DNA of 64,000 bases from the NCBI RefSeq assembly GCF_003473485.1, contig NC_053047.1, positions 14,038,001-14,102,000 on the forward strand, written 5' to 3'. Of this stretch, positions 1 through 64,000 are shown piece by piece. The notes below the pieces were generated by a model. It ran no database searches. It was not told the DNA's origin and saw only the letters and a list, made by a program, of their open reading frames with translations. The translations under genes were made by a program, and so were the position numbers. The first letter of the stretch is position 1, and each line of letters opens with the position of its first letter. The DNA is from Medicago truncatula (taxonomy: Eukaryota > Streptophyta > Magnoliopsida > Fabales > Fabaceae).

Positions 1-205
1 CTAAAGCCCGGGCAAAAAAATTTTGCAACATATTTATAGGACGTACATAAGAAAGTACAAGCAAATAATAAAAAATGTAAAGAAATTGCTCAATTTATAG
101 GGGTTTATATAAGAAATTCATAGGGATTTACACAAGAAATTGCAAAAAATTTGGCCCGGAGCCCGGACGAGTGCTTGGGGTCGCCGGGCCTTAGAACCGC
201 CCCTG
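1..205 (-). mobile_element. hAT-like element, one end (truncated by window edge)
   Basis: The stretch ends in CCGCCCCTG at 197-205. Read in reverse it begins CAGGGGCGGTT and continues through a G/C-rich CCCGGCGACCCC block. The element at 19475 starts the same way, so this looks like the terminal part of a second family member in opposite orientation. The other end lies outside the window, so a TSD cannot be tested. Confidence 0.5.
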
Positions 206-1594
206 ATCCTACCAACCAGGGTCGGTCTTTTTAAATTTAGATGCCTTGGACGAATCAAAAGAGTGATGCCCCTATAAAAAAAAAAATTCCACAAAAAATG
301 ATAAGATTAAAAGAAGTGAACGAAATGACTATTAAACATTTTATTTGACATTATGCAAGAAAAACACAAATATGAATCTTTGCCAAATTTATTATGTAGA
401 GCACCCTTTTGAGATTCAATATCAATTTAGCACTTGGTAAAAATGTATGGGAAAAAAGCCTTACCTTAGGCACTTCCCTCCTAACAGCAGCACACTACAA
501 AGCCGCACAAATTGCTTGCAATAGTGGAAGAATTCAAACTTCGAAGCTACACAAGTTTAGAATAAGATTTTGAAACTATTTGAAAGATGGTGATAATGGC
601 TTAATTCTATTTGTTGGTGTAGGCTACTAGGGTTTTAAAGGAACTTAGAACAATATCAGGAGAAGTAGAAACGTATGATAACAGTAAAGGAAATTAAAGT
701 GGTGGTTATTGTGAGGTACAAAAATGCAATGTAGTATTAACAAAGGGCAATCCAGTGCACTAAAACTCCCGCATACGCAGAGTCTAGGAAGGGGTCTTGC
801 TATTTAGTGTATTGTACGCAATTTTACCTTGTTTTTTTAAACAAGAGGCTGTTTCCGGAACTTTAGTCAATCTTAGTTATCTAAAATCATGGGTCATACG
901 GGAACCAAATAAGGAAAGGCTTGTAAAACAATTGTATGAAAAGGGTCTATGAAAAGATACCGTAACGTACAAAAACAATAAAGGAGAATAAAATTATACT
1001 TGTCTCTTGTAGTAAATACACCTAGAACACAGGTAAGCAAATAAAATAAAATGAATTGAAATGCTTCTAAAACTAAAACAATTGATTAGCTTATAAATGC
1101 CAAGTATTGAATATTAAAATAAATAAATAAAAAACCAAGAATTGAAGGACAGAAGGCAAGGTTACTGAACGTGTAAACAACAAATCAAAAGATACAAATT
1201 TGATTTTTATTTTGATATGGCATAACTCCAATTCATTCCTATAGAAACGATCATCATAAAATAAAATAAGGTAGTGCCACGCCAACCATGCATAATTAAC
1301 CCATTTAAAAAAAATTAATGTGCTCCCTAATAACATATTGAAGAAAATAAATGATAAAAATACATATATATTAAAAATGGCTTATATAAATTTTGGGTCG
1401 TTACAATCTACATGCATAAGCATAATAAAAGAGCGGATGCGGACACTTGAGTACCTATGTTTCCGCTATTTTTTTTTTTATATTTTTTTTTTTAAGAAAT
1501 CTTTCCGCTAGTTATATATAATTTTATTTATTTATACTATATATAAAAAAAATAACATGTTTTGAAACTTTTAGACTGACTTTTTCTCTTTTCA
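206..1594. other. AT-rich intergenic stretch, nothing recognised
   Basis: No coding region, RNA gene or element with clear ends was recognised. The short open frames here have biased, low-complexity composition and no family resemblance. Confidence 0.5.
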
Positions 1595-2700
1595 AAAATA
1601 TTATTAACTTTCAATACATATAACAAATAAATAGGAGTAAATTTAAAAATTTAAAATCAAAATGTAACAAACACGATATAAACATATATATGTTCAAATT
1701 TTTGTTTTTTATCCTTAAAAGTGTAACAAACTAGATGAATATATCTATACTTACTTTTTCATTATTCCAATTATACCCTTAAAGAAATTTTTTTATAATA
1801 AAGATCATTGTTAGTGTCATTAAAAAAATAAGAATTTAAATTATATTTTTTTATTATATTGTTGGTGTCGTTGAAATATATAACTTGAAAACAACAAACA
1901 TTTATATTTTTAGTTTTAATCAAAATAAAAATTTCATAAAAAAACACTCTTCATAATTTTCAAACGTTACATAAAAATAACGAAAAGACGGACACGTGAG
2001 TGCTTGTAATGTTATTAAAGTGGATAAAGATTTTTTTTTTAAAGAAAACTTCAATTGAAAAATTGATTTAAACAATTTATCCCAAAAAGTCATTTGAAGC
2101 ATTTCATCATTTTCTTACCACTTTTTTGGGATAACAAAATTTTAAAAAATGTCTCAAATTATTTTTTCAACATCTTTTAAAAAAATTGTGAATAATTTTT
2201 TTAGAAAAAAAAATATGTGATTTTTATTATTTTCTTTAGTAAAATCTTCAACAATAATTATTATTTTTTTACTAGCGAAAAGACGAGCACTACGTGCCCG
2301 CCTTTCCGATCTTCTTATTGCGTTAACGTTTGAAAATCAAGGGCATAACAAATCAACAATCTCTATTATTCTCTATTTCAACGAATCAAACTAACTATGA
2401 TTCTCTATTTCAACGAAACCAACAATATAACAAAAAAATATAATTTAAATGCTTATTTTTTTAATGACACCATTAACAATCTCTATTATAAAAAAAGTTG
2501 TCGTTTTAAGGGTATAATTGGGATAATGAAAAAATAAGTATAGATACAATCATTTAGTTTGTTACACTTTTTAATTGATAAAAGAAAAAATTGAACATTT
2601 GTGTTTGTTACACTTCTATTTTAATATTTAAATATTTAAATTTATTCTTATCTTTTTGTTATATGTGTTTGTATTAAAAATCAAGAGCATATTTTTAAAA
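1595..2700. mobile_element. Long-TIR non-autonomous element
   Basis: The segment around 1610-1885 is the inverted copy of about 2400-2690. Both arms share, in opposite orientation, AGTGTAACAAACTA, a CATTAT..CCAATTATACCCTTA block, GTGTCATTAAAAAAATAAG and TATATTGTTGGT. Arms of about 290 bp at roughly 85% identity by eye, around 500 bp of non-coding filler, point to a Mutator-type non-autonomous element. No clear TSD was seen, so the outer limits are approximate. Confidence 0.6.
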
Positions 2701-2882
2701 CTCGGCTCGGTCATCGACTCGGCGGGGTACTGAGTCAATGGTCGAACCACTTAGTCATTTGGTCGAACTGCATGACTGATCCGGAACTACTCGAATGACT
2801 CGGTTAGATAACTCGGTCTTTAGATTAAATTTATATAATTATTTAACCGGATTAACTCGGTGACTCAGTCACTTTAAAAACT
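2694..2882. mobile_element. Short TIR element rich in ACTCGG
   Basis: It begins TTTAAAACTCGGCTCGGTCA and ends near GTGACTCAGTCACTTTAAAA, an imperfect inverted pair. ACTCGG/CGAGT words recur inside. It resembles a hAT-type MITE; family and exact ends are uncertain. A related C/G-rich piece with CCGGTT and GGACCGG words lies at about 3399-3536. Confidence 0.4.
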
Positions 2883-3035
2883 AAAATAATGACCACGGTA
2901 AAATAAGATAAAAAGTGTTACAATTAAAAAACTAATATTATACTAATATTTGTATATATATTAATATTAATATAATATGTAGATTTTCTAAGAGAAATAT
3001 ATGATTTTTATATTTATTTTTTAGCCGAGAGATGA

Positions 3036-3036
<1 letters not shown>

Positions 3037-3084
<48 letters not shown>

Positions 3085-3085
3085 G
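3037..3085. repeat. (ATT)n microsatellite
   Basis: About 16 nearly perfect ATT units, ending in ATTGTTATG. Confidence 0.9.
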
Positions 3086-3537
3086 TTATGTTAATATTAT
3101 ATTTAATAATGATGTGGTCTTTTGAAAAGAAAATAAAACGTTGTGTTCATTTTCTTTAGAATATAAAAACGTAATATATTTATATATATAATATATTTCA
3201 ATTTATAACACAAATAATCAGCTGTTGCAATGTCTAAGTTTTCTGCTAATCAGATTAATGTGTCGACTCCTGCTGTCTCCAAATTTTTTCATATTATTTT
3301 TGATTTTCCTACTAAAATCAAATTAGTGGAAGCATTTATTGTAGCTCTTGCATTGGAAATCCGTATTAATTAGCATTAATCATGCACTAATTAACATAGA
3401 AACCGGCCGAGTCACCGGTTTTAACGAGTTTTACTGGTTTGCACCAGTTCAATTACATGGCCGATATGATATTAGGTTCGAACCAGCATACCCACCGGTT
3501 CCTGGTCGGACCGGCTGGTCCGAGCCGATTTTAAAAC

Positions 3538-3822
3538 TACTCCCTCCGTCCCAAATTGTATGACGTTTTGGGCATTTCACACATATTAAGAAATGTAATT
3601 AATATTGTGTGGGAAAGAGATATTATGAGTTGTTTTACAAAATTGTCCTCAATAAATGATATGAGAAAGATAAATGAAGGAATTGAAAGAAGAGAGAGCA
3701 ATAAATAGTTAAGGATATAATAGGAAAAGTAACATTAATTTTTCATTGGTATTGTAAAGCGACATATAATTTGAGACAAATATTTTTTCTAAAGTGTCAT
3801 ACAATTTGGGGCGGAGGGAGCA
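3538..3822. mobile_element. Stowaway-like MITE
   Basis: The ends are TACTCCCTCCGTCCC and GGCGGAGGGAGCA, inverted repeats of the CTCCCTCCGTCCC type known from Tc1/mariner Stowaway MITEs. Arms extend inward (CAAATTGTATGAC versus GTCATACAATTTG). Length about 285 bp, no coding capacity. It lies some 370 bp upstream of the IST1-like start codon. Confidence 0.75.
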
Positions 3823-4191
3823 TGATCAAGGGCATCTTTGAAAAGAAAAAATTCAATCCAAAAGTGCTGAAATGAGCGAAATTTTAAAATTAAATTTCTC
3901 TTAAAACAGATTAGTAAAAACATAAAATAAAAGCCTAAATAGAGGAAATAAACGAAAATAATCTTGGACCTATTTCACACACAGTTCACACCGATTCTTC
4001 TTCCAAATTCACGATCCTTGCTTGTTAAGAAAGAACAAAATCATTATCACGCGCACTTTATATCATCTTTCTTAGGTATAATTACACATTTACCCTTTCC
4101 TTTTTCAATTTCTTCTTCGTTTTTTCAATTCGATTCTCTAATATTTAATTTTTGATTCAGTGATTTTGATCGAAAGTTGAAAACGTTAACG

Positions 4192-7100
4192 ATGTCGATG
4201 CTCAATTCGTTTTTCGCTCAGGGTTTTAAGGCTTCTAAGTGGTACTCTTTCTATTTCTTTCGTCTCTTGATGTTAATTTTTTGTTTTTGAATTTTGTGAT
4301 AATAGTGATTTTTTCAGTTGTGGTGAATTATTTTGGATAATTTATCGTTATTTGAATCATTATTTAGTCTCTATAATCATCTCAAATCTTTGTTTTTGGT
4401 GTCTGTAATAAATTTTTAGTTCCCACCTATGATTAGACGTGTCCTGTGTCAGATACGTATTATGTATTATGTCTGACACCGACACACATGATTACACCGA
4501 ATATTATGTGATTTTTTCAAATTATTAGCAGTGTTGACAAGTTGGTCTCCGTGTCATGTCCGGTGTCTGGACAATGTAATTTTGTTTTGTAGAGATTAAA
4601 TAGTGGGTTTAAAGATCCCCAGGATTTGGCCTGGTGGTTAGGATGTGGAACTTAGGAATGTGCTTCTCTCTAGGTCTCAGGATAGAATCCTCTAGGTGTT
4701 GGTAGTTTATGTGTTGGGCTAGTGCGTAGAGGGATTTGCTAGGGCTTCAATTGGACCCGCTAGTGGATGGCGGGATTGGTCATTGGTGTCCTGGATTAGT
4801 CGGTCCTTGGCTGAATACCGAGTTTCCAAAACAAAAAAAATTGATTTAGGAACTAAAAACAGAAAATGTAAATTTGATTGGACTAAAATACTTCACCTTT
4901 TGCTGAAAAAAGCTGCTTTTTTAATCAATTGTTAGTGATTTAGTTGGGTTTTTATAAGGGAAATTGCACCCATGTTGTTATTTTTTTATCACTTAATATT
5001 TCACTTCTGCACGTAATGTCTGTATTTACACCTTGTTGATTCTTTCACTTGTTAAATGTTAAATATGGTATCAGAATCACCGCAAATTTGTCCTATAAGT
5101 ACAACTCACATGGTTAAAGGATATAGGGACATTTGATACGATGCAGGCTCAAACCCGCAATTTACCATTTCTCAAAACTTGGTGTGTGTAGGTTTCACCG
5201 ACAGGATCTGTAGAACCAAAATAAAAGAAAGAATTGTTGCAGATTTGGAAGTGATAGACGGGTAGGTTCTGCGATGTACATGATTAGTCTTTGTCATGTT
5301 ACTCTTTGTTCATTAGAAAGTAAACTTTCAATTCCATCCCCAAACTACTATTAACTATAAAAAATATAATAATAGTAAAAAAACTATTTATAAACCTTCA
5401 AGTTAGGTCCTAGTTGCTTTTAAAAATATAAAGAATGATATTTCAGGAACAAACTTGATCGATTGAAATTAGTGTAGGGACTACTTATTAAATTTCTACA
5501 GTTCACAGACCAAATAGTTGAGAGAGTGAAAGTTTAGGGACGAATTGAAGGTTTATTCTTGTTCTTGTTTCTATTGAAGGAATCCTTTCTTTCACCATTA
5601 TAAACATAGATGTGTACCATTTTACGTCAAAGTTTCAGGTCCTGTACTAGAGTTGATCTTAAAATATAAAGAACCTACTGTCATAGATTTAGAGGCTAAC
5701 TCAAACACACAAAACTAGCTTATAATGTGAGGATTGTCTAGGTTTTATAAACTCTATCTAGACCATATCTCTTGTCAATTTGATGATACAAAAATGGATC
5801 TAGGATAAACACTGGTACCATCTTAGGTTCATGGTATAACACAACCCCACATGTCCGACTTTGAAGGTGAGGATTACCTAAGCTTTATAGACTTTATTAG
5901 GCCATATCTGTAGCCAATGTGGGACTTGAGTTTCTTTCAATATAGTGATTACATGAAAGAAAGTACATAGTCATGGAGGGACAGAAACATAACTTTTTAC
6001 CATAGTTTCTAAATAGACTGGATCTGTAACTATCTTCAAAGCAACTAACGAAGTTGGTGGTGGAACAAATTGCGAATGTAATGCTAAGAGAAGTGTAGTT
6101 AAGGTTAATGACCAAATATATACAATATACGTCTTTCTATTACTTATAGTAACTAGTAAGTATTAGGGCCAACATGGTCCAGTATGGGTATCGTCCTTGT
6201 GATTGTGGCAGGTCACTTTTAGAGAGTCGCATTTACTGAGGTTCAGCCTTCTATTCTCAGCTATTAAAAGCAACATTAATATGTTCCACGGAACAACTGC
6301 TGGAGCGCTTAAATGCTTAGACTTGGTGTTCCTTCACAATCTCATGATGCATTGGTTAACACGGTCTAATTTCTGCACAAAAATTCCCTCGTCGCGCATA
6401 CACACAAATGTTGTATACAAGAATTCAAGATTTTAGTAGCTAATCAAGTCCAAACACAGATTTACAATGCTTTTGGATTTGAGTGCACTGAACTCACCAT
6501 GAGTGCTATACAATGTTTTCCCAGAGATATTGTACTGTGCTATACAAATTTTAGGGCTCTTGCTTGTTTTCGTGGGAACGAAAGAAGCTAAAGCACATTT
6601 TTTCCTGAAGCAATGGTCAAAAGACGCAGAATGAATGAGAAGCTTTAGATATTTTTTTGCTCTGCTCTTGCAGTTTAAAGAAGAGTGTAATTTGTGCTAA
6701 TATTAGGGGAGTGCCATTTCTATTTTCAAATTAGAGTGTGCACGGATAACTTTCCCTATTATTTAATATTTGTCAGGTGATTTTCTAATATGGGGTGCTT
6801 TATTCTCTACTGGGCACATTTTACTTAAAGCAATCAAATCCTAATTGTTCACATTTGAATTATATTTTTGAGTACAGTGTTTCTCTTACATTTAAATAAT
6901 TATTGTTATGCACTAGAGTTCTGTTTATTGCCATTTCTTCCTTTACGTTTAAAATTTAATAGTGATTAATTTAAAAATTTACATTTAAATAATTATTGTT
7001 ATGCACTAGAGTTCTGTTTATTGCCATTTCTTCCTTTACGTTTAAAATTTAATAGTGATTAATTTAAAAATTTCACACTTTCAGCAAAACTCTGCTTAAA

Positions 7101-10100
7101 CTGTCAATTCCACGGATAAAGTTACTCAGAAACAGAAGAGAGAATCAATTGAAGAATATGCGACGTGAGATTGCCAAGTTACTTGAGACTGGTCAAGAAG
7201 CCACGGCTCGCATTAGGGTATTACCCAATTGCATGTTGCATATTTATTTAGTTTCAAAATTTTAAACCAATCAGGTTTCAAAGAAATCTTTTTGACATTT
7301 TTTCTATGGTGCTGCTATTTATATATCTATGCAGGTAGAACATATTATTAGAGAAGAGAACATGATGGCCGCTCAAGAGATCCTTGAACTATTTTGTGAA
7401 CTTGTTTCTGTCCGCCTTCCAATAATTGAATCTCAAAGGTATTTTAGCGATCGAATGTAAATCTGGATGACTAGCTTTACTTATTATTTGAATTTTCGTT
7501 ATAGTAAATGTGATTTACATTCAAGCTAGCCGTTCATTACAAAACTGATCAAATAGCTAGTATGGATGATGGATCATTGAACAAACAAAAAATATATTAC
7601 CTATTGGTGTATGCAAAGAATGCCAGTATATCACTTAGGAGGAACTAATTGTTTCTCTTAGTTAATCCCTTTGTTTGGTATGTTTAGGGACTGTGTGCTC
7701 TTTTGGAAATGTTTTTTCTTTCTTTCTTGACAATACATTCTTCTATTTTTGGTTCTAGGTTGTATGGTACTGACAGAGCTGTTAAAAAACTATGTTATTA
7801 ACCCTCCAGATTTAAGGAACATAATTAACAATGTTGAGCTCCCTTCAGTTTTAAGAAAAACACATACACACACTAGTTTCTTATAGAGAACATCATAGGC
7901 TTTTAACTGAATTTAGACTTTCATCTTTTATGAGAAAAAATCAAAGGAAGAGAAAAATCAAGTTGGAAATATCCAGTTTTTGACTTTTGTCCGCTGTAGC
8001 ATCATTGCTGTTACTTCTCACACTATACTATATGTTTTTGTTTTATTTTGGTTTGGTTCTCCTTTTTTCCTTTGCTTATTTCAAAGTTCTATTAGCATGT
8101 TCTCTATTTTGAAAATAAAACATTGATTCAATGGCATCAGTGTCCACCAAATGATGTGATATATGGGGGTCAAACATGGAAAGAATGTACGCACTGCAAA
8201 GAAACATACATATATTTATGTTGATTGATTTCTTCAATAATTTTACACAGTTATTAAGAATGTTTGTACTACATGTAGTTGGGTATCATATGGAAAACTA
8301 GGAATCTAGTTCAATTGTATGTATTTTATTTAGAACATGATAAGTGCTGCATTGTTTAATGGAGTTTTTAATGTTGTTCTGGTGCCCAATTTTTTTGTAA
8401 GTATGTGTTATGATTAAGACCTATTCATTGTTACAGTTGAAGCACAAAAAGTTAATCATTACCGTTTTTATTATTTTGTATCTAAAGTTTTAATGCTGTG
8501 CAGGGAAATTCCCCTAGACTTGAAGGAAGCTATATCCAGTATATGTTTTGCTGCCCCAAGGTGTGCCGATCTTCCAGAGTTAATTCAAGTTCAGCAGCAA
8601 TTTGCAACCAAATATGGGAAGGAGTTTATTTCTGCTGCTACTGAGCTTAGACCAGATTGCGGTGTTAATCGCCAGGTTCCGTGAATTTTTCATGATATAC
8701 AGACTCTTGATTTTCTTTTGTGCATAAAAACATCTTACACAACAGACTATTTTCTTGTATGTCGTTCTTAATGTGAATTTCAATTGTAGATAATAGAGCT
8801 TCTGTCAGTTCGTGCTCCTTCACCAGAAAAGAAACTCACTCTTCTAAAAGACATTGCTGTTGAACATGAGCTAGATTGGGATCCAGCTACTGCTGAAACT
8901 GAGTTCTTTAAAAAACATGAAGACTTACTGGTAAGTATTATTCTGTAATACTAACTAGAAGGGGAAAAAAGATGATCATCATATACTAAATTTGTTCTTT
9001 CACGTAACATTATCTTACGTTACATTCCTCTTCTTGTCAGAATGGTCCGACTGAATTTTTTGGTGGGTCAAAATTGCCCCTTGCTGAAGAAAAACATGAC
9101 GAGGAGTTGTATTCCACTCATGATGTTCATGATACACCGAAAAAAGAGCAGCTTGATTCTGATTCTGACTCTGACATGTTAGATTTTCCTGAAGTTCCTA
9201 AGACATACGTCCAGATGCAATCTTTGCCAACTGCAAATTTTGGCACAGCTCCTGATACGGTTACACCTCCAGGAGGTATGCCACACCCTGAAGTTGATCT
9301 TCATTCATCAAGTCATTCTGAAGATTTTACAGATTTGAAGCAGGAACATGTTGAATCAACAGTTCACAGAGATGAATCACATACTTCATTTGGTAAAACG
9401 GAAAGTAAACAATTTTCGCCATTCATCGCGCCTCCATCAGAATCACCTGCATCATATAATCCAGGGCATAGTGACTCACCTACCTCCTTCCCAACAGAAA
9501 AATCTATCTCCTCTCCATCACTATCATCTGCACCATATAGTGCAAGGCATAGTGACTTGCCTCCCTTCACTTCAGCTGCAAAATCTGAATCTCCTCCGTC
9601 AGAAACGGTTGCATCATATAATGCAACAAAGCATAGTGACTCACCTCCCAAATTGTCAACCACGAAATCTGAATCTAATGTTGACTTGAATGATGTTGTA
9701 GCTGCCGCACATGCTGCGGCTGAAACTGCTGAGCGTGCTGCAGCTGCAGCACGTTCAGCAGCTAGCCTTGCTCAACTTCGTATTAGTGAGCTTACCAAGA
9801 TGAGAAGTAATGAACATATACCTGACAGTAGCTCTGAGAATCCATTTTACGCTGGAGGCAACAATGAGACTTCAACACCAGAAAGGGATCATAAAAGTGC
9901 TATAGGTAACCCCTATGCCAATGTTTTTAAGGATCATGATATTCATGAGGATCATAATGCTTCCATAGGTTCTCATTCATCAAGTTTTCCTTCATTTGAC
10001 ACACTCAAGGAAGATTTTGATTCTTCCCCACCCACTGATCGTGTTTTGGATGACAAATCCAATAGTCACCAGCCTAAGAGACTACCTTCGATGGATGATG

Positions 10101-10198
10101 ACACATATTTCTCGTATCCCAACTTATTTAACTCTCAAAACTCAAATGTTGGATCTCATACTCATTCAGATAATAGCCGTTCCACTTACGATATGTAA
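4192..10198 (+). CDS. IST1-like protein (ESCRT-III-associated), six exons
   Basis: Exons by GT-AG boundaries and reading frame: 4192-4241, 7085-7217, 7335-7438, 8504-8675, 8790-8930 and 9041-10198; phases close perfectly to 585 residues. Residues 1 to about 200 (exons 1-5) form the IST1 domain, with MSMLNSFFAQGFKASK, IPRIKLLRNRRE, MRREIAKLLETGQEATARIR, HIIREENMMAAQEILELFCE, SSICFAAPRCADLPEL and YGKEF...DCGVNRQ, all typical of plant IST1-like proteins. IST1 family members bind ESCRT-III and VPS4/LIP5 at endosomes during multivesicular body sorting. Residues 201-585 are a long low-complexity tail: an acidic stretch, three imperfect Pro/Ser repeats (about 331-414, SESP..SYN..HSDSP pattern) and an Ala-rich helix (about 418-455). 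The start was chosen because MSML is the usual N-terminus. Intron 1 is 2.8 kb and carries repeats. Which IST1-like paralogue it is cannot be told. Confidence 0.93.
4430..4580. repeat. Dispersed repeat with TGTC/GACAC words (copy 1 of 3)
   Basis: In intron 1 of the IST1-like gene. It holds GTCTGACACCGACACACATG, TTTTTCAAATTATTAGC and GTCCGGTGTCTGGAC. The same order of words recurs at about 61650-61800 and 61985-62105, so this is a dispersed repeat family, perhaps a MITE with GTGTC-rich ends. Confidence 0.55.
4612..4843 (+). mobile_element. tRNA-derived SINE-like element in intron 1
   Basis: An A-box-like TTGGCCTGGTGGTTAGG is followed after about 40 bp by a B-box-like AGGATAGAATCCT. The unit ends in an A-rich tail (AAAACAAAAAAAA, near 4830-4841). 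That order matches a tRNA-derived SINE. No convincing TSD was found. Confidence 0.5.
6886..7073. repeat. 93-bp exact tandem duplication in IST1-like intron 1
   Basis: Two copies, 6886-6978 and 6979-7073, are essentially identical across 93 bp. The second ends 11 bases before the acceptor AG at 7083-7084, so the duplication rebuilt the region that should hold the branch point and polypyrimidine tract. Confidence 0.9.
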
Positions 10199-10471
10199 GA
10201 GAGAATTATCATTCCAACCACAGAATTCCTTCAGACTGAACTCGGAAATCTTGCTTGTGAGTGTGTTTTATGCTGCTGCAGAGTCCACCGTTTTTTTGTT
10301 TTTCTTTTCAAAGAGCATGCGATTCCCGTCTATACTATCTTCATAGTACATATACTACTGGCTGGCTTTGCATAATGAACAATACCGAAAATATTCAATT
10401 GCTTTTGTCCAAAAAGCCTTCCTGTTTGTGCCTGGTGGGGCTGCTATGGTGTGGAAATCTGGTTGTTCCAG

Positions 10472-10477
10472 AATAAA
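10472..10477 (+). terminator. Polyadenylation signal AATAAA
   Basis: AATAAA lies 274 bases after the IST1-like stop codon, a reasonable distance for a plant 3' UTR. Confidence 0.5.
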
Positions 10478-10684
10478 ACCATTCAGCTCCGTTTTTCGTT
10501 ATTTACATTATAGGAGGCTACGGGACATGTAATACGTTCGAAACTTCATTTGTAATTATTGTAAACTGTTGCATATTACAGTGTGAGTGTTATCCCTTTA
10601 CTTAAATGCATTCAAATTTATCACATCTTAAGGTTACTCATTGTAACACACTTACACCTATCACATATAAACATTGAGGAGAAG

Positions 10685-12760
10685 AGACTGACAAGCATTA
10701 ATTGTGTTCAAAAATCTGGTGTATCATCAGGCCTATCAACCATTGCGGAATATGGAGAATCACAACTCAAATACGTATTTTCTTCACCAAGAATCAATAC
10801 AAAATGTAATTATTAATCTCATCAACTATCACATTTTTAGGTGTTAGTATAGCTCTATCCTGATAAAACGATGGATCATACATATTATGTTGAGGAGATG
10901 AAGGTGTTAGTATAGCTTTATCCTAAAAAAACGATGGATCATGCATATTACGCTGAAGAGATAGATAAATGCACTCAACAATTGATGCAATAAAATCGTA
11001 TAGATTTATATCTTCATCATTCATTTTTTTCAATCAGAATTATGATGTTTGCTAGTATATAATTTTGGGAGGGACTAAAATGGACCATTGTGTCACAACA
11101 TATCACATTTTTCATTCAATATCCATTATACACTCTTTCACCAATGTTACACAAATGCCAAAGAAAAAACAAAAACGGTTTTTTGTGGTCTAAACATTAC
11201 ACACAGTGCAGCACGTCTCTGCCCTCAGCCTGCAAATTCAAGCCTTACATTTTGTCATCTTCCTCAACTAACATTCACCTTAAACCTAATGCGTGACTAT
11301 AAATATCAAACATAACATACTACATATACATAAAACTTAAATGTAGAATGATCATCAACTTCAATAAACCCAAAACTCTTTAGAAACCCAAAACCCCTTT
11401 CCTTCTCTCTATGTGTTCTGCTGGTTCTTTTGTTTCTTTTGGTTTTGTGTGATAACTTTGGAGTGTCTCAAGTTTTTATTCTCATTGTTTTATTTTGTGT
11501 TCCTTTTCTTAACATCACCGTTTTTTTTCTTTTCTCACAGATTTGTCCGGTATAATGTTCAACTAAATTAATAGTTAGTTTTAGAGTTTCCTTAAATTCT
11601 AGGGTAGATCTAATTTAAATTTGATATAAGCATAAATTTGTCCTGGATAAAATTTTCTTAAATAATTGTATATAAATAAGTATAGATATAAAATTAATTC
11701 AATTAGTTTTGCGTAGGATTACCCCACTAAAGATAATTCTACCCGAAATGTGAAATTCAAACTTCGGTTTGTTATATTGTAGGAGTCTTACCTCTTCCAT
11801 TAGACCTAAACCTCTATGAGTACGAAAAACATTACCTTGTAAATCAATTAGTTTAAATTAAGTGTAAAGCTCTTGACAAAAAAAAAATTAAGTTTAAAGT
11901 TCAAGAAAAGAAAACTACACAAAAGTTTATATCCTTTTATATTGATATGTAAGTATAGATTTCCATTTTTTGGTTGTTCATTTTATGGGTTAGTAGGTCT
12001 TTACCCCCTGTAATATAGGTCATTTCTGATTTTTCTTCCTGTAATATTTTTTTTTTTATTTATCCCTTGTAGAAATTTTTTGTTTTGATTAACCCCTCTA
12101 ATAGGCCAAACAAAAACGAATTTTTTTTGAAAAAATAAAATAAAATAGATTTTTGTTTGGCCTATAACTTTCCCGGGAACGCCTCATTTATAAAAAGATA
12201 AAAGTTTTAATATTAGGCGAAAAAGATCTAGGAACTAGGTGTCCATTCACAATTCTATTAACGATTTTAAGAAAATGAGAGAGTGCTTGATCAATAATGT
12301 GTTTGTTTTAAAAGACTCACGTGATGGTAGATATCATTCAAACATTTGCATTGACCGTTATTTTGATCACAATGAGATAATTGTGGTTGAAACTAAAACA
12401 TATGATGTTTTCCATTTTTCTACTTATAGCTATCATCGGTGAGCTATTTAGCCATAGCAAACATCGATAATAACGATTATATTGAATACATAGTTTGGTG
12501 ATTTGATTTGTGTCAAGTGTAACACTTTGGAATTTCTTCTATTATATTTTGAATATGCATTTTTTTTTTGTTTTCTGTGTATATTCAAAAAGAAATAGAA
12601 TATATTCAAAAGTGTTGCCTTTGATGCAATTTATATCAACCTCACTATGAATTCAATAAAAGTGGTGTTATTGCCGTCGGTTAAGGCTAAGAAACTTCAT
12701 CTACGACACCAAAGTAGAAAGAGAATACATCTTCATGCTTCATTAACAAAAGTTTGAGCA
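10685..12760 (+). repeat. Triplicated promoter/leader block, copy A
   Basis: First copy of a block repeated at 15380-16560 (B) and 18470-20910 (C). Shared landmarks in order are CAACTATCACATTTTTAGG, AATGCCAAAGAAAAAACAAA, CATTACACACAGTGCAG, CTGCAAATTCAAGCCTTACA, GCGTGACTATAAATAT (TATA-like), TTCTCTATGTGTTCTGCTGG, TAATTGTATATAAATAAGTA and, further on, AGAGTGCTTGATCAAT and AACACTTTGGAATTTC. A 63-bp tandem duplication (10840-10965) is private to this copy. The segment between leader and first-exon start seen in copy C is deleted here. Probably the 5' part of a duplicated gene whose coding body is missing; the gene was not identified. Confidence 0.65.
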
Positions 12761-13133
12761 GTTATGACGAGTGACAGTAAAAATGTTGAAATGGTTTCTA
12801 ACATTACATAGATATTTTGTAAAACAAAACAACGATTGACTGAGAATTTTCTCATTGTTTCCAAAAGAATCATTAAGGTCCAACATGATTAATTCGTAGA
12901 TAGTTTAACCTGATTAACAAAGCTTTCTTTTTACTGAACGAACTTTCAATATTAAGGAAAATGTTCAGAACTTCAAATAAAGATGTATTTAACCACATGA
13001 CTTATGAGGGCACAAAAGTGGATCGAGAAAGTGGAGCGAACGATATGAGGGTGTAAAAGAAGGACAACAAGGTGTAGAATGTCTTACCATGGTGAGCCCG
13101 AGGTACTACTTGTTTACAAAAATTGCTGTTTTC

Positions 13134-13735
13134 TATGGGTGAAAATAGGTTAGGTCGAGCTAGGCTTTGCAAAGCTTAAGTCTGGATAGCGGCCTATCAT
13201 AGGCATTCTTTTTAGGTATGAGTCTGGCTTTCTGAAAGCCTGATACAACCTTCTAGCATGTTCAAAAGCATATATCTTATGAACATCATTAAATAAGCAA
13301 TGTGATATAAGTTTTAATAGACTAGCTAACTAATAAATCAATTAAATTAAACTCTTTTTGATAATTAACATGAGGTTTTAGGGAATTTGACAATATGTTG
13401 TATCATATTTCAATTCTAGTTTATAATAATACATTTATATATGTAAAAAATTAATGTATACTAATAAGCTTAAATTACATAAAAAGTTAACATTTATATT
13501 TTAATTCAAAGTACAAAATATAATATAATAATAAATAATATTTATTCCTGTTTACTTAAATAGGCAGCCTAATAGGTTTTTTGAATGGCCCTGGCCTGAT
13601 CTTTTAAGCCAAATAGCTAGGTTTCGAAAAAAGTCTAGCACTTCTCTATTTAAGAAAAAAAGTCTGGCATGGTCTGGCCTGTCGTAGGCTAGGCCCTAGG
13701 CCCCTGTAGGCCGGCCTGACCTATTCTCATCCCTA
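13134..13735. mobile_element. hAT-like MITE with GGCCTGACCTATTCTCATCCC ends
   Basis: The left end TATGGGTGAAAATAGGTTAGG and the right end, read in reverse as TAGGGATGAGAATAGGTCAGG, are imperfect TIRs. The interior repeats GGCCT and AGTCTGGC words and has no coding frame. The 8-bp flanks have decayed, so the superfamily is inferred from the terminal sequence type. Confidence 0.6.
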
Positions 13736-13794
13736 CTCTTCTCTCATACACATTTGCTCATTCTCATGTGAACTGACTAAAATACCCCCAACGT

Positions 13795-14420
13795 TAAGAG
13801 ATTTCCATTTTATGGTTGTTCCTTTTATACCCTTCTTTGGATTTGGACCATGGATTAGCTCATCAATCTATGCTACTACGATAACTATTTTCCTCACCTT
13901 GAACGCCTCATCGTATATAAAAATATCAAAGTTTTAATAATCGACAAAAAAACATCTAGGAACTAGTTGTCCCTTCACAATTCTCTTAACGAATTTAAGA
14001 AAATGAGAAAGTGCTTGATCAATCACTGAGTATGCTTTAAAAGTCTCTACATTATGGTAGATATCATTCAAACATTTGCATTGAGGTTGAAACTTAAACA
14101 TATGATATTTTTCTATTTAGCAGTCATATGATGAATATCCTTGGTCATATCAAACATCAATAACAACGGTTATATTGAATACATAGTTTGGTGATACGAT
14201 TTGTGTTAAGTGAACACTTTGGAATTTCATTCTATTATTTGTTGAATATGCATTTATTTTGTTTGTGCATATTCAAAAAGAAATAGAATTAGATTCAAAA
14301 TGCAATTTATATCAACCCAGCTATTAGTTCAAGTAGTGTTGTTGTTGTCGGTTACGATTAAGGGACTTCATCCATGATGGCAAAGTAGAAAGAGAATACA
14401 TCTTCATGCTTCAATAACAA
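13795..14420 (+). repeat. Partial copy of the downstream half of block A
   Basis: Matches 12177-12760 in order: GAACGCCTCAT, AAGTTTTAAT, AGTGCTTGATCAATCA, CATTCAAACATTTGCATTGA, ATATTGAATACATAGTTTGG and CATCTTCATGCTTCA. The promoter half is absent here. Confidence 0.6.
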
Positions 14421-15379
14421 ACTTAATTTTCACGACCAAAAAAAAAAAAGTTAATTTTAGAAATTATGACAACCGACAATAAAGATGTTGACAAACTACC
14501 GAGAATAAATGATCAACCGACATTATATAGAAAAACACTACTTGAATTAAGAAAAAAAATTAAGAAACTTCTTATTGTTCTTTTCTCTTCAGAAAATCAA
14601 GAAACTACTTGGAAAATTAAGAAAGTTTCTTAATGTTGACAATCTCTTTTTGTTCTAATCTCTTGTAACATTATTTCTTTTCTTCAGAAATTTTCCAATT
14701 CATCTGGCACAGAGTCAATTCATAGGTCAATAACAACCATTGTCAAATAAAATTCACACTTCAATTGAAATTATTTGTTGCTAAATGGTTAAGTGATGTT
14801 TAATAGAATTGAAAATTTACAATATAAAATAACAGAACCCTAAATTTTCAATGGTTGATTTTCATGTGATATTTAGTCATGTTAATTTACCTTTGGGTCG
14901 ATTAATACTCTTGTTCAATTTCTGAAAAAATAGAATCATAATATTCTAGATTGGGTATGAAGATGGAGCCTATTTCGATGTGAAAAATAATTACATATCG
15001 GTGAAAGTTGTTTTTCGTACCTCTATCCCGCTTTCCCACTTTTAAGGTCGGCCGCTACGCACCGCTACCTGGATTGACTACTAAATTGAATATAATCCAA
15101 TTAAACGAGGTAAAGGATGACCCAAGTAAACATTATAAGAAACTATTTTATGATTTACAATTTTTGCATTGCTACCCAAATTGTCTCAATTAAGACGATC
15201 ATTATCTGTGTTTTCGGTGAGCAATTGAGTAGCAATTTTATAGTTGACAAACTTTTTAACAATTCTTGATGGTTTACAATTTTATGGCTTGAAAACATCT
15301 TCATAATTGAAATAACATAATATCACTTCTAGTGTTCTGGGTGGTATGATACTGACATAATTGAAAACATTGCGGAAGA

Positions 15380-16560
15380 AAGAATTAATTGTGTTCAAAA
15401 ACTCTGGTGTATGTACATCATACGACCTATCAACCGTTGAGTTGTTTGAATGGGGAGAATCACAACTCAAATTCGCCTTTTTCTTCACCAAGATTTAAGA
15501 CAAAATATAATTATTGATCTCAACAACTATCACATTTTTAGGTGTCAGTATAGCTCTATCCTAAAAAAACGATAGATCATGTATATTATGCTGAAGAGAT
15601 AGATAAATGCACTCAACAATTGATGCAATAAAATCACTTGAGTTGTGAATAAGCAAATCATCTGAAATCTGTAGCCATATATCTTCATCATTCATTTTTC
15701 AATCAGAATTATGATGTTTGCTAAAATGAACCATTGTCCACAACATATCACATTTTTCATTCAATCTCTTTTATACACTCTTTCATCAATTTTACACAAA
15801 TGCCAAAGAAAAAACAAAAACGGTTTTTTTGTGGTCCAAACATTACACACAGTGCAGCTAGCACTCCTCTGCCCCCAGCCTGCAAATTCAAGCCTTACAT
15901 TTTGTCATCTTCCTCAACTAACATTAACATATTAACAACAAAACATAGCCTCTTGTTCCTCTTCAAACATAACATACTACATATATATACATAAAACTTA
16001 AATGTAGAATGTAGAGTATTCCTCACTCCATGCATGAATCATCCAACACCCCTTTCCTTCTTTCTGTGTTCTGCTTGTTCTTTTGGTTTTTTGGTTTTGT
16101 GTGCTAACTTTGGAGTGTCTCACTTTTTTATTCTCATTGTTTTATTTTGTCTTCCTTTTCTTAACATCGCCATTTTTTCTTTTCTGTTGCAATGTTAAGG
16201 ACAGATTTGTCCGGTATAATGTTCAACTTTTTATAGTTAGTTTTAGAGTTCCCTTAAATTTTAGGGTAGATTTAATTTAAATTTCATATAAGTATAAATT
16301 TGTCTAGGAAATTTTTTTTCTTAAATAATTGTATATAAATAAGTATAGATATAAAAAGATTCAATTTGTTTCACATAGGTTTACTCCACCAAATCGAAAT
16401 GTGAAATTCAAACCAAAGTTTATTGAAAATGAAAAGCATTACCTTGTAAATCAATTAGTTTAAATTAACTGTGAAGTTCAAAGAAAGAAAAACACTACAC
16501 TAAAGTTTATATCTTTACATATAAGTATAGATTTCCATTTTATGGTTGTTCCTTTTATAC
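15380..16560 (+). repeat. Triplicated promoter/leader block, copy B
   Basis: Shares the landmarks of copy A from GTGTTCAAAAACTCTGGTGT through AATGCCAAAGAAAAAACAAA, the leader and TAATTGTATATAAATAAGTA. It has ATGCATGAATCATC at about 16031, as in copy C, but is shortened afterwards. The reverse strand at 15282-15491 has a 69-codon frame with residues similar to copy A (SCDSPxS), hinting at old coding sequence; it was not identified. Confidence 0.65.
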
Positions 16561-16731
16561 CCTTCTTTCGAGTTCTAGCTGGGTTGCTGTTGTACGTTTT
16601 TTTGATAATTGGGGCCATAGTTTTTTATTCTGCTGGTTTATAAGTTGTAACTGTGTTTGGGTGTTGGCTGGAGTGTTTTTCTACGGACCTTGACCATTTC
16701 CTTTGTTTTGTCTCTAATCCATGGTTTTTTA

Positions 16732-17490
16732 GGCCGCACGCCAGTGCCTTTGTGGCGCCAAAGGCAGATGCCTTTGACAAAACAGGTTGTGTCATGTGTT
16801 TCAGTGCCTTATATTTTAATAAAAAATAAATAAAGTTGATCAAACGGGAAATAGTGAAATATTGATGCGTTTCTTCACCTTCTCTTTCTTTCTTTGGTTC
16901 AACCGACCATCCATCACTCACTGTCCCCCGCAACCAACTTCCGTGCCGTCGTCCAATTTTCCACCACTGTCGCAGTTAGAATGTAAGAAAACCCGACCCA
17001 GAAAGTGAGATTTGAATAATTTGCAATGAAATGCAGGAAGAACACAACCAAATTGAGCAATAGTCACTTTAAGTTTTAAGATTATATTCAGGGGAAAACT
17101 TAACTCGATAAGAGAAAAATAGTTAGAGAAGATTACGAATATAAGTGAAGGAAAACATAACAATACCCCATTTTTTTTTATTATTCTTTCTTCTTCTTCT
17201 TTTCACAAACTGGTTTTTTTCATGGTTGTGTAATCACTTAGAACGACAACGGCCAGTGGTGGATGGTCAACGACGCGGAAGGGGTGGCGGCAAACAGTGG
17301 TGGGTTGAACTGAAGTTGTAGAAAGAGAGAGAGGAAAAGGTGAAGAAACACGCCATATCCTTCGCTCTTTCACGTTTAATCAACATTTTTTCTTTCTTTT
17401 TTACTAAAAATAATGGTTCATAACACGCGGCACAACCTGATTTGTTCAAAGATACATGCCTTCTTGCCACAAAGGCAGTGAAGTGCACTC
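16732..17490. mobile_element. TIR element with CAGTGCCTTTGTGGC ends
   Basis: The left arm, from about 16732, reads CAGTGCCTTTGTGGC, then GCCTTTGACAAAACAGGTTG. The right arm, ending about 17480-17490, is its inverse: CAACCTGATTTGTTCAAAG, then GCCACAAAGGCAGTG. Arms are over 50 bp and imperfect. No transposase coding was found in the 650-bp interior; TSD not clear. Confidence 0.6.
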
Positions 17491-18309
17491 CTAGTTTTTT
17501 TTTTCTTTTCTTGCGATGCTGGTAGCGAGGCAGTATGCGTGACCGGACAACTGCTTTGGTTGTTTTGCTGTCTGCATGTATATTTCGGTCTCATCATTTA
17601 TTTATTTATTTATTTATTATTATTTTTTTTTTGTATTGTATTGTGTGGGTTTGGGTCTTTTTAAGCCGATATGGCCATATACAATACTTGTTGTATCGTG
17701 TGGTCACCTACAAATCGCGAGTGGCTTGTGATCCTTGCACAGATTCGACGAGAATAATATTTATTGTTTAAAAAAATATTGATCCTTTAATTAGTTTTCT
17801 AGTTTCATTTTGGTGTCTTAATTAATATTTGCTATGCTTTGGTCCTTTTGAATATATTTATGTCGGTCAATTTAATCTTTTATGTTGGTTTTTAACCGTA
17901 AATGTCTATTATGCAGTAACATATTGGTGGTCCATCGTAGATCTCATTAATTTTTTTAATTTGAATAATTTGATCTTTTATTTTAATATAAACAAAACAA
18001 AACCATTGGATCTTACACGTCCATTAAATCTAACACCGAACCACCAAAACCTAATTTATTTTACTTTTTTTTTTGTCTTCTTTTACCAACTTATTATTCG
18101 TCATCATCAAAACTTCACCATCTTCATGAAACAAACCCTGGAGAAAAGAAAAAACACCCTAAACACAAAAACGCATCATCATCATATTCAATGTTCGTAT
18201 GATACATTCCTTTTAAAATGTATTCTATCATTAAAAAAAAAAAAACACTAACAAAGTCAAAACGAATGTGATAAATGAGGAACACATGATCATCATTAAA
18301 CAACCAACT
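17491..18309. other. Intergenic, nothing recognised
   Basis: A/T-rich with a TTTA run near 17597-17620. Open frames here look like low-complexity translation, with no family resemblance. Confidence 0.45.
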
Positions 18310-18468
18310 TGAGCTGTTGACGCAGAATGGAAGCAAGGGTTAGCAAGCGCTTAGCCTAAAAGATAAACAGACAGATTGCAAGCAACAAACCTATTAAATA
18401 AGGGTTTCCGGAATCTAACAGAATTGAGAGAAACGCTTGCTAGCCTACGCTTCGTACTGCGCCAGTTG
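18310..18468. mobile_element. Short MITE with GACGCAG/CTGCGCC ends
   Basis: The left end CTGTTGACGCAGAATGG...TAGCAAGCGCTTA and the right end, read in reverse as CTGGCGCAGTACGAAGCG...TAGCAAGCGTTT, form imperfect TIRs of about 36 bp around a 90-bp core. Confidence 0.55.
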
Positions 18469-19560
18469 TGAATAAGCAAATCAACTTAAATCTATAGCTT
18501 TATATCTTCATCGTTCATTTCTCCTATCAAATTATGAATGTTTACTATAGAATAGAATTTTGGGAGGGGTTAAAATGGACCATTGTCCACACCAGATCAC
18601 ATTTTTCATTCAATATCTATTATACAATCTTTCAGCAATTTTACACAAATGCCAAAGAAAAAACAAAAACGGTTTTTTTTTTGGTCCAAACATTACACAC
18701 AGTTCAGCATGCCTCTGCCCCAGCCTGCAAATTCAAGCCTTACATTTTGCCATCTTCTTCAACTAACATTGACCTTAAACCTAATGCGTGACTATAAATA
18801 TTAATAACAAAACATAGCCTCTTATTCCTCTTCAAACATAACATACTACATATATATACATAAAACATAAATGTAGAATGTAGAGTAATGCTCTCTAGTA
18901 AAATTGAAGAGAAGTGATAGAGAGGAACAAAGAGGGACCTCACCCCATGCATGAATCATCATCAACATCAATAACCCCAAAACTCTATAGAAACCCAACA
19001 CTCCATTCCTTCTCTCTATGTGTTCTGCTGGTTCTTTTGTTTTTTCGGTTTTGTGAGCTAACTTTGGAGTGTCTTACTTTTTTATTCTCATTTTTTTATT
19101 TTGTGTTCTTTTTCATAACATCACTGTTTTTTTTTCTTTTCTCAAAGATTTATCCAGTATAATATTCAACTAAACTTATAGTTAGTTTTAGAGTTCCCTT
19201 AAGTTATAGGGTATATTTTATTTAAATTTGATATAGGCATAAATTTTCCATGAAAAACATTTCTTAAATAATTGTATATAAATAAGTATAGGTATAAAAC
19301 AATTCAATTTGTTTCACATAGGTTTACTATGTGAAGATAATTCTATTCGAAATGTGAAATTCAAACTTTGGTTTATTGAAAATGAAAAGCATTACCTTGT
19401 AAATTAATTAGTTTAAATTAAGTTTAAAGTTCATAGAAAGAAAAAAACTACACGAAAGTTTACGTCTTTTTAAACAGGGGCGGTTTCACCACCCGGCGAC
19501 CCCGGGCGGTCGCCCGGGCTCGATCGATAATCAGTGGCGGATCTTCCTTAGAACCCATGG

Positions 19561-19762
19561 TACCGTAATGTTTCTATATATATTATATCCGGCATATTAT
19601 TTACATATTTTCTGGTTAGCGCAGTGGAAAAGCAATTGCTTTTTCTCTCAGAAGTCGCGAGTACCGTAATGTTTCTATATATATTATATCCGGCATATTA
19701 TTTACATATTTTTTGGTTAGCGCAGTGGAAAAGCAATTGCTTTTTCTCTCAGAAGTCGCGAG
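19561..19762. repeat. 101-bp tandem duplication with tRNA-like segment
   Basis: Two copies, period 101 bp (TACCGTAATG at 19561 and 19662), nearly identical. Each holds GGTTAGCGCAGTGGAAAAGC and CTCAGAAGTCGCGAG; the second continues to GAGTTCGATTCTTC. These are tRNA A-box and B-box signatures, so the unit came from a tRNA or SINE. Confidence 0.8.
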
Positions 19763-19823
19763 TTCGATTCTTCCTTCTTCTCCCATTTTTATATTTCTGT
19801 ATATATTTACTTTTTTGTCAAAA

Positions 19824-19886
19824 AAGTTCCATAGAGGGAATCGAACACACACCTTTGGGCCATACTCATGTAAATTAAACCACTAC
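19824..19886 (-). repeat. tRNA-like remnant, reverse strand
   Basis: On the minus strand TAGTGGTTTAATTT (A-box-like) is followed by GTGTGTTCGATTCCC (B-box). No clover-leaf was confirmed by pairing, so it is treated as a SINE or tRNA remnant. Confidence 0.4.
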
Positions 19887-20347
19887 AGCAGTTAACATTT
19901 TTGATATATTTTTCAAACAGCTTAATATATATTTCATAGAATTTTGGTACCCCCGAGAAAATAACTCAAGATCCACCACCGTCGATAAATCCTTCAAACA
20001 ATTTAATATGACGATCCTTTTTTATTTTTATATATGACTATTTATCTATATATATATATATATATTTATTTTTTTTGAAGGAAGGAATTTATATATATTA
20101 TATCACATGTGAATTTGCAATAAATTTTTCGTCCAGGCTCTATGTAATTCCTGGCTCCGCCACTGTTTTTAAAATGACAGAGTGCTTGATCAATCACTAT
20201 GAGTTTGCTATAAAAGACTCTAAATGATGGTATATATCATTCAAACATTTGCATTGCTATTATTTCGATCATACCAACGTAATTGTGGTTGAAAGTTGAA
20301 GATATATTTTTCTACTTTATCGGTATGATAGAGATATTTTCGTTATA

Positions 20348-20642
20348 CTCCCTCCGTCCCTTATTATAAGACCCTTTTGAAAAAATAACGGAAATTAAGA
20401 TAGTGGATATTTGTATTAAATATGTTTGTAATTACTATTGTTTTTACAATTTTATCCTTTAAGAGAGAGAGGTGGTTTATGTTTTCAACATGTTATTTAT
20501 TGTTGATTGAAGAAAAAGATTTATAATAAATAGGGGCATGTATGTAAAGAAATAATTAATGTAGTTGGAAATAACAAATGAGTCTTATAAAAAGGGACAA
20601 AAAAAAATCTCAAAAGGGTCTTATAATTAAGGACGGAGGGAG
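20348..20642. mobile_element. Stowaway-like MITE (family 2, copy 1)
   Basis: CTCCCTCCGTCCCTTATTAT at the left and ATAATTAAGGACGGAGGGAG at the right are near-perfect inverted ends flanked by TA on both sides, as for Tc1/mariner MITEs. Length 295 bp. The same element occurs at 62982-63275. Block copies A and B lack it at the equivalent site (near 12452 and 14147), which gives the empty site. Confidence 0.88.
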
Positions 20643-21008
20643 TAGCAAACATCAATAACAACCGTTTTATTGATTTTGTGATATGATTTGTGTCAAGTGT
20701 AACACTTTGGAATTTCTTCTATTATTTATTGAATATGTATTTATTTTGTTTGTGTATATTCAAAAAGAAGTAGAATATATTCAAAAGTGTTATCTTTAAC
20801 ACAATTTATATCAACCTAACTGTAAATTTAAATTTAATACAAGTATTATTTCCGTCACGCCTAGAAAACACCGTCATGGGGACTAAAGCTGAAAGAGAGT
20901 ACATCTTCATGCTTTAATAGCCTAAAGATAGAGATTGGAAGGAAGGTTGAAAATACTCCAATAGCCTAATGTGATGTATAAACATCAAAATTATTGTATT
21001 ATCTAAGG

Positions 21009-21500
21009 TTAAATATGTTTTTGATTTTATAAATATACAAACTTTTTATTTTAGTCTCTTTAAAATTTTCTTTCAATTTTTAGTCCCTATAAAATATTCA
21101 ATAACTACTTTTGGTCCCTATTTTTGAGTTAATTTTTGTATTTTTTAAATCAAATTGTGCAGTAATGTGTAGAATATCATAAAAAATTCCCAAAAAAAAA
21201 TTAGAATTTATTAACAAAATCAAAATTAAATATGAATTTTTAACCATCAAAAATCTAAAAATTCATATTTAATTCATGTTTTGTTTAAAAATTTTAAATT
21301 TTGTTGGGTGAGATTCTTATAATATTATTTTTTTTCGTAAAATGTTATTCAAAAATATGAATTCTACATATTAGTTTACTTTAATGGAGGGACAAAAGGT
21401 GAAGATGAAATATTTTTGGGGGACTAAAAGTTGAAGAAATTTTTTAGATGGACTAAATTGAAAAGTTGACATATTTATAGGGACCAAAAACATATTTAAC
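21009..21500. mobile_element. Mutator-type long-TIR MITE
   Basis: Starts GTTAAATATGTTTTTGATTT and ends CAAAAACATATTTAAC. The arms run inward for over 100 bp with TTTTAGTC/GACTAAA words. Related sequences occur at about 33940-34520 and 63859-64000. Confidence 0.7.
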
Positions 21501-21787
21501 ACTATTATATATATGTAGCAAATTTTCTATTAAAGTTATAATGAAATATATTAATTGAGCATCTTAGTCTTTCCCGCACAGGAAATGTTAGGAGAGAATT
21601 AAGAGAAATAAACAACAGTTACATTAGCGATCCAAGAAATGAAAACGTAAAGGAGCCACAATACCGGCTCGCTAAAAAAACAAAACTAAATAACAACTCC
21701 CAAACACAAGAGTATTAAACCACCACATATGATAGTTGAAAGCAATATCAAAGTGATTTGGCTTCAGCAACCAAAAAGATCGAAGCT

Positions 21788-22158
21788 TTATTTAGTTTAC
21801 TCACTATACAGGTGTTATGAAATCAAGGCGGTCTTTTATTCAGCTTATTTGGCTTATGACCATTTGGATCATATGGAATGAAAGAAATGCTAAATTATTT
21901 AAACAAAAAGAGCCATCTATAGATCAGCTACTAGACAAAGTAAAATATTATTCTTTGTGGTGGTTGAAAGCCAAAAAGGCTTGTTTTGCATTTGGTGATC
22001 ATATGTGGTGGTCGAGTCCTATGTCGTGTTTAGGCGTTGGATAGACTCTATTGTATCTTTTGTGAACTGCATTTTCTCGGTGGTTTTTTGGCACACTTTG
22101 TGCTAAAGAGATCATTCTTGCAGTGTTATTATAATCCATCTTTGCTTGTTTTTTTTAA
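21788..22158 (+). mobile_element. 5'-truncated LINE with 15-bp TSD
   Basis: The perfect direct repeat AAAAAGATCGAAGCT flanks it at 21773-21787 and 22159-22173. Inside, 21817-22041 translates to the C-terminal tail of a plant L1 reverse-transcriptase ORF (IWLMTIWIIWNERNAKLF, then KYYSLWWLKAKK), followed by a short 3' UTR and an A-rich end. Truncated target-primed insertion explains the size. Confidence 0.8.
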
Positions 22159-22312
22159 AAAAAGATCGAAGCTGAATTTGCAACATATATGAAGCAAATG
22201 TTAAATTGGAAATTTTTTTTTTTTGCCCTTATTTAATTCCAAAAATACAAAAATGCCCTAGTTTTGAAAAAAATTGCATAAATGCCCTACTTTTCAGAAA
22301 TTTCTGGTACCT

Positions 22313-22545
22313 TGCAACCCCCACTTGCGGGGTACCTTAAAAAAATTTAAAAAATTAACTACCCCGCAAGTGGGACTTGCGGCCTACATTTTTTTTTTTT
22401 TTTAAATTAAATAACTACCACTTGCGGCCTATATGTTTTTTTTTTTTTTTTAAAATTAAATAACTTGCTACCCCAACTTGCGGGGTATTTAATTTTTTTT
22501 TAAATTTTTTTAATACCCCGCAAGCCCCACTTGCGGGTTTGTTTT
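22313..22545. repeat. Left subterminal repeats of the MULE
   Basis: CCCCGCAAGTGGGG-type words recur in both orientations (near 22318, 22361, 22371, 22420, 22473, 22516 and 22527), separated by A/T-rich spacers. The same words fill the right end. Such arrays often bind transposase; that role is inference. Confidence 0.7.
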
Positions 22546-22642
22546 TTGTTTTTTTTTTTTAATTTTTAAAATAAAAAAAAATAATAAAAAAAAGAAGGAA
22601 AAAAAATAATAAACATATTAAATATCATGATATCTACAATTA

Positions 22643-24564
22643 TTATAAATGCCCGGCTGTCCCACACCCTCGTCTTCGACGATTTCTTCCGCGATTTACT
22701 TGAGGGTCATGTTGGTCTTCGTCGTTGTTATCTGCAGCTGATTGTATTTGACTACCATAACCCAATGACAATGACACATCGTGTTCCCTTGTTGGCCATC
22801 CCATATCCAGAAATTGATCACTAGAGTTCAACAAAGCCGGAGAAAAGTGAGATAATAGGTTTGTTGGTGTTGGTGGGTGGTTGTAGTTTTGGTTGGTGTA
22901 CATTGGGTATTGTGGGTTGCTGTAGGGGGGGTAATTGGTGTTGGACGGTCCAGCTTGGTTTGGGTCATTATAGGAGAAGTAGTTGTTGTTGGATGCGCCA
23001 GCTTGGTTTGGGTCATTGTAACCATAAGTTGACTGATAATGGGGCTCATATGCATTTCTCGGGGAGGTATATGGTGGTGGTTGGATGATGTTTTGTTGGG
23101 GGGTGTCGAGAAATTCATACATTACAGAACCATGAATGTTTTGGGTTGTATGTGGTTGGGATTGATGATCTTATAGTTGAGAAAAAATGTCTTGATCCCA
23201 AAAATCATCATGAATTGGTGTTTGGTTGTTGCGAATTTCAGGTTCATGTTCCGGCTCTTCTTCTTCGGCTTCGTCTGGATCTGAATTTGATGGGTTTGTT
23301 TCAATTGAAATCCTTAGACGTGGGTTGCATGTGGTTGTCAACCACTCAATATACGCATGAGTGTGGGTGAGTGATCTTGGCCGCATGCGTGGTAAAGTAT
23401 GACTCCGTCGGTTGTCCCAATGTTCGCTCTCTTGTGGAAATCGAAAACCATTTGATTTGTACCACGTCTTGAACCGTTTGTCTATTACATGGTACTGTGT
23501 CATGTCTCGTGGGGGCCCTGGTATTTCTTGTGGCAGACCAAATTGGAGCTTGACCCTATCAGTTGGATGCCATTCAACTTTGTCAAAACATATAAGGTAA
23601 GTTGTTGCAGTCCACTCCCAATATTCTTCAGGTAAGTTGTTGCAGTCCACTCCCAATATTCTTCAGGCAAGTTGTGTGGAACATTCTTGTATGGTCTCCA
23701 AACTTGTAACAGGAAATGACATCCTGTTAGTGCTTTTATATTTGGGTGTGATGCCTCACACAAGCCACGATAAAGGTAAGTCAACACTGCCGATCCCCAA
23801 CTATAGTTTCTTGTTAGATTAAAATCCATTAACAAATACAACCAGGAGTTGTGCACAAATAATCCAGTTGTATTAGGAAACAAGAACCCTCCAAAGAGGT
23901 ATAGTAGGTACCTCCTAGTGTGTTGTATTTTTACCTCCGGAGGAGATTGTTCACTGAAGTTATTATCGACCAGATTATCCTTTAACCACGACAATGAGAG
24001 GGTAAAACCATCAGTTTTATTTGCTGGAGGAGTTATTCCCAACAATTGAGCACAAATGTTCCACGCAAGATTTGGAGGAGCCGTAACAAATGGTCCGCAA
24101 AAAGGTAATCCGAGTAACATATATACGTCTTCCAACGTGATTGTGCATTCACCCGTTCGAAAATGAAAAGTATGTGTTTCAGACCGCCACCTTTCTACAA
24201 GAGCGGTTACGATGTGTCTATCGATTTGGTAACGCCCTATTTGAGAAACCTCAAAAAATCCGGTTTGACGTAGATACTCTTCAATATGAGGACTTGGTAT
24301 TATGTGTTGTCTTGTACGGGTGACGAGAGGTGCACCCTCTGCATCCTAACAAAAAAAATAATAAATGAATACAATTAAAACATAATCAAAATATAAATTT
24401 AAAAAAACATTATATATTGAAATTAATATTGAACTATAATATTAAGAGTAGTATTAATAATTAAAAAATGAAAACGACATTAACAAATTAATATTTATAT
24501 ATACCCATCTTCTGATATGTTCTTCATTGGATCTGTGATCATTTTCCAACCACAAGTATGCCAT
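22643..24564 (-). pseudogene. Plant mobile domain (PMD) protein gene inside the MULE, disrupted
   Basis: Minus strand. Exon 1 is 24564-24505 (20 codons, MAYLWLENDHRSNEEH), donor GTAT. Exon 2 starts at 24345 after TTAG and reads in phase DAEGAPLVTRTR, then RQTGFFEVSQIGRYQIDRH, LVERWRSETHTFHF, TLEDVYMLLGLPFCGP and YLYRGLCEASHP. This is the aminotransferase-like PMD family, including the so-called serine/threonine phosphatase 7 long form homologues and MAIN, often carried by MULEs. A 35-bp tandem duplication (23596-23665) shifts the frame after EEYWEWTATTY. The downstream frame continues with YHVIDKRFKTWYKSNGFRFP, then an acidic stretch, an in-frame TAA at about 23171-23173, and a Tyr/Asn/Pro-rich tail with two YNDPNQAG repeats ending RNRRRRGCG at 22643. 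Two lesions make it a likely pseudogene. Confidence 0.8.
23596..23665. repeat. 35-bp exact tandem duplication (frameshifting)
   Basis: GGTAAGTTGTTGCAGTCCAC... occurs at 23596-23630 and again at 23631-23665 with no mismatch. As 35 is not a multiple of three, it breaks the PMD frame. Confidence 0.95.
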
Positions 24565-25052
24565 TACTTTATATAACTTGTTTGAAATATTGGTTGTATG
24601 TGAGTGAGTAAGGAAAGGAATGTGAGTGAGTAAGGAAAGGATTGAGATAAGTAGAATATGTCTGAAGAGTTAAAATATAGTTCTAGTATTTATAATGTAA
24701 AGTTATGTGTAAATAGGGGAAGTAGTTGTGTGGTATCGTAATGAATGAAGTGAAGAATTCAATTCATATCTTTTACTAATTCAACACCTGCAAAGCAACA
24801 ACACATGCAAAGCAACAGTCTTAAAATAAATATAGAAGTGACAACTGCATCAATAAATATAGAAGTGACTACTGCATCAGAAGCACAGAAGCATGGTGTT
24901 CAACAAGCATGCTACTCAACAGTATCATATTAATCAAGTAAGATATGACTATTGCATGCAAAATACATTAATTTCTTGGGAGAAATTTTTCACCAAAATG
25001 ACACATGCATGGTTGATCACGTGATGCATGCAGCGGGGTACCCCACAAGGAG

Positions 25053-26173
25053 GCATGGAGTTTCTTTTTGAAAAATTTAAGGCAGCATGTCACCCCACAA
25101 GAGAACATATGCCTCATTTCTGATAGACATGTGTCGATAAAGAGCGCGTATGATGATCCACAGAATGGATGGCACGATGCTCCGACAAGCCATGTTTATT
25201 GTGTCCGACACATTGCACAAAACTTTATGAGATCATTCAAGGATGGAGAACTAAAGAAGAAAGTTGAATGCATGGGTAAAAATCATATCTCTTTCCACGT
25301 AAATTCGACATTTTATTTGTTTAAAATGACACATCTAACTTTTTTCAAAACAATGCAGGTTACGCCATGAACATCCCTACATTCGAATACTACCGTTCTG
25401 AAATTGCTGTTGCAGACCGAAAGGCTTTAGCATGGGTCGACAATATTCCCAAACAAAAGTGGACTCAATCACATGATGATGGTCGACGATGGGGCCATAT
25501 GACAAGTAACTTGGTAGAGTCACAAAACAACGTGTATAAGGGTATTCGAGGACTTCCGATCACAGCTATCGTGAAAGCATCATATTACAGGTTGGCGGCC
25601 TTGTTTGCTAAAAGAGGACATGAGGCAGCGGCAAGGGTAAATTATGGTGAGCCATTCTCCGAAAACAGCATGAAATATCTCAGGAATGAGGTGATTAAAT
25701 CCAACAGTCATCATGTCACTCAGTTTGACCGGGATCGATATACCTTTTCCGTCCGTGAAACCATCGATCATAAAGAAGGATTGCCAAAGGGAGAATACAA
25801 AGTGGACCTGCAAAATAAATGGTGTGACTCTGGACGGTTTAGAGCGTTACACCTACCATGCTCACATGTCATTGCCGCATGTTCTAGCTTTTGTCACGAC
25901 TACAAGACTTTTGTCGATAACAAATTCACGAATGAGTGTGTATACGCCGTATACAACATCCACTTCGACGTGGTTCAACACCAGACATATTGGCCTAATT
26001 ATGAAGGACCGAAGGTGGTTCCCAACAAGTCAATGCGTAGGGCAAAGAAAGGTCGTCCACCAATTACTCGCATTAGGACCGAGATGGACGATGTGGAAAC
26101 TGAGAGAAGATGCGGTGTTTGTAGGATGCCTGGTCATTCCCGCAAAGATTGCATTAATATTAGACATCAGTAG
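25053..26173 (+). pseudogene. MULE transposase, 5'-truncated
   Basis: Exon 25053-25275 (AWSFFLKNLRQHVTPQE, then ICLISDRH and HVYCVRHIAQNFMRSFKD), a GT-AG intron 25276-25358, and exon 25359-26173, joined in phase at Gly. The LISDRH Asp and the Glu of NLVESQN are present, but the N-terminal half with the first catalytic Asp is missing. A SWIM-like zinc finger (near 25825-25885) has CDSG where CxCG is expected, so one zinc ligand is lost, though PCSHVIAAC remains. A CCHC knuckle (CGVCRMPGHSRKDC) closes the protein. It lies divergent from the PMD gene. The element should depend on a transposase from elsewhere. Confidence 0.85.
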
Positions 26174-26212
26174 AAATTTAGTCTTTATTTTGTTTATAGG
26201 ATGTCTAGTGAT

Positions 26213-26239
26213 TAATATTATTATTATTATTAATATTAA

Positions 26240-26279
<40 letters not shown>

Positions 26280-26280
26280 T
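26213..26280. repeat. (ATT)n microsatellite in the MULE
   Basis: An imperfect ATT run just after the transposase stop codon. Confidence 0.85.
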
Positions 26281-26299
26281 ACGAGAAAAAATTAAAAAA

Positions 26300-26480
26300 A
26301 AAATCACATAAACTAACCCGCAAGTGGGGCTTGCGGGGTGTATTAAAAACATTTTAAAAAAATTAAGCATACCCCGCAAGTGGGGGTAGCAATCTATTTA
26401 TTTTAAAAAAAAAAAAAAATTCATACCCCGCAAGTGGGTACCAAGGTACCCCGCAAGTGGGGGTTGCAAGGTACCAGAAA
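26300..26480. repeat. Right subterminal repeats of the MULE
   Basis: CCCGCAAGTGGGGCTTGCGGGG near 26318 and further ACCCCGCAAGTGGG words near 26371, 26425 and 26448 mirror the left end. Confidence 0.7.
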
Positions 26481-26709
26481 ATTCTGAAAAGTAGGGCATT
26501 TATGCAATTTTTTTCAAAAGTGGGGCATTTTTGTATTTTTGGAATTAAATAAGGGCAGAAAAAAAAAAATTTCGTTAAATTGTGGTCATATGAATTTTAT
26601 TTGTTCACATGCAAATCAATCCAAATAAAAGTTGCAGATTGGTCCAACAAAATAAAATAAAACCCACAAAAATGAATTTTATTGTACGTCTTTAGATATC
26701 CTTTTGTCG

Positions 26710-26799
26710 GTCCTCGTGAGCTTAACTCAGTTGGTAAGGACAACGCATAATATATGCAAGTTTCGACGTTCAAACTCTGGCCACCAAAAAAAAATATAT
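26710..26799 (+). mobile_element. tRNA-derived SINE 1 with 14-bp TSD
   Basis: A-box CTTAACTCAGTTGG and a decayed B-box ACGTTCAAACTCT, ending in an A tract. The perfect TSD ATATCCTTTTGTCG is at 26696-26709 and 26800-26813. The duplicate segment has the single uninterrupted target at 31946-31959. Confidence 0.9.
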
Positions 26800-27373
26800 A
26801 TATCCTTTTGTCGAAATCTCTCAAATCGAATTTCAGTAAAAAAAGGCGTTTGAAAAGAAAGAAAAAGAGATGAATTGGATTTTTAAAAACGGCATTTAAT
26901 ATTGCATATCATGCAATAATATCATAAAACAAGTGTTTTGGTGGTCAAAATGCATAGAAGCAATCAATATGTCGCGGGTTTGAAATCCTTGCAGGGAATT
27001 TTTTTCGTAAACATTTTATAAACCCATCAAAAAAGACGGGATTAGGGTTAATCTGTTTAAGATTTATATATATTAAGATAAGATAAGATAAGATTAATAA
27101 GAGGTGTTATATTAATCTTTTGGCAAATGCTAATTTTTTTAATGAGACTTAGTAAGAGATTTTTTTTTTTTGACAAAAAGACTTAGTAAGAGATGTTATA
27201 CTAGAGTGCAAATACATCAAAATTAAACCCAACAACTTACTATTTAAATCTTCAGATCCTATGACTTTTTGCACACCCCTGTTGAGCATTGTTATGCATA
27301 AATAGCTAATGTCTACACACATGCAAAAGTTCTTGCATAGAAGAAGACTCTACATAGGAAATGATAGAGAGAT

Positions 27374-28368
27374 TTAAAGAAATTCTGAATTAATCCCTGG
27401 ACCTTTTCCCGTACTAAGATCTGATCTTCTTCGTCCACCTCTTCCCATACTAAGATCTGATCTTCTTTGTCCACCTCTCCTAATGATCAAAGTGCTGATA
27501 AGTTGCTACAAGAAAAAGAGAATACAAATCAGAATGTGTTAATACCTTGCTGATATAGATAAAGATTGTTTGGAGCCAAAATTCGATTTTGGATTTTCCT
27601 AAATGATTTGTGTTTAACCTCATTAACTACTTAATCTGAACGACTGTCCCCGTGAAATTAACTCAGTTGGTAAGGACAATGCATAATATATATGTAAAGT
27701 CCGAGGTTCGAACCCTGGACACCACAAAAAAAAACTTAATCTGAATGACTTGTTCTATAAGGTTGATTCCACCTATTCAACAACATACTAACATTTAGTA
27801 TTAACAAATTTTAGTTGTTCAAAATAGTCATAATAACTAAACTATTTTTTTTTTTTTTTGAGGGAAATAACTAAACTAATTATAAATGTGTTAAAAATAT
27901 CAACTCTTAATTTTGTTTATTCATTTTAGTTTTGCCAAATTAATTATTATTTTTACTTACAAGATGATACTCATAGAAGAAATGAATACCCAAAAAAAAA
28001 AAAACATTAATCATCTCAAATTAAAAAGAAAGAATTCAGTCAAAAAAATTAAAAAAGAGAGAAATGCTTACAAAACTTTGACCATCACTCGTTGAACATT
28101 CTTTTTGTTCTGCACATGCAAGAACTTTGCCATCATCATTACTTTCAAGATCCTCTTCTGCATCTGAATGAGCTTCTACTTCATCATGTTCTTTTTTGTT
28201 TGCTTCAATTTCAAACCCTAGACATTTGAAGAAAGTTCCAAGGAATTTTTGGAGTAATGAACATGGATGGTAAAGATAAAAAGTGGCACTCCTCTCATTT
28301 GTAACCTCTTCTTCTTGATTTGGTGATATTTCTTCCATTGTTCTTCTTGACTCTTCTTTGTGTCCCAT
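27374..28368 (-). CDS. Probable plant elicitor peptide precursor (PROPEP-like), two exons
   Basis: Exon 1 is 28368-28072 (99 codons) with donor GTAAGC; exon 2 is 27505-27374 after TTGTAG; the phase is 0 and the protein 142 residues. The N-terminal part has PCSLLQKFLGTFFKCLGF (about 35-52), like the amphipathic segment of Arabidopsis PROPEPs (KCLGL type), then an acidic linker (about 58-80). Exon 2 is basic, with two related units, RRSDLSMGRGG and RRSDLSTGKGPGIN. The second fits the S-S/T-G-K-G...N ending of Pep peptides, which act outside the cell through PEPR receptor kinases to amplify immunity. There is no signal peptide, as usual for PROPEPs. Unusually, four residues (SEFL) follow the conserved Asn. 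The intron holds a SINE. Family assignment is from motif memory, not a search; another small basic peptide family is possible. Confidence 0.7.
27646..27733 (+). mobile_element. SINE 2 in the PROPEP intron
   Basis: GTCCCCGTGAAATTAACTCA (A-box) and GAGGTTCGAACCCTGG (consensus B-box), then an A tail. TSD ACTTAATCTGAACGACT (27629-27645) and ACTTAATCTGAATGACT (27734-27750) differs at one site. The copy-2 intron is uninterrupted here (near 33237). Confidence 0.9.
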
Positions 28369-28752
28369 TCTTGTGCTTTAATTGCTATTCAATGTGTGTT
28401 TCAGGTAGGTTGGCAGACTTATTAATAAGTACCTTACCAATCTTTCATCAATAGTGCATTTTGTCTATTGTATTATAAAAAATATTTTTGTCTCATAAAA
28501 ATTGTCATATTAATAAGTACCTTAAGAATGTCACTTTTAACACTTATTAATATGTTAACACTTTCAAGTTAACACCCCTGCAACCGACTTTGCTCTTTGC
28601 AATTTTCATCATGGTTGGCCATGGGGACCTCCAATTGTATTTTGCATTAAGAAAATTTGTATTGGAAATGCAAAATTGTTGATATTTATGGAAAGACATA
28701 CTAGTTGCTTGCCTCTAATCGCATGAAATTTTTCATAGAAAGCATTGAAGAA

Positions 28753-28886
28753 GTCCCCTTGAGCTTAGCTCAGTTGGTAGGGACAAATGCATAATATATG
28801 CAGGGGTCGATGTTTGAACCCCAGACACCCCACTTCTTCACATTAAAAATGTGCGAACTTCAACCATTAGACTACCCGATAAAAAA
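28753..28886 (+). mobile_element. SINE 3 with 15-bp TSD
   Basis: GAGCTTAGCTCAGTTGGTAG (A-box), GTTTGAACCCC (B-box), then a longer tail ending in GATAAAAAA. The perfect TSD GAAAGCATTGAAGAA is at 28738-28752 and 28887-28901. It has the same head as SINEs 1 and 2 but a longer 3' region. Confidence 0.88.
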
Positions 28887-28901
28887 GAAAGCATTGAAGA
28901 A

Positions 28902-29486
28902 GTCATAAAAGCAATTCTAGCTACTACCCCTTTGACTGAATCTAAAAGAGTCAGATGCATTAACTAACGCATTGAATATAGTTTACCACCATTTACTTAG
29001 TTTGCAAAAAAAATTGACCTTTTACTTACAAAGATGTTTAATGGACACCTATTTTTTTTTTCATACATCTGCGATTTGATATTTGGTTAATCATATGTGA
29101 AATTATGATTTATTATATGACTAATTTAATTTGCATTGCAGTTTGTGGTCAACTCAATTAACCACAATTTGTTTCTGAATTGAGTTAACCATACATGGTT
29201 TTGAAGGTGTTATTCAAATATCTAATGGGTTTCTATGAAACTTTTAAAGAGTGTTTTAGGGTTAATCGTTAGCATTTTCCTTTTGTTTTATTATCTTCAT
29301 ATGTTTTGTGATGACAAAGGATGGATTGGTGTAATTTAAATATTCACAGAGTAAAATGTGAAGCTTGTTGCTTATATAACGTGTTGGAACACCGGTGTTA
29401 AGTTGGAAATAAAGTTAGAATGTTGAAAAGTTAAACATCAAGTAACAAGATTTCAATTTAGTTTGTGTGCAAATTGAAAAAATGGT
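28902..29486. other. Intergenic, nothing recognised
   Basis: No coding frame or element end supported. Between 29160 and 29200 the word pair GAGTTAACCAT / AACTCAATTAACCAC forms a loose inverted repeat. Confidence 0.4.
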
Positions 29487-29664
29487 TAGTGTTAACTTGT
29501 GCCCTTAGGGCACAAGTTAAGAAATAAAGAAAAAAGAAATATTCGTTTAAACTTTGTACATTTAATTCATTAAAACATTAAAGATTAAGTCTAATACACA
29601 CATTCCAATACATTATTTCTAAATTTGGCTTCTAAACTTGTGCCTCTTAAGGGCACAAGTTAAA
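29487..29664. mobile_element. MITE with palindromic AACTTGTGCCC ends
   Basis: The left end GTTAACTTGTGCCCTTAGGG and the right end CTTAAGGGCACAAGTTAA are each near-palindromic and inverted to one another. A related element is at 37600-37778. Confidence 0.65.
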
Positions 29665-30496
29665 ATTTCCCTAAAAATAATAGTTATATTATTATTTTAT
29701 ATTCATCCATATCACATCACATAATTTTAGCTTGTTGCATGTGATAAGATTGAGAATCTAACCGAATGTCCTATTTTTCCTCTGTTCATATTCAATTTAT
29801 TTGTTTCCTCCACTTGTGTGGGTTAGTTTCCTTTTGATCTTTTCCCCAATAGTTGAACTAGTTGGCATTTTTTTTTTTTTTTTTTATCTTATGATCCGCA
29901 AGAATTTTCAAATTAATTGGCTGCATAATCGTAGATAAATTCAATTACAAAATATTTATATAAATAGAGCACACCATTTAATACAAAAATCACAATAAAA
30001 AGTTATATTGAGTTATCGATAACTCTTTCTCTCTTCTCCTTATTTCTTTATTCTCTTTTGAGATTAAGAATGATGTTAAAACATAAACTTGTCTCTTGAT
30101 ATTATACCTTTTGATAATTTTCTAAAGTTAGAGGTATCTCAATGCATTCTCTTTAGGCTGTTTTATTTTGTTGTTGTTTCATTGGCTTTTTGAGGGTTTT
30201 AGTCTAGTCCCTTACTTATATATATATTTTCCCTTTTTTAATAATATATATTGAGTAGGCGCTAGATAAATAGAGTTTTAGTTAGGTACCAACTTAGTTG
30301 AAATGTTTCTGATTCTTCTTGATATCTAACTTATATGTTGGCTTATCAGAAAATAAAATAAAAAATCTGCATTCTCTTTCAATATCAATATACTAAAAGA
30401 AATTGTTTTTAGAAGCCAAATTTTACTTTGCCAAATTATTGATCTGCTTCCATTGTTCAAATAAAAATTGATTCAACAAAAAGTACCCCAAATATT

Positions 30497-30785
30497 GAGA
30501 AAATGATTCAATAAATGGGTACACAAAATTTTGTGCATAGGAAACGGTAGTTGATAGGCCGTCTTTCATGTACAGAATTTGCTGTACTTTTTTATTGAAT
30601 CATTTTCTAAGTTTGTGATGTTATTATAATCAATACAATGTTAATAGTATTTGATTATTCAAACATCATAGACTCAGAAAATGATTCAAGAGTACATCAA
30701 AATTTGTGCATAGAAGATGGCTGATGATAGACCATCTTTTATGTACAAAATTTAATGTACTTTTTTGTTGAATCATTTTCTAAAT
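30497..30785. repeat. Two tandem foldback units with AGAAAATGATTCAA arms
   Basis: Unit 1 (30497-30608) and unit 2 (30676-30782) each begin GAAAATGATTCAA and end TTGAATCATTTTCT, with TTTGTGCATAG and GTACTTTTTT inside, so each can form a hairpin. They are direct repeats about 175 bp apart. Probably a small foldback MITE duplicated in tandem. Confidence 0.7.
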
Positions 30786-30820
30786 ATGTGATATTCTAAT
30801 AGTCAATATTTTTAATAAAA

Positions 30821-30977
30821 GAGAAATGATATTTTTCTAACAATTTTTTGACAACTTTATCTCTCATACTCACATTATCTTTCTTATTCTCTCTCTATTA
30901 TTTTTTACCAATCAAAGAAGAGAAAACCAAAGTTGTCCAAAGAGTTGTACTAAAATGTTGTTCAAATATCACTACTC
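30821..30977. mobile_element. MITE (GAAATGATATTT ends), copy 1
   Basis: Ends GAGAAATGATATTTTTCTAA and TTGTTCAAATATCACTACTC are inverted. The CTCATACTCACATTAT core is shared with 31321-31507; an inverse relative lies near 62390-62575. Confidence 0.6.
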
Positions 30978-31320
30978 TTAATAAAAAGTGTATCCCAAAA
31001 TTTGAAATGATGAGATCTACTTAAGAGAAAATTCTCTAAGTGAATCGTAGCTCGTTTAGTGAATCGACTTTTCTTCACCTTAAAATAATGTCATGGCTGT
31101 ACTCAAAAAGTCATTAAACTACCATAGCCCGCTAAGAGAAATTGTGAGTTGGTAAATCTTCAAATCTTGCTGTTCAAAACTTCAAACATTATGACTTGAA
31201 TTCACTAAGCCATCCATCTGCTTGCTTAGTGAGTTGTCCATATTTTTTCTTCCAAAATTTCTTCCTTGAACTTGCTAAGCCAATCTTACTTCAAAATTTT
31301 AAACCAATCAAGTTTTGAAG

Positions 31321-31507
31321 AAGAGAAATGATATTTCAACATCCATTTGGTAACAACTATTGTGACAACTTTCTCTTTCATACTCACATTATTTTTTACT
31401 TGATCTCTCTATTGATATGGTTTCCGTGTCAATACTACTTTTTCTTTGTAAATTATGGTTGTCAAATAGGTTTTCATCAAATTAATTATTCAAATAACAC
31501 TCATCTT
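31321..31507. mobile_element. MITE (GAAATGATATTT ends), copy 2
   Basis: AAGAGAAATGATATTTCAAC at the left, TATTCAAATAACACTCATCTT at the right, TTTCATACTCACATTATTTT inside; same family as 30821-30977. Confidence 0.6.
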
Positions 31508-31733
31508 CAAAGAAATCTTTTGGACATAAAAAATTTAATAACCTAATGCGATCTATAAACATCAAAATCCTTTGTATTATATACTACTACATGTAGCAAA
31601 AAAAAAAATATTTTTTTTATAGGAATATGTAGCAAATCTTAAATCGTGGTAATATATATGAATTTTATTTGTTCACATGCAAATCAACCAATCCAAATAA
31701 AAGTTACAAGTTTGTCTAACAAAATAAAATAAA

Positions 31734-31903
31734 GAAAGTTTCTCTTTAGGCCACTGGTATCTCTAACGCCTCCTAAATAAACATAAGAAAGTTATCTATC
31801 GAATGTACGTTTTTCAAAAAAATATACATCCAGTAAATACCTATCAAATGTGTATTTAAAGTGCCTTAGAGATACTGGGGAAGTCTAAAAAAAACCGCCC
31901 TAC
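31734..31903. mobile_element. MITE private to duplication copy 2
   Basis: Inverted ends GGCCACTGGTATCTCTAA and TTAGAGATACTGGGGAAGTC. The flanks AATAAA on the left and AATAAAA on the right fit a short TSD, and copy 1 reads straight through (near 26655). Confidence 0.7.
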
Positions 31904-32329
31904 AATAAAACCCAAAAAAATGAATTTTATTGTACGTCTTCGGATATCCTTTTGTCAAAATCTCTCAAATCGAATTTCACTAATTTTTTTTCACCACATA
32001 TAAAATTTAATGGTTATTTATTTCCTTATTAGTAAGAAGTGTTATATTAATTTTTTTAAATGAGACTCAGTAAGAGATGCTATACTATTTAAATTGAACC
32101 CAGCAACTTACTATTTAAATCTTCAGATATCAGATCTAAAGTGAGAATTGTCATGCATAAATAGCTAATAATTTCAACACACATGCAAAAGTTCTTACAT
32201 AGAAGAAGATTTTACATAGGAAATGATAGAGTTTTAAGGAAATGCTGAAATATTAGAGAAAGCAAATCACTAGACTAAATTAGTACATGAGAAATAACTA
32301 GCTTTGAGATATTTGTGAGCAAGGATTAA

Positions 32330-33739
32330 TTAATTAATCTGTGGACCATCTCCCTCGCTAATAACTGATCTGCTTCTGCTATTTTCCTGTTTGGAAAAGA
32401 GAATACAGGGTTAAAGTTGATAATAGAAACTGCAAAAAATAAGGAGGAAAACAAATTAGCATGAAATTATAGTCACTTATAAAGTGGCATTATATGGTAC
32501 TGTTATTTTTCGTATTTAAAAATTCACAATCAGGTTGCTATCTTTAAGACGTTTCACGACATTACCTAATTTTGTGCAAGGTAAACTAACAACCGCATAA
32601 AGAATGAGTGGGACGAGCTCTCCTTTTATATAGAAAGTTCGTAAAAAAAAAAAGAGTGACTTAAGGATTAAGTCAACTTAATCCTTAAGCTAGCACATTT
32701 CTGTTTCTTAGTTGGATTATCCGAAAAATTCTGGATCGTAACAAATTTATTTATTACGCGTGTAACGAATAATGATTAGAATAATTAATTCATTTTACAG
32801 TCATAAACGATATATATCTTTTTGACCCTAGCCCGGCCAGTCGGATGGCGGCGGCGGCTTCGTCACGCACGTGATATATATGTTTTTCTAAGTGCTCTCC
32901 CGTTCTCAAAAGGGATATCCCAAGGGCACACCTTTGGAGGTCATCCCACCCTTATATAAACACTTGCTAGTTAGTGTGGCTCACCAATATAAGATATTTT
33001 TAAGTCACACACACTAGTTCTTACCTTATGTTTTTCTATCCAACTTCCACTAGAATTAACTAGTGTTCCAACGCCTGAGTCAAAAAATTTAGAGATCAAA
33101 GAAGGTTGCATTTTTATTTTGTCTTAACCCTTCGAAATTTTTTAAAAAAAGGACGTCGTATACTAGAGAAAGATATGTCCCAATCAGAATTTGATTTTGA
33201 GTTTTTCTAAATGATTCGTGTTTAACCCATTAACAATTTAATCTAAATCATTTGATTTTATATGGTTGATTCTACCTATTCAATAACATACTAACAATTG
33301 TTAGTGACAAATTTTATATAATCATAATAACTAAACTAATTATAAATGTGTTAAAATATCAACTCTCAGTTTTTTTTTTCATTTTAGTTTTGCCAAATTA
33401 ATCTTTTTCTTTTTTACTCACAAGATGATACTCATTGATGAAACAAGAAATGGGATCAAAGAAATGAGAAATATATGAATATCAAAAAAACTTTCATCAT
33501 CTCAAATTAAAAAGAAAAGTAAAAAAAAAAAATTAAAAATTAGAGAGAAAAGCTTACATGTTCACTTCTTGCTTTGCCATGTTTAGTTCCAAGATCCTCT
33601 TGATCATGTTCTTTTTTGTTGTACATTTGAAGAAAGTTCCAAGGAATTTTTGGAGTAAAGAACATGGATGGTGAAGATAAAAAGTGGCACTCCTCTCATT
33701 TGAAACCTCTGCTTCTTGATTTGGTGATGTTTCTTCCAT
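32330..33739 (-). pseudogene. PROPEP-like gene copy 2, frameshifted
   Basis: Exon 1 starts at 33739 (MEETSPNQEAEVSNERSATF) and keeps the PCSLLQKFLGTFFKC segment. Relative to copy 1 a net 19-base loss follows FFKC (near 33622), and a further in-frame 24-base loss occurs soon after. The 19-base loss shifts the frame so that it ends at TAA (33554-33556), across the conserved GTAAGC donor. In copy 1's frame the donor and the acceptor at 32387-32389 would join in phase 0. Exon 2 (32386-32330) then reads ENSRSRSVISEGDGPQIN followed at once by a stop, ending exactly at the conserved Asn. So the peptide exon looks preserved while the link to it is broken. The upstream ATG used in copy 1 is also out of frame. 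Confidence 0.65.
32663..32689. repeat. Hairpin TAAGGATTAAGT/ACTTAATCCTTA
   Basis: 12-bp arms with a 2-base loop, nearly perfect, within the intron insertion of PROPEP copy 2. It may mark an element end. Confidence 0.5.
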
Positions 33740-33939
33740 TGTTCTTCTTGACTCTTATTCCCATTCTTGTGCTTTAATTGCTATTCGATGTGTGTTTCAG
33801 GTGAGTTGGTAGGCTTATTAATAAGTACCTTACCAATCTTTCATCAATGGTGCATTTTATCTATTGTACTATAAAAAATAATTTAGTCTCATAAAAATTG
33901 CCACATTTGTAAAAAAAAAAAAAAAAAAAAAGAAATTAG

Positions 33940-34520
33940 GGTTATATATATTTTTTATCACTATAAATATATCAATTTTTTGTTTTACTTCCCTTAAAAT
34001 TTTCCTTAAATTAACCCACATGGGTTGGTCTAGTGTATTGGCTTGACACTTGGGAGTGTGCTCCTCCTCGAGGTCTCAGGTTTGATCTTCATTGGTGTCA
34101 ATTTGAGATGAGCTAATTTAGCTTCTTTTTTTTTTTTTTTTTAAATTCCTTCAATTTCTAGTCTTCCAAAAGTTTTCAATCACCACTTTAGATCCATCCT
34201 TTTAAGTCAACTCATGTGTAAACTTTCTTATTTCTAAATGAAATTTTACAAGAATATTATAAGAATCTCTCCGCAAAAAATTTGGAATTTTGTTTTTAAT
34301 AAAATATTAATTGAATATGAATTTTTCTGTTTTTTACGCTTAAAAGTTCATATTTAATTCATATTTAATTTATATTTGGTTAAAAAATTCTAAATTTTTT
34401 TGGGAGAGATATTTACTATATTTATCACATTTCTGCGCACTTTCATTAAAAAATATAAAGGATACACATGAGTTGATTTAAAAGTAGAGACTAAGAGTTG
34501 TGATGAATTTTTTTTATTAG
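33940..34520. mobile_element. Decayed Mutator-type MITE (family of 21009)
   Basis: AGGGTTATATATATTTTTTA, then AAATATATCAATTTTTTGTTT and, later, CAATTTCTAGTC follow the order of the 21009 element. A SINE-like unit (34010-34142) interrupts it. Confidence 0.5.
34010..34142 (+). mobile_element. SINE-like unit within the decayed MITE
   Basis: GGGTTGGTCTAGTGTATTGG (A-box-like), GTCTCAGGTTTGATCTTC (B-box-like) and a T-rich 3' end. Same layout as the unit at 4612 (GTGTGCTCC and GTCTCAGG words). The host element resumes at TTAAATTCC. Confidence 0.5.
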
Positions 34521-36393
34521 AGTTAATTTCATTTGTGACAACTTATCCCATACATTTAAGTGATTTCTAAGATTTTATAAATAACAACATATCTAACGTA
34601 TTTCCTCCTGAATTTTTTTTTGTCTTATCTATGAAATTTATTTTTACTAGTGACAACTTATCACTTTTATAATGCATTTTAGTTAAAAGAGAGTTTAATA
34701 TCGTTGTATAACAATAATTATGGTATAAATTATAGGAACTTCGTTATAGTGATATCATTCTTATTTACATATATATAAAATAAGATACTCTACATTGAAT
34801 TTTATATAATGTATTGATGCAAAATATAATTTTATCAGTGAACACTCAACAAAAATTATTTTATCCGTGACAACTTATCTCTTTTATTGGAGTTAGTTTT
34901 ATCTGCGACAACTTATCCCGTGCATTTTAATCATTTCTAAGGTTTTATAAGTGACAATTTATCTAGTGTATTTGCTCCTAAAAAAACTTATCTTATTTAT
35001 GAAATTTAACATTATTGGTCACAACTTTTCACCTTTTTAATGCATTTTATTTAAAGAGAGTTTATTATTGTTGTATAATAAAAGTTATGGTAAAAATAAT
35101 ATGAACTCCGTTATAGTGATATCATATTTTTTATATATCAATAAAAGAAGATACTCTATATTGAATATTATATAATATATTGATGAAAAATATAAATTTA
35201 TCAACGACCAATCAACAAAAATTATTTTATTCGTAAAAGCTTGTTTCTTTTATCAGAGTTAATTTCATTTGTGACAATTTATCCCGTGCATTTGATTTAT
35301 TTCTAAGTTTTTATAAGTGACAACTTATCTAACATATTTGCTCCTGAAAAAACTTATCTTATGTATGACATTTAACTTTATTAATGACAACTTATCACTT
35401 TTTTTAATACATTTTAGTTAAAGAAAGTTTAATATCCTTATATAATAAAAGTTATGGTATAAATAGGAACTACGTTATAGTGATACCATGTTTTTTACAA
35501 ATATATATAAAATAAGATACTCTTCATTGAATACTATTATATAACGTATCGGTGAAAAATATTATTTTCTGAATGACCACTTAACTCTCTTTATTTTATC
35601 AATGACGGTTTGACTTTTTTATTAGAGTTATTTTAATTTGTGAGAACTTATCCTGTGTATTTAAGTTATTTCAAAGATTTTTGAGTGACACCTTCTCCAA
35701 CGTATTTGCTCCTGAAAAAATTTGTCTTATCTCTAAAATTAAATTTAATAGTGATAACTTATCACTTTTATAATGCATTTTTGTTAAAGAGAGTTTAATA
35801 TCGTGTAATAAAAGTTATGGTATAAATAATAGGAGCTTCGTTATTGTGATATAATGTTTTTTTACATATAAATAAAATAAGATACTCTACATCGAATATT
35901 TATTAAGGTGTCGATGAAAAATATTATTTTTTCATTGACCATTTAACAAAAAATATTTTATAAATGACATCTTGTCTCTTTCATGAGAGTTAATTTTATT
36001 TGTGACAACTTATCCCGTGCATTTGAGTTATTTCTAAGATTTTATAAGTGACAACTTGTCGAGCGTATTTGCTCCTTAAAAAAACTTGTCTTATGTAGGA
36101 AATTTAACTTTATTAGTGACAACTTATCACTTTTTTAATGCATTTTAGTTAAAGAGAGTTTAGTATCTTTGTATAGTAACTGTTATGGTATAAAATAATA
36201 GGAACTTCATTATAGTGATATCCTATTTTTTTATATATCAATAAAAGAAGATACTACACGTTGAAATTATATAATATATCGATGAAAAATATTATTTTAT
36301 CAATGATCACTCAACAAAAAATCTTTTATCCATGACAACTTCTCTCTTTTATCAGAGTTGATTCATTTGTGACAACTTATCCCGTGCATTTGA
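34516..36393. repeat. ~367-bp tandem repeat array, about five units
   Basis: ACTTATCCCGTGCATTT-type anchors occur at 34541, 34911, 35277, 35646, 36008 and 36375, spacings 370, 366, 369, 362 and 367 bp. Each unit also has TTATCTAACGTATTTGCTCC, AATGCATTTTAGTTAAAG, TTATAGTGATATCAT and AAATAAGATACTCTA. Within units GTGACAACTTATC recurs two to four times, so the array has a higher-order structure built on a short word. No coding potential. Confidence 0.92.
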
Positions 36394-36615
36394 GTGATTG
36401 TGTTTAAATAAATCTCTAAATTTCTTTCAATGATATTTACTTTCCCCTCTAATTCCCCTCTATTTCTTAGTGTTTGAATATGATTATGTAGAAATATTGG
36501 AATATGAAATTAAGAAGCTAGAAAGAAAGAGAAAAAAAAAAAAAACAAGAAGAGAAACATCCAAACAAGACTTCAGAACTACAGGGAAGACTTCAGTATT
36601 TTCTTTACAAATATG

Positions 36616-36960
36616 TTTTTTTTTTTTTTTTTTTTTTTTATAAGCAAGGAGGGAGGACAGGCATCAAGAGACATCATCGACATTTCAACTAGGTTGGTAT
36701 TCCGAGAGACCTCCATGCTATGCCGCCAAACTTAAAAGATTTTATTAAAAAAGGGGGAAAACTATTTACAAAAGGAGGGAGACTAGACCAAAACCCTCAA
36801 AATGAACAGAATAGAAAAGAAATAGAGGAAACAACAAAAACATTCCAAAGAACAGATCAAAGACATCTGTAATTAGGAAATCCACATCTATCCCGAAAGA
36901 AATCAAGCCTCAATTCACTTGGTAGAGTGTCAAGTCAAACCGCACAACAGTTCCTTTCAC
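36616..36960 (-). mobile_element. Probable LINE-type 3' end, reverse orientation
   Basis: A T tract of about 26 bases (36616-36641) precedes GGAGGGAGGACAGGCATCAA and G/C-richer sequence, as a retroposon 3' end would look in reverse. No coding match; assignment tentative. Confidence 0.35.
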
Positions 36961-37257
36961 GGTAAATATGAAAAGAAATAACCTCTATAACATTCCAATA
37001 GAGCAAATTCATTGACGATTGTCACCCCGTGCACGGGATATAGTAGGCTGTTTTGCTATCATATCTCTATTTATTAATTTTAGTTAAGATTATTGTACCT
37101 GTAACATTGTAATTTGGTGTCGATAACTAATTATTTTTTAGAGACTATCCAAAAATATTTAGCAATTTCCAATCCATTTGTTTTAGAGGCTTTGTTTTTG
37201 TTTCTCTGTTTTTTTTTCTTTTTTCTTTTTCCTTTTGTACTGCAAATTAAATATAAT

Positions 37258-37305
37258 ATAGTAAATATATGCAAGGTTCGGGGTTCAAACCCCAGCCTAA
37301 AAAAA
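37258..37305 (+). mobile_element. SINE 3' fragment
   Basis: ATATATGCAAGGTTCGGGGTTCAAACCCCAG plus an A tract matches the B-box half of SINEs 1-3; the A-box half is missing. Confidence 0.6.
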
Positions 37306-37599
37306 TATATAATATGGCAACTAGCTATAAAATTGGAAGCACTCTGGTACATAAATAAATTAATAAAAAAAAGAGGGATACATAACATAAGCAAACACTG
37401 TCCAATATTAAGGAGGGAGATACACATGGGTTATGACTTTTATAAAAAGCTTTACAACAGTGTCTTCTCTTACTTATTGATATCACAGTATTGACTTTGT
37501 TTGGAAAATTTTATCCACGATCTGTCACAGCCATAATCACCTGATAAATATGAAGCAAATGCAATGGATATAAGTTAAATGGAATTATATAATAAAAAT

Positions 37600-37778
37600 A
37601 AGGAAAATGTTAACTAGTGCCCGATGCACTGGTTAAGAAAGTAAATATAGTAGCTTTTATATTGGAAGTTGTATAATCAATTTCTAAACGGTCAAAAAAA
37701 TGTTACTTTTAATTCAAATTTTCCTTTTTTAGATTCTTTAACCAGTTCCCCGGAACACCGGTTAATAAGAACCTAAAA
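37600..37778. mobile_element. MITE, relative of 29487
   Basis: Left ATGTTAACTAGTGCCCGATG...GGTTAAGAAAG and right CTTTAACCAGTTCC...ACCGGTTAATAAG form palindromic ends of the same design as 29487-29664. Confidence 0.6.
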
Positions 37779-37878
37779 ATAAAAATAATCTATAGACTGA
37801 TCGATAAAACAAAATATTCTATAGTCTAATCAATGAAACTGTGAAGTAGGTTTTTAACTAACCTTAACTAACAGCAGC

Positions 37879-40138
37879 TCAGTTCCTGCGAAAGCTATTT
37901 AACTTTACCATCAAAGTAATATAGAGATTGTCGCCCACTCTATCAAAAAACCGAAAGCATGCATGCCTCCATTTTCTAATAAGAAACAAAGAACCACATA
38001 TCCCCCAGAAACCTGCTGCAAATCCAACCCCCATGCCAAGGTTCAATGATTCTTTTATAGAGTCGTCATCTTCATTCTTTGTAGATGGTGTTGCAGTTCT
38101 AGGATTTTCTTCTTTCATGGTACAATTATTAAGAGGAGCTCCACAAAGTTTAGGATTCCCAATATAACTTGATGCATTAAAACTTTGAAGTTGAGTTCCT
38201 ATAGGGATTTTTCCGTCAAAATTGTTGTGAGATAAATTCAAATATATTCCAAAAAGGTTAAGATAGACATGCTCCGAGGAATTTCACCAAAAAACTTATT
38301 ATTAGAGAAGTCCAAAGATTCCATAAGTTTCATGTCTCCAATTAGCAGGGGTATTGTTCCAGTCAAATTATTGTGAGATAAGTTCAATGTTTGAACTTGA
38401 ACAAGCTGAAATAATTCCAGTGGCAATTCTCCAAACAAGCTATTAGCTGAAAGGTCAATAGTTCGTCTATCTGGATTGACTTGATACATATAATCTTGAC
38501 CTTTGGTAAATAAATTAAATGTGGTAGGGTAGTACAAATCCACATGAAAAGTAACCATATGAGTCAAGTTGTAGACGTTGTGTGGCAAAGATCCTGAAAG
38601 TTTCATATGTGCAAGGTCTAGGTGAAACAAATAAGAGAGATTAAATAGTTGTGGGGGAATACTGCCTTCAAATTTATTTTCTCTCAATATGACCACTTGA
38701 AAGTTTGGTGAAATCAAGATTGTTATGGTTCCATTAAATTCATTTTCTCCTAAGTTCATGGTTTGCAACTGTTTCAAGTTAGAGAAGTATGATGGAAGTT
38801 CCCCAGACAACCCATTACTCCACAGGTCCAGGACACCCAGTTCTTTCAAGTTCATCCAACTGTGTGGAATTGATCCTGAGAAAGAGTTGTAAGACAAATC
38901 AATTATAGCGGCCATTGGTGATATGTTTGGGAGTCCTCCTGTGAAGTTATTGTGATCCAACCTTAAGTCGAAACAATTCATTGTTAAGTTAGATATGTCT
39001 TCAGAAATTGAATTCTTTGACAAATAAAGCTCAAAGTGGTATGTTTCTATAAGGCTTGAGAACTTATTTTTGTCTACCTATGAAATTCCGGAGCTCGATA
39101 AGTTGAGAACTTGCAGTGACTTTTGTGTGTATATCCATGATGGAAAATATGGGCCTTGATTTGTATTTCGCACTGACAGATAAGAGAGTTAAAAAGGAGG
39201 AACCCAATCCAAATCAAATTGGAATACAAGCTTTGAATTACTCAAGCATAGTGTGTCTAAACTAGAGAGTTTAGAAAAAGTTAAATTTGAAATTTCACCA
39301 GAGAAATTATTAGAGCTAATAGATAAGTAATTTAAGGATGAGAGGTTTCCTAGAGTTGAAGGAATTGATCCTTGTAGGTTGTTTTCAAAGAGATCAATAT
39401 ATCTCAAAGTTTGAATGTTTAGCAAGGTTGAAGGTATTTTACCATATATATATTACTATGTGAAAGGTCAACAGTGGTGAGATTTTTGGTGAGATTAAAA
39501 AACTCATTAGGTATATGAGAGGTGAAGTTGTTTTCAGAAAGATCAAGAGTTACCAGCGAAGACAAATTCAAATACTCAAGAGATGGGAAGTTGTTCAGGT
39601 TACAACCTCTCAACCGTAATTCTAATTGTGAAGGAAGTGTATTCACTACTTGGAGCCAATTAGTTTCCTTATGAAGATCAATGCCATTAAACCGGAGATA
39701 TTTCAAGGAAGAAAATGGAGAAAACCAATGAAGATTATCAATGTGAAGAATATTATCAAAATTGTAGGCGGATAAGTCAAGGTAGACAAGTTTAGATGAA
39801 TTTGTGATGTTGTGTTGAATGGATGAAATTTTTATCACATCAAATTCATTATGACTCAAATCCAAATAGCTGAGAAACTTAAGTTCTAGAATACAAAGAT
39901 TCATCTTACCTTTCAAAACTTTGATTGGCTGATGATCGTCATGAAAATAACTGTTTAGATTAAGTTTTGTAACTCTTCCGGTAATGTTGTCACAGTGGAC
40001 TCCTTCCCAAGCACAACAACTTTTTTCGGTTGACCACGTTGATATCCGACCAAGAGTGTCATTGACTCCCTGTTTGAAGGTTAAGAGTGTCTCTCGATCT
40101 TTCTCATTGCATTGAACCAATGTGTGATTGTTGCACAT
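37879..40138 (-). pseudogene. LRR receptor-like protein (RLP) gene, disrupted
   Basis: Minus strand. The 5' block (40138-39450) has an LRRNT domain (CNEKDRETLLTFKQGVND, then CCAWEGVHCDN) and several LRRs. The middle block has LRRs such as NNLQGSIPSTLGNLSSLNYL. The 3' block ends with LRRs, a GNPKLCGAPL cap, an acidic juxtamembrane stretch and one transmembrane segment (GMGVGFAAGFWGICGSLFLI) with a short basic tail and no kinase. This is the layout of receptor-like proteins of the Cf-9/EIX type that sense extracellular ligands with SOBIR1. Lesions: a frameshift near 39450, in-frame stops at 39189-39191 (TAA) and 39078-39080 (TAG), and a frameshift near 38245. No signal peptide was found upstream of the MCNNH start. 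An intact copy would be around 800 residues. Reading as a pseudogene is strongly supported. Confidence 0.85.
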
Positions 40139-40215
40139 GGTTTTGTAGTATGTGACATTTGTGTAGTAAGAATTGTCATCATGAATAATTGTTTGACCCA
40201 GAGAAGAAGATCTAA

Positions 40216-40460
40216 TTCAAATATGGTTATGATTTGTGATGAGATTTCAATGTGCTTATATAAGATCTTGGGTTATGGGAAAGCTTAACAAAAGATAAAA
40301 AGCTTGATAAGAAAGCATGTGGATAACATTCAAATGGGATTATGATTTGTTAAGAGATTTTAATGTGCTTATATAAGATGATGGGTTATGGGAAACCATG
40401 AAAAAAGATAAAATTGGATATTAGGTAAAAAAAAAGAAAAGAAAAATTGGAAAAATCTTC
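40216..40460 (-). promoter_or_regulatory. Duplicated RLP promoter with two TATA boxes
   Basis: A 113-bp unit is repeated in tandem (TTCAAAT..GG at 40216 and 40329). Each copy contains GTGCTTATATAAGAT (TATA near 40256 and 40369) and GGGTTATGGGAAA. The proximal TATA is about 115 bp upstream of the first RLP ATG on the minus strand. Confidence 0.7.
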
Positions 40461-40469
40461 ATAAGAAAG

Positions 40470-41557
40470 TACGTGGACAACAATTTCAACTGTACAAATA
40501 CGTAATAGGAAAAGTTAAATTAGTGACAAAAAAAAAAAACTCTTACAAATTTCTTTATCGTAAAATTTAATGATGGAATTAGAGGGGAATTTCACGTTTT
40601 CCCTCTCTAAATTTCCTTCACCAATTTTGTTTTTTTGTCATTGGTCTGAATGTTTTAAAATTCCAAACTGATTGTGTTTAAATAAAATTCAAAATACCTT
40701 TATGTATCTCAGAACCAACTATAAGGATCAAATTCAGATGGAATAGAATTTTTCCATGTAAGCTACAAATGGAACCTATAAATTTTTCATGTCCCTTTTT
40801 TCTTATTTTGAAAAGTGAATCACATATTGAATCACAAGGTACTCTACGTACCATTTATAGTTCTTTGTCTTTTGTTCTAAACATCGTATATTATGTAATT
40901 ATGTATGACAGTAATTGTATTTATGGGAACCAACCTAACCATGAAGCACTAACACAAACACTAACACTAGACACATCACACATACACTTTGTTTTTTAAT
41001 GGCAAAATTGTTAGCATGTTAATTGTTATGTTAGTGTTCTCTTTGTCAGAACTTAGACCCTAAACTTTTATCGCCTCAACCCCTTTAATCTCCTTAACCT
41101 CTTTAATCATTTAGTTCAAACCAGTTGATCTATCCAACTCCCACAACACATACACTAATATGTAGACATTGACAATAACCTAAGAAAATAGAAATGATTA
41201 AATATATTTACATGTATTGGAGTTGTGTTGGAAACCAGACATATCTTTGATCTAAAATTTTGATACTATCCAAGTATAAATTTTAATGAGTTTTTAAAAT
41301 GGGTGTTTGATTGCTGGCTTGTCCGGTCCAAGAGTACATGTTAAGCTGTACAAATTTTTATGTGAGACAATTTTAAAGTTCATGCTGATATTTTAATAAA
41401 ATTATTGTAATTGATTTCATTTACTATTTTTAAGAAATAAAAACAACTCATAAGTTCACAGACCTATTTACAAAATCCAAATTAGTTTAAGCATCTGTTT
41501 ATATAACATGTATGTCATGTTAATGTTGATTAACTGTTGACTAACAATTTTAACAGG
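40470..41557. other. Intergenic, nothing recognised
   Basis: No coding region or element ends supported. Confidence 0.4.
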
Positions 41558-42366
41558 AATTTCAACTTATTTATGCAAAACAACTTATTATGATCTCATT
41601 TTAAAAAACAGCTTACTCGAAACAACTTATTGATACAAAACAACTTCATAGGATCTCTTTTTTAAAAAACAACTTAATCGAAACAACTTATTTATGCAAA
41701 ATATCTTATTACGATCTCATTTTCAAAAACAACTTATTTATGCAAAACAACTTCTTTTTGAAAATAAGATCGTAATAAGCTGTTTTGAATAAATAAGTTG
41801 TTTCGAATAAGTTGTTTTTTAAAAAAAGAGATCCTAAGAAGTTTTTTTGTATAAAGAAGTTGTTTCGAATAAGCTGTTTTGCATAAATAAGCTGTTTTTG
41901 AAAATGAGATCCTAATAAGCTGTTTTGCATAAATAAGCTGTTTTTGAAAATGAGATCATAATAAGCTGTTTGGCATAAATAAGTTTTTTTGAATAAGCTG
42001 TTTTTGAAAATGAGATCGTAATAAGCTGTTTTGCATAAATAAGCTGTTTTTCAAAATGAGATATCAATAAGTTGTTTTCCATAAATAAGCTATTTTTGAA
42101 AATGAGATCATAATAAGTTGTTTTGCATAAATAAGTTGTTTTGAATAAGCTGTTTTTGAAAATGAGATCGTAATAAGTTGTTTTGCACAAATAATGTCTT
42201 TTGAATAAGCTATTTTTTCTCATAAATTAGTTGTTTGGAATAAGTTGTTTTGCATAAATAAGTTGTTTCGAATAAGTTGTTTTTTAAAAAAGAGATCCTA
42301 ACAAGTTGTTTTGTATAAATAAGTTGTTTCGATTAAGCTATTTTTTTAAAAGAGATAATAATAAGC
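41558..42366. repeat. Minisatellite of 46/60-bp units with an orientation switch
   Basis: The plus strand carries the unit AATAAGCTGTTTTTGAAAATG + AGATCGTAATAAG + TTGTTTTGCATAAATAAG many times from about 41760 to 42366. AAAATGAGAT recurs at 41901, 41947, 42007, 42053, 42099 and 42159, giving spacings of 46 and 60 bp. From 41558 to about 41755 the same unit is present as its reverse complement (CAAAACAACTTATT...GATCTCATTTT). It ends about 55 bp from the UGT stop codon, so it may be part of that gene's 3' UTR or terminator region. Confidence 0.9.
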
Positions 42367-42421
42367 ACACCACTTTTATTTTATCACAATTCTTTTCATT
42401 CCATCATGAATATAATGCATC

Positions 42422-45400
42422 TCAACATTGAGCCAAAGCAGCCACAAATTCTTCAATATTTTTATCAGATCTTCCACCCTCATCAACAGAATCCTTAGCC
42501 AAATTCTTCCATTTCAAAGCATTTTTCTTAATTTCATTTCCCTTTTCAGTCTCAATTATTTCCTTTATACAATTTTTAATTGTTTCACTTCTAACAATCT
42601 CTTTTTCATCAGCAATAGCTCTAACTCCCATTTTCCAAACATCAGCAATAAGCTTTGCATTCGTAACTTGATCGGTCCAAAGTGGCATTGCAATCAACGG
42701 AACACCGATGCTCAAAGCTTCCAACGTCGAGTTCCAACCACAATGTGTCACAAAACAACCTAAAGCTTCATGTGTTAACACTAAAAGTTGTGGACACCAT
42801 GTCACTATTAAACCTTTCTTTGATGATTCCACATACCCATTTGGAAGCTTAACTTGTTCAGATTCTCTAACAACCCATAAGAAATAACTTTCACTATCTT
42901 TTAATCCTAAAGCTAGTTCTTGTGTTTGCTCTTCACTAAGACCAGCCATGCTACCAAATGAGACATACACAACTGAACCTTTTGGCTTCTCATTTAGCCA
43001 TTTGATGCAAATTTCTGTATTTGGATCTGAAATGCTAACACCATATTCTTTGTCATCTTTAAGTCTTTTATCCAAAAATATAGATGGTATTGACGGTCCT
43101 ATTGTCCTTAATGGCCAGATCTTCACCATCCAATCCACTACCTAAATAAAATTTCATTTAAAATTTAGATCATCACAAACAAAATAAAAATCAGTACCAC
43201 CATTCTAGTTATACGACTCTCCTAAAACAATGGAAATGATCTATTTTTATAAAGAAATAATTGATAAGTGCTAGAAAGTTGTATTTTAAATTATATATTT
43301 TAGGCACTTTTGTTACTTGTTTTGCAAGTTATTGAGGAAAAAGCCGAGAGATAAGTGATTATTGCCCTTTTACGCTTTATCTATCTTACTTCACCCATTT
43401 GTGCAGGATTCGAACTCAAGACATCAAGCAAAGAGAAGAAAATGGAGAAAAGTACAAAGAGGTAGAAAAATGAGATCATTCGCCATGGCGAGCAGCAAAG
43501 ATGAGCAATTCCAGTAAGCAACAAAGATTACACACCACCAACTCGCAATGGCGAGTAGAAGGTGAGTTTGTTCGCCATGGCGAGTGCAAGTACTCGCGAG
43601 GCGAGTTAGGGCGGTTTAAGCTTCTCAGTGATGACGTGGCACAAACCCAATGGTGAAGGAACTTCAACTCGCCATGACGAATGAAGGAGCTCGGGAGGCG
43701 AGTGGATGCAGATTTAGAATTCTATAAATAGCTCACTCAATCATTTCAATGAGTTAGTTTTTGACTCTTAGTTTTTCATAGTTTTCATTTTGTAATATTC
43801 TTAGAGAGAGAGATAGGGCTTGTTCTTGATAGAGTGAGAGTGATAGAAAGTGGATTCTACATCATTTTGTTGAGAGATCACAAGTGTGTAATGGATCTTT
43901 CTCTCTCAATTCATTCTTGCAAGGCTTCCATGACAATGAGTAGCTAAATCTCCTTTGTTGGGATTAGAGGTACTACTTGATCTTAGCTTAACATGTAATC
44001 TTTTGATCTATAAATATATGGTTCTAGCATTTGATTTGATATTGATGTTATTCTTGCACTTTAATGCTTATGTTTGATTTAATTGTGATTGAGAAATACT
44101 TTTGAATCTAGGTTTAGAATAATCATCTATCAAAACATAGGTTCTAGACATGGAATTGATGTTTTGATAATCACTTTTTGTATCCAAACTTAAAGCTTTC
44201 TTATCATTCAATAGATTGAGAAATCATCGATTAAATGATAAGACCGACTCTTGAATCATTCAATAGTTTGAGACATCGACGATTGAATGATACAGTTGAT
44301 TTCACAATATTGTTTGGACACTAATAGTGTTGTCGAGGGATACGTGATAATATCAAAGAAAAGCTAGAATCCATGTATGATCATTAGGTTACGTGTGACG
44401 CTTGATCAAGGAACTCTAATCCTAACAAGTTTCACGCATTATTAATCTCAACTTTATCATTTGCAACTTAGTTATTCAAATAAACAACAAATTATCGTTT
44501 AACTTATAATGATATTTGGTGTCGAACGGTCCGCGATATCGCACTAGTCCCTAAGGAGACGAGATAAATACTTACTATTGTTTGATGCAAAAATACTACA
44601 TCAATAATTAACATGCTTGATTAAAAAACTACAACAGACGCTTTTCACAAGAACCAGGCCGATGCTAAAGAATTTGGCTATGCTATAACAGCTTGCAAGA
44701 ATACTTTCGCCTCTCAAGTTAGAAACTCTGAGGTTGAGTTTAATAGGAGACAAGCAAACGAGGTCGCTCATGCTTTAAGCACCTTTCCTTAAAAAAAATA
44801 AAAAAATCAAAACCACCTACGGAAGTGTCTATGAATTTTTTTCTAGAGAATTTATCTAGTGATGAAAGTAGTACTACCAGAATTGATGCATCTTATAGAC
44901 TTAAATTGAGTTCATTTTTTCTTTGAAGGTGGTTCGAGAACTTACATACCTAGGAATGTTAGCATAACTTTCTTTTTCTTTTCTTTGGGTTTTAGCCCCC
45001 TTTTATTACCAAAAAAAGTTAGTTTATGGCTGCGATCGAAATCAAATTCATTACAGTCAGGATCTCCTACATTTACGCGGTGAGAGACATCAATGCTCAT
45101 TTGATCAAGATCAGACCATCCAAAAAAGTAGAAATTCTAATTTTAACTTTATAATTAATAATACCTAGCTGAAATCTGAATTATCTGATTCTGTCTAGTG
45201 ATTTCCAGTGAGTACGGGAAATCCCTATACAGAAAAGCCAAACCTGCCGCTATCTGATATTCATCATCAAGGTTTTTATGTTTTTCTGACCACAATACGA
45301 TTACCATCGATACTAAATTTAACTTTGAATTTTTGCAACATTAATCACAATGTTACCACTATTTAAAACCTTCCTAGTACTATATTCCAATTTAAAAGAA

Positions 45401-46088
45401 CAATTGGACATATTATATTATTGAAGTGACTTACCTCCTTTTCCAGTTCATAAAATGTGTTTGCAAGAATCCAATCAGCTTTACCAATGTTTGAAAATTG
45501 ATTGACAACTATATCAAAGTAGCCTGGATAAGATCCATATTTATACAAAAAAGAAGGCAAATCCCCTTGAGCAAGTTTTGGCAATCCAGGTAACAAATAC
45601 TCAGATTGTGTAAGTGGCAACTCTATCAACTTCTCATGAGTATGAAAGTATATGCTGTTAACAGAACAAGATTGAGTGAAAAATGCAACACCAACTAGTC
45701 CAAAACTCTTGGCAACATCAAGAGCCCAAGGCATAAATGCATCAAAGATAACACAATTTGGAGGGTATTTTGAGCTAGAAAGTTTATGAAGAAGTTCAGA
45801 AAGATCTTTTGATCCAACCCTCCAAAAGGTATCCATGTAAATTTCTAAGCTCTCTGCTGATTCATAGCCTCCATCATCATAGCCATCTGAGATGCTTTCA
45901 ACATCAATATTTGAAGAAAGATTTTTGTTCTTGATAGTTCTCCAAAGGGAAATAATAGTTACAAGTGTAACTTTTACTCCTTTATGGATCAAACGTTTTG
46001 AGAATTGAATCATAGGATTCATGTGACCTTGACCTGGAAAAGGTAAGATCAGACAGTGAGCTACATAGTTTTTATTTTCCTTTTCCAT
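42422..46088 (-). CDS. UGT74-like UDP-glycosyltransferase, copy 1
   Basis: Exon 1 is 46088-45435 (218 codons), donor GTAAGT; exon 2 is 43141-42422 (239 residues plus stop) after ATTTAG; phase 0; 457 residues, normal for the family. Catalytic His22 lies in PFPGQGHMNP and its partner Asp is probably D116 in VIFDAFMPW. The C-terminal half has GSVVYVSFGSMAGLS and a full 44-residue PSPG box (W333-Q376) with HCGWNSTLEA and a final WTDQ, pointing to UDP-glucose. The group L UGT74 resemblance (HCLILPFPGQGHMNPMIQFS) suggests glucosylation of carboxylic acids or phenols such as salicylate, jasmonate or auxin-type compounds in the cytosol; the substrate cannot be told. A TATA box lies near 46152 (minus strand). 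The 2.29-kb intron is enlarged by a solo LTR and a LINE fragment. Confidence 0.93.
43262..44603. mobile_element. Solo LTR in the UGT copy 1 intron
   Basis: Starts TGATAAGTGC and ends CTACATCA, flanked by the 5-bp TSD ATAAT at 43257-43261 and 44604-44608. It is 1342 bp with no internal retroelement coding. It has a TATA-like TCTATAAATAGC (about 43720) and six variants of CTCGCCATGGCGAG (43471-43700). Removing it leaves an intron of about 946 bp, close to the 994 bp of UGT copy 2. Confidence 0.88.
44640..44806 (+). mobile_element. LINE RNase H fragment
   Basis: Plus-strand translation from about 44650 gives NQADAKEFGYAI and, at the end, EFNRRQANEVAHALSTFP, typical of the RNase H tail of plant L1 elements, then a stop and A-rich DNA. 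It sits antisense in the UGT intron. Confidence 0.65.
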
Positions 46089-46325
46089 TCCTCTTTCTTT
46101 GTTTTTCTTATTTTCCTAAGAGAATGTACCTAAGTGTGCATTGATTAGAAGTATATATAATACACAAATGACCATAGGGTGTTTCAAAAGGTATGTCTCA
46201 AATGATATTTCTTTATTAGAGTCAGTTTGGATTTGATTATTAACAGATTATATGAGTCCATCTGTTACTTGTTAACGTTAGATTATATGGCATACCTACT
46301 TTTTCTTTATAAATAACCAACGTAT

Positions 46326-46696
46326 TGTTAGCGGCCAACACTCAGTGGAATTTAATCTCACATCAGATAGATAGGTTTCTTGAGAAGAGTTTATAATGAG
46401 GAGACCCTCATCACCGTACAAACCGATTTTGTAGTGATGAGTTAGGCTTCGATATTCATGACATGGTATTAGAGCCTATCAGATCTATCGTTGGGCTTTC
46501 GGCATCATCCACGCTTCAGGCCCATTGGGTTGGGCTGAAGTGTGAGGGGATGCGTTAGTGGCCAACACTCGATAGGTTGCTTTTATAAAGAGGATGCACT
46601 CCTTCCTTCCAAAAAAAAAAAAGAGCATTCACTTCTCATCTTTTACAAATCCGTTTTATACGGATGAGCATGAGCTATGCCCTGATTTTCATGACA
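46326..46696 (+). mobile_element. TRIM (miniature LTR retrotransposon)
   Basis: The left terminal repeat (46326-46463) starts TGTTAGCGGCCAACACTC and ends TTCATGACA. It is followed at once by TGGTATTAGAGCC, one mismatch from the usual initiator-Met primer-binding site TGGTATCAGAGC. A purine-rich GTGAGGGGATG precedes the right repeat (about 46551-46696; GTTAGTGGCCAACACTCG..., TTTTCATGACA). Flanks CGTAT/CATAT fit a 5-bp TSD. At 371 bp it has no coding capacity. It lies about 240 bp upstream of the UGT copy 1 start, in its promoter. Confidence 0.8.
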
Positions 46697-47131
46697 CATA
46701 TTTGATATATGTTCCGCTAGAAAACTTTCTTGTGTTGGTCTAGAATAAATAATATAATATGAGCGCAAATACTATAAAGGTTAGGTTTCTCACTTCTACA
46801 TGTGGGAAAGCTCCTACCTAATACTTATCTTCAACAATAAAAAATAAATTTTGTTAGTGTTTAGTGACAAACTTGTTACTAAGTGGTCAAAGATAACCAT
46901 ATAAAAAAATCCATCAATTTTAAGCTCAACAACAACATAGTCAAATATTCCTTTATATAAAAGCAATAGTCAAAGAGCACTTATTTGTTACATTATTGGC
47001 TATTACAATGAAATTTACAAGTGATATTTTATCTTCGAGATGAAAGTTGGAGTATATTCTAAGTTACACAGTTTAAATATCCTTGATCTATAGTAAAAAA
47101 TGACGCAAAAATAGAAGCAGATGTAAACCTA

Positions 47132-47310
47132 TAGTAAAAAAGATGGTAGAAAATAGACTTGCATGGTTTGTGCATGTAAATAGAATAACTGTAGATTGTA
47201 GTAAGAAAAATAGATCGAATGAGTAGGGTCAGATCAAAAGAGATAGAAAAAGACCTATAAAAACTATAAGAGAAACTATTAAAAAAATTAGAGGACTTCC
47301 TTGTTAAGCG
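47132..47310 (+). pseudogene. LINE reverse-transcriptase C-terminal remnant
   Basis: Plus-strand frame KKMVENRLAWFVHVNRITVD, then RDRKRPIKTIRETIKKIRG, matches the ENRLRWFGHV...RGRPKKT tail seen in RTE-like plant LINE ORFs. It is short and has stops. Confidence 0.6.
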
Positions 47311-47689
47311 TCGCATTCCATGCTTTGCATATGCTTGATTTGATTTTTTTGCATTCTCTTGCTCTCTCAACAATGGTCTCCTAAACAATAGATGTGGTGG
47401 TTTTCCATTCTTTAATTAAAAAATTTAAACTAATTAAAGATAGGAAGTGGAGTTTGAAGTTGATTTATCTGCTTGCATTGAATTTAACCCTTATCATCGA
47501 CTAGAATGGGTTCAATCAGCTGAGAAAGATTCGGCTATGCTGAGTTTTACTATCTTTACTTAATCTCAACATGCATTAGACTACCTTTAATAGAAAGATT
47601 ACAAGCACAAGGAACTCACATATGATATCCTAATCACGCAACCACATTGCTTACAATTTATACCACATTCTTTTGACCGAGACGCTTCA

Positions 47690-49175
47690 TGATAAATAAA
47701 ATTTAAGTCCGTTCTGGAAACCTTATACTCTAAATTAGAATACAAAATGTTTGTCTTTGTATCTACGTTCTAAAATATTACAACTCCTTCCAAAAGATGA
47801 TTGTATCTCGCGAACTGCAACACTAGCATATTGTGCATTGCCCACCAACCTCTAGCCAAATCCCCTTTAAAATCATTCAAATATTTCTTCAATTATTTTA
47901 ATGATTGTGTTTCTAAGATGTAAGACACGGTCTGTCCATTCCCTCGCAATTTTTTCCTTCAATGGATTCCATAGTGTACTTTCAACATGGTTAAGGAACT
48001 TGTAGAACTTCTTACATACATCTCAAAATTGCACTACGGCTTCATAATATTCTACCACACTTTTCCCAAGCTTTCATGATTAACTAACTCCATGAGCTTC
48101 ACCTTAACTTCCTTCTCTTTCCCTACCAGCTCTTAGGAATCTTTCTTTGACATTCACCACTTTTACACCCCTAGATTTAACGTTGCAGATCGTCTTTCAT
48201 TTGACTTTAACATTTTTAGAAATATGAATCTGACAAACTAATGCAATAGTTTTAGTGAAAACAATGACAACAACATTCATTAGTGTGATATTCCTGTCAG
48301 TCACAATCATCTTTGGAATATTATCTTTAGACTTCATAAGATCAAGAGACATTTGTAGAACTCAAGTATGAATCTAACTCAGTGTGATATTTCATGGTCC
48401 ATAGTAGTTAACTACCGTTGAAGTTTTTTCTTTTTTAGGTTTTATATGTGAACGATAGTTAACTACCGCCGAAAAACTTGAACAGTAGTTAACTACTGTT
48501 GGAGGTACAACGGTCATTTTCATGTGTTTTTAGGCAAAACTTGATGTGAGAAAAGCAATTTTCATTTTTTTTCTAGTTTTTTAAAAGTTGGGCTAAGATA
48601 AGAATTTCAAGTTGGGCCCACTAGTACGATTTTCTATATACACCCATCTATAACCTTATCTTTGCTATATACACCCCATTTAGTAAAAATATTTTTTGGG
48701 CCCCCTACAAACATGCCCCCTTGGTAGTCACACCTCCGGCCTATGCCTAGGGTCGGACCTGGATATTCTTAGGTTCTACCATATTCCTTATTAGGTCAGC
48801 AACAATCTACTTGTCTTTCTTAGTTAATCTACCAAAAACAAGGTGACCTTACAACTTTGACTCCATCAGAAGGTTCTTCACTAGGTTAAGAATAGTTAGT
48901 GACCATTCATTTGAGTTTCTCAAATACTTCTAGGTTTCTTTGTACACACCACCCCTTTCACAAGCTAAGACTAACATAGGCAACCTTCTTCCACTATCAT
49001 GATAAAACCAACTAATCATATGACCTCTAGCTTTCAATTTCTCTTTGGTGGAAAAGTAAGGTGTTATATCCACTTCGTTATCTCCAAGTTTTGTAACACC
49101 AAAACCAACAATATTTTCTTCATAATCAACATTAGATTTCACATCAACGAAAGCTTCATCAATGTTTAATTTCAA
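47690..49175 (-). pseudogene. Degenerate FAR1-type MULE transposase
   Basis: On the minus strand, 49175-48930 gives GFGVTKLGDNEV, YFSTKEKLKARGHM and MLVLACERGG, like the N-terminal FAR1-related region of legume MULE proteins, continued by HLVFGRLTKKDKQIVADLIR. Near 48350-48180 a MULE domain piece reads MIVTDRNITLMNVV, and 48000-47700 reads FLNHVESTLWNPLKEKIARE and GRSCNILERRYK. Many stops and frame changes, plus an intervening non-matching stretch (about 48400-48720), make it a relic. No TIRs were assigned. Confidence 0.7.
48405..48530. repeat. Three TAGTTAACTAcYG palindromic words
   Basis: GTAGTTAACTACCG at 48406, TAGTTAACTACCGCC at 48457 and GTAGTTAACTACTG at 48486 lie within 95 bp. Related GACGGTTAACTC and CAATTAACAACC occur near 49575-49612. 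Confidence 0.6.
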
Positions 49176-49199
49176 TTAGATGCAATATTTGTTTTTTGC

Positions 49200-50431
49200 T
49201 CAACAAAATTATTAATCGCTTTTTTAACCATAACTATAAATAAATAGCACACCATAGAAAAAAAAAACTATATTATAAAATAATAAAATCAATTCATGCA
49301 ACACAATTTAAGTTAAAAAAAAAAAAAACTAAACCGAAACAATAGTTAATTTCCATTCCAAAATATGAAGAAAAATATTAGCAATGTATACAGGTGAAAA
49401 TATGCAATACCAATTTCTTTGTGCAAATGAGTATAGAAATCCTTTAACAATTTTGATGATTTAAGACACTCTTTTGCCAAAATAAAAAATAAAAAAATCA
49501 ACTTTTGATATGGATGGAATAGGGTGGTAAGGTGGTGAGGTTCAAGTGAACCTAGCCAGATATATGATCAACTAGAAACGACAATTAACAACCATTTATG
49601 AGCGAACGACGGTTAACTCTCTTTTAACATCGAACAATATTGAATTGTTGTTAGAGGTATTTAAGGTAATTCAAGATATTTGTAAGTAAACAATAGGTGT
49701 TTAAAAAGCAATTTTAATAAAATTGTTTGGTTTGTTATAGGAGACAAGTACCAAGCCTAGAGGAAACAAACAAAGTAGACCCAAAATAAAAATTTTGGTT
49801 TGTCATAGCAGTCCAGTACCAAGCCTAGAGGAAACAAACAAAGTAGGCCCAAAAGATTTGTAACTAAGCCCAGTTGGATGAAAGGGTTTGTTCTAAGTAA
49901 AGAGCAATCATGTGACAGAAGACGTGGGAAAATTGTATGATGCTTATATATATTTTTACTATAATTTTGTTTTAAGATTTCCTAAACTTCTTAGACTATT
50001 ACTTTTTCCACCCTATGCCCTTCTTACGCGCCTTGTAAAAATTACAAAATAGTCCTTCAGAAAATCTAATCCGAAATATATGAAATCTTGTCACTTCGAA
50101 GTATAAAAGGAAGTTCACCCCTCATTTTACAGTTTCACTTTTTACTCTCTCTCCCTCCGCCACACACACCCCCCCCCCCCCCCCCCCCCAAATTGCAAAG
50201 ATATGTCCAAAATTGGAGTTTATTTACTCAAAAGGACCGCATTTCAACCCTTGACAAAAATCAAATGGAAGGTAAGTTGATTTGTCCATGCATGCAAGTT
50301 AATTATTCTGTTTTTTTTTTCTTCTGCACTGAAGCAATCCAGATTTCGTTTTCCGTACAAGATTGTTGCAGTCCGGTAAATAAAATCCAGAAACACCCAG
50401 TATGATTTTTGATCTTCTGTTCTTTGCTGTG
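49200..50431. other. Intergenic; possible abandoned gene start near 50.1 kb
   Basis: Mostly A/T-rich. A 57-bp word (AAGCCTAGAGGAAACAAACA) repeats at about 49754 and 49815. A TATA-like GAAGTATAAAAGGA (50098) and an ATGGAAGGTAAGT start-plus-donor at about 50263 look gene-like but lead to nothing recognisable. A run of 21 C bases is at 50169-50189. Confidence 0.4.
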
Positions 50432-53400
50432 TGTTATACCCTGATTTTGGACCTAAAAATACTCATTCAAATTTATTTTCTACCACTGATATTTGTCAAT
50501 TTGCTGTTGTTTTACTCCGAACCTTTACTCTCTTTTCATCTGCATATTTTACTGTCTCTGTCTCAAAGTATGTTCAATCATGATTTTCTTGCATAAAGCT
50601 ATCCAAAGTGTTTTTCTTGCATTACAAGTCATTTGAAAAACTCTTTGAATCATTGCATTACTTTTCTTGCATTTTATTTCAAAAAATCATACAAAAAGGG
50701 TATTTTGGTCATTTCCTGCAGTGGAACCCATTTTAGTCCCTGTAACTGTCTCTGAGTCTTTCTAACTTGTTTGTACAAATCATTGTTGAATCTCTTTTTA
50801 AAATCATTTCAAAATCGCATTTGAGTCAGTTTGGGTCAGTTTAGTCCCTAGGGGCATTTTGGTCTTTTCCTGTCAAAATTTCGACAGGGAGGTATTTTAA
50901 AATACCTCATGTCGGTAATTGGTTCGTTTTAGTCCTTTTGTTGATTTTATTTTTTGTTTCACTTTACGTTTTTTTTCAAATTACCAATTTTTATCCAATT
51001 TTATTTTAACTTGCATTTTAGTCCAATACTTTTTAAAATTGCATTTTTAGTCCTTTTTCTTATTTTGCAGATTAGTCCTCATATTAACTTTTTTGCAGAT
51101 TAGTCCATAAGTCCAAAACGGTCCAGATGTCATTTTTTCATTGGTTCTCAGATACACATGGCAGGCTATAAATAGTAAATGTGTCAGATCCATCACAATC
51201 AGTCAGAAAAATCAGAATCAATCACAATCACTCTCAAACAGAATCTTTTTCTCTCTCTCATCCATAACAGAATCAAAACAGAAAAAAAAACTCAGAAAAA
51301 GAGGAAGAACACCAAGAACACCTCATCACCAAAATCAACAGATCTAAACCGGATCTGCTCAGAATCAGCTCCAACCACCACAAAATCAACAAATCCGAAC
51401 CGGATTCACTCAAAACCACCGCGAATCACCACATCAACACCAAAACGTACCGGATTTTCGAGCAAAAACAACACCAACGGAGGGTATAGCGCGCGCGAAA
51501 GAGAAGAGGAGGATTCGAAGTTTTTCCGAAGATTTTTCTCCGTTTCACGACAGAGGTAACGCATTTCTCTCCTCTTTTTCTCCGTTTTCGCGCGCATATG
51601 TAGTGTAAAAAAGGTGTGAAAAAGTTTGTTACGGATATGTATTTGTAGATCTAGGCGTGTACGTTCGGATTTTGAAAATTTTGAGGCCGGATTCGGACAC
51701 TAGAGAGAAAAGGATATCTAGATCCGTAGTTTTTTTTTTTTAAAAAGTGTGAAAAATTTTCAAAGAAAAAATGTAGATCTAGTCCGAATCGCTCCGTTCT
51801 CGCTAAAACTAACGCCGGATTTGTGTAGAGGAGGTGGTGACGGAACTTTTGATGTAAAAATTTTAAAAAAAAAAAGAAGTTTGAATTTTCCGGCGCGGTG
51901 GCGCCGCCGCCGGAAACCGGCCGGCCGCCGCGCCGGAATCACCACCACCACCCACCTTCGCCGGCGGGATTTTTAGAGAGAAGGGAGAGCTTCTCTCTCT
52001 AAGTGTGACTTAGAGAGAGAAGAAGAAGAGGTTTGTGTGGTTTTTTGTGGGAAATTCCTTTTTATACTCCCTCCGTTCCCACGCGCGCGCGTGCGTGCTC
52101 TTGTTGTGTTCCCTCGCTCTGTGAACCGTCAGATCTGGATTGTTCCAAGATCTGATGGCTGCTGTGTGTGTTGATTTTGAATCCTGTGTGTGACTTTTTG
52201 TGTGGAATATGGTATATCTTCTGTTTGAACCGTTAGATCTTTGATCTAACGGTCACTGTGCTTCCTGCAATTTTACACTATCTTTTGTGCTCTTTTTTGG
52301 ACCCTTGGATCTTTGATCCAGTGGCTGTGATGTGATCTTGGGAGTTAGATCTGGACCTCTGGATTCATCCAACGGTCCAGATTAAATCCTGCTGAGCCTC
52401 TTTTTAATTGCTTTTTAATTGTGTTTTTAAATACCTTTTTTACACTTTCTTGGTGTTTTATGCTTCTAAAAAATTTCTAAAAATATTTCCCTATCATTTT
52501 AATTTTTCTTCTAAGTATTAGAATTTATTTGCTTATTTTTGCGTTTATTTTCTTTACTTTGTTCTTTTAATTTTTGCTCATTAAATTCCATATATGTTCT
52601 TGATGCATTTTTTTACATATTGTGATATTTTTGCATGTGAAATAATGTGTGAAAATATCTCTAGGAATATGATATAATGCTTGGCTTGTGTGTACTCTTA
52701 TGATCCTCACATTGTAGTTTAAATTCAAACCTTTCAAAAATGGCTATAATGAGGGAATTATAGGTCATATGCATGTATGAGTGTTATACCTAAATTCTAG
52801 GTGTATTTTTACTACTTTGTTTCATTGCATTATTTTCTTTCTCTTGTGCTATTCAATTCTATATTGCTTGCATTTTTTTTATCATTTTGTACTTGTGTTA
52901 CTAACTCTTATGCTTCATATCTCACTCATTCCATAAGCACCTAATCTTTGTACCCTCATTGCTCCTAGTTTAGGTTTTCTTTTTGTATTCATTTCTATGC
53001 CAATTGGTTTGTAATAAATTTAGTTAGTTTAGTTTAGTTTACATTCTTGCAAGACCATAGCATGTATCTAGGACTCAATGTAAAGGACTATGGACACTAT
53101 AAGTGATGTACACCGACACAAGCACCGACACATGCACACACCCCACATGGATATTCTAGATGCATGATTAGGGAATGTATGTTTAGATGCATGCTTAGGT
53201 TTTATAATGCTTAGACAAAAAATCATTTTCCCAAAAAATGTGAATAACCTCACTTGAAAACCCTTTTTCCAAAAAAATAGGAGTCAAAACTCCTCATTTT
53301 CCTTTTACTTTCTTAAAAAAATATCTTAATGAATTTTAATCATACTTAGACTTCATTTTGCAAAATGACTAATTCCACCTCACATTTTCCAAATCTCATG

Positions 53401-53854
53401 CCCTTGAGGCCTCTCATCTCTATTCTTCAAAAATTCCTTTTTCAAACTTAAAATCAACCAACAAAAACAAAAACAATTTTTGAGAACGAACTACGATTGG
53501 TTTTGATCCCTTAAAAGGGTACGTAGGCAATGAGTCAAAACTCCTCCAAGCCAAATAAAAATAAGATCTCAATCATCTTCTCTCCCCCATTCTTCACTCA
53601 AATAAAACTTCTTTTCTTTCAATAAGTAGGCAATAAAAATAAAGCGTAGAAATAAACTTAGGAGAACGGTTCTTATGGAGTACCATAATCGCTTCGGGTG
53701 CCTAACACCTTCCCGTAGTGAAAACGACCCCCGAACTTCGAATCTAAGGGTTTTTTTTTCTCAATTTTGCCCTTCCCAAGAAAAAATAGAGAATATCAAA
53801 GATTGAAAGGTTCAAGCCTAATTAATGACTTGACACCCGAAAATCGCGATAACA
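50432..53854 (+). mobile_element. Solo LTR, probably Ty3/Gypsy Ogre-like
   Basis: Starts TGTTATACCCTGATTTTGG and ends ATCGCGATAACA, flanked by the 5-bp TSD CTGTG at 50427-50431 and 53855-53859. Length 3423 bp. It has a promoter-like GGCTATAAATAG (TATA at 51167), a G/C-rich patch at 51880-51965, repeated CCGTTAGATC/GATCTAACGG words near 52125-52380, and the GATTGGTTTTGATCCCTTAA...GGGTACGTAGGCAATG and GGGTGCCTAACACCTTCCC phrases that I associate with legume Ogre-type LTRs. Nothing internal follows, and the TSD is intact, so it arose by LTR-LTR recombination. The boundaries are well supported; the family name is recall. Confidence 0.82.
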
Positions 53855-53945
53855 CTGTGTTTGCCTACTAATTTGATTACCCTAATATGCATGTTACATA
53901 AGGTTACCCTAAGGGTGGCAATGCATGCTTCCCGTAGAAGATAGC

Positions 53946-55985
53946 ATCTCCAACGGGCGGAGGAGGATTGCATTCGTCTGAGGCGTCGGGGTGGCAGGGC
54001 ACGTCGTATTGAAGTCGAGCCTCAGCCGGAACATGAGCAAGAGTATGATGAGATGGACGTGCAGCAACAACAGCAAATGGATGAGGAGCTTGAGGCAATG
54101 GGGAAGCGTGTGGTGGTGCCATACCCTGAGCCTCTTGATGACTATCCTGGTGGCCCACACGACACTTCCCTGCTGTGGAGGTACCATGTGCACGTGGCCA
54201 GGAAGGCGTCTGAGGGCGAGGTATTAAATAATGTTAAACTTCCTATAATACGTTGTTAATCTTTGTGAAAATGATGTTTATGTATTGTTAAACTACCCAT
54301 TTTGTAAAGCCATGATTGTAAATAGTTGTTAATATTTGTGAAACTGATGTTTATGTATTGTTAAATTGTTGAATTGCCATGTTTTGTAAAGTCAAGAGTG
54401 TAAGCTGATGTTCTTAATTATTTGCAGTGACGTGGCAATTTAAAATGCATCAACGATGGAAAGAAGATAGAAGCGATATATGATAAACATTCCATCCCTA
54501 TCATGGCTGCACGGTGGTGACATGACAAAATTGCAGGGCACCGATCTTTCTTGGTTTAGGATACCAACTACAGACTGATTGACCACGGTCTGATTTTTGC
54601 ATTTGTGGAGAGGTGACAGTGGCACTTGATGATGTGTCCTATTTGCTGCATTTCCCAATTGATGGCATGCTTCTGTCCCATGAAGGAATGACAAGGGACG
54701 ATGCGGTGGAAATGATGATGCAGTATTTGGGTTGTGATCCAGGTGATGCTGTTGTTGAGGTGACTCCTAACAGAGGTGCACATTGTCGATTTAGCTACTT
54801 GAGGAGGATTTTCAAGGATCGTCTTTTGCAGCAGTTGGAGTTGGAGAATGAGTATGGTGTGACTCAGGAGGTACGGGGGTTGTGGGACCAGGTTGTCCGC
54901 ATATATTTGTTATACTTGATCGGGATCACTCTCTTCACTGACAAGAGCCAAACTGCTATGGATGTTGTCTACCTGAGGTACTTTAGAGACCTTGATGTTG
55001 TTGCTGAATTTGCATGGGGAGCTGCGGCACTAGCTCACCTCTATAGGAAGCTTAACAATGTTGCACATTGAAACTGCGGTCAGGTGTCAGGATATCTGAC
55101 TTTGTTGCACATATAAATTAAAAATTATATTATATATTTTTTAAATGTAAATGTTTATTATTTGTATATTATGTGGTTGTCATCAATGCAGGCTTGGCTG
55201 TATCAACACTTCCAAGGTATGGGAAGCGGGGATGCCTGGAAAGGATATCGGGAGAATTGATTTTTGTACCACATGTTGGTTTGGGTACACCAAACGAGTA
55301 TAGAAACCATCTGGATGGGCTGGATATGAGTGGCGTTGTGATACACCCCTATAGAGATCATCGTCAGGCATGTTCGATTGAGCGGGTCAGCATTTACTCT
55401 CGATGGCTCAGATACGGCCCCCACATAGTGAGATATCTGTCGGAACGGGTGCTTCGTTAGTTTGAGAGGGTTCAAACCCGAGACATCCCAATGAGAGTGC
55501 ACCTGCACAGATTACCTTGGGGGAGATCACACTCCTCTTTCAGCGTTCTTTTGATTATGCGCTGACACCTGAGCAGTTGGGATATTATTTAGTTTATGGT
55601 GTGGAGGAAGTAGAGGGGTACATCCAGTGGTTTTTTTACCGGTCTCATCCACGCATGATTCTTCCCGACATGCCGTTACCGATGCCGAGGCCACTAGAGC
55701 GTGAGGTCATGGATGAGGTTGCTGCTCAGAAGGATGGAGAGCATGGGTTTCTAGAACTTCGCGGAAAGTTGGGCCGTATCAGAGACTTTGTGTAATTTAT
55801 TATGTTGAGTGGTGAGGTTGAGCAAGGGTCGGAAGCATGGTGACTTTTGGAGGAGATATTGGGAGAGGTGCATGTTAGGAAGATTTACCGTCGTCGGCAA
55901 ATTGTTCGGGGTGGCAGGGGTGGTGGCAGAAGTGGCGGCAGAGGTGGTGCAGGGGTGACAAGGGTGGTGGTGCTACGGGTGTAGT
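53946..55985 (+). pseudogene. PMD-domain gene relic (second PMD locus)
   Basis: Plus strand. The first block (53946-54221) encodes RLRRRGGRARRIEVEPQPEH, a Gln-rich stretch, then PGGPHDTSLLWRYHVHVARK and donor GTATTA. The second, after TTTGCAG at about 54427, gives CINDGKKIEAIYDKHSIPIM with a stop (TGA) soon after, FAFVERW, then a deletion. 54613-55071 gives TVALDDVSYLLHFPIDGMLL, RGAHCRFSYLRRIFKDRLLQ and YFRDLDVVAEFAWGAAALAH, characteristic of the PMD family. The third (55190-55795) is frameshifted but ends with LTPEQLGYYLVYGVEEVEGY; an Arg/Gly-rich tail closes at about 55985. Several stops, frameshifts and a missing segment mean it is not functional. It starts under 100 bp from the solo LTR. 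Confidence 0.75.
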
Positions 55986-56225
55986 CATATGATGATTATG
56001 TTATGTTGTTATTTAAGCTTTTTTAGTTTGATTTTATTTTGTAACCGGTACATTTGATGGTTTGTTTGTAACATTGACATTTTTATTTTATTTTAATTTG
56101 AAGTTCAGTTCTGTTTAATTTGTGCTCTGTTCTATTGAACTTGTGTATGTGTATGTCGTTTAGAGCGAGAAAAATGACAAGTTTCAGCCAAAACAGACAA
56201 GTCTGTCTGTGTGCTGATACAATAC

Positions 56226-56490
56226 TGATTATATAATCCTGAACGTTTAAACACATTCCGGATTATATAATCCGGAAAAATCACTTTTTCACCCTAGTAC
56301 TTGACTTTTAACCGGGTTTTTAACTCATTTCGGTTTATATAATTTGTAATGTGTAAAAAGGTTCGAGATTATATAATCCGGAATGATCCTTTACTAATTT
56401 TCATTCAGATCTTTTGGGGTGATTGAAGCTCAAAATGGCTCGAATTTTTTCGGATTTTATTTTTCGAATGGTGTTCGGATTATATAATTC
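56226..56490. repeat. Cluster of GATTATATAATCCGGA words with a 22-bp palindrome
   Basis: A perfect 22-bp palindrome at 56256-56277 has the half-site TTCCGGATTAT. Related words lie at about 56226 (GATTATATAATCCTGAAC), 56331 (GGTTTATATAATTTG), 56368 (GATTATATAATCCGGAATG) and 56476 (GGATTATATAATTCAG). Five copies in 265 bp downstream of the PMD relic. Confidence 0.75.
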
Positions 56491-56530
56491 AGACTAGAGG
56501 TATTTTTGTAAAAAATAGGACGCGCAAGAA

Positions 56531-57992
56531 TTTCATAGAATGCAAAAAATAATAGTCAACTTATTATCTAGGTGTCCTTTGATACTTATCTGAAAGGGAC
56601 TCCAATGAACCCCAATAACTCAAATCAGCCAACCAATAATCACTTTCTTTACTTTTTTGTGGTTAGAATTTAAAGATTTTTTTTTTTTTTTAAGAGTAGA
56701 ATTTAAAGACCTGATGCCTTCTTATATTAGGTATCAAAATTCTACTTGTATTCATATGAATCTTACCCAAAAAACACTAGAGTCCATCTTATCAATGTTA
56801 ATGCATGACTTAAATTAAGGAATACATTCTTTAAACTCTAAAACTTCATACCCTCGATCATAATTTGATTTGATAGTCAAATTGTTAGCATCTACATAAC
56901 CTTTTTAATTAATATATGTTTTTCTTTCTAAAAATGGTATCCATTACATTAGATGGAATGAGTCTCTTTTAGCTTAACCAAAGTCATGAATTCGAGTCCA
57001 ATTTTAGACATACAGCAGCGTTAAAACTCTTAGGGTAAGGTTGCCGTCTATTTGATTCCCACAATGTTTGAAGGATTAGTCTTCACAGTCATGTGCAGAG
57101 ATGTTGGTTTAAAAAAAAATTGATATATGGAAAAAAAATCAGTTGAATAACATTTTTTTAATCAATAATTTTTTTGGATCAATTCCTTATACTTAACACT
57201 CTCAAGCATTCCTCTTTCAACATAATGTCTTAAAAGAATTAGAGAATCACTGTCTGAATTTTCTTAGCCTACCTCTTCAACCGATGTTTAACTTGGACAA
57301 CACTTCTTTTCTCGTGGAACGCAAGATTAAATAAATGGACATAAAAAAACTAAAAATCCTGACAAGCCTTGTCGTGATCCTTGGACAAAATAATTTGGAA
57401 ATATCTTTGATGATATAATTGCTTACGTTACTGGTCACTTTCACCGTTATGAGAATATTTATTTTTTAAAGGGAAGGACGAAAGTATTTTGTAAGGTGCA
57501 CTATTTGTGTTTGAGAATAACACTACTTTTTCTTAAGAAAAAAAAATAACACTATTTTTTCTTAAGAAAAAAAAAAAAAGCATTACTTAGTTTTGATAAA
57601 AAAAATATAGTTAAGAGTGTTAACAAAATGAATTTAATTAGTATAATGTATAATTATTTTACACACAAATTAGATGATATTGGTAGTTAAGATCAAACGG
57701 TCGGTAGCCGTGTAAAAAAATTCAAATCTGAATATATGTCCATCATCAGTAATTAGAATTTTGAATTGAGTGTAACTTAACTCTAAAATTGACTTGTAAG
57801 ATAAATATTGTCGTCACTTATAAAAACACTAACATTGTTTTCATTTTATATTGGATATCCGCTCCAAAGAACAGACTACTATGTATACCAATCCCACTGA
57901 CGCCGGTGGTATAAATGGGTCCCACATAATACATTATATTATTTTATACTTTTCAATTATTTAAAACACTCAACTATATTTTCTAAAGGATT
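56531..57992. other. Intergenic, nothing recognised
   Basis: A/T-rich with a T tract at about 56670-56690 and a short direct repeat (ACACTA..TTTTTCTTAAGAAAAAA, near 57520-57575). No coding frame supported. Confidence 0.4.
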
Positions 57993-58268
57993 TATTAAGT
58001 TTTTAGTCCCTATAAATATTCATAGTTTTATTTTTAGTACCTACAAAATAAAATCACACTTTTTAGTCCCTGTAAAATTTTCCTCAAATATTTTAGGGAC
58101 AAAAAATGTTGATGAATTTTTTTTACAGGGATTAAAATTGATGATGAAAATTTTTATAGGGACTAAAAAATGTTGATGGAAAATTTTTCAGGAATTAAAA
58201 ACTGTGATTTTATTTTGTAGGGATTAAAAACAAAATTCTGAATATTTATAGAGATCATATACTTAATT
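57993..58268. mobile_element. Foldback MITE (TTTTTAGTCCCTATAAATAT arms)
   Basis: The left arm TTTTTAGTCCCTATAAATATTC...CAAAATAAAATCACA is mirrored by the right arm TGTGATTTTATTTTGTAGGG...AATATTTATAGAGATC. Arms are about 120 bp around a short centre, so it could fold almost completely. It is about 560 bp upstream of UGT copy 2. Confidence 0.65.
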
Positions 58269-58771
58269 AACCATTTTCTAAATATTCATACCACTCTACT
58301 AAAACTTTAAAGTGGATCCCACAAAATCCCACCATATACCTCACAATTGTATTTTATATTAATATATAACATCCTTTCAAAATCATAATTTAATTTTATA
58401 ATTATTTATAAATTCAACAATGCCAAATTGTCAAATTTCCTTACTATAATGATGCTCTTAGGATCCAAACATACACCATCAAGCCAACTCCTGGCGGTGA
58501 CATTAAGACTCTTAACACACAACAATTGGTTTGTAATGTCCCAATTATGACCTAATAATAGGTGACACAACATATTTGAAATAGATAGACTCTAGTACCA
58601 TGATAGAATATTTTTTTTTAAGAAGTTAGGTTAACCCACCTAAATTGACATATAAATAATTGAACCTAAAATTTTGATGATGAGTACATTCTCAGATCCA
58701 AAACCAATACCACCAGGCCCGTCACAGTAAAGTACTATCTAGAAGTTCAATTGCTTATTGTGTGTGTGAGT

Positions 58772-58780
58772 GTATATAAA
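58772..58780 (+). promoter_or_regulatory. TATA box of UGT copy 2
   Basis: TATATAAAT, 47-55 bases before the ATG at 58827, giving a very short leader. Confidence 0.55.
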
Positions 58781-58826
58781 TTCAGTTGTAGCCAAAGAAA
58801 ATCCAGAGGAAGATAGAGAGAGTAAG

Positions 58827-61191
58827 ATGGAAAGTGAAAAGAAAAACCATGCACCTCACTGTCTCATCTTACCTTATCCAGCACAAGGCCACATGAACCC
58901 TATGATTCAATTCTCAAAACGTTTAATAGAGAAAGGAGTAAAGATAACACTAATAACAGTTACATCTTTCTGGAAAGTAATCAGCAACAAAAATCTCACT
59001 TCTATTGATGTCGAAAGCATCTCCGACGGCTACGACGAAGGAGGCCTTTTAGCAGCAGAAAGCTTAGAAGATTACAAAGAAACCTTCTGGAAAGTTGGAT
59101 CACAAACTCTCTCAGAGCTTCTTCATAAACTTTCAAGCTCAGAAAACCCTCCAAATTGTGTTATCTTTGATGCATTTCTACCTTGGGTTCTTGATGTTGG
59201 AAAGAGTTTTGGATTAGTTGGTGTTGCTTTTTTTACTCAATCTTGTTCTGTTAATAGTGTATACTATCATACTCATGAGAAGTTGATAGAGTTGCCACTT
59301 ACACAATCTGAGTATTTGTTACCTGGATTGCCAAAACTTGCTCCAGGGGATTTGCCTTCTTTCTTGTATAAATATGGATCCTATCCGGGATACTTTGACA
59401 TAGTTGTCAATCAATTTGCGAATATTGGTAAAGCTGATTGGATTCTTGCAAACTCGATTTATGAACTCGAACCAGAGGTACGTTACATTAAAACTGCAAA
59501 ATTTCTTTCTTTACTTTAATTTTCTGTATTATTAAGCTGCAGAATTTATTTTGATATGTTTGAATTGATTCTAATGTCACCGTAGAATTTGAAACTTTTA
59601 TCCCTAGAATTGACTTTAAGCCTTAAATTCACTTTTACATGTATGTTTGATTTCACTATTGAACAACACAAAATTGATTATGGAAGTGTAGAGTTGCTTT
59701 TAACATGTTTAGTGTTTATATATTCTCAAGTAGAATAGACTTTGCCTCTATGATTGAATATAACTCGAAGTTAAGACTTGAAGTTTTTGTCTCTAAATAT
59801 GATTTTTACATTCAAATTTATTATTCTACTTACATTTACGTTGAGTTGTAGAATTTATTATGATGTTTGAATTTTCTAAACTAGAATTGATTTGTCATTC
59901 CGAATTGATTCTAATGATACGTTATAATTAGAAACTTTTGTCTCTAAAATTGACTATTAGCCTTAAATTTTGTAGTTAAACTTACTTTTACGTGTACGTT
60001 TGATTTCACTATTGAATTAGACAAAATTGATTATGGAAGTGTAGAGTTGTTTCTCACATGTTTAGATGTTCTCGAGTAGAATAGAATTTGCCTTCATGAT
60101 TGATTCTAACTTGAAGATAGGACTTGTAGCTTCTGTCTCCAAATATGATTTTCACACTCAAATTTATTGTTGAGATCACTTTCACCTAAACAACTTATCA
60201 AAACATAAACAACTTCGCATTCAAAATCAGTTTTACGAAGTGAATTCAATTTTCCTAAGTGAATTCATTCAAAATCAGTTTTTGTCACCGCAGAACTAAA
60301 CACACTTGTTCACTTGTTTTTACCTATTAGAATGTAAAGGTACAATGTTTTAAATCATGTCGCATCACGATCTTAATTATTGTCTTAAATATTGTTGAGA
60401 ATCGCAATCAAATGCGAATGGTCCTACTGTCTTTATTTTCTGTTGATGATTTAAATCTGAATTTGATTTAGGTGGTTGATTGGTTAGTGAAAATATGGCC
60501 ATTAAAGACAATAGGACCATCAGTGCCATCTATGTTATTGGACAAAAGACTCAAAGATGACAAAGAATATGGTGTTAGCCTTTCAGATCCCAATACAGAA
60601 TTTTGCATCAAATGGCTGAATGATAAGCCTAAAGGTTCAGTTGTGTATGCTTCATTTGGTAGCATGGCCGGTCTTAGTGAAGAGCAAACACAAGAACTAG
60701 CTTTAGGATTAAAAGATAGTGAAAGTTATTTCTTATGGGTTGTTAGAGAATGTGATCAAAGTAAGCTTCCAAAAGGGTTTGTGGAATCATCAAAGAAAGG
60801 TTTAATAGTGACATGGTGTCCACAACTACTAGTGTTAACACATGAAGCTTTAGGTTGTTTTGTGACACATTGTGGTTGGAACTCGACGTTGGAAGCTTTG
60901 AGCATCGGTGTTCCACTGATTGCAATGCCGCTTTGGACCGATCAAGTTACGAATGCAAAGCTTATTGCTGATGTTTGGAAAATGGGAGTAAGAGCTGTTG
61001 CTGATGAGAAAGAGATTGTTAGAAGTGAAACAATTAAAAATTGTATAAAGGAAATTATTGAGACTGAAAAGGGAAATGAAATTAAGAAAAATGCTTTGAA
61101 ATGGAAGAATTTGGCTAAGAGTTCTGTTGATGAGGGTGGAAGATCTGATAAAAATATTGAAGAATTTGTGGCTGCTTTGGCTCAATGTTGA
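58827..61191 (+). CDS. UGT74-like UDP-glycosyltransferase, copy 2
   Basis: Exon 1 is 58827-59477 (217 codons), donor GTACGT; exon 2 is 60472-61191 after GATTTAG; phase 0; 456 residues. The ATG at 58827 gives MESEKKNHAPHC, aligned with copy 1. Catalytic His22 is in PYPAQGHMNP, Asp115 in VIFDAFLPW, and the PSPG box is W332-Q375. From VESSKKGL to the end the protein differs from copy 1 at only two positions, while the N-terminal part and early exon 2 differ much more. It is divergent to copy 1 with a 12.7-kb spacer. The same biochemical class is expected; specificity may differ because the acceptor-binding N-terminal half is where the copies diverge. The intron contains a 353-bp tandem duplication. 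Confidence 0.94.
59530..60170. repeat. 353-bp tandem duplication in the UGT copy 2 intron
   Basis: TGGAAGTGTAGAGTTG occurs at 59681 and 60034. Around these, GAATTGATTCTAATG, TTTGATTTCACTATTGAA and TCAAGTAGAATAGA/TCGAGTAGAATAGA keep the same order and spacing. Diverged, so older than the exact duplications elsewhere. Confidence 0.8.
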
Positions 61192-61649
61192 GATGCATTA
61201 AAATTGACAAAATTGGTGTGTGATGATTCCTAGTTTATGCCTTCTGAATTATTGGTGTATCCTTTCATTTCACTTTTTTCTTTCCTTTATGCATATGTGA
61301 TGTGAATATAATAAGTTTAAGATTGTCATTTGGTAGGGTTGAATCATCTGTCTTACAATCCATGTGTTTTTCTGTAGTAGCAACATTAATTCCTTGTCAA
61401 ACAAGTTGAATAATCTTATTAGTTAAATATAGTAATTGTTATGCAGCCAAACTACATATTAATGTAGTCAATTGAGCTTATTATATTATGATTCTTTTAT
61501 AAACAAATAACTTAATTGAAAAATAAATTGGAAGCTTATCATCGTATTATAATAAACATACTTAGGCTACATTTTGATTCTAGATCCGATAGTATCACTC
61601 TTTTTTACGTACCTCCTTATAAACTTTTCTAGTAAACTTTGTTGGTATA

Positions 61650-61800
61650 CATACACTCCTCCGATTAGGGGTGTGTCCCGATGTGGGACACACGTCAGTG
61701 TCCGACACGATACCTATGATTACATTGAAATTTGTTATTTTCTCAAATTATTATCTGTGTCGGTGTCTATGTCGTGTCTGATATTGTGTCTGTGTCCGTA
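61650..61800. repeat. Dispersed TGTC/GACAC repeat (copy 2 of 3)
   Basis: GTGTCCCGATGTGGGACACACG, CGACACGATACC, TCTCAAATTATTA and TGTGTCGGTGTC follow the order of the 4430 copy. Confidence 0.55.
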
Positions 61801-61984
61801 CTTCTTGGGACCCATTGTTCCGTACAATAGTTAATTTGCTGTGGAGTTATCATAGAATGTTGAACATGTAAAAGGACTTTCTCATTTTGGTTCTTGAACT
61901 AGACAATTTTACACAACTGATATACAAGATGTTATAAAAGAGCAGCAACTACTTAAAACATACTGTTTTAAAAACAATTTTAGA

Positions 61985-62105
61985 TATTTGCCGTGGTGTT
62001 CCACACCAACACGTATAATTACACGAAATTGTATGATTTTATCAAATTATTAGCGGTGTTGATGTATCAGTGTCCATGTCAAGTCTAGTGTCCGTATTCG
62101 TACTT
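61985..62105. repeat. Dispersed TGTC/GACAC repeat (copy 3 of 3)
   Basis: GTTCCACACCAACACGTATA, ATCAAATTATTAGCGGTGTT and TCTAGTGTCCGTATTCGTAC, diverged from copies 1 and 2. Confidence 0.45.
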
Positions 62106-62389
62106 CATAATTATCACGGTCACTGTGATCTTATGGTGCTGAGATAGATGCGGCCTCAAATCGTGTAGTTGTCAGAAGACATAATTTTTTTATATAGCGG
62201 TCTAGATCGCAGTCATAGACGTATTTTTAACATTGTTTACTTTGTCCACAACATATGATGATATAGAAAATGACACAAATTTGAGAATTAATTTTTTTTT
62301 TTGAATCGGCTAAGTTTATTCTCTACAGGTTTGTATAAGGCACAAAATATCCACGGATGGAAAAAACGGAATACAACCGTATATAAGCA

Positions 62390-62575
62390 GGAGTTGTGTT
62401 ATTTGAACATCCATATATGTGACAATTTTTACGACAACTAAAATTTTATAAAGGAAATGAGGTATTGACACAAAAATCAAAGCAATAGAGAAAAAAAGTA
62501 AAAAAATAATCTAAGTATGAGAAAGAAAGTTATCATAAAAATTGTCAAAAATTATCAAAAATGGTATCAAAAGAT
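62390..62575. mobile_element. MITE, inverse relative of 30821
   Basis: GTGTTATTTGAACATCC at the left, AAGTATGAGAAAGAAAGTTA and AAAATGGTATCAAAAG at the right resemble the reverse complement of the 30821 and 31321 elements. Confidence 0.4.
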
Positions 62576-62981
62576 CGCCTCAAAGACACAAACAACACCA
62601 AAAAAAACCTACTAAAAACGACAAAGAGCCGGCCAACAAAACAAAACAACAGCCGCCCCACACAAAAGATGAGGCTGAGGTATACATACAATAAGAAAGG
62701 GCCTACCTATAACATCGTGTTCTTTTTTTTCTTTTCTTTAACATCATTGAATTCTCACCTTAACTACAACCTTGATTTCATGTTACCTCTTAAAAGCCAA
62801 CAACATTTACTCTTAATAGCTAAACATAGGATGAAGCACAAATATAAACATAGACAACTGCATGTATCGGTTCCGTGTCAGAAATTTGAATTTAAGTAGA
62901 GGGATGACAGGTGTAATTTTGCCATTAGTGTTCCATAATGTTTGGATAATATATAAATTTAATCTCTGATAGTAACTTATA

Positions 62982-63275
62982 CTACCTTCGTCCCTAATTA
63001 TAAGGTTCTTTTAAAAAAATAAGAGGAATTAAGATAATGAATATTTATATTAAATGTGTTTGTAATTACTATTGTTTTTACAATTTTATCTTTTAAGAAA
63101 GAGGGTTGGCTTATGTTTTCATCATTATATTTATTGCTGATTCAAGAAAAAGATGTATAATAAATAGGGGCATGTATGTAAAGAAATAATTAATGTAGTT
63201 GGAAATAGAAAATAAGTCTTATAAAAAGGGACAAATTTTTTTTCAAAAGGATCTTATAATTAGGAACGGAGGTAG
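62982..63275. mobile_element. Stowaway-like MITE (family 2, copy 2)
   Basis: CTACCTTCGTCCCTAATTAT and ATAATTAGGAACGGAGGTAG are inverted ends flanked by TA. 294 bp, closely similar along its length to 20348-20642 (shared GTTTGTAATTACTATTGTTT and AGAAATAATTAATGTAGTTG). Confidence 0.85.
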
Positions 63276-63667
63276 TAATTGTTTCGTCACAACCACAAAT
63301 AATAATCATTTTAGCACACATATAAGATAAAACTATGTATCATTTAATTATTGTTATAAAAGTATATATTATTTAAATTGTTTCTTTTTATACTTTTCCC
63401 ATTTTACAAGTGTGTGCCTAAAGGTTGTGACCAAATCCAATCACTTGCAGTAGCCGCTTCATACAGTGTTAGACAGTAGTTGATCTCGGTCTTACAAAAG
63501 TGATATTATAGTCTAGCTTTGTTTGACTAGTTTTCATACACTTTCATCTCAGCCACTTCTTTTTGATCGATCGGTGGATAGGAGTTACTCGTGATACAAT
63601 AACTACGAGGGATCTATTTCCATCTTTGGTCTAATGAATTGTGACCATGGAAGATTTACTCTGATGT

Positions 63668-63803
63668 TTGGGTGACATAGAATTTATGACATTAGTCAAT
63701 CACAATGTGACAAGTGGTTTTGTTTTTTCTTTATCTCTCTTATAAGGATTGTGACATTGTGATTAGTCAATGTCGCTAATATCACCAATTCTATGTAACC
63801 CAA
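63668..63803. mobile_element. Short MITE with TTGGGTGACATAGAATT ends
   Basis: The left TTGGGTGACATAGAATT...TAGTCAATCACAATGTGAC is mirrored by the right GTGACATTGTGATTAGTCAA...AATTCTATGTAACCCAA. Arms are about 45 bp, total 136 bp. Confidence 0.7.
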
Positions 63804-63858
63804 TTGCTACCTCAGTCCTTAGTAAGTTTTACTTAGGTATGTATTAGGAAAAAAAAGG

Positions 63859-64000
63859 GTTAAATATATTTTTGATCCTTATAAATATATCAACTTTTCG
63901 TTTTAGTCCCTCTGAAATTTTCCTTCAACTTCTAGTCACTACAAAATTTCAGTCACTACTTTTAGTCTTTATTTTTAAGTTATTTTTTGTATTTTTTAAT
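63859..64000. mobile_element. Left arm of a Mutator-type MITE, cut by window end
   Basis: GGTTAAATATATTTTTGATC, CAACTTTTCGTTTTAGTCCC and CTTTTAGTC follow the left arm of the 21009 element. Confidence 0.6.

Follow-up and report, generated by a model that had tools for sequence, protein, structure and literature searches.

The window, a stretch of 64,000 nucleotides from Medicago truncatula, contains two neighbouring copies of a gene of the PROPEP family (Pfam Pep1_7), whose products are precursors of plant elicitor peptides (Peps), alarm signals of damage. Legume Peps are defence signals, and gene finders easily overlook precursors that are short and split into two exons. The pair is best explained, with a probability of about 85%, by a legume PROPEP gene that was duplicated in tandem. 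Copy 1 is predicted to serve as a functional precursor of a Pep, and copy 2 is probably a frameshifted duplicate.

Both copies lie on the minus strand, in agreement with the same orientation given in the first-pass annotation, and they share two repeat blocks, the first being 28222-28358/33623-33759 (137 nt, 96%). The hydrophobic/basic segment reported as common to the two, PCSLLQKFLGTFFKC, is present in both, and none of the listed frames spans either gene. The features of copy 1 are as follows.

28338 or 28368 to 27374, minus strand: copy 1 gene, PROPEP, two exons.
28072 to 28338, minus strand: copy 1 exon 1, ATG at 28338, 89 codons (267 nt), with a further in-frame ATG at 28368.
27506 to 28071, minus strand: predicted copy 1 intron, 566 bp, GT..AG, phase 0, which would join 28072 to 27505.
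27374 to 27505, minus strand: copy 1 exon 2, QLISTLIIRRGGQRRSDLSMGRGGRRRSDLSTGKGPGIN followed by SEFL and a stop.
27404 to 27475, minus strand: 36-bp near-repeat in copy 1 exon 2, GGQRRSDLSMGR / GGRRRSDLSTGK, 33 of 36 bases equal.
28363 to 28516, minus strand: duplicated 5' leader and proximal upstream sequence of copy 1, 154 nt, 91% identical to 33759-33912 (the second repeat block).

The corresponding features of copy 2 are these.

33558 to 33739, minus strand: copy 2 exon 1, 182 nt counted from its ATG (2 modulo 3); at the main donor it does not share the frame of the Pep exon.
32387 to 33557, minus strand: putative copy 2 intron, 1171 bp, holding a dispersed repeat (~33072-32524) that is absent from copy 1.
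32330 to 32386, minus strand: copy 2 exon 2, phase-0 frame ENSRSRSVISEGDGPQIN followed by a stop; SxGxxxxxN, then the stop.

The proposed intron does occupy the same place in both genes. Its ends in copy 1 are marked by GT at 28071 and AG at 27506. The GTAAGC donor recurs in copy 2, where GT stands at 33557 and the acceptor comes ahead of 32386; in each copy GTATTCTCTTTT precedes the acceptor.

The assignment to PROPEP, for which the first-pass annotation had named a profile search as one refuting test, is upheld by that search. PF17232 (Pep1_7) matches copy 1 with an E-value of 9e-20 and 71.4 bits, and copy 2 exon 1 alone with 7.6e-07 and 29.9 bits; the curated cut-off is 26.2 bits. The other Pfam matches listed, Mug62 (0.093) and HOOK_N (0.029), are both below their own cut-offs. 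The match in copy 1 spans residues 20-95 of the 142-aa model and thus exon 1 only, which encodes the Cys-flanked hydrophobic/basic segment and the acidic linker. The Pep end of copy 1 is backed separately, by its motif and by comparison with the peptide of a paralogue on C1. Both last exons carry SxGxxxxxN, a known Pep motif whose Ser, Gly and terminal Asn are required, according to PMC4526913. The pair resembles PROPEP/Pep1_7 in its N-terminal Cys-flanked hydrophobic/basic segment, acidic middle, basic C-terminal exon and SxGxxxxxN. It departs from PROPEP/Pep1_7 in copy 1 by a near-repeat of 12 residues, which lies upstream of the Pep and reaches into it, and by a 4-residue tail, and in copy 2 by an exon 1 that is out of phase.

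The Pep core of copy 1 is probably DLSMGRGGRRRSDLSTGKGPGIN. Its motif is STGKGPGIN. The last exons had been described as ending in GPGIN or GPQIN, and this is correct for copy 2, in which SEGDGPQIN directly precedes the stop as in a canonical Pep exon, but not for copy 1, in which GPGIN is followed by SEFL and only then by the stop. The 23-mer of copy 1 shares 12 of 23 residues, ungapped, with the Pep of the C1 paralogue, and 10 of 23 with that of copy 2, ARSEHENSRSRSVISEGDGPQIN, when the latter is translated in the Pep frame; 0 of 20000 shuffles are as good in either comparison. Searched against solved structures, the 29-residue copy 1 peptide has no match at E up to 10.

Among the 3444 frames of the window that end in a stop and have 12 aa or more, [ST]xGx5N occurs at most 4 residues from the stop in four, two of which are the PROPEP exons. 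A global MAFFT alignment of the copies misaligned exon 2 (55/132) and the 3' side, and these were therefore aligned separately. The exon 2 regions then score 41, a value reached by none of 1000 shuffles and exceeding the maximum of 27 among 304 window stretches. The near 3' flank scores 189.5 (control maximum 31, 304 stretches) and a piece of the intron 80.5 (control maximum 35.5). The far 3' flank (27250-26555) scores 155.5, below its control maximum of 225.5, and its homology is unsupported by this control. About 80 bp of the copy 2 3' sequence is without counterpart in copy 1, and beyond the duplicated leader identity drops to 83 of 172 aligned bases. Codon evidence for selection is weak, with four non-synonymous and one synonymous change in 39 codons. 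Exon 1 up to the gap differs at 5 of 117 bases, compared with 16 of 152 in the leader (P = 0.068).

Related genes are present elsewhere in the genome. A scan with PF17232 lists 17 matches, six of them above the family cut-off, and two of the six are the copies described here; the copy 1 exon has the best score among the 17 listed. None of 14 control genomes, of unstated kind, matches. The paralogue at C1:47.48 Mb has a peptide ending in LSSMGRGGPRRTPLTQGPPPQHN, which we take to be the published MtPep1. It is similar to copy 1 in its start, its MEE lining up with the ATG at 28338, in the phase-0 intron before the Pep exon and in the Pep residues compared above. It differs in its 103-bp intron, in a stop right after the Asn and in having TxGxxxxxN rather than SxGxxxxxN. 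At C3:46.73 Mb there is another pair, two family matches on the same strand with a spacing of about 1.5 kb. One of these ends in SAGRGAQIN with a 4-residue tail (N-ISSS) like that of copy 1, but it is a single reading frame in which an intron is unneeded. For its C3 neighbour and for a match on C8, a motif search of stretches of about 1.5-4 kb revealed no Pep exon; the sole match, a loose one, is not C-terminal.

By analogy with the family, the copy 1 transcript would be spliced as modelled, and its product is most likely a precursor of 132 aa (or 142 aa). When the plant is wounded or infected, a metacaspase activated by Ca2+, or a protease of similar kind, may cut this precursor after a basic residue; the Pep released from its C-terminus would have roughly 23 residues and end in ...SDLSTGKGPGIN(SEFL). 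Neighbouring cells would perceive this Pep through an LRR receptor kinase of the PEPR type, and immunity would be amplified. AtMC4 cleaves Propep1 at Arg69 (PMC7206013), and MtPep1 triggers volatile release (PMC4526913).

The description of the pair as one intact and one decaying copy stands, with two refinements: the lesion of copy 2 is in exon 1, its peptide exon being undamaged, and copy 1 has changes of its own, the 36-bp repeat and the SEFL tail. From the first ATG of copy 2 through the main splice, the product ends in MVHRLIN and no open frame leads into the Pep, since exon 1 is out of phase (182 nt, versus 267 nt in copy 1). Because gaps in exon 1 throw the first ATG out of the Pep frame, copy 2 most likely yields little or no Pep. 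It is classed as a damaged relative and not as a working member of PROPEP/Pep1_7, and it looks like a Pep gene in mid-decay, the precursor frame gone and the peptide exon still intact. An alternative acceptor upstream of exon 2, TTTTTTGCAG, was rejected; its 43 extra bases would mend the phase, but by eye they contain a stop.

Copy 2 could still work if an upstream GT or a downstream ATG gave the canonical Pep in smaller or regulated amounts. With GT at 33565/33564, exon 1 would be 174 nt and the in-frame product would end in ...MAKQE-ENSRSRSVISEGDGPQIN, while internal ATGs would give products of 54 and 41 aa, both ending in the Pep, whose exon is undamaged up to the stop directly after the Asn. 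By a crude count of consensus positions this GT (5/9) is no worse than the copy 1 donor (5/9), but the main donor of copy 2 outscores it (7/9). The internal ATGs are preceded by an earlier one, and the 41-aa product lacks the conserved N-terminal segment and has no Pfam match at E up to 10. Continued function of copy 2 is unlikely. Its narrower form, a splice-controlled source in which the Pep comes into frame only through use of the GT that precedes the main donor by 8 bases, is more doubtful still; if true, damage or stress could turn on a second Pep while copy 1 produced its tailed Pep constantly.

About as improbable as a working copy 2 is the decay of both copies, in which the tail and repeat would spoil the peptide of copy 1 and leave the work to the genes on C1 and C3. 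The SEFL tail does sit where copy 2 has its stop, copy 1 is missing the 80 bp of 3' sequence noted above, and the codon changes do not indicate strong constraint. In copy 1, nevertheless, the frame is open, neither splice dinucleotide has been lost and SxGxxxxxN has its full spacing, and its PF17232 score leads among the genome matches listed. Tails after the key Asn also occur in the C3 paralogue and in three of eight synthetic AtPeps (2, 4, 5) listed in PMC10902123. A chance resemblance of unrelated small frames to a peptide precursor is already disfavoured and extremely improbable. The exons are short and AT-rich, the copy 1 donor is weak, and the exon 2 DNA of copy 2 aligns with that of the C1 gene no better than expected by chance (309 of 1000 shuffles do equally well), but the Pfam E-values, the paralogues in the same genome, the motif control and the peptide comparisons all count against it.

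Under the preferred reading, a tandem PROPEP duplication, the copies are additions to a known family, real but fairly ordinary. The exact gene models, together with the genome count, aid the choice of peptides and knock-outs. Five peptide strings from the analysis had no occurrence in the literature searched, and the pair is undescribed in the titles and abstract openings retrieved. Since the search covered mostly these, with supplements and most subscription papers beyond it, absence of the pair from print is undemonstrated.

The repeats D7 and D9 were considered as tRNA genes and rejected, ARAGORN detecting none. The intron of copy 1 holds a dispersed repeat.

27640 to 27730, plus strand: dispersed repeat in the copy 1 intron, SINE-like, with tRNA-like boxes seen by eye.

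Relatives of this repeat are found at about 26710 and 28753.

The tandem pair is real, and its reading as PROPEP-like is supported by matches of the family profile PF17232 (Pep1_7) above cut-off to copy 1 (9e-20) and to exon 1 of copy 2 (7.6e-07). The two genes are new members of a known family. In the literature listings searched, no title or abstract opening describes the pair. The gene models are as follows.

28338 to 28072, minus strand: copy 1 exon 1, from its ATG (a further in-frame ATG is at 28368)
28071 (GT) and 27506 (AG), minus strand: borders of the copy 1 intron, phase 0
27505 to 27374, minus strand: copy 1 exon 2
33739 to 33558, minus strand: copy 2 exon 1, from its ATG, followed by a GTAAGC donor, the same as in copy 1
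From 32386, minus strand: copy 2 exon 2, with the phase-0 frame ENSRSRSVISEGDGPQIN-stop

In both copies GTATTCTCTTTT precedes the acceptor. The frame of copy 1 ends in ...GGQRRSDLSMGRGGRRRSDLSTGKGPGINSEFL, and not in GPGIN as the first-pass annotation had it, because a tail, SEFL, comes after. The tail starts where about 80 bp of copy 2, including the stop codon, have no counterpart in copy 1; in this two-copy comparison the change may have been in either copy. The C3 paralogue likewise has a tail past the Asn, as do three (2, 4 and 5) of the eight synthetic AtPeps listed in PMC10902123. Exon 2 of copy 1 also contains a 36-bp near-repeat, GGQRRSDLSMGR/GGRRRSDLSTGK, with 33 of 36 bases equal.

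Copy 2 had been called decaying. Its frame is indeed broken, and the place of the break is corrected here: exon 1 is out of phase, and the Pep exon lies in the phase-0 frame. Exon 1 measures 182 nt versus 267 nt in copy 1, with several gaps past the conserved Cys in the alignment of the copies, so the first ATG gives ...MVHRLIN and not a Pep. Translation from one of its internal ATGs would give 41 aa, a product with no match in the Pfam scan. If an alternative GT, located 8 bases before the main donor, were used, exon 1 would be 174 nt long and the Pep would be in frame. This GT matches the donor consensus at 5/9 positions versus 7/9 for the main donor; because copy 1's own donor also scores 5/9, this crude count leaves room for use of the upstream GT.

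Across the genome (430 Mb, 42 contigs), the PF17232 search listed 17 matches at E up to 10, six of them above cut-off. The window (G000:C6:14038001-14102000) holds two of these six, C3 another two that lie about 1.5 kb from each other, and C1 and C8 one each; the C8 match reaches the cut-off only when its neighbours in the frame are included. The same search found the family in 0 of 14 control genomes, their kind unstated. The C1 gene, whose peptide we take to be MtPep1, has a 103-bp phase-0 intron and ends in NLSSMGRGGPRRTPLTQGPPPQHN-stop. In the C3 pair (L020, G000:C3:46731658-46733559), one gene is single-frame and ends in SAGRGAQIN-ISSS; its neighbour has the family exon, and motif search found no Pep exon there. 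The C8 locus (L021, G000:C8:42428164-42428400) is a PROPEP-family exon in a frame without Met. Its end, KKKES-stop, resembles the RKRKES-stop of the C3 neighbour; the two may have a donor, or else a truncation, in common.

The 23-mer of copy 1 agrees with that of the C1 paralogue at 12/23 positions ungapped and with that of copy 2, read in the Pep frame and not that of its first ATG, at 10/23 (0/20000 shuffles as good in each case). The remaining four of the six Pep pairs are weaker (6 or 7/23; 7 to 110/20000). Exon 2 DNA of copy 1 shares a short stretch with C1 (1/1000 shuffles as good); the alignment of copy 2 with C1 is not above chance (309/1000). In AtPep1 the Ser, Gly and terminal Asn of SxGxxxxxN matter (PMC4526913). 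All six frames of the window together contain 3444 stop-ended frames that are 12 aa or longer. In four of them [ST]xGx5N lies no more than four residues from the stop, two being the copy 1 and copy 2 exons; two of the four end exactly in N-stop, copy 2 being one.

To our knowledge, PROPEPs have no signal peptide. The sensors of Peps are the PEPR receptor kinases (PMC4526913). MtPep1 is reported to induce volatile release (PMC4526913), and AtMC4 cleaves Propep1 at Arg69 in a Ca2+-dependent manner (PMC7206013). Copy 1 has the features that processing of this type requires, among them basic residues upstream of the Pep; its precursor would most likely be cut by a Ca2+-dependent protease and the Pep sensed by a PEPR.

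The copies differ at 5/117 bases of exon 1 up to the gap and at 16/152 of the 5' leader (Fisher P = 0.068), with four non-synonymous and one synonymous change in 39 codons. These base and codon differences give no clear sign of purifying selection, which may nonetheless be acting. Each intron holds one dispersed repeat absent from the other's. The one in copy 1, SINE-like and 91 bp long, is a common element: the genome has 1687 candidates, of which 40 were scored. That of copy 2 has at least 85 matches including itself, the others at 70-97% identity (40 of 333 candidates scored). These repeats and the other features of the window are listed here.

26710-26785, 27646-27725 (copy 1 intron) and 28753-28829: short SINE-like repeat, three copies, tRNA-like boxes by eye
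32524-33072: copy 2 intron repeat, roughly 550 bp
37879-40216, minus strand: leucine-rich-repeat frames in several pieces; a scan of two out of three pieces gave LRRNT_2 and LRR_1 matches
42422-46115 and 58770-61191: two pairs of glycosyltransferase-like frames, opposite orientation, alike by eye; of two of the four frames scanned, 42422-43141 matches UDPGT and 58770-59519 had no Pfam match
23500-24345 and 54583-55071: plant mobile domain (PF10536) frames
24072-24190, minus strand: match to MIR2679 (Rfam), a microRNA family linked to Medicago, inside the first PF10536 frame
26314-26472: four copies of a GC-rich unit around CCCGCAAGTGGGG, 62-85% identical to the reference copy, in AT-rich surroundings
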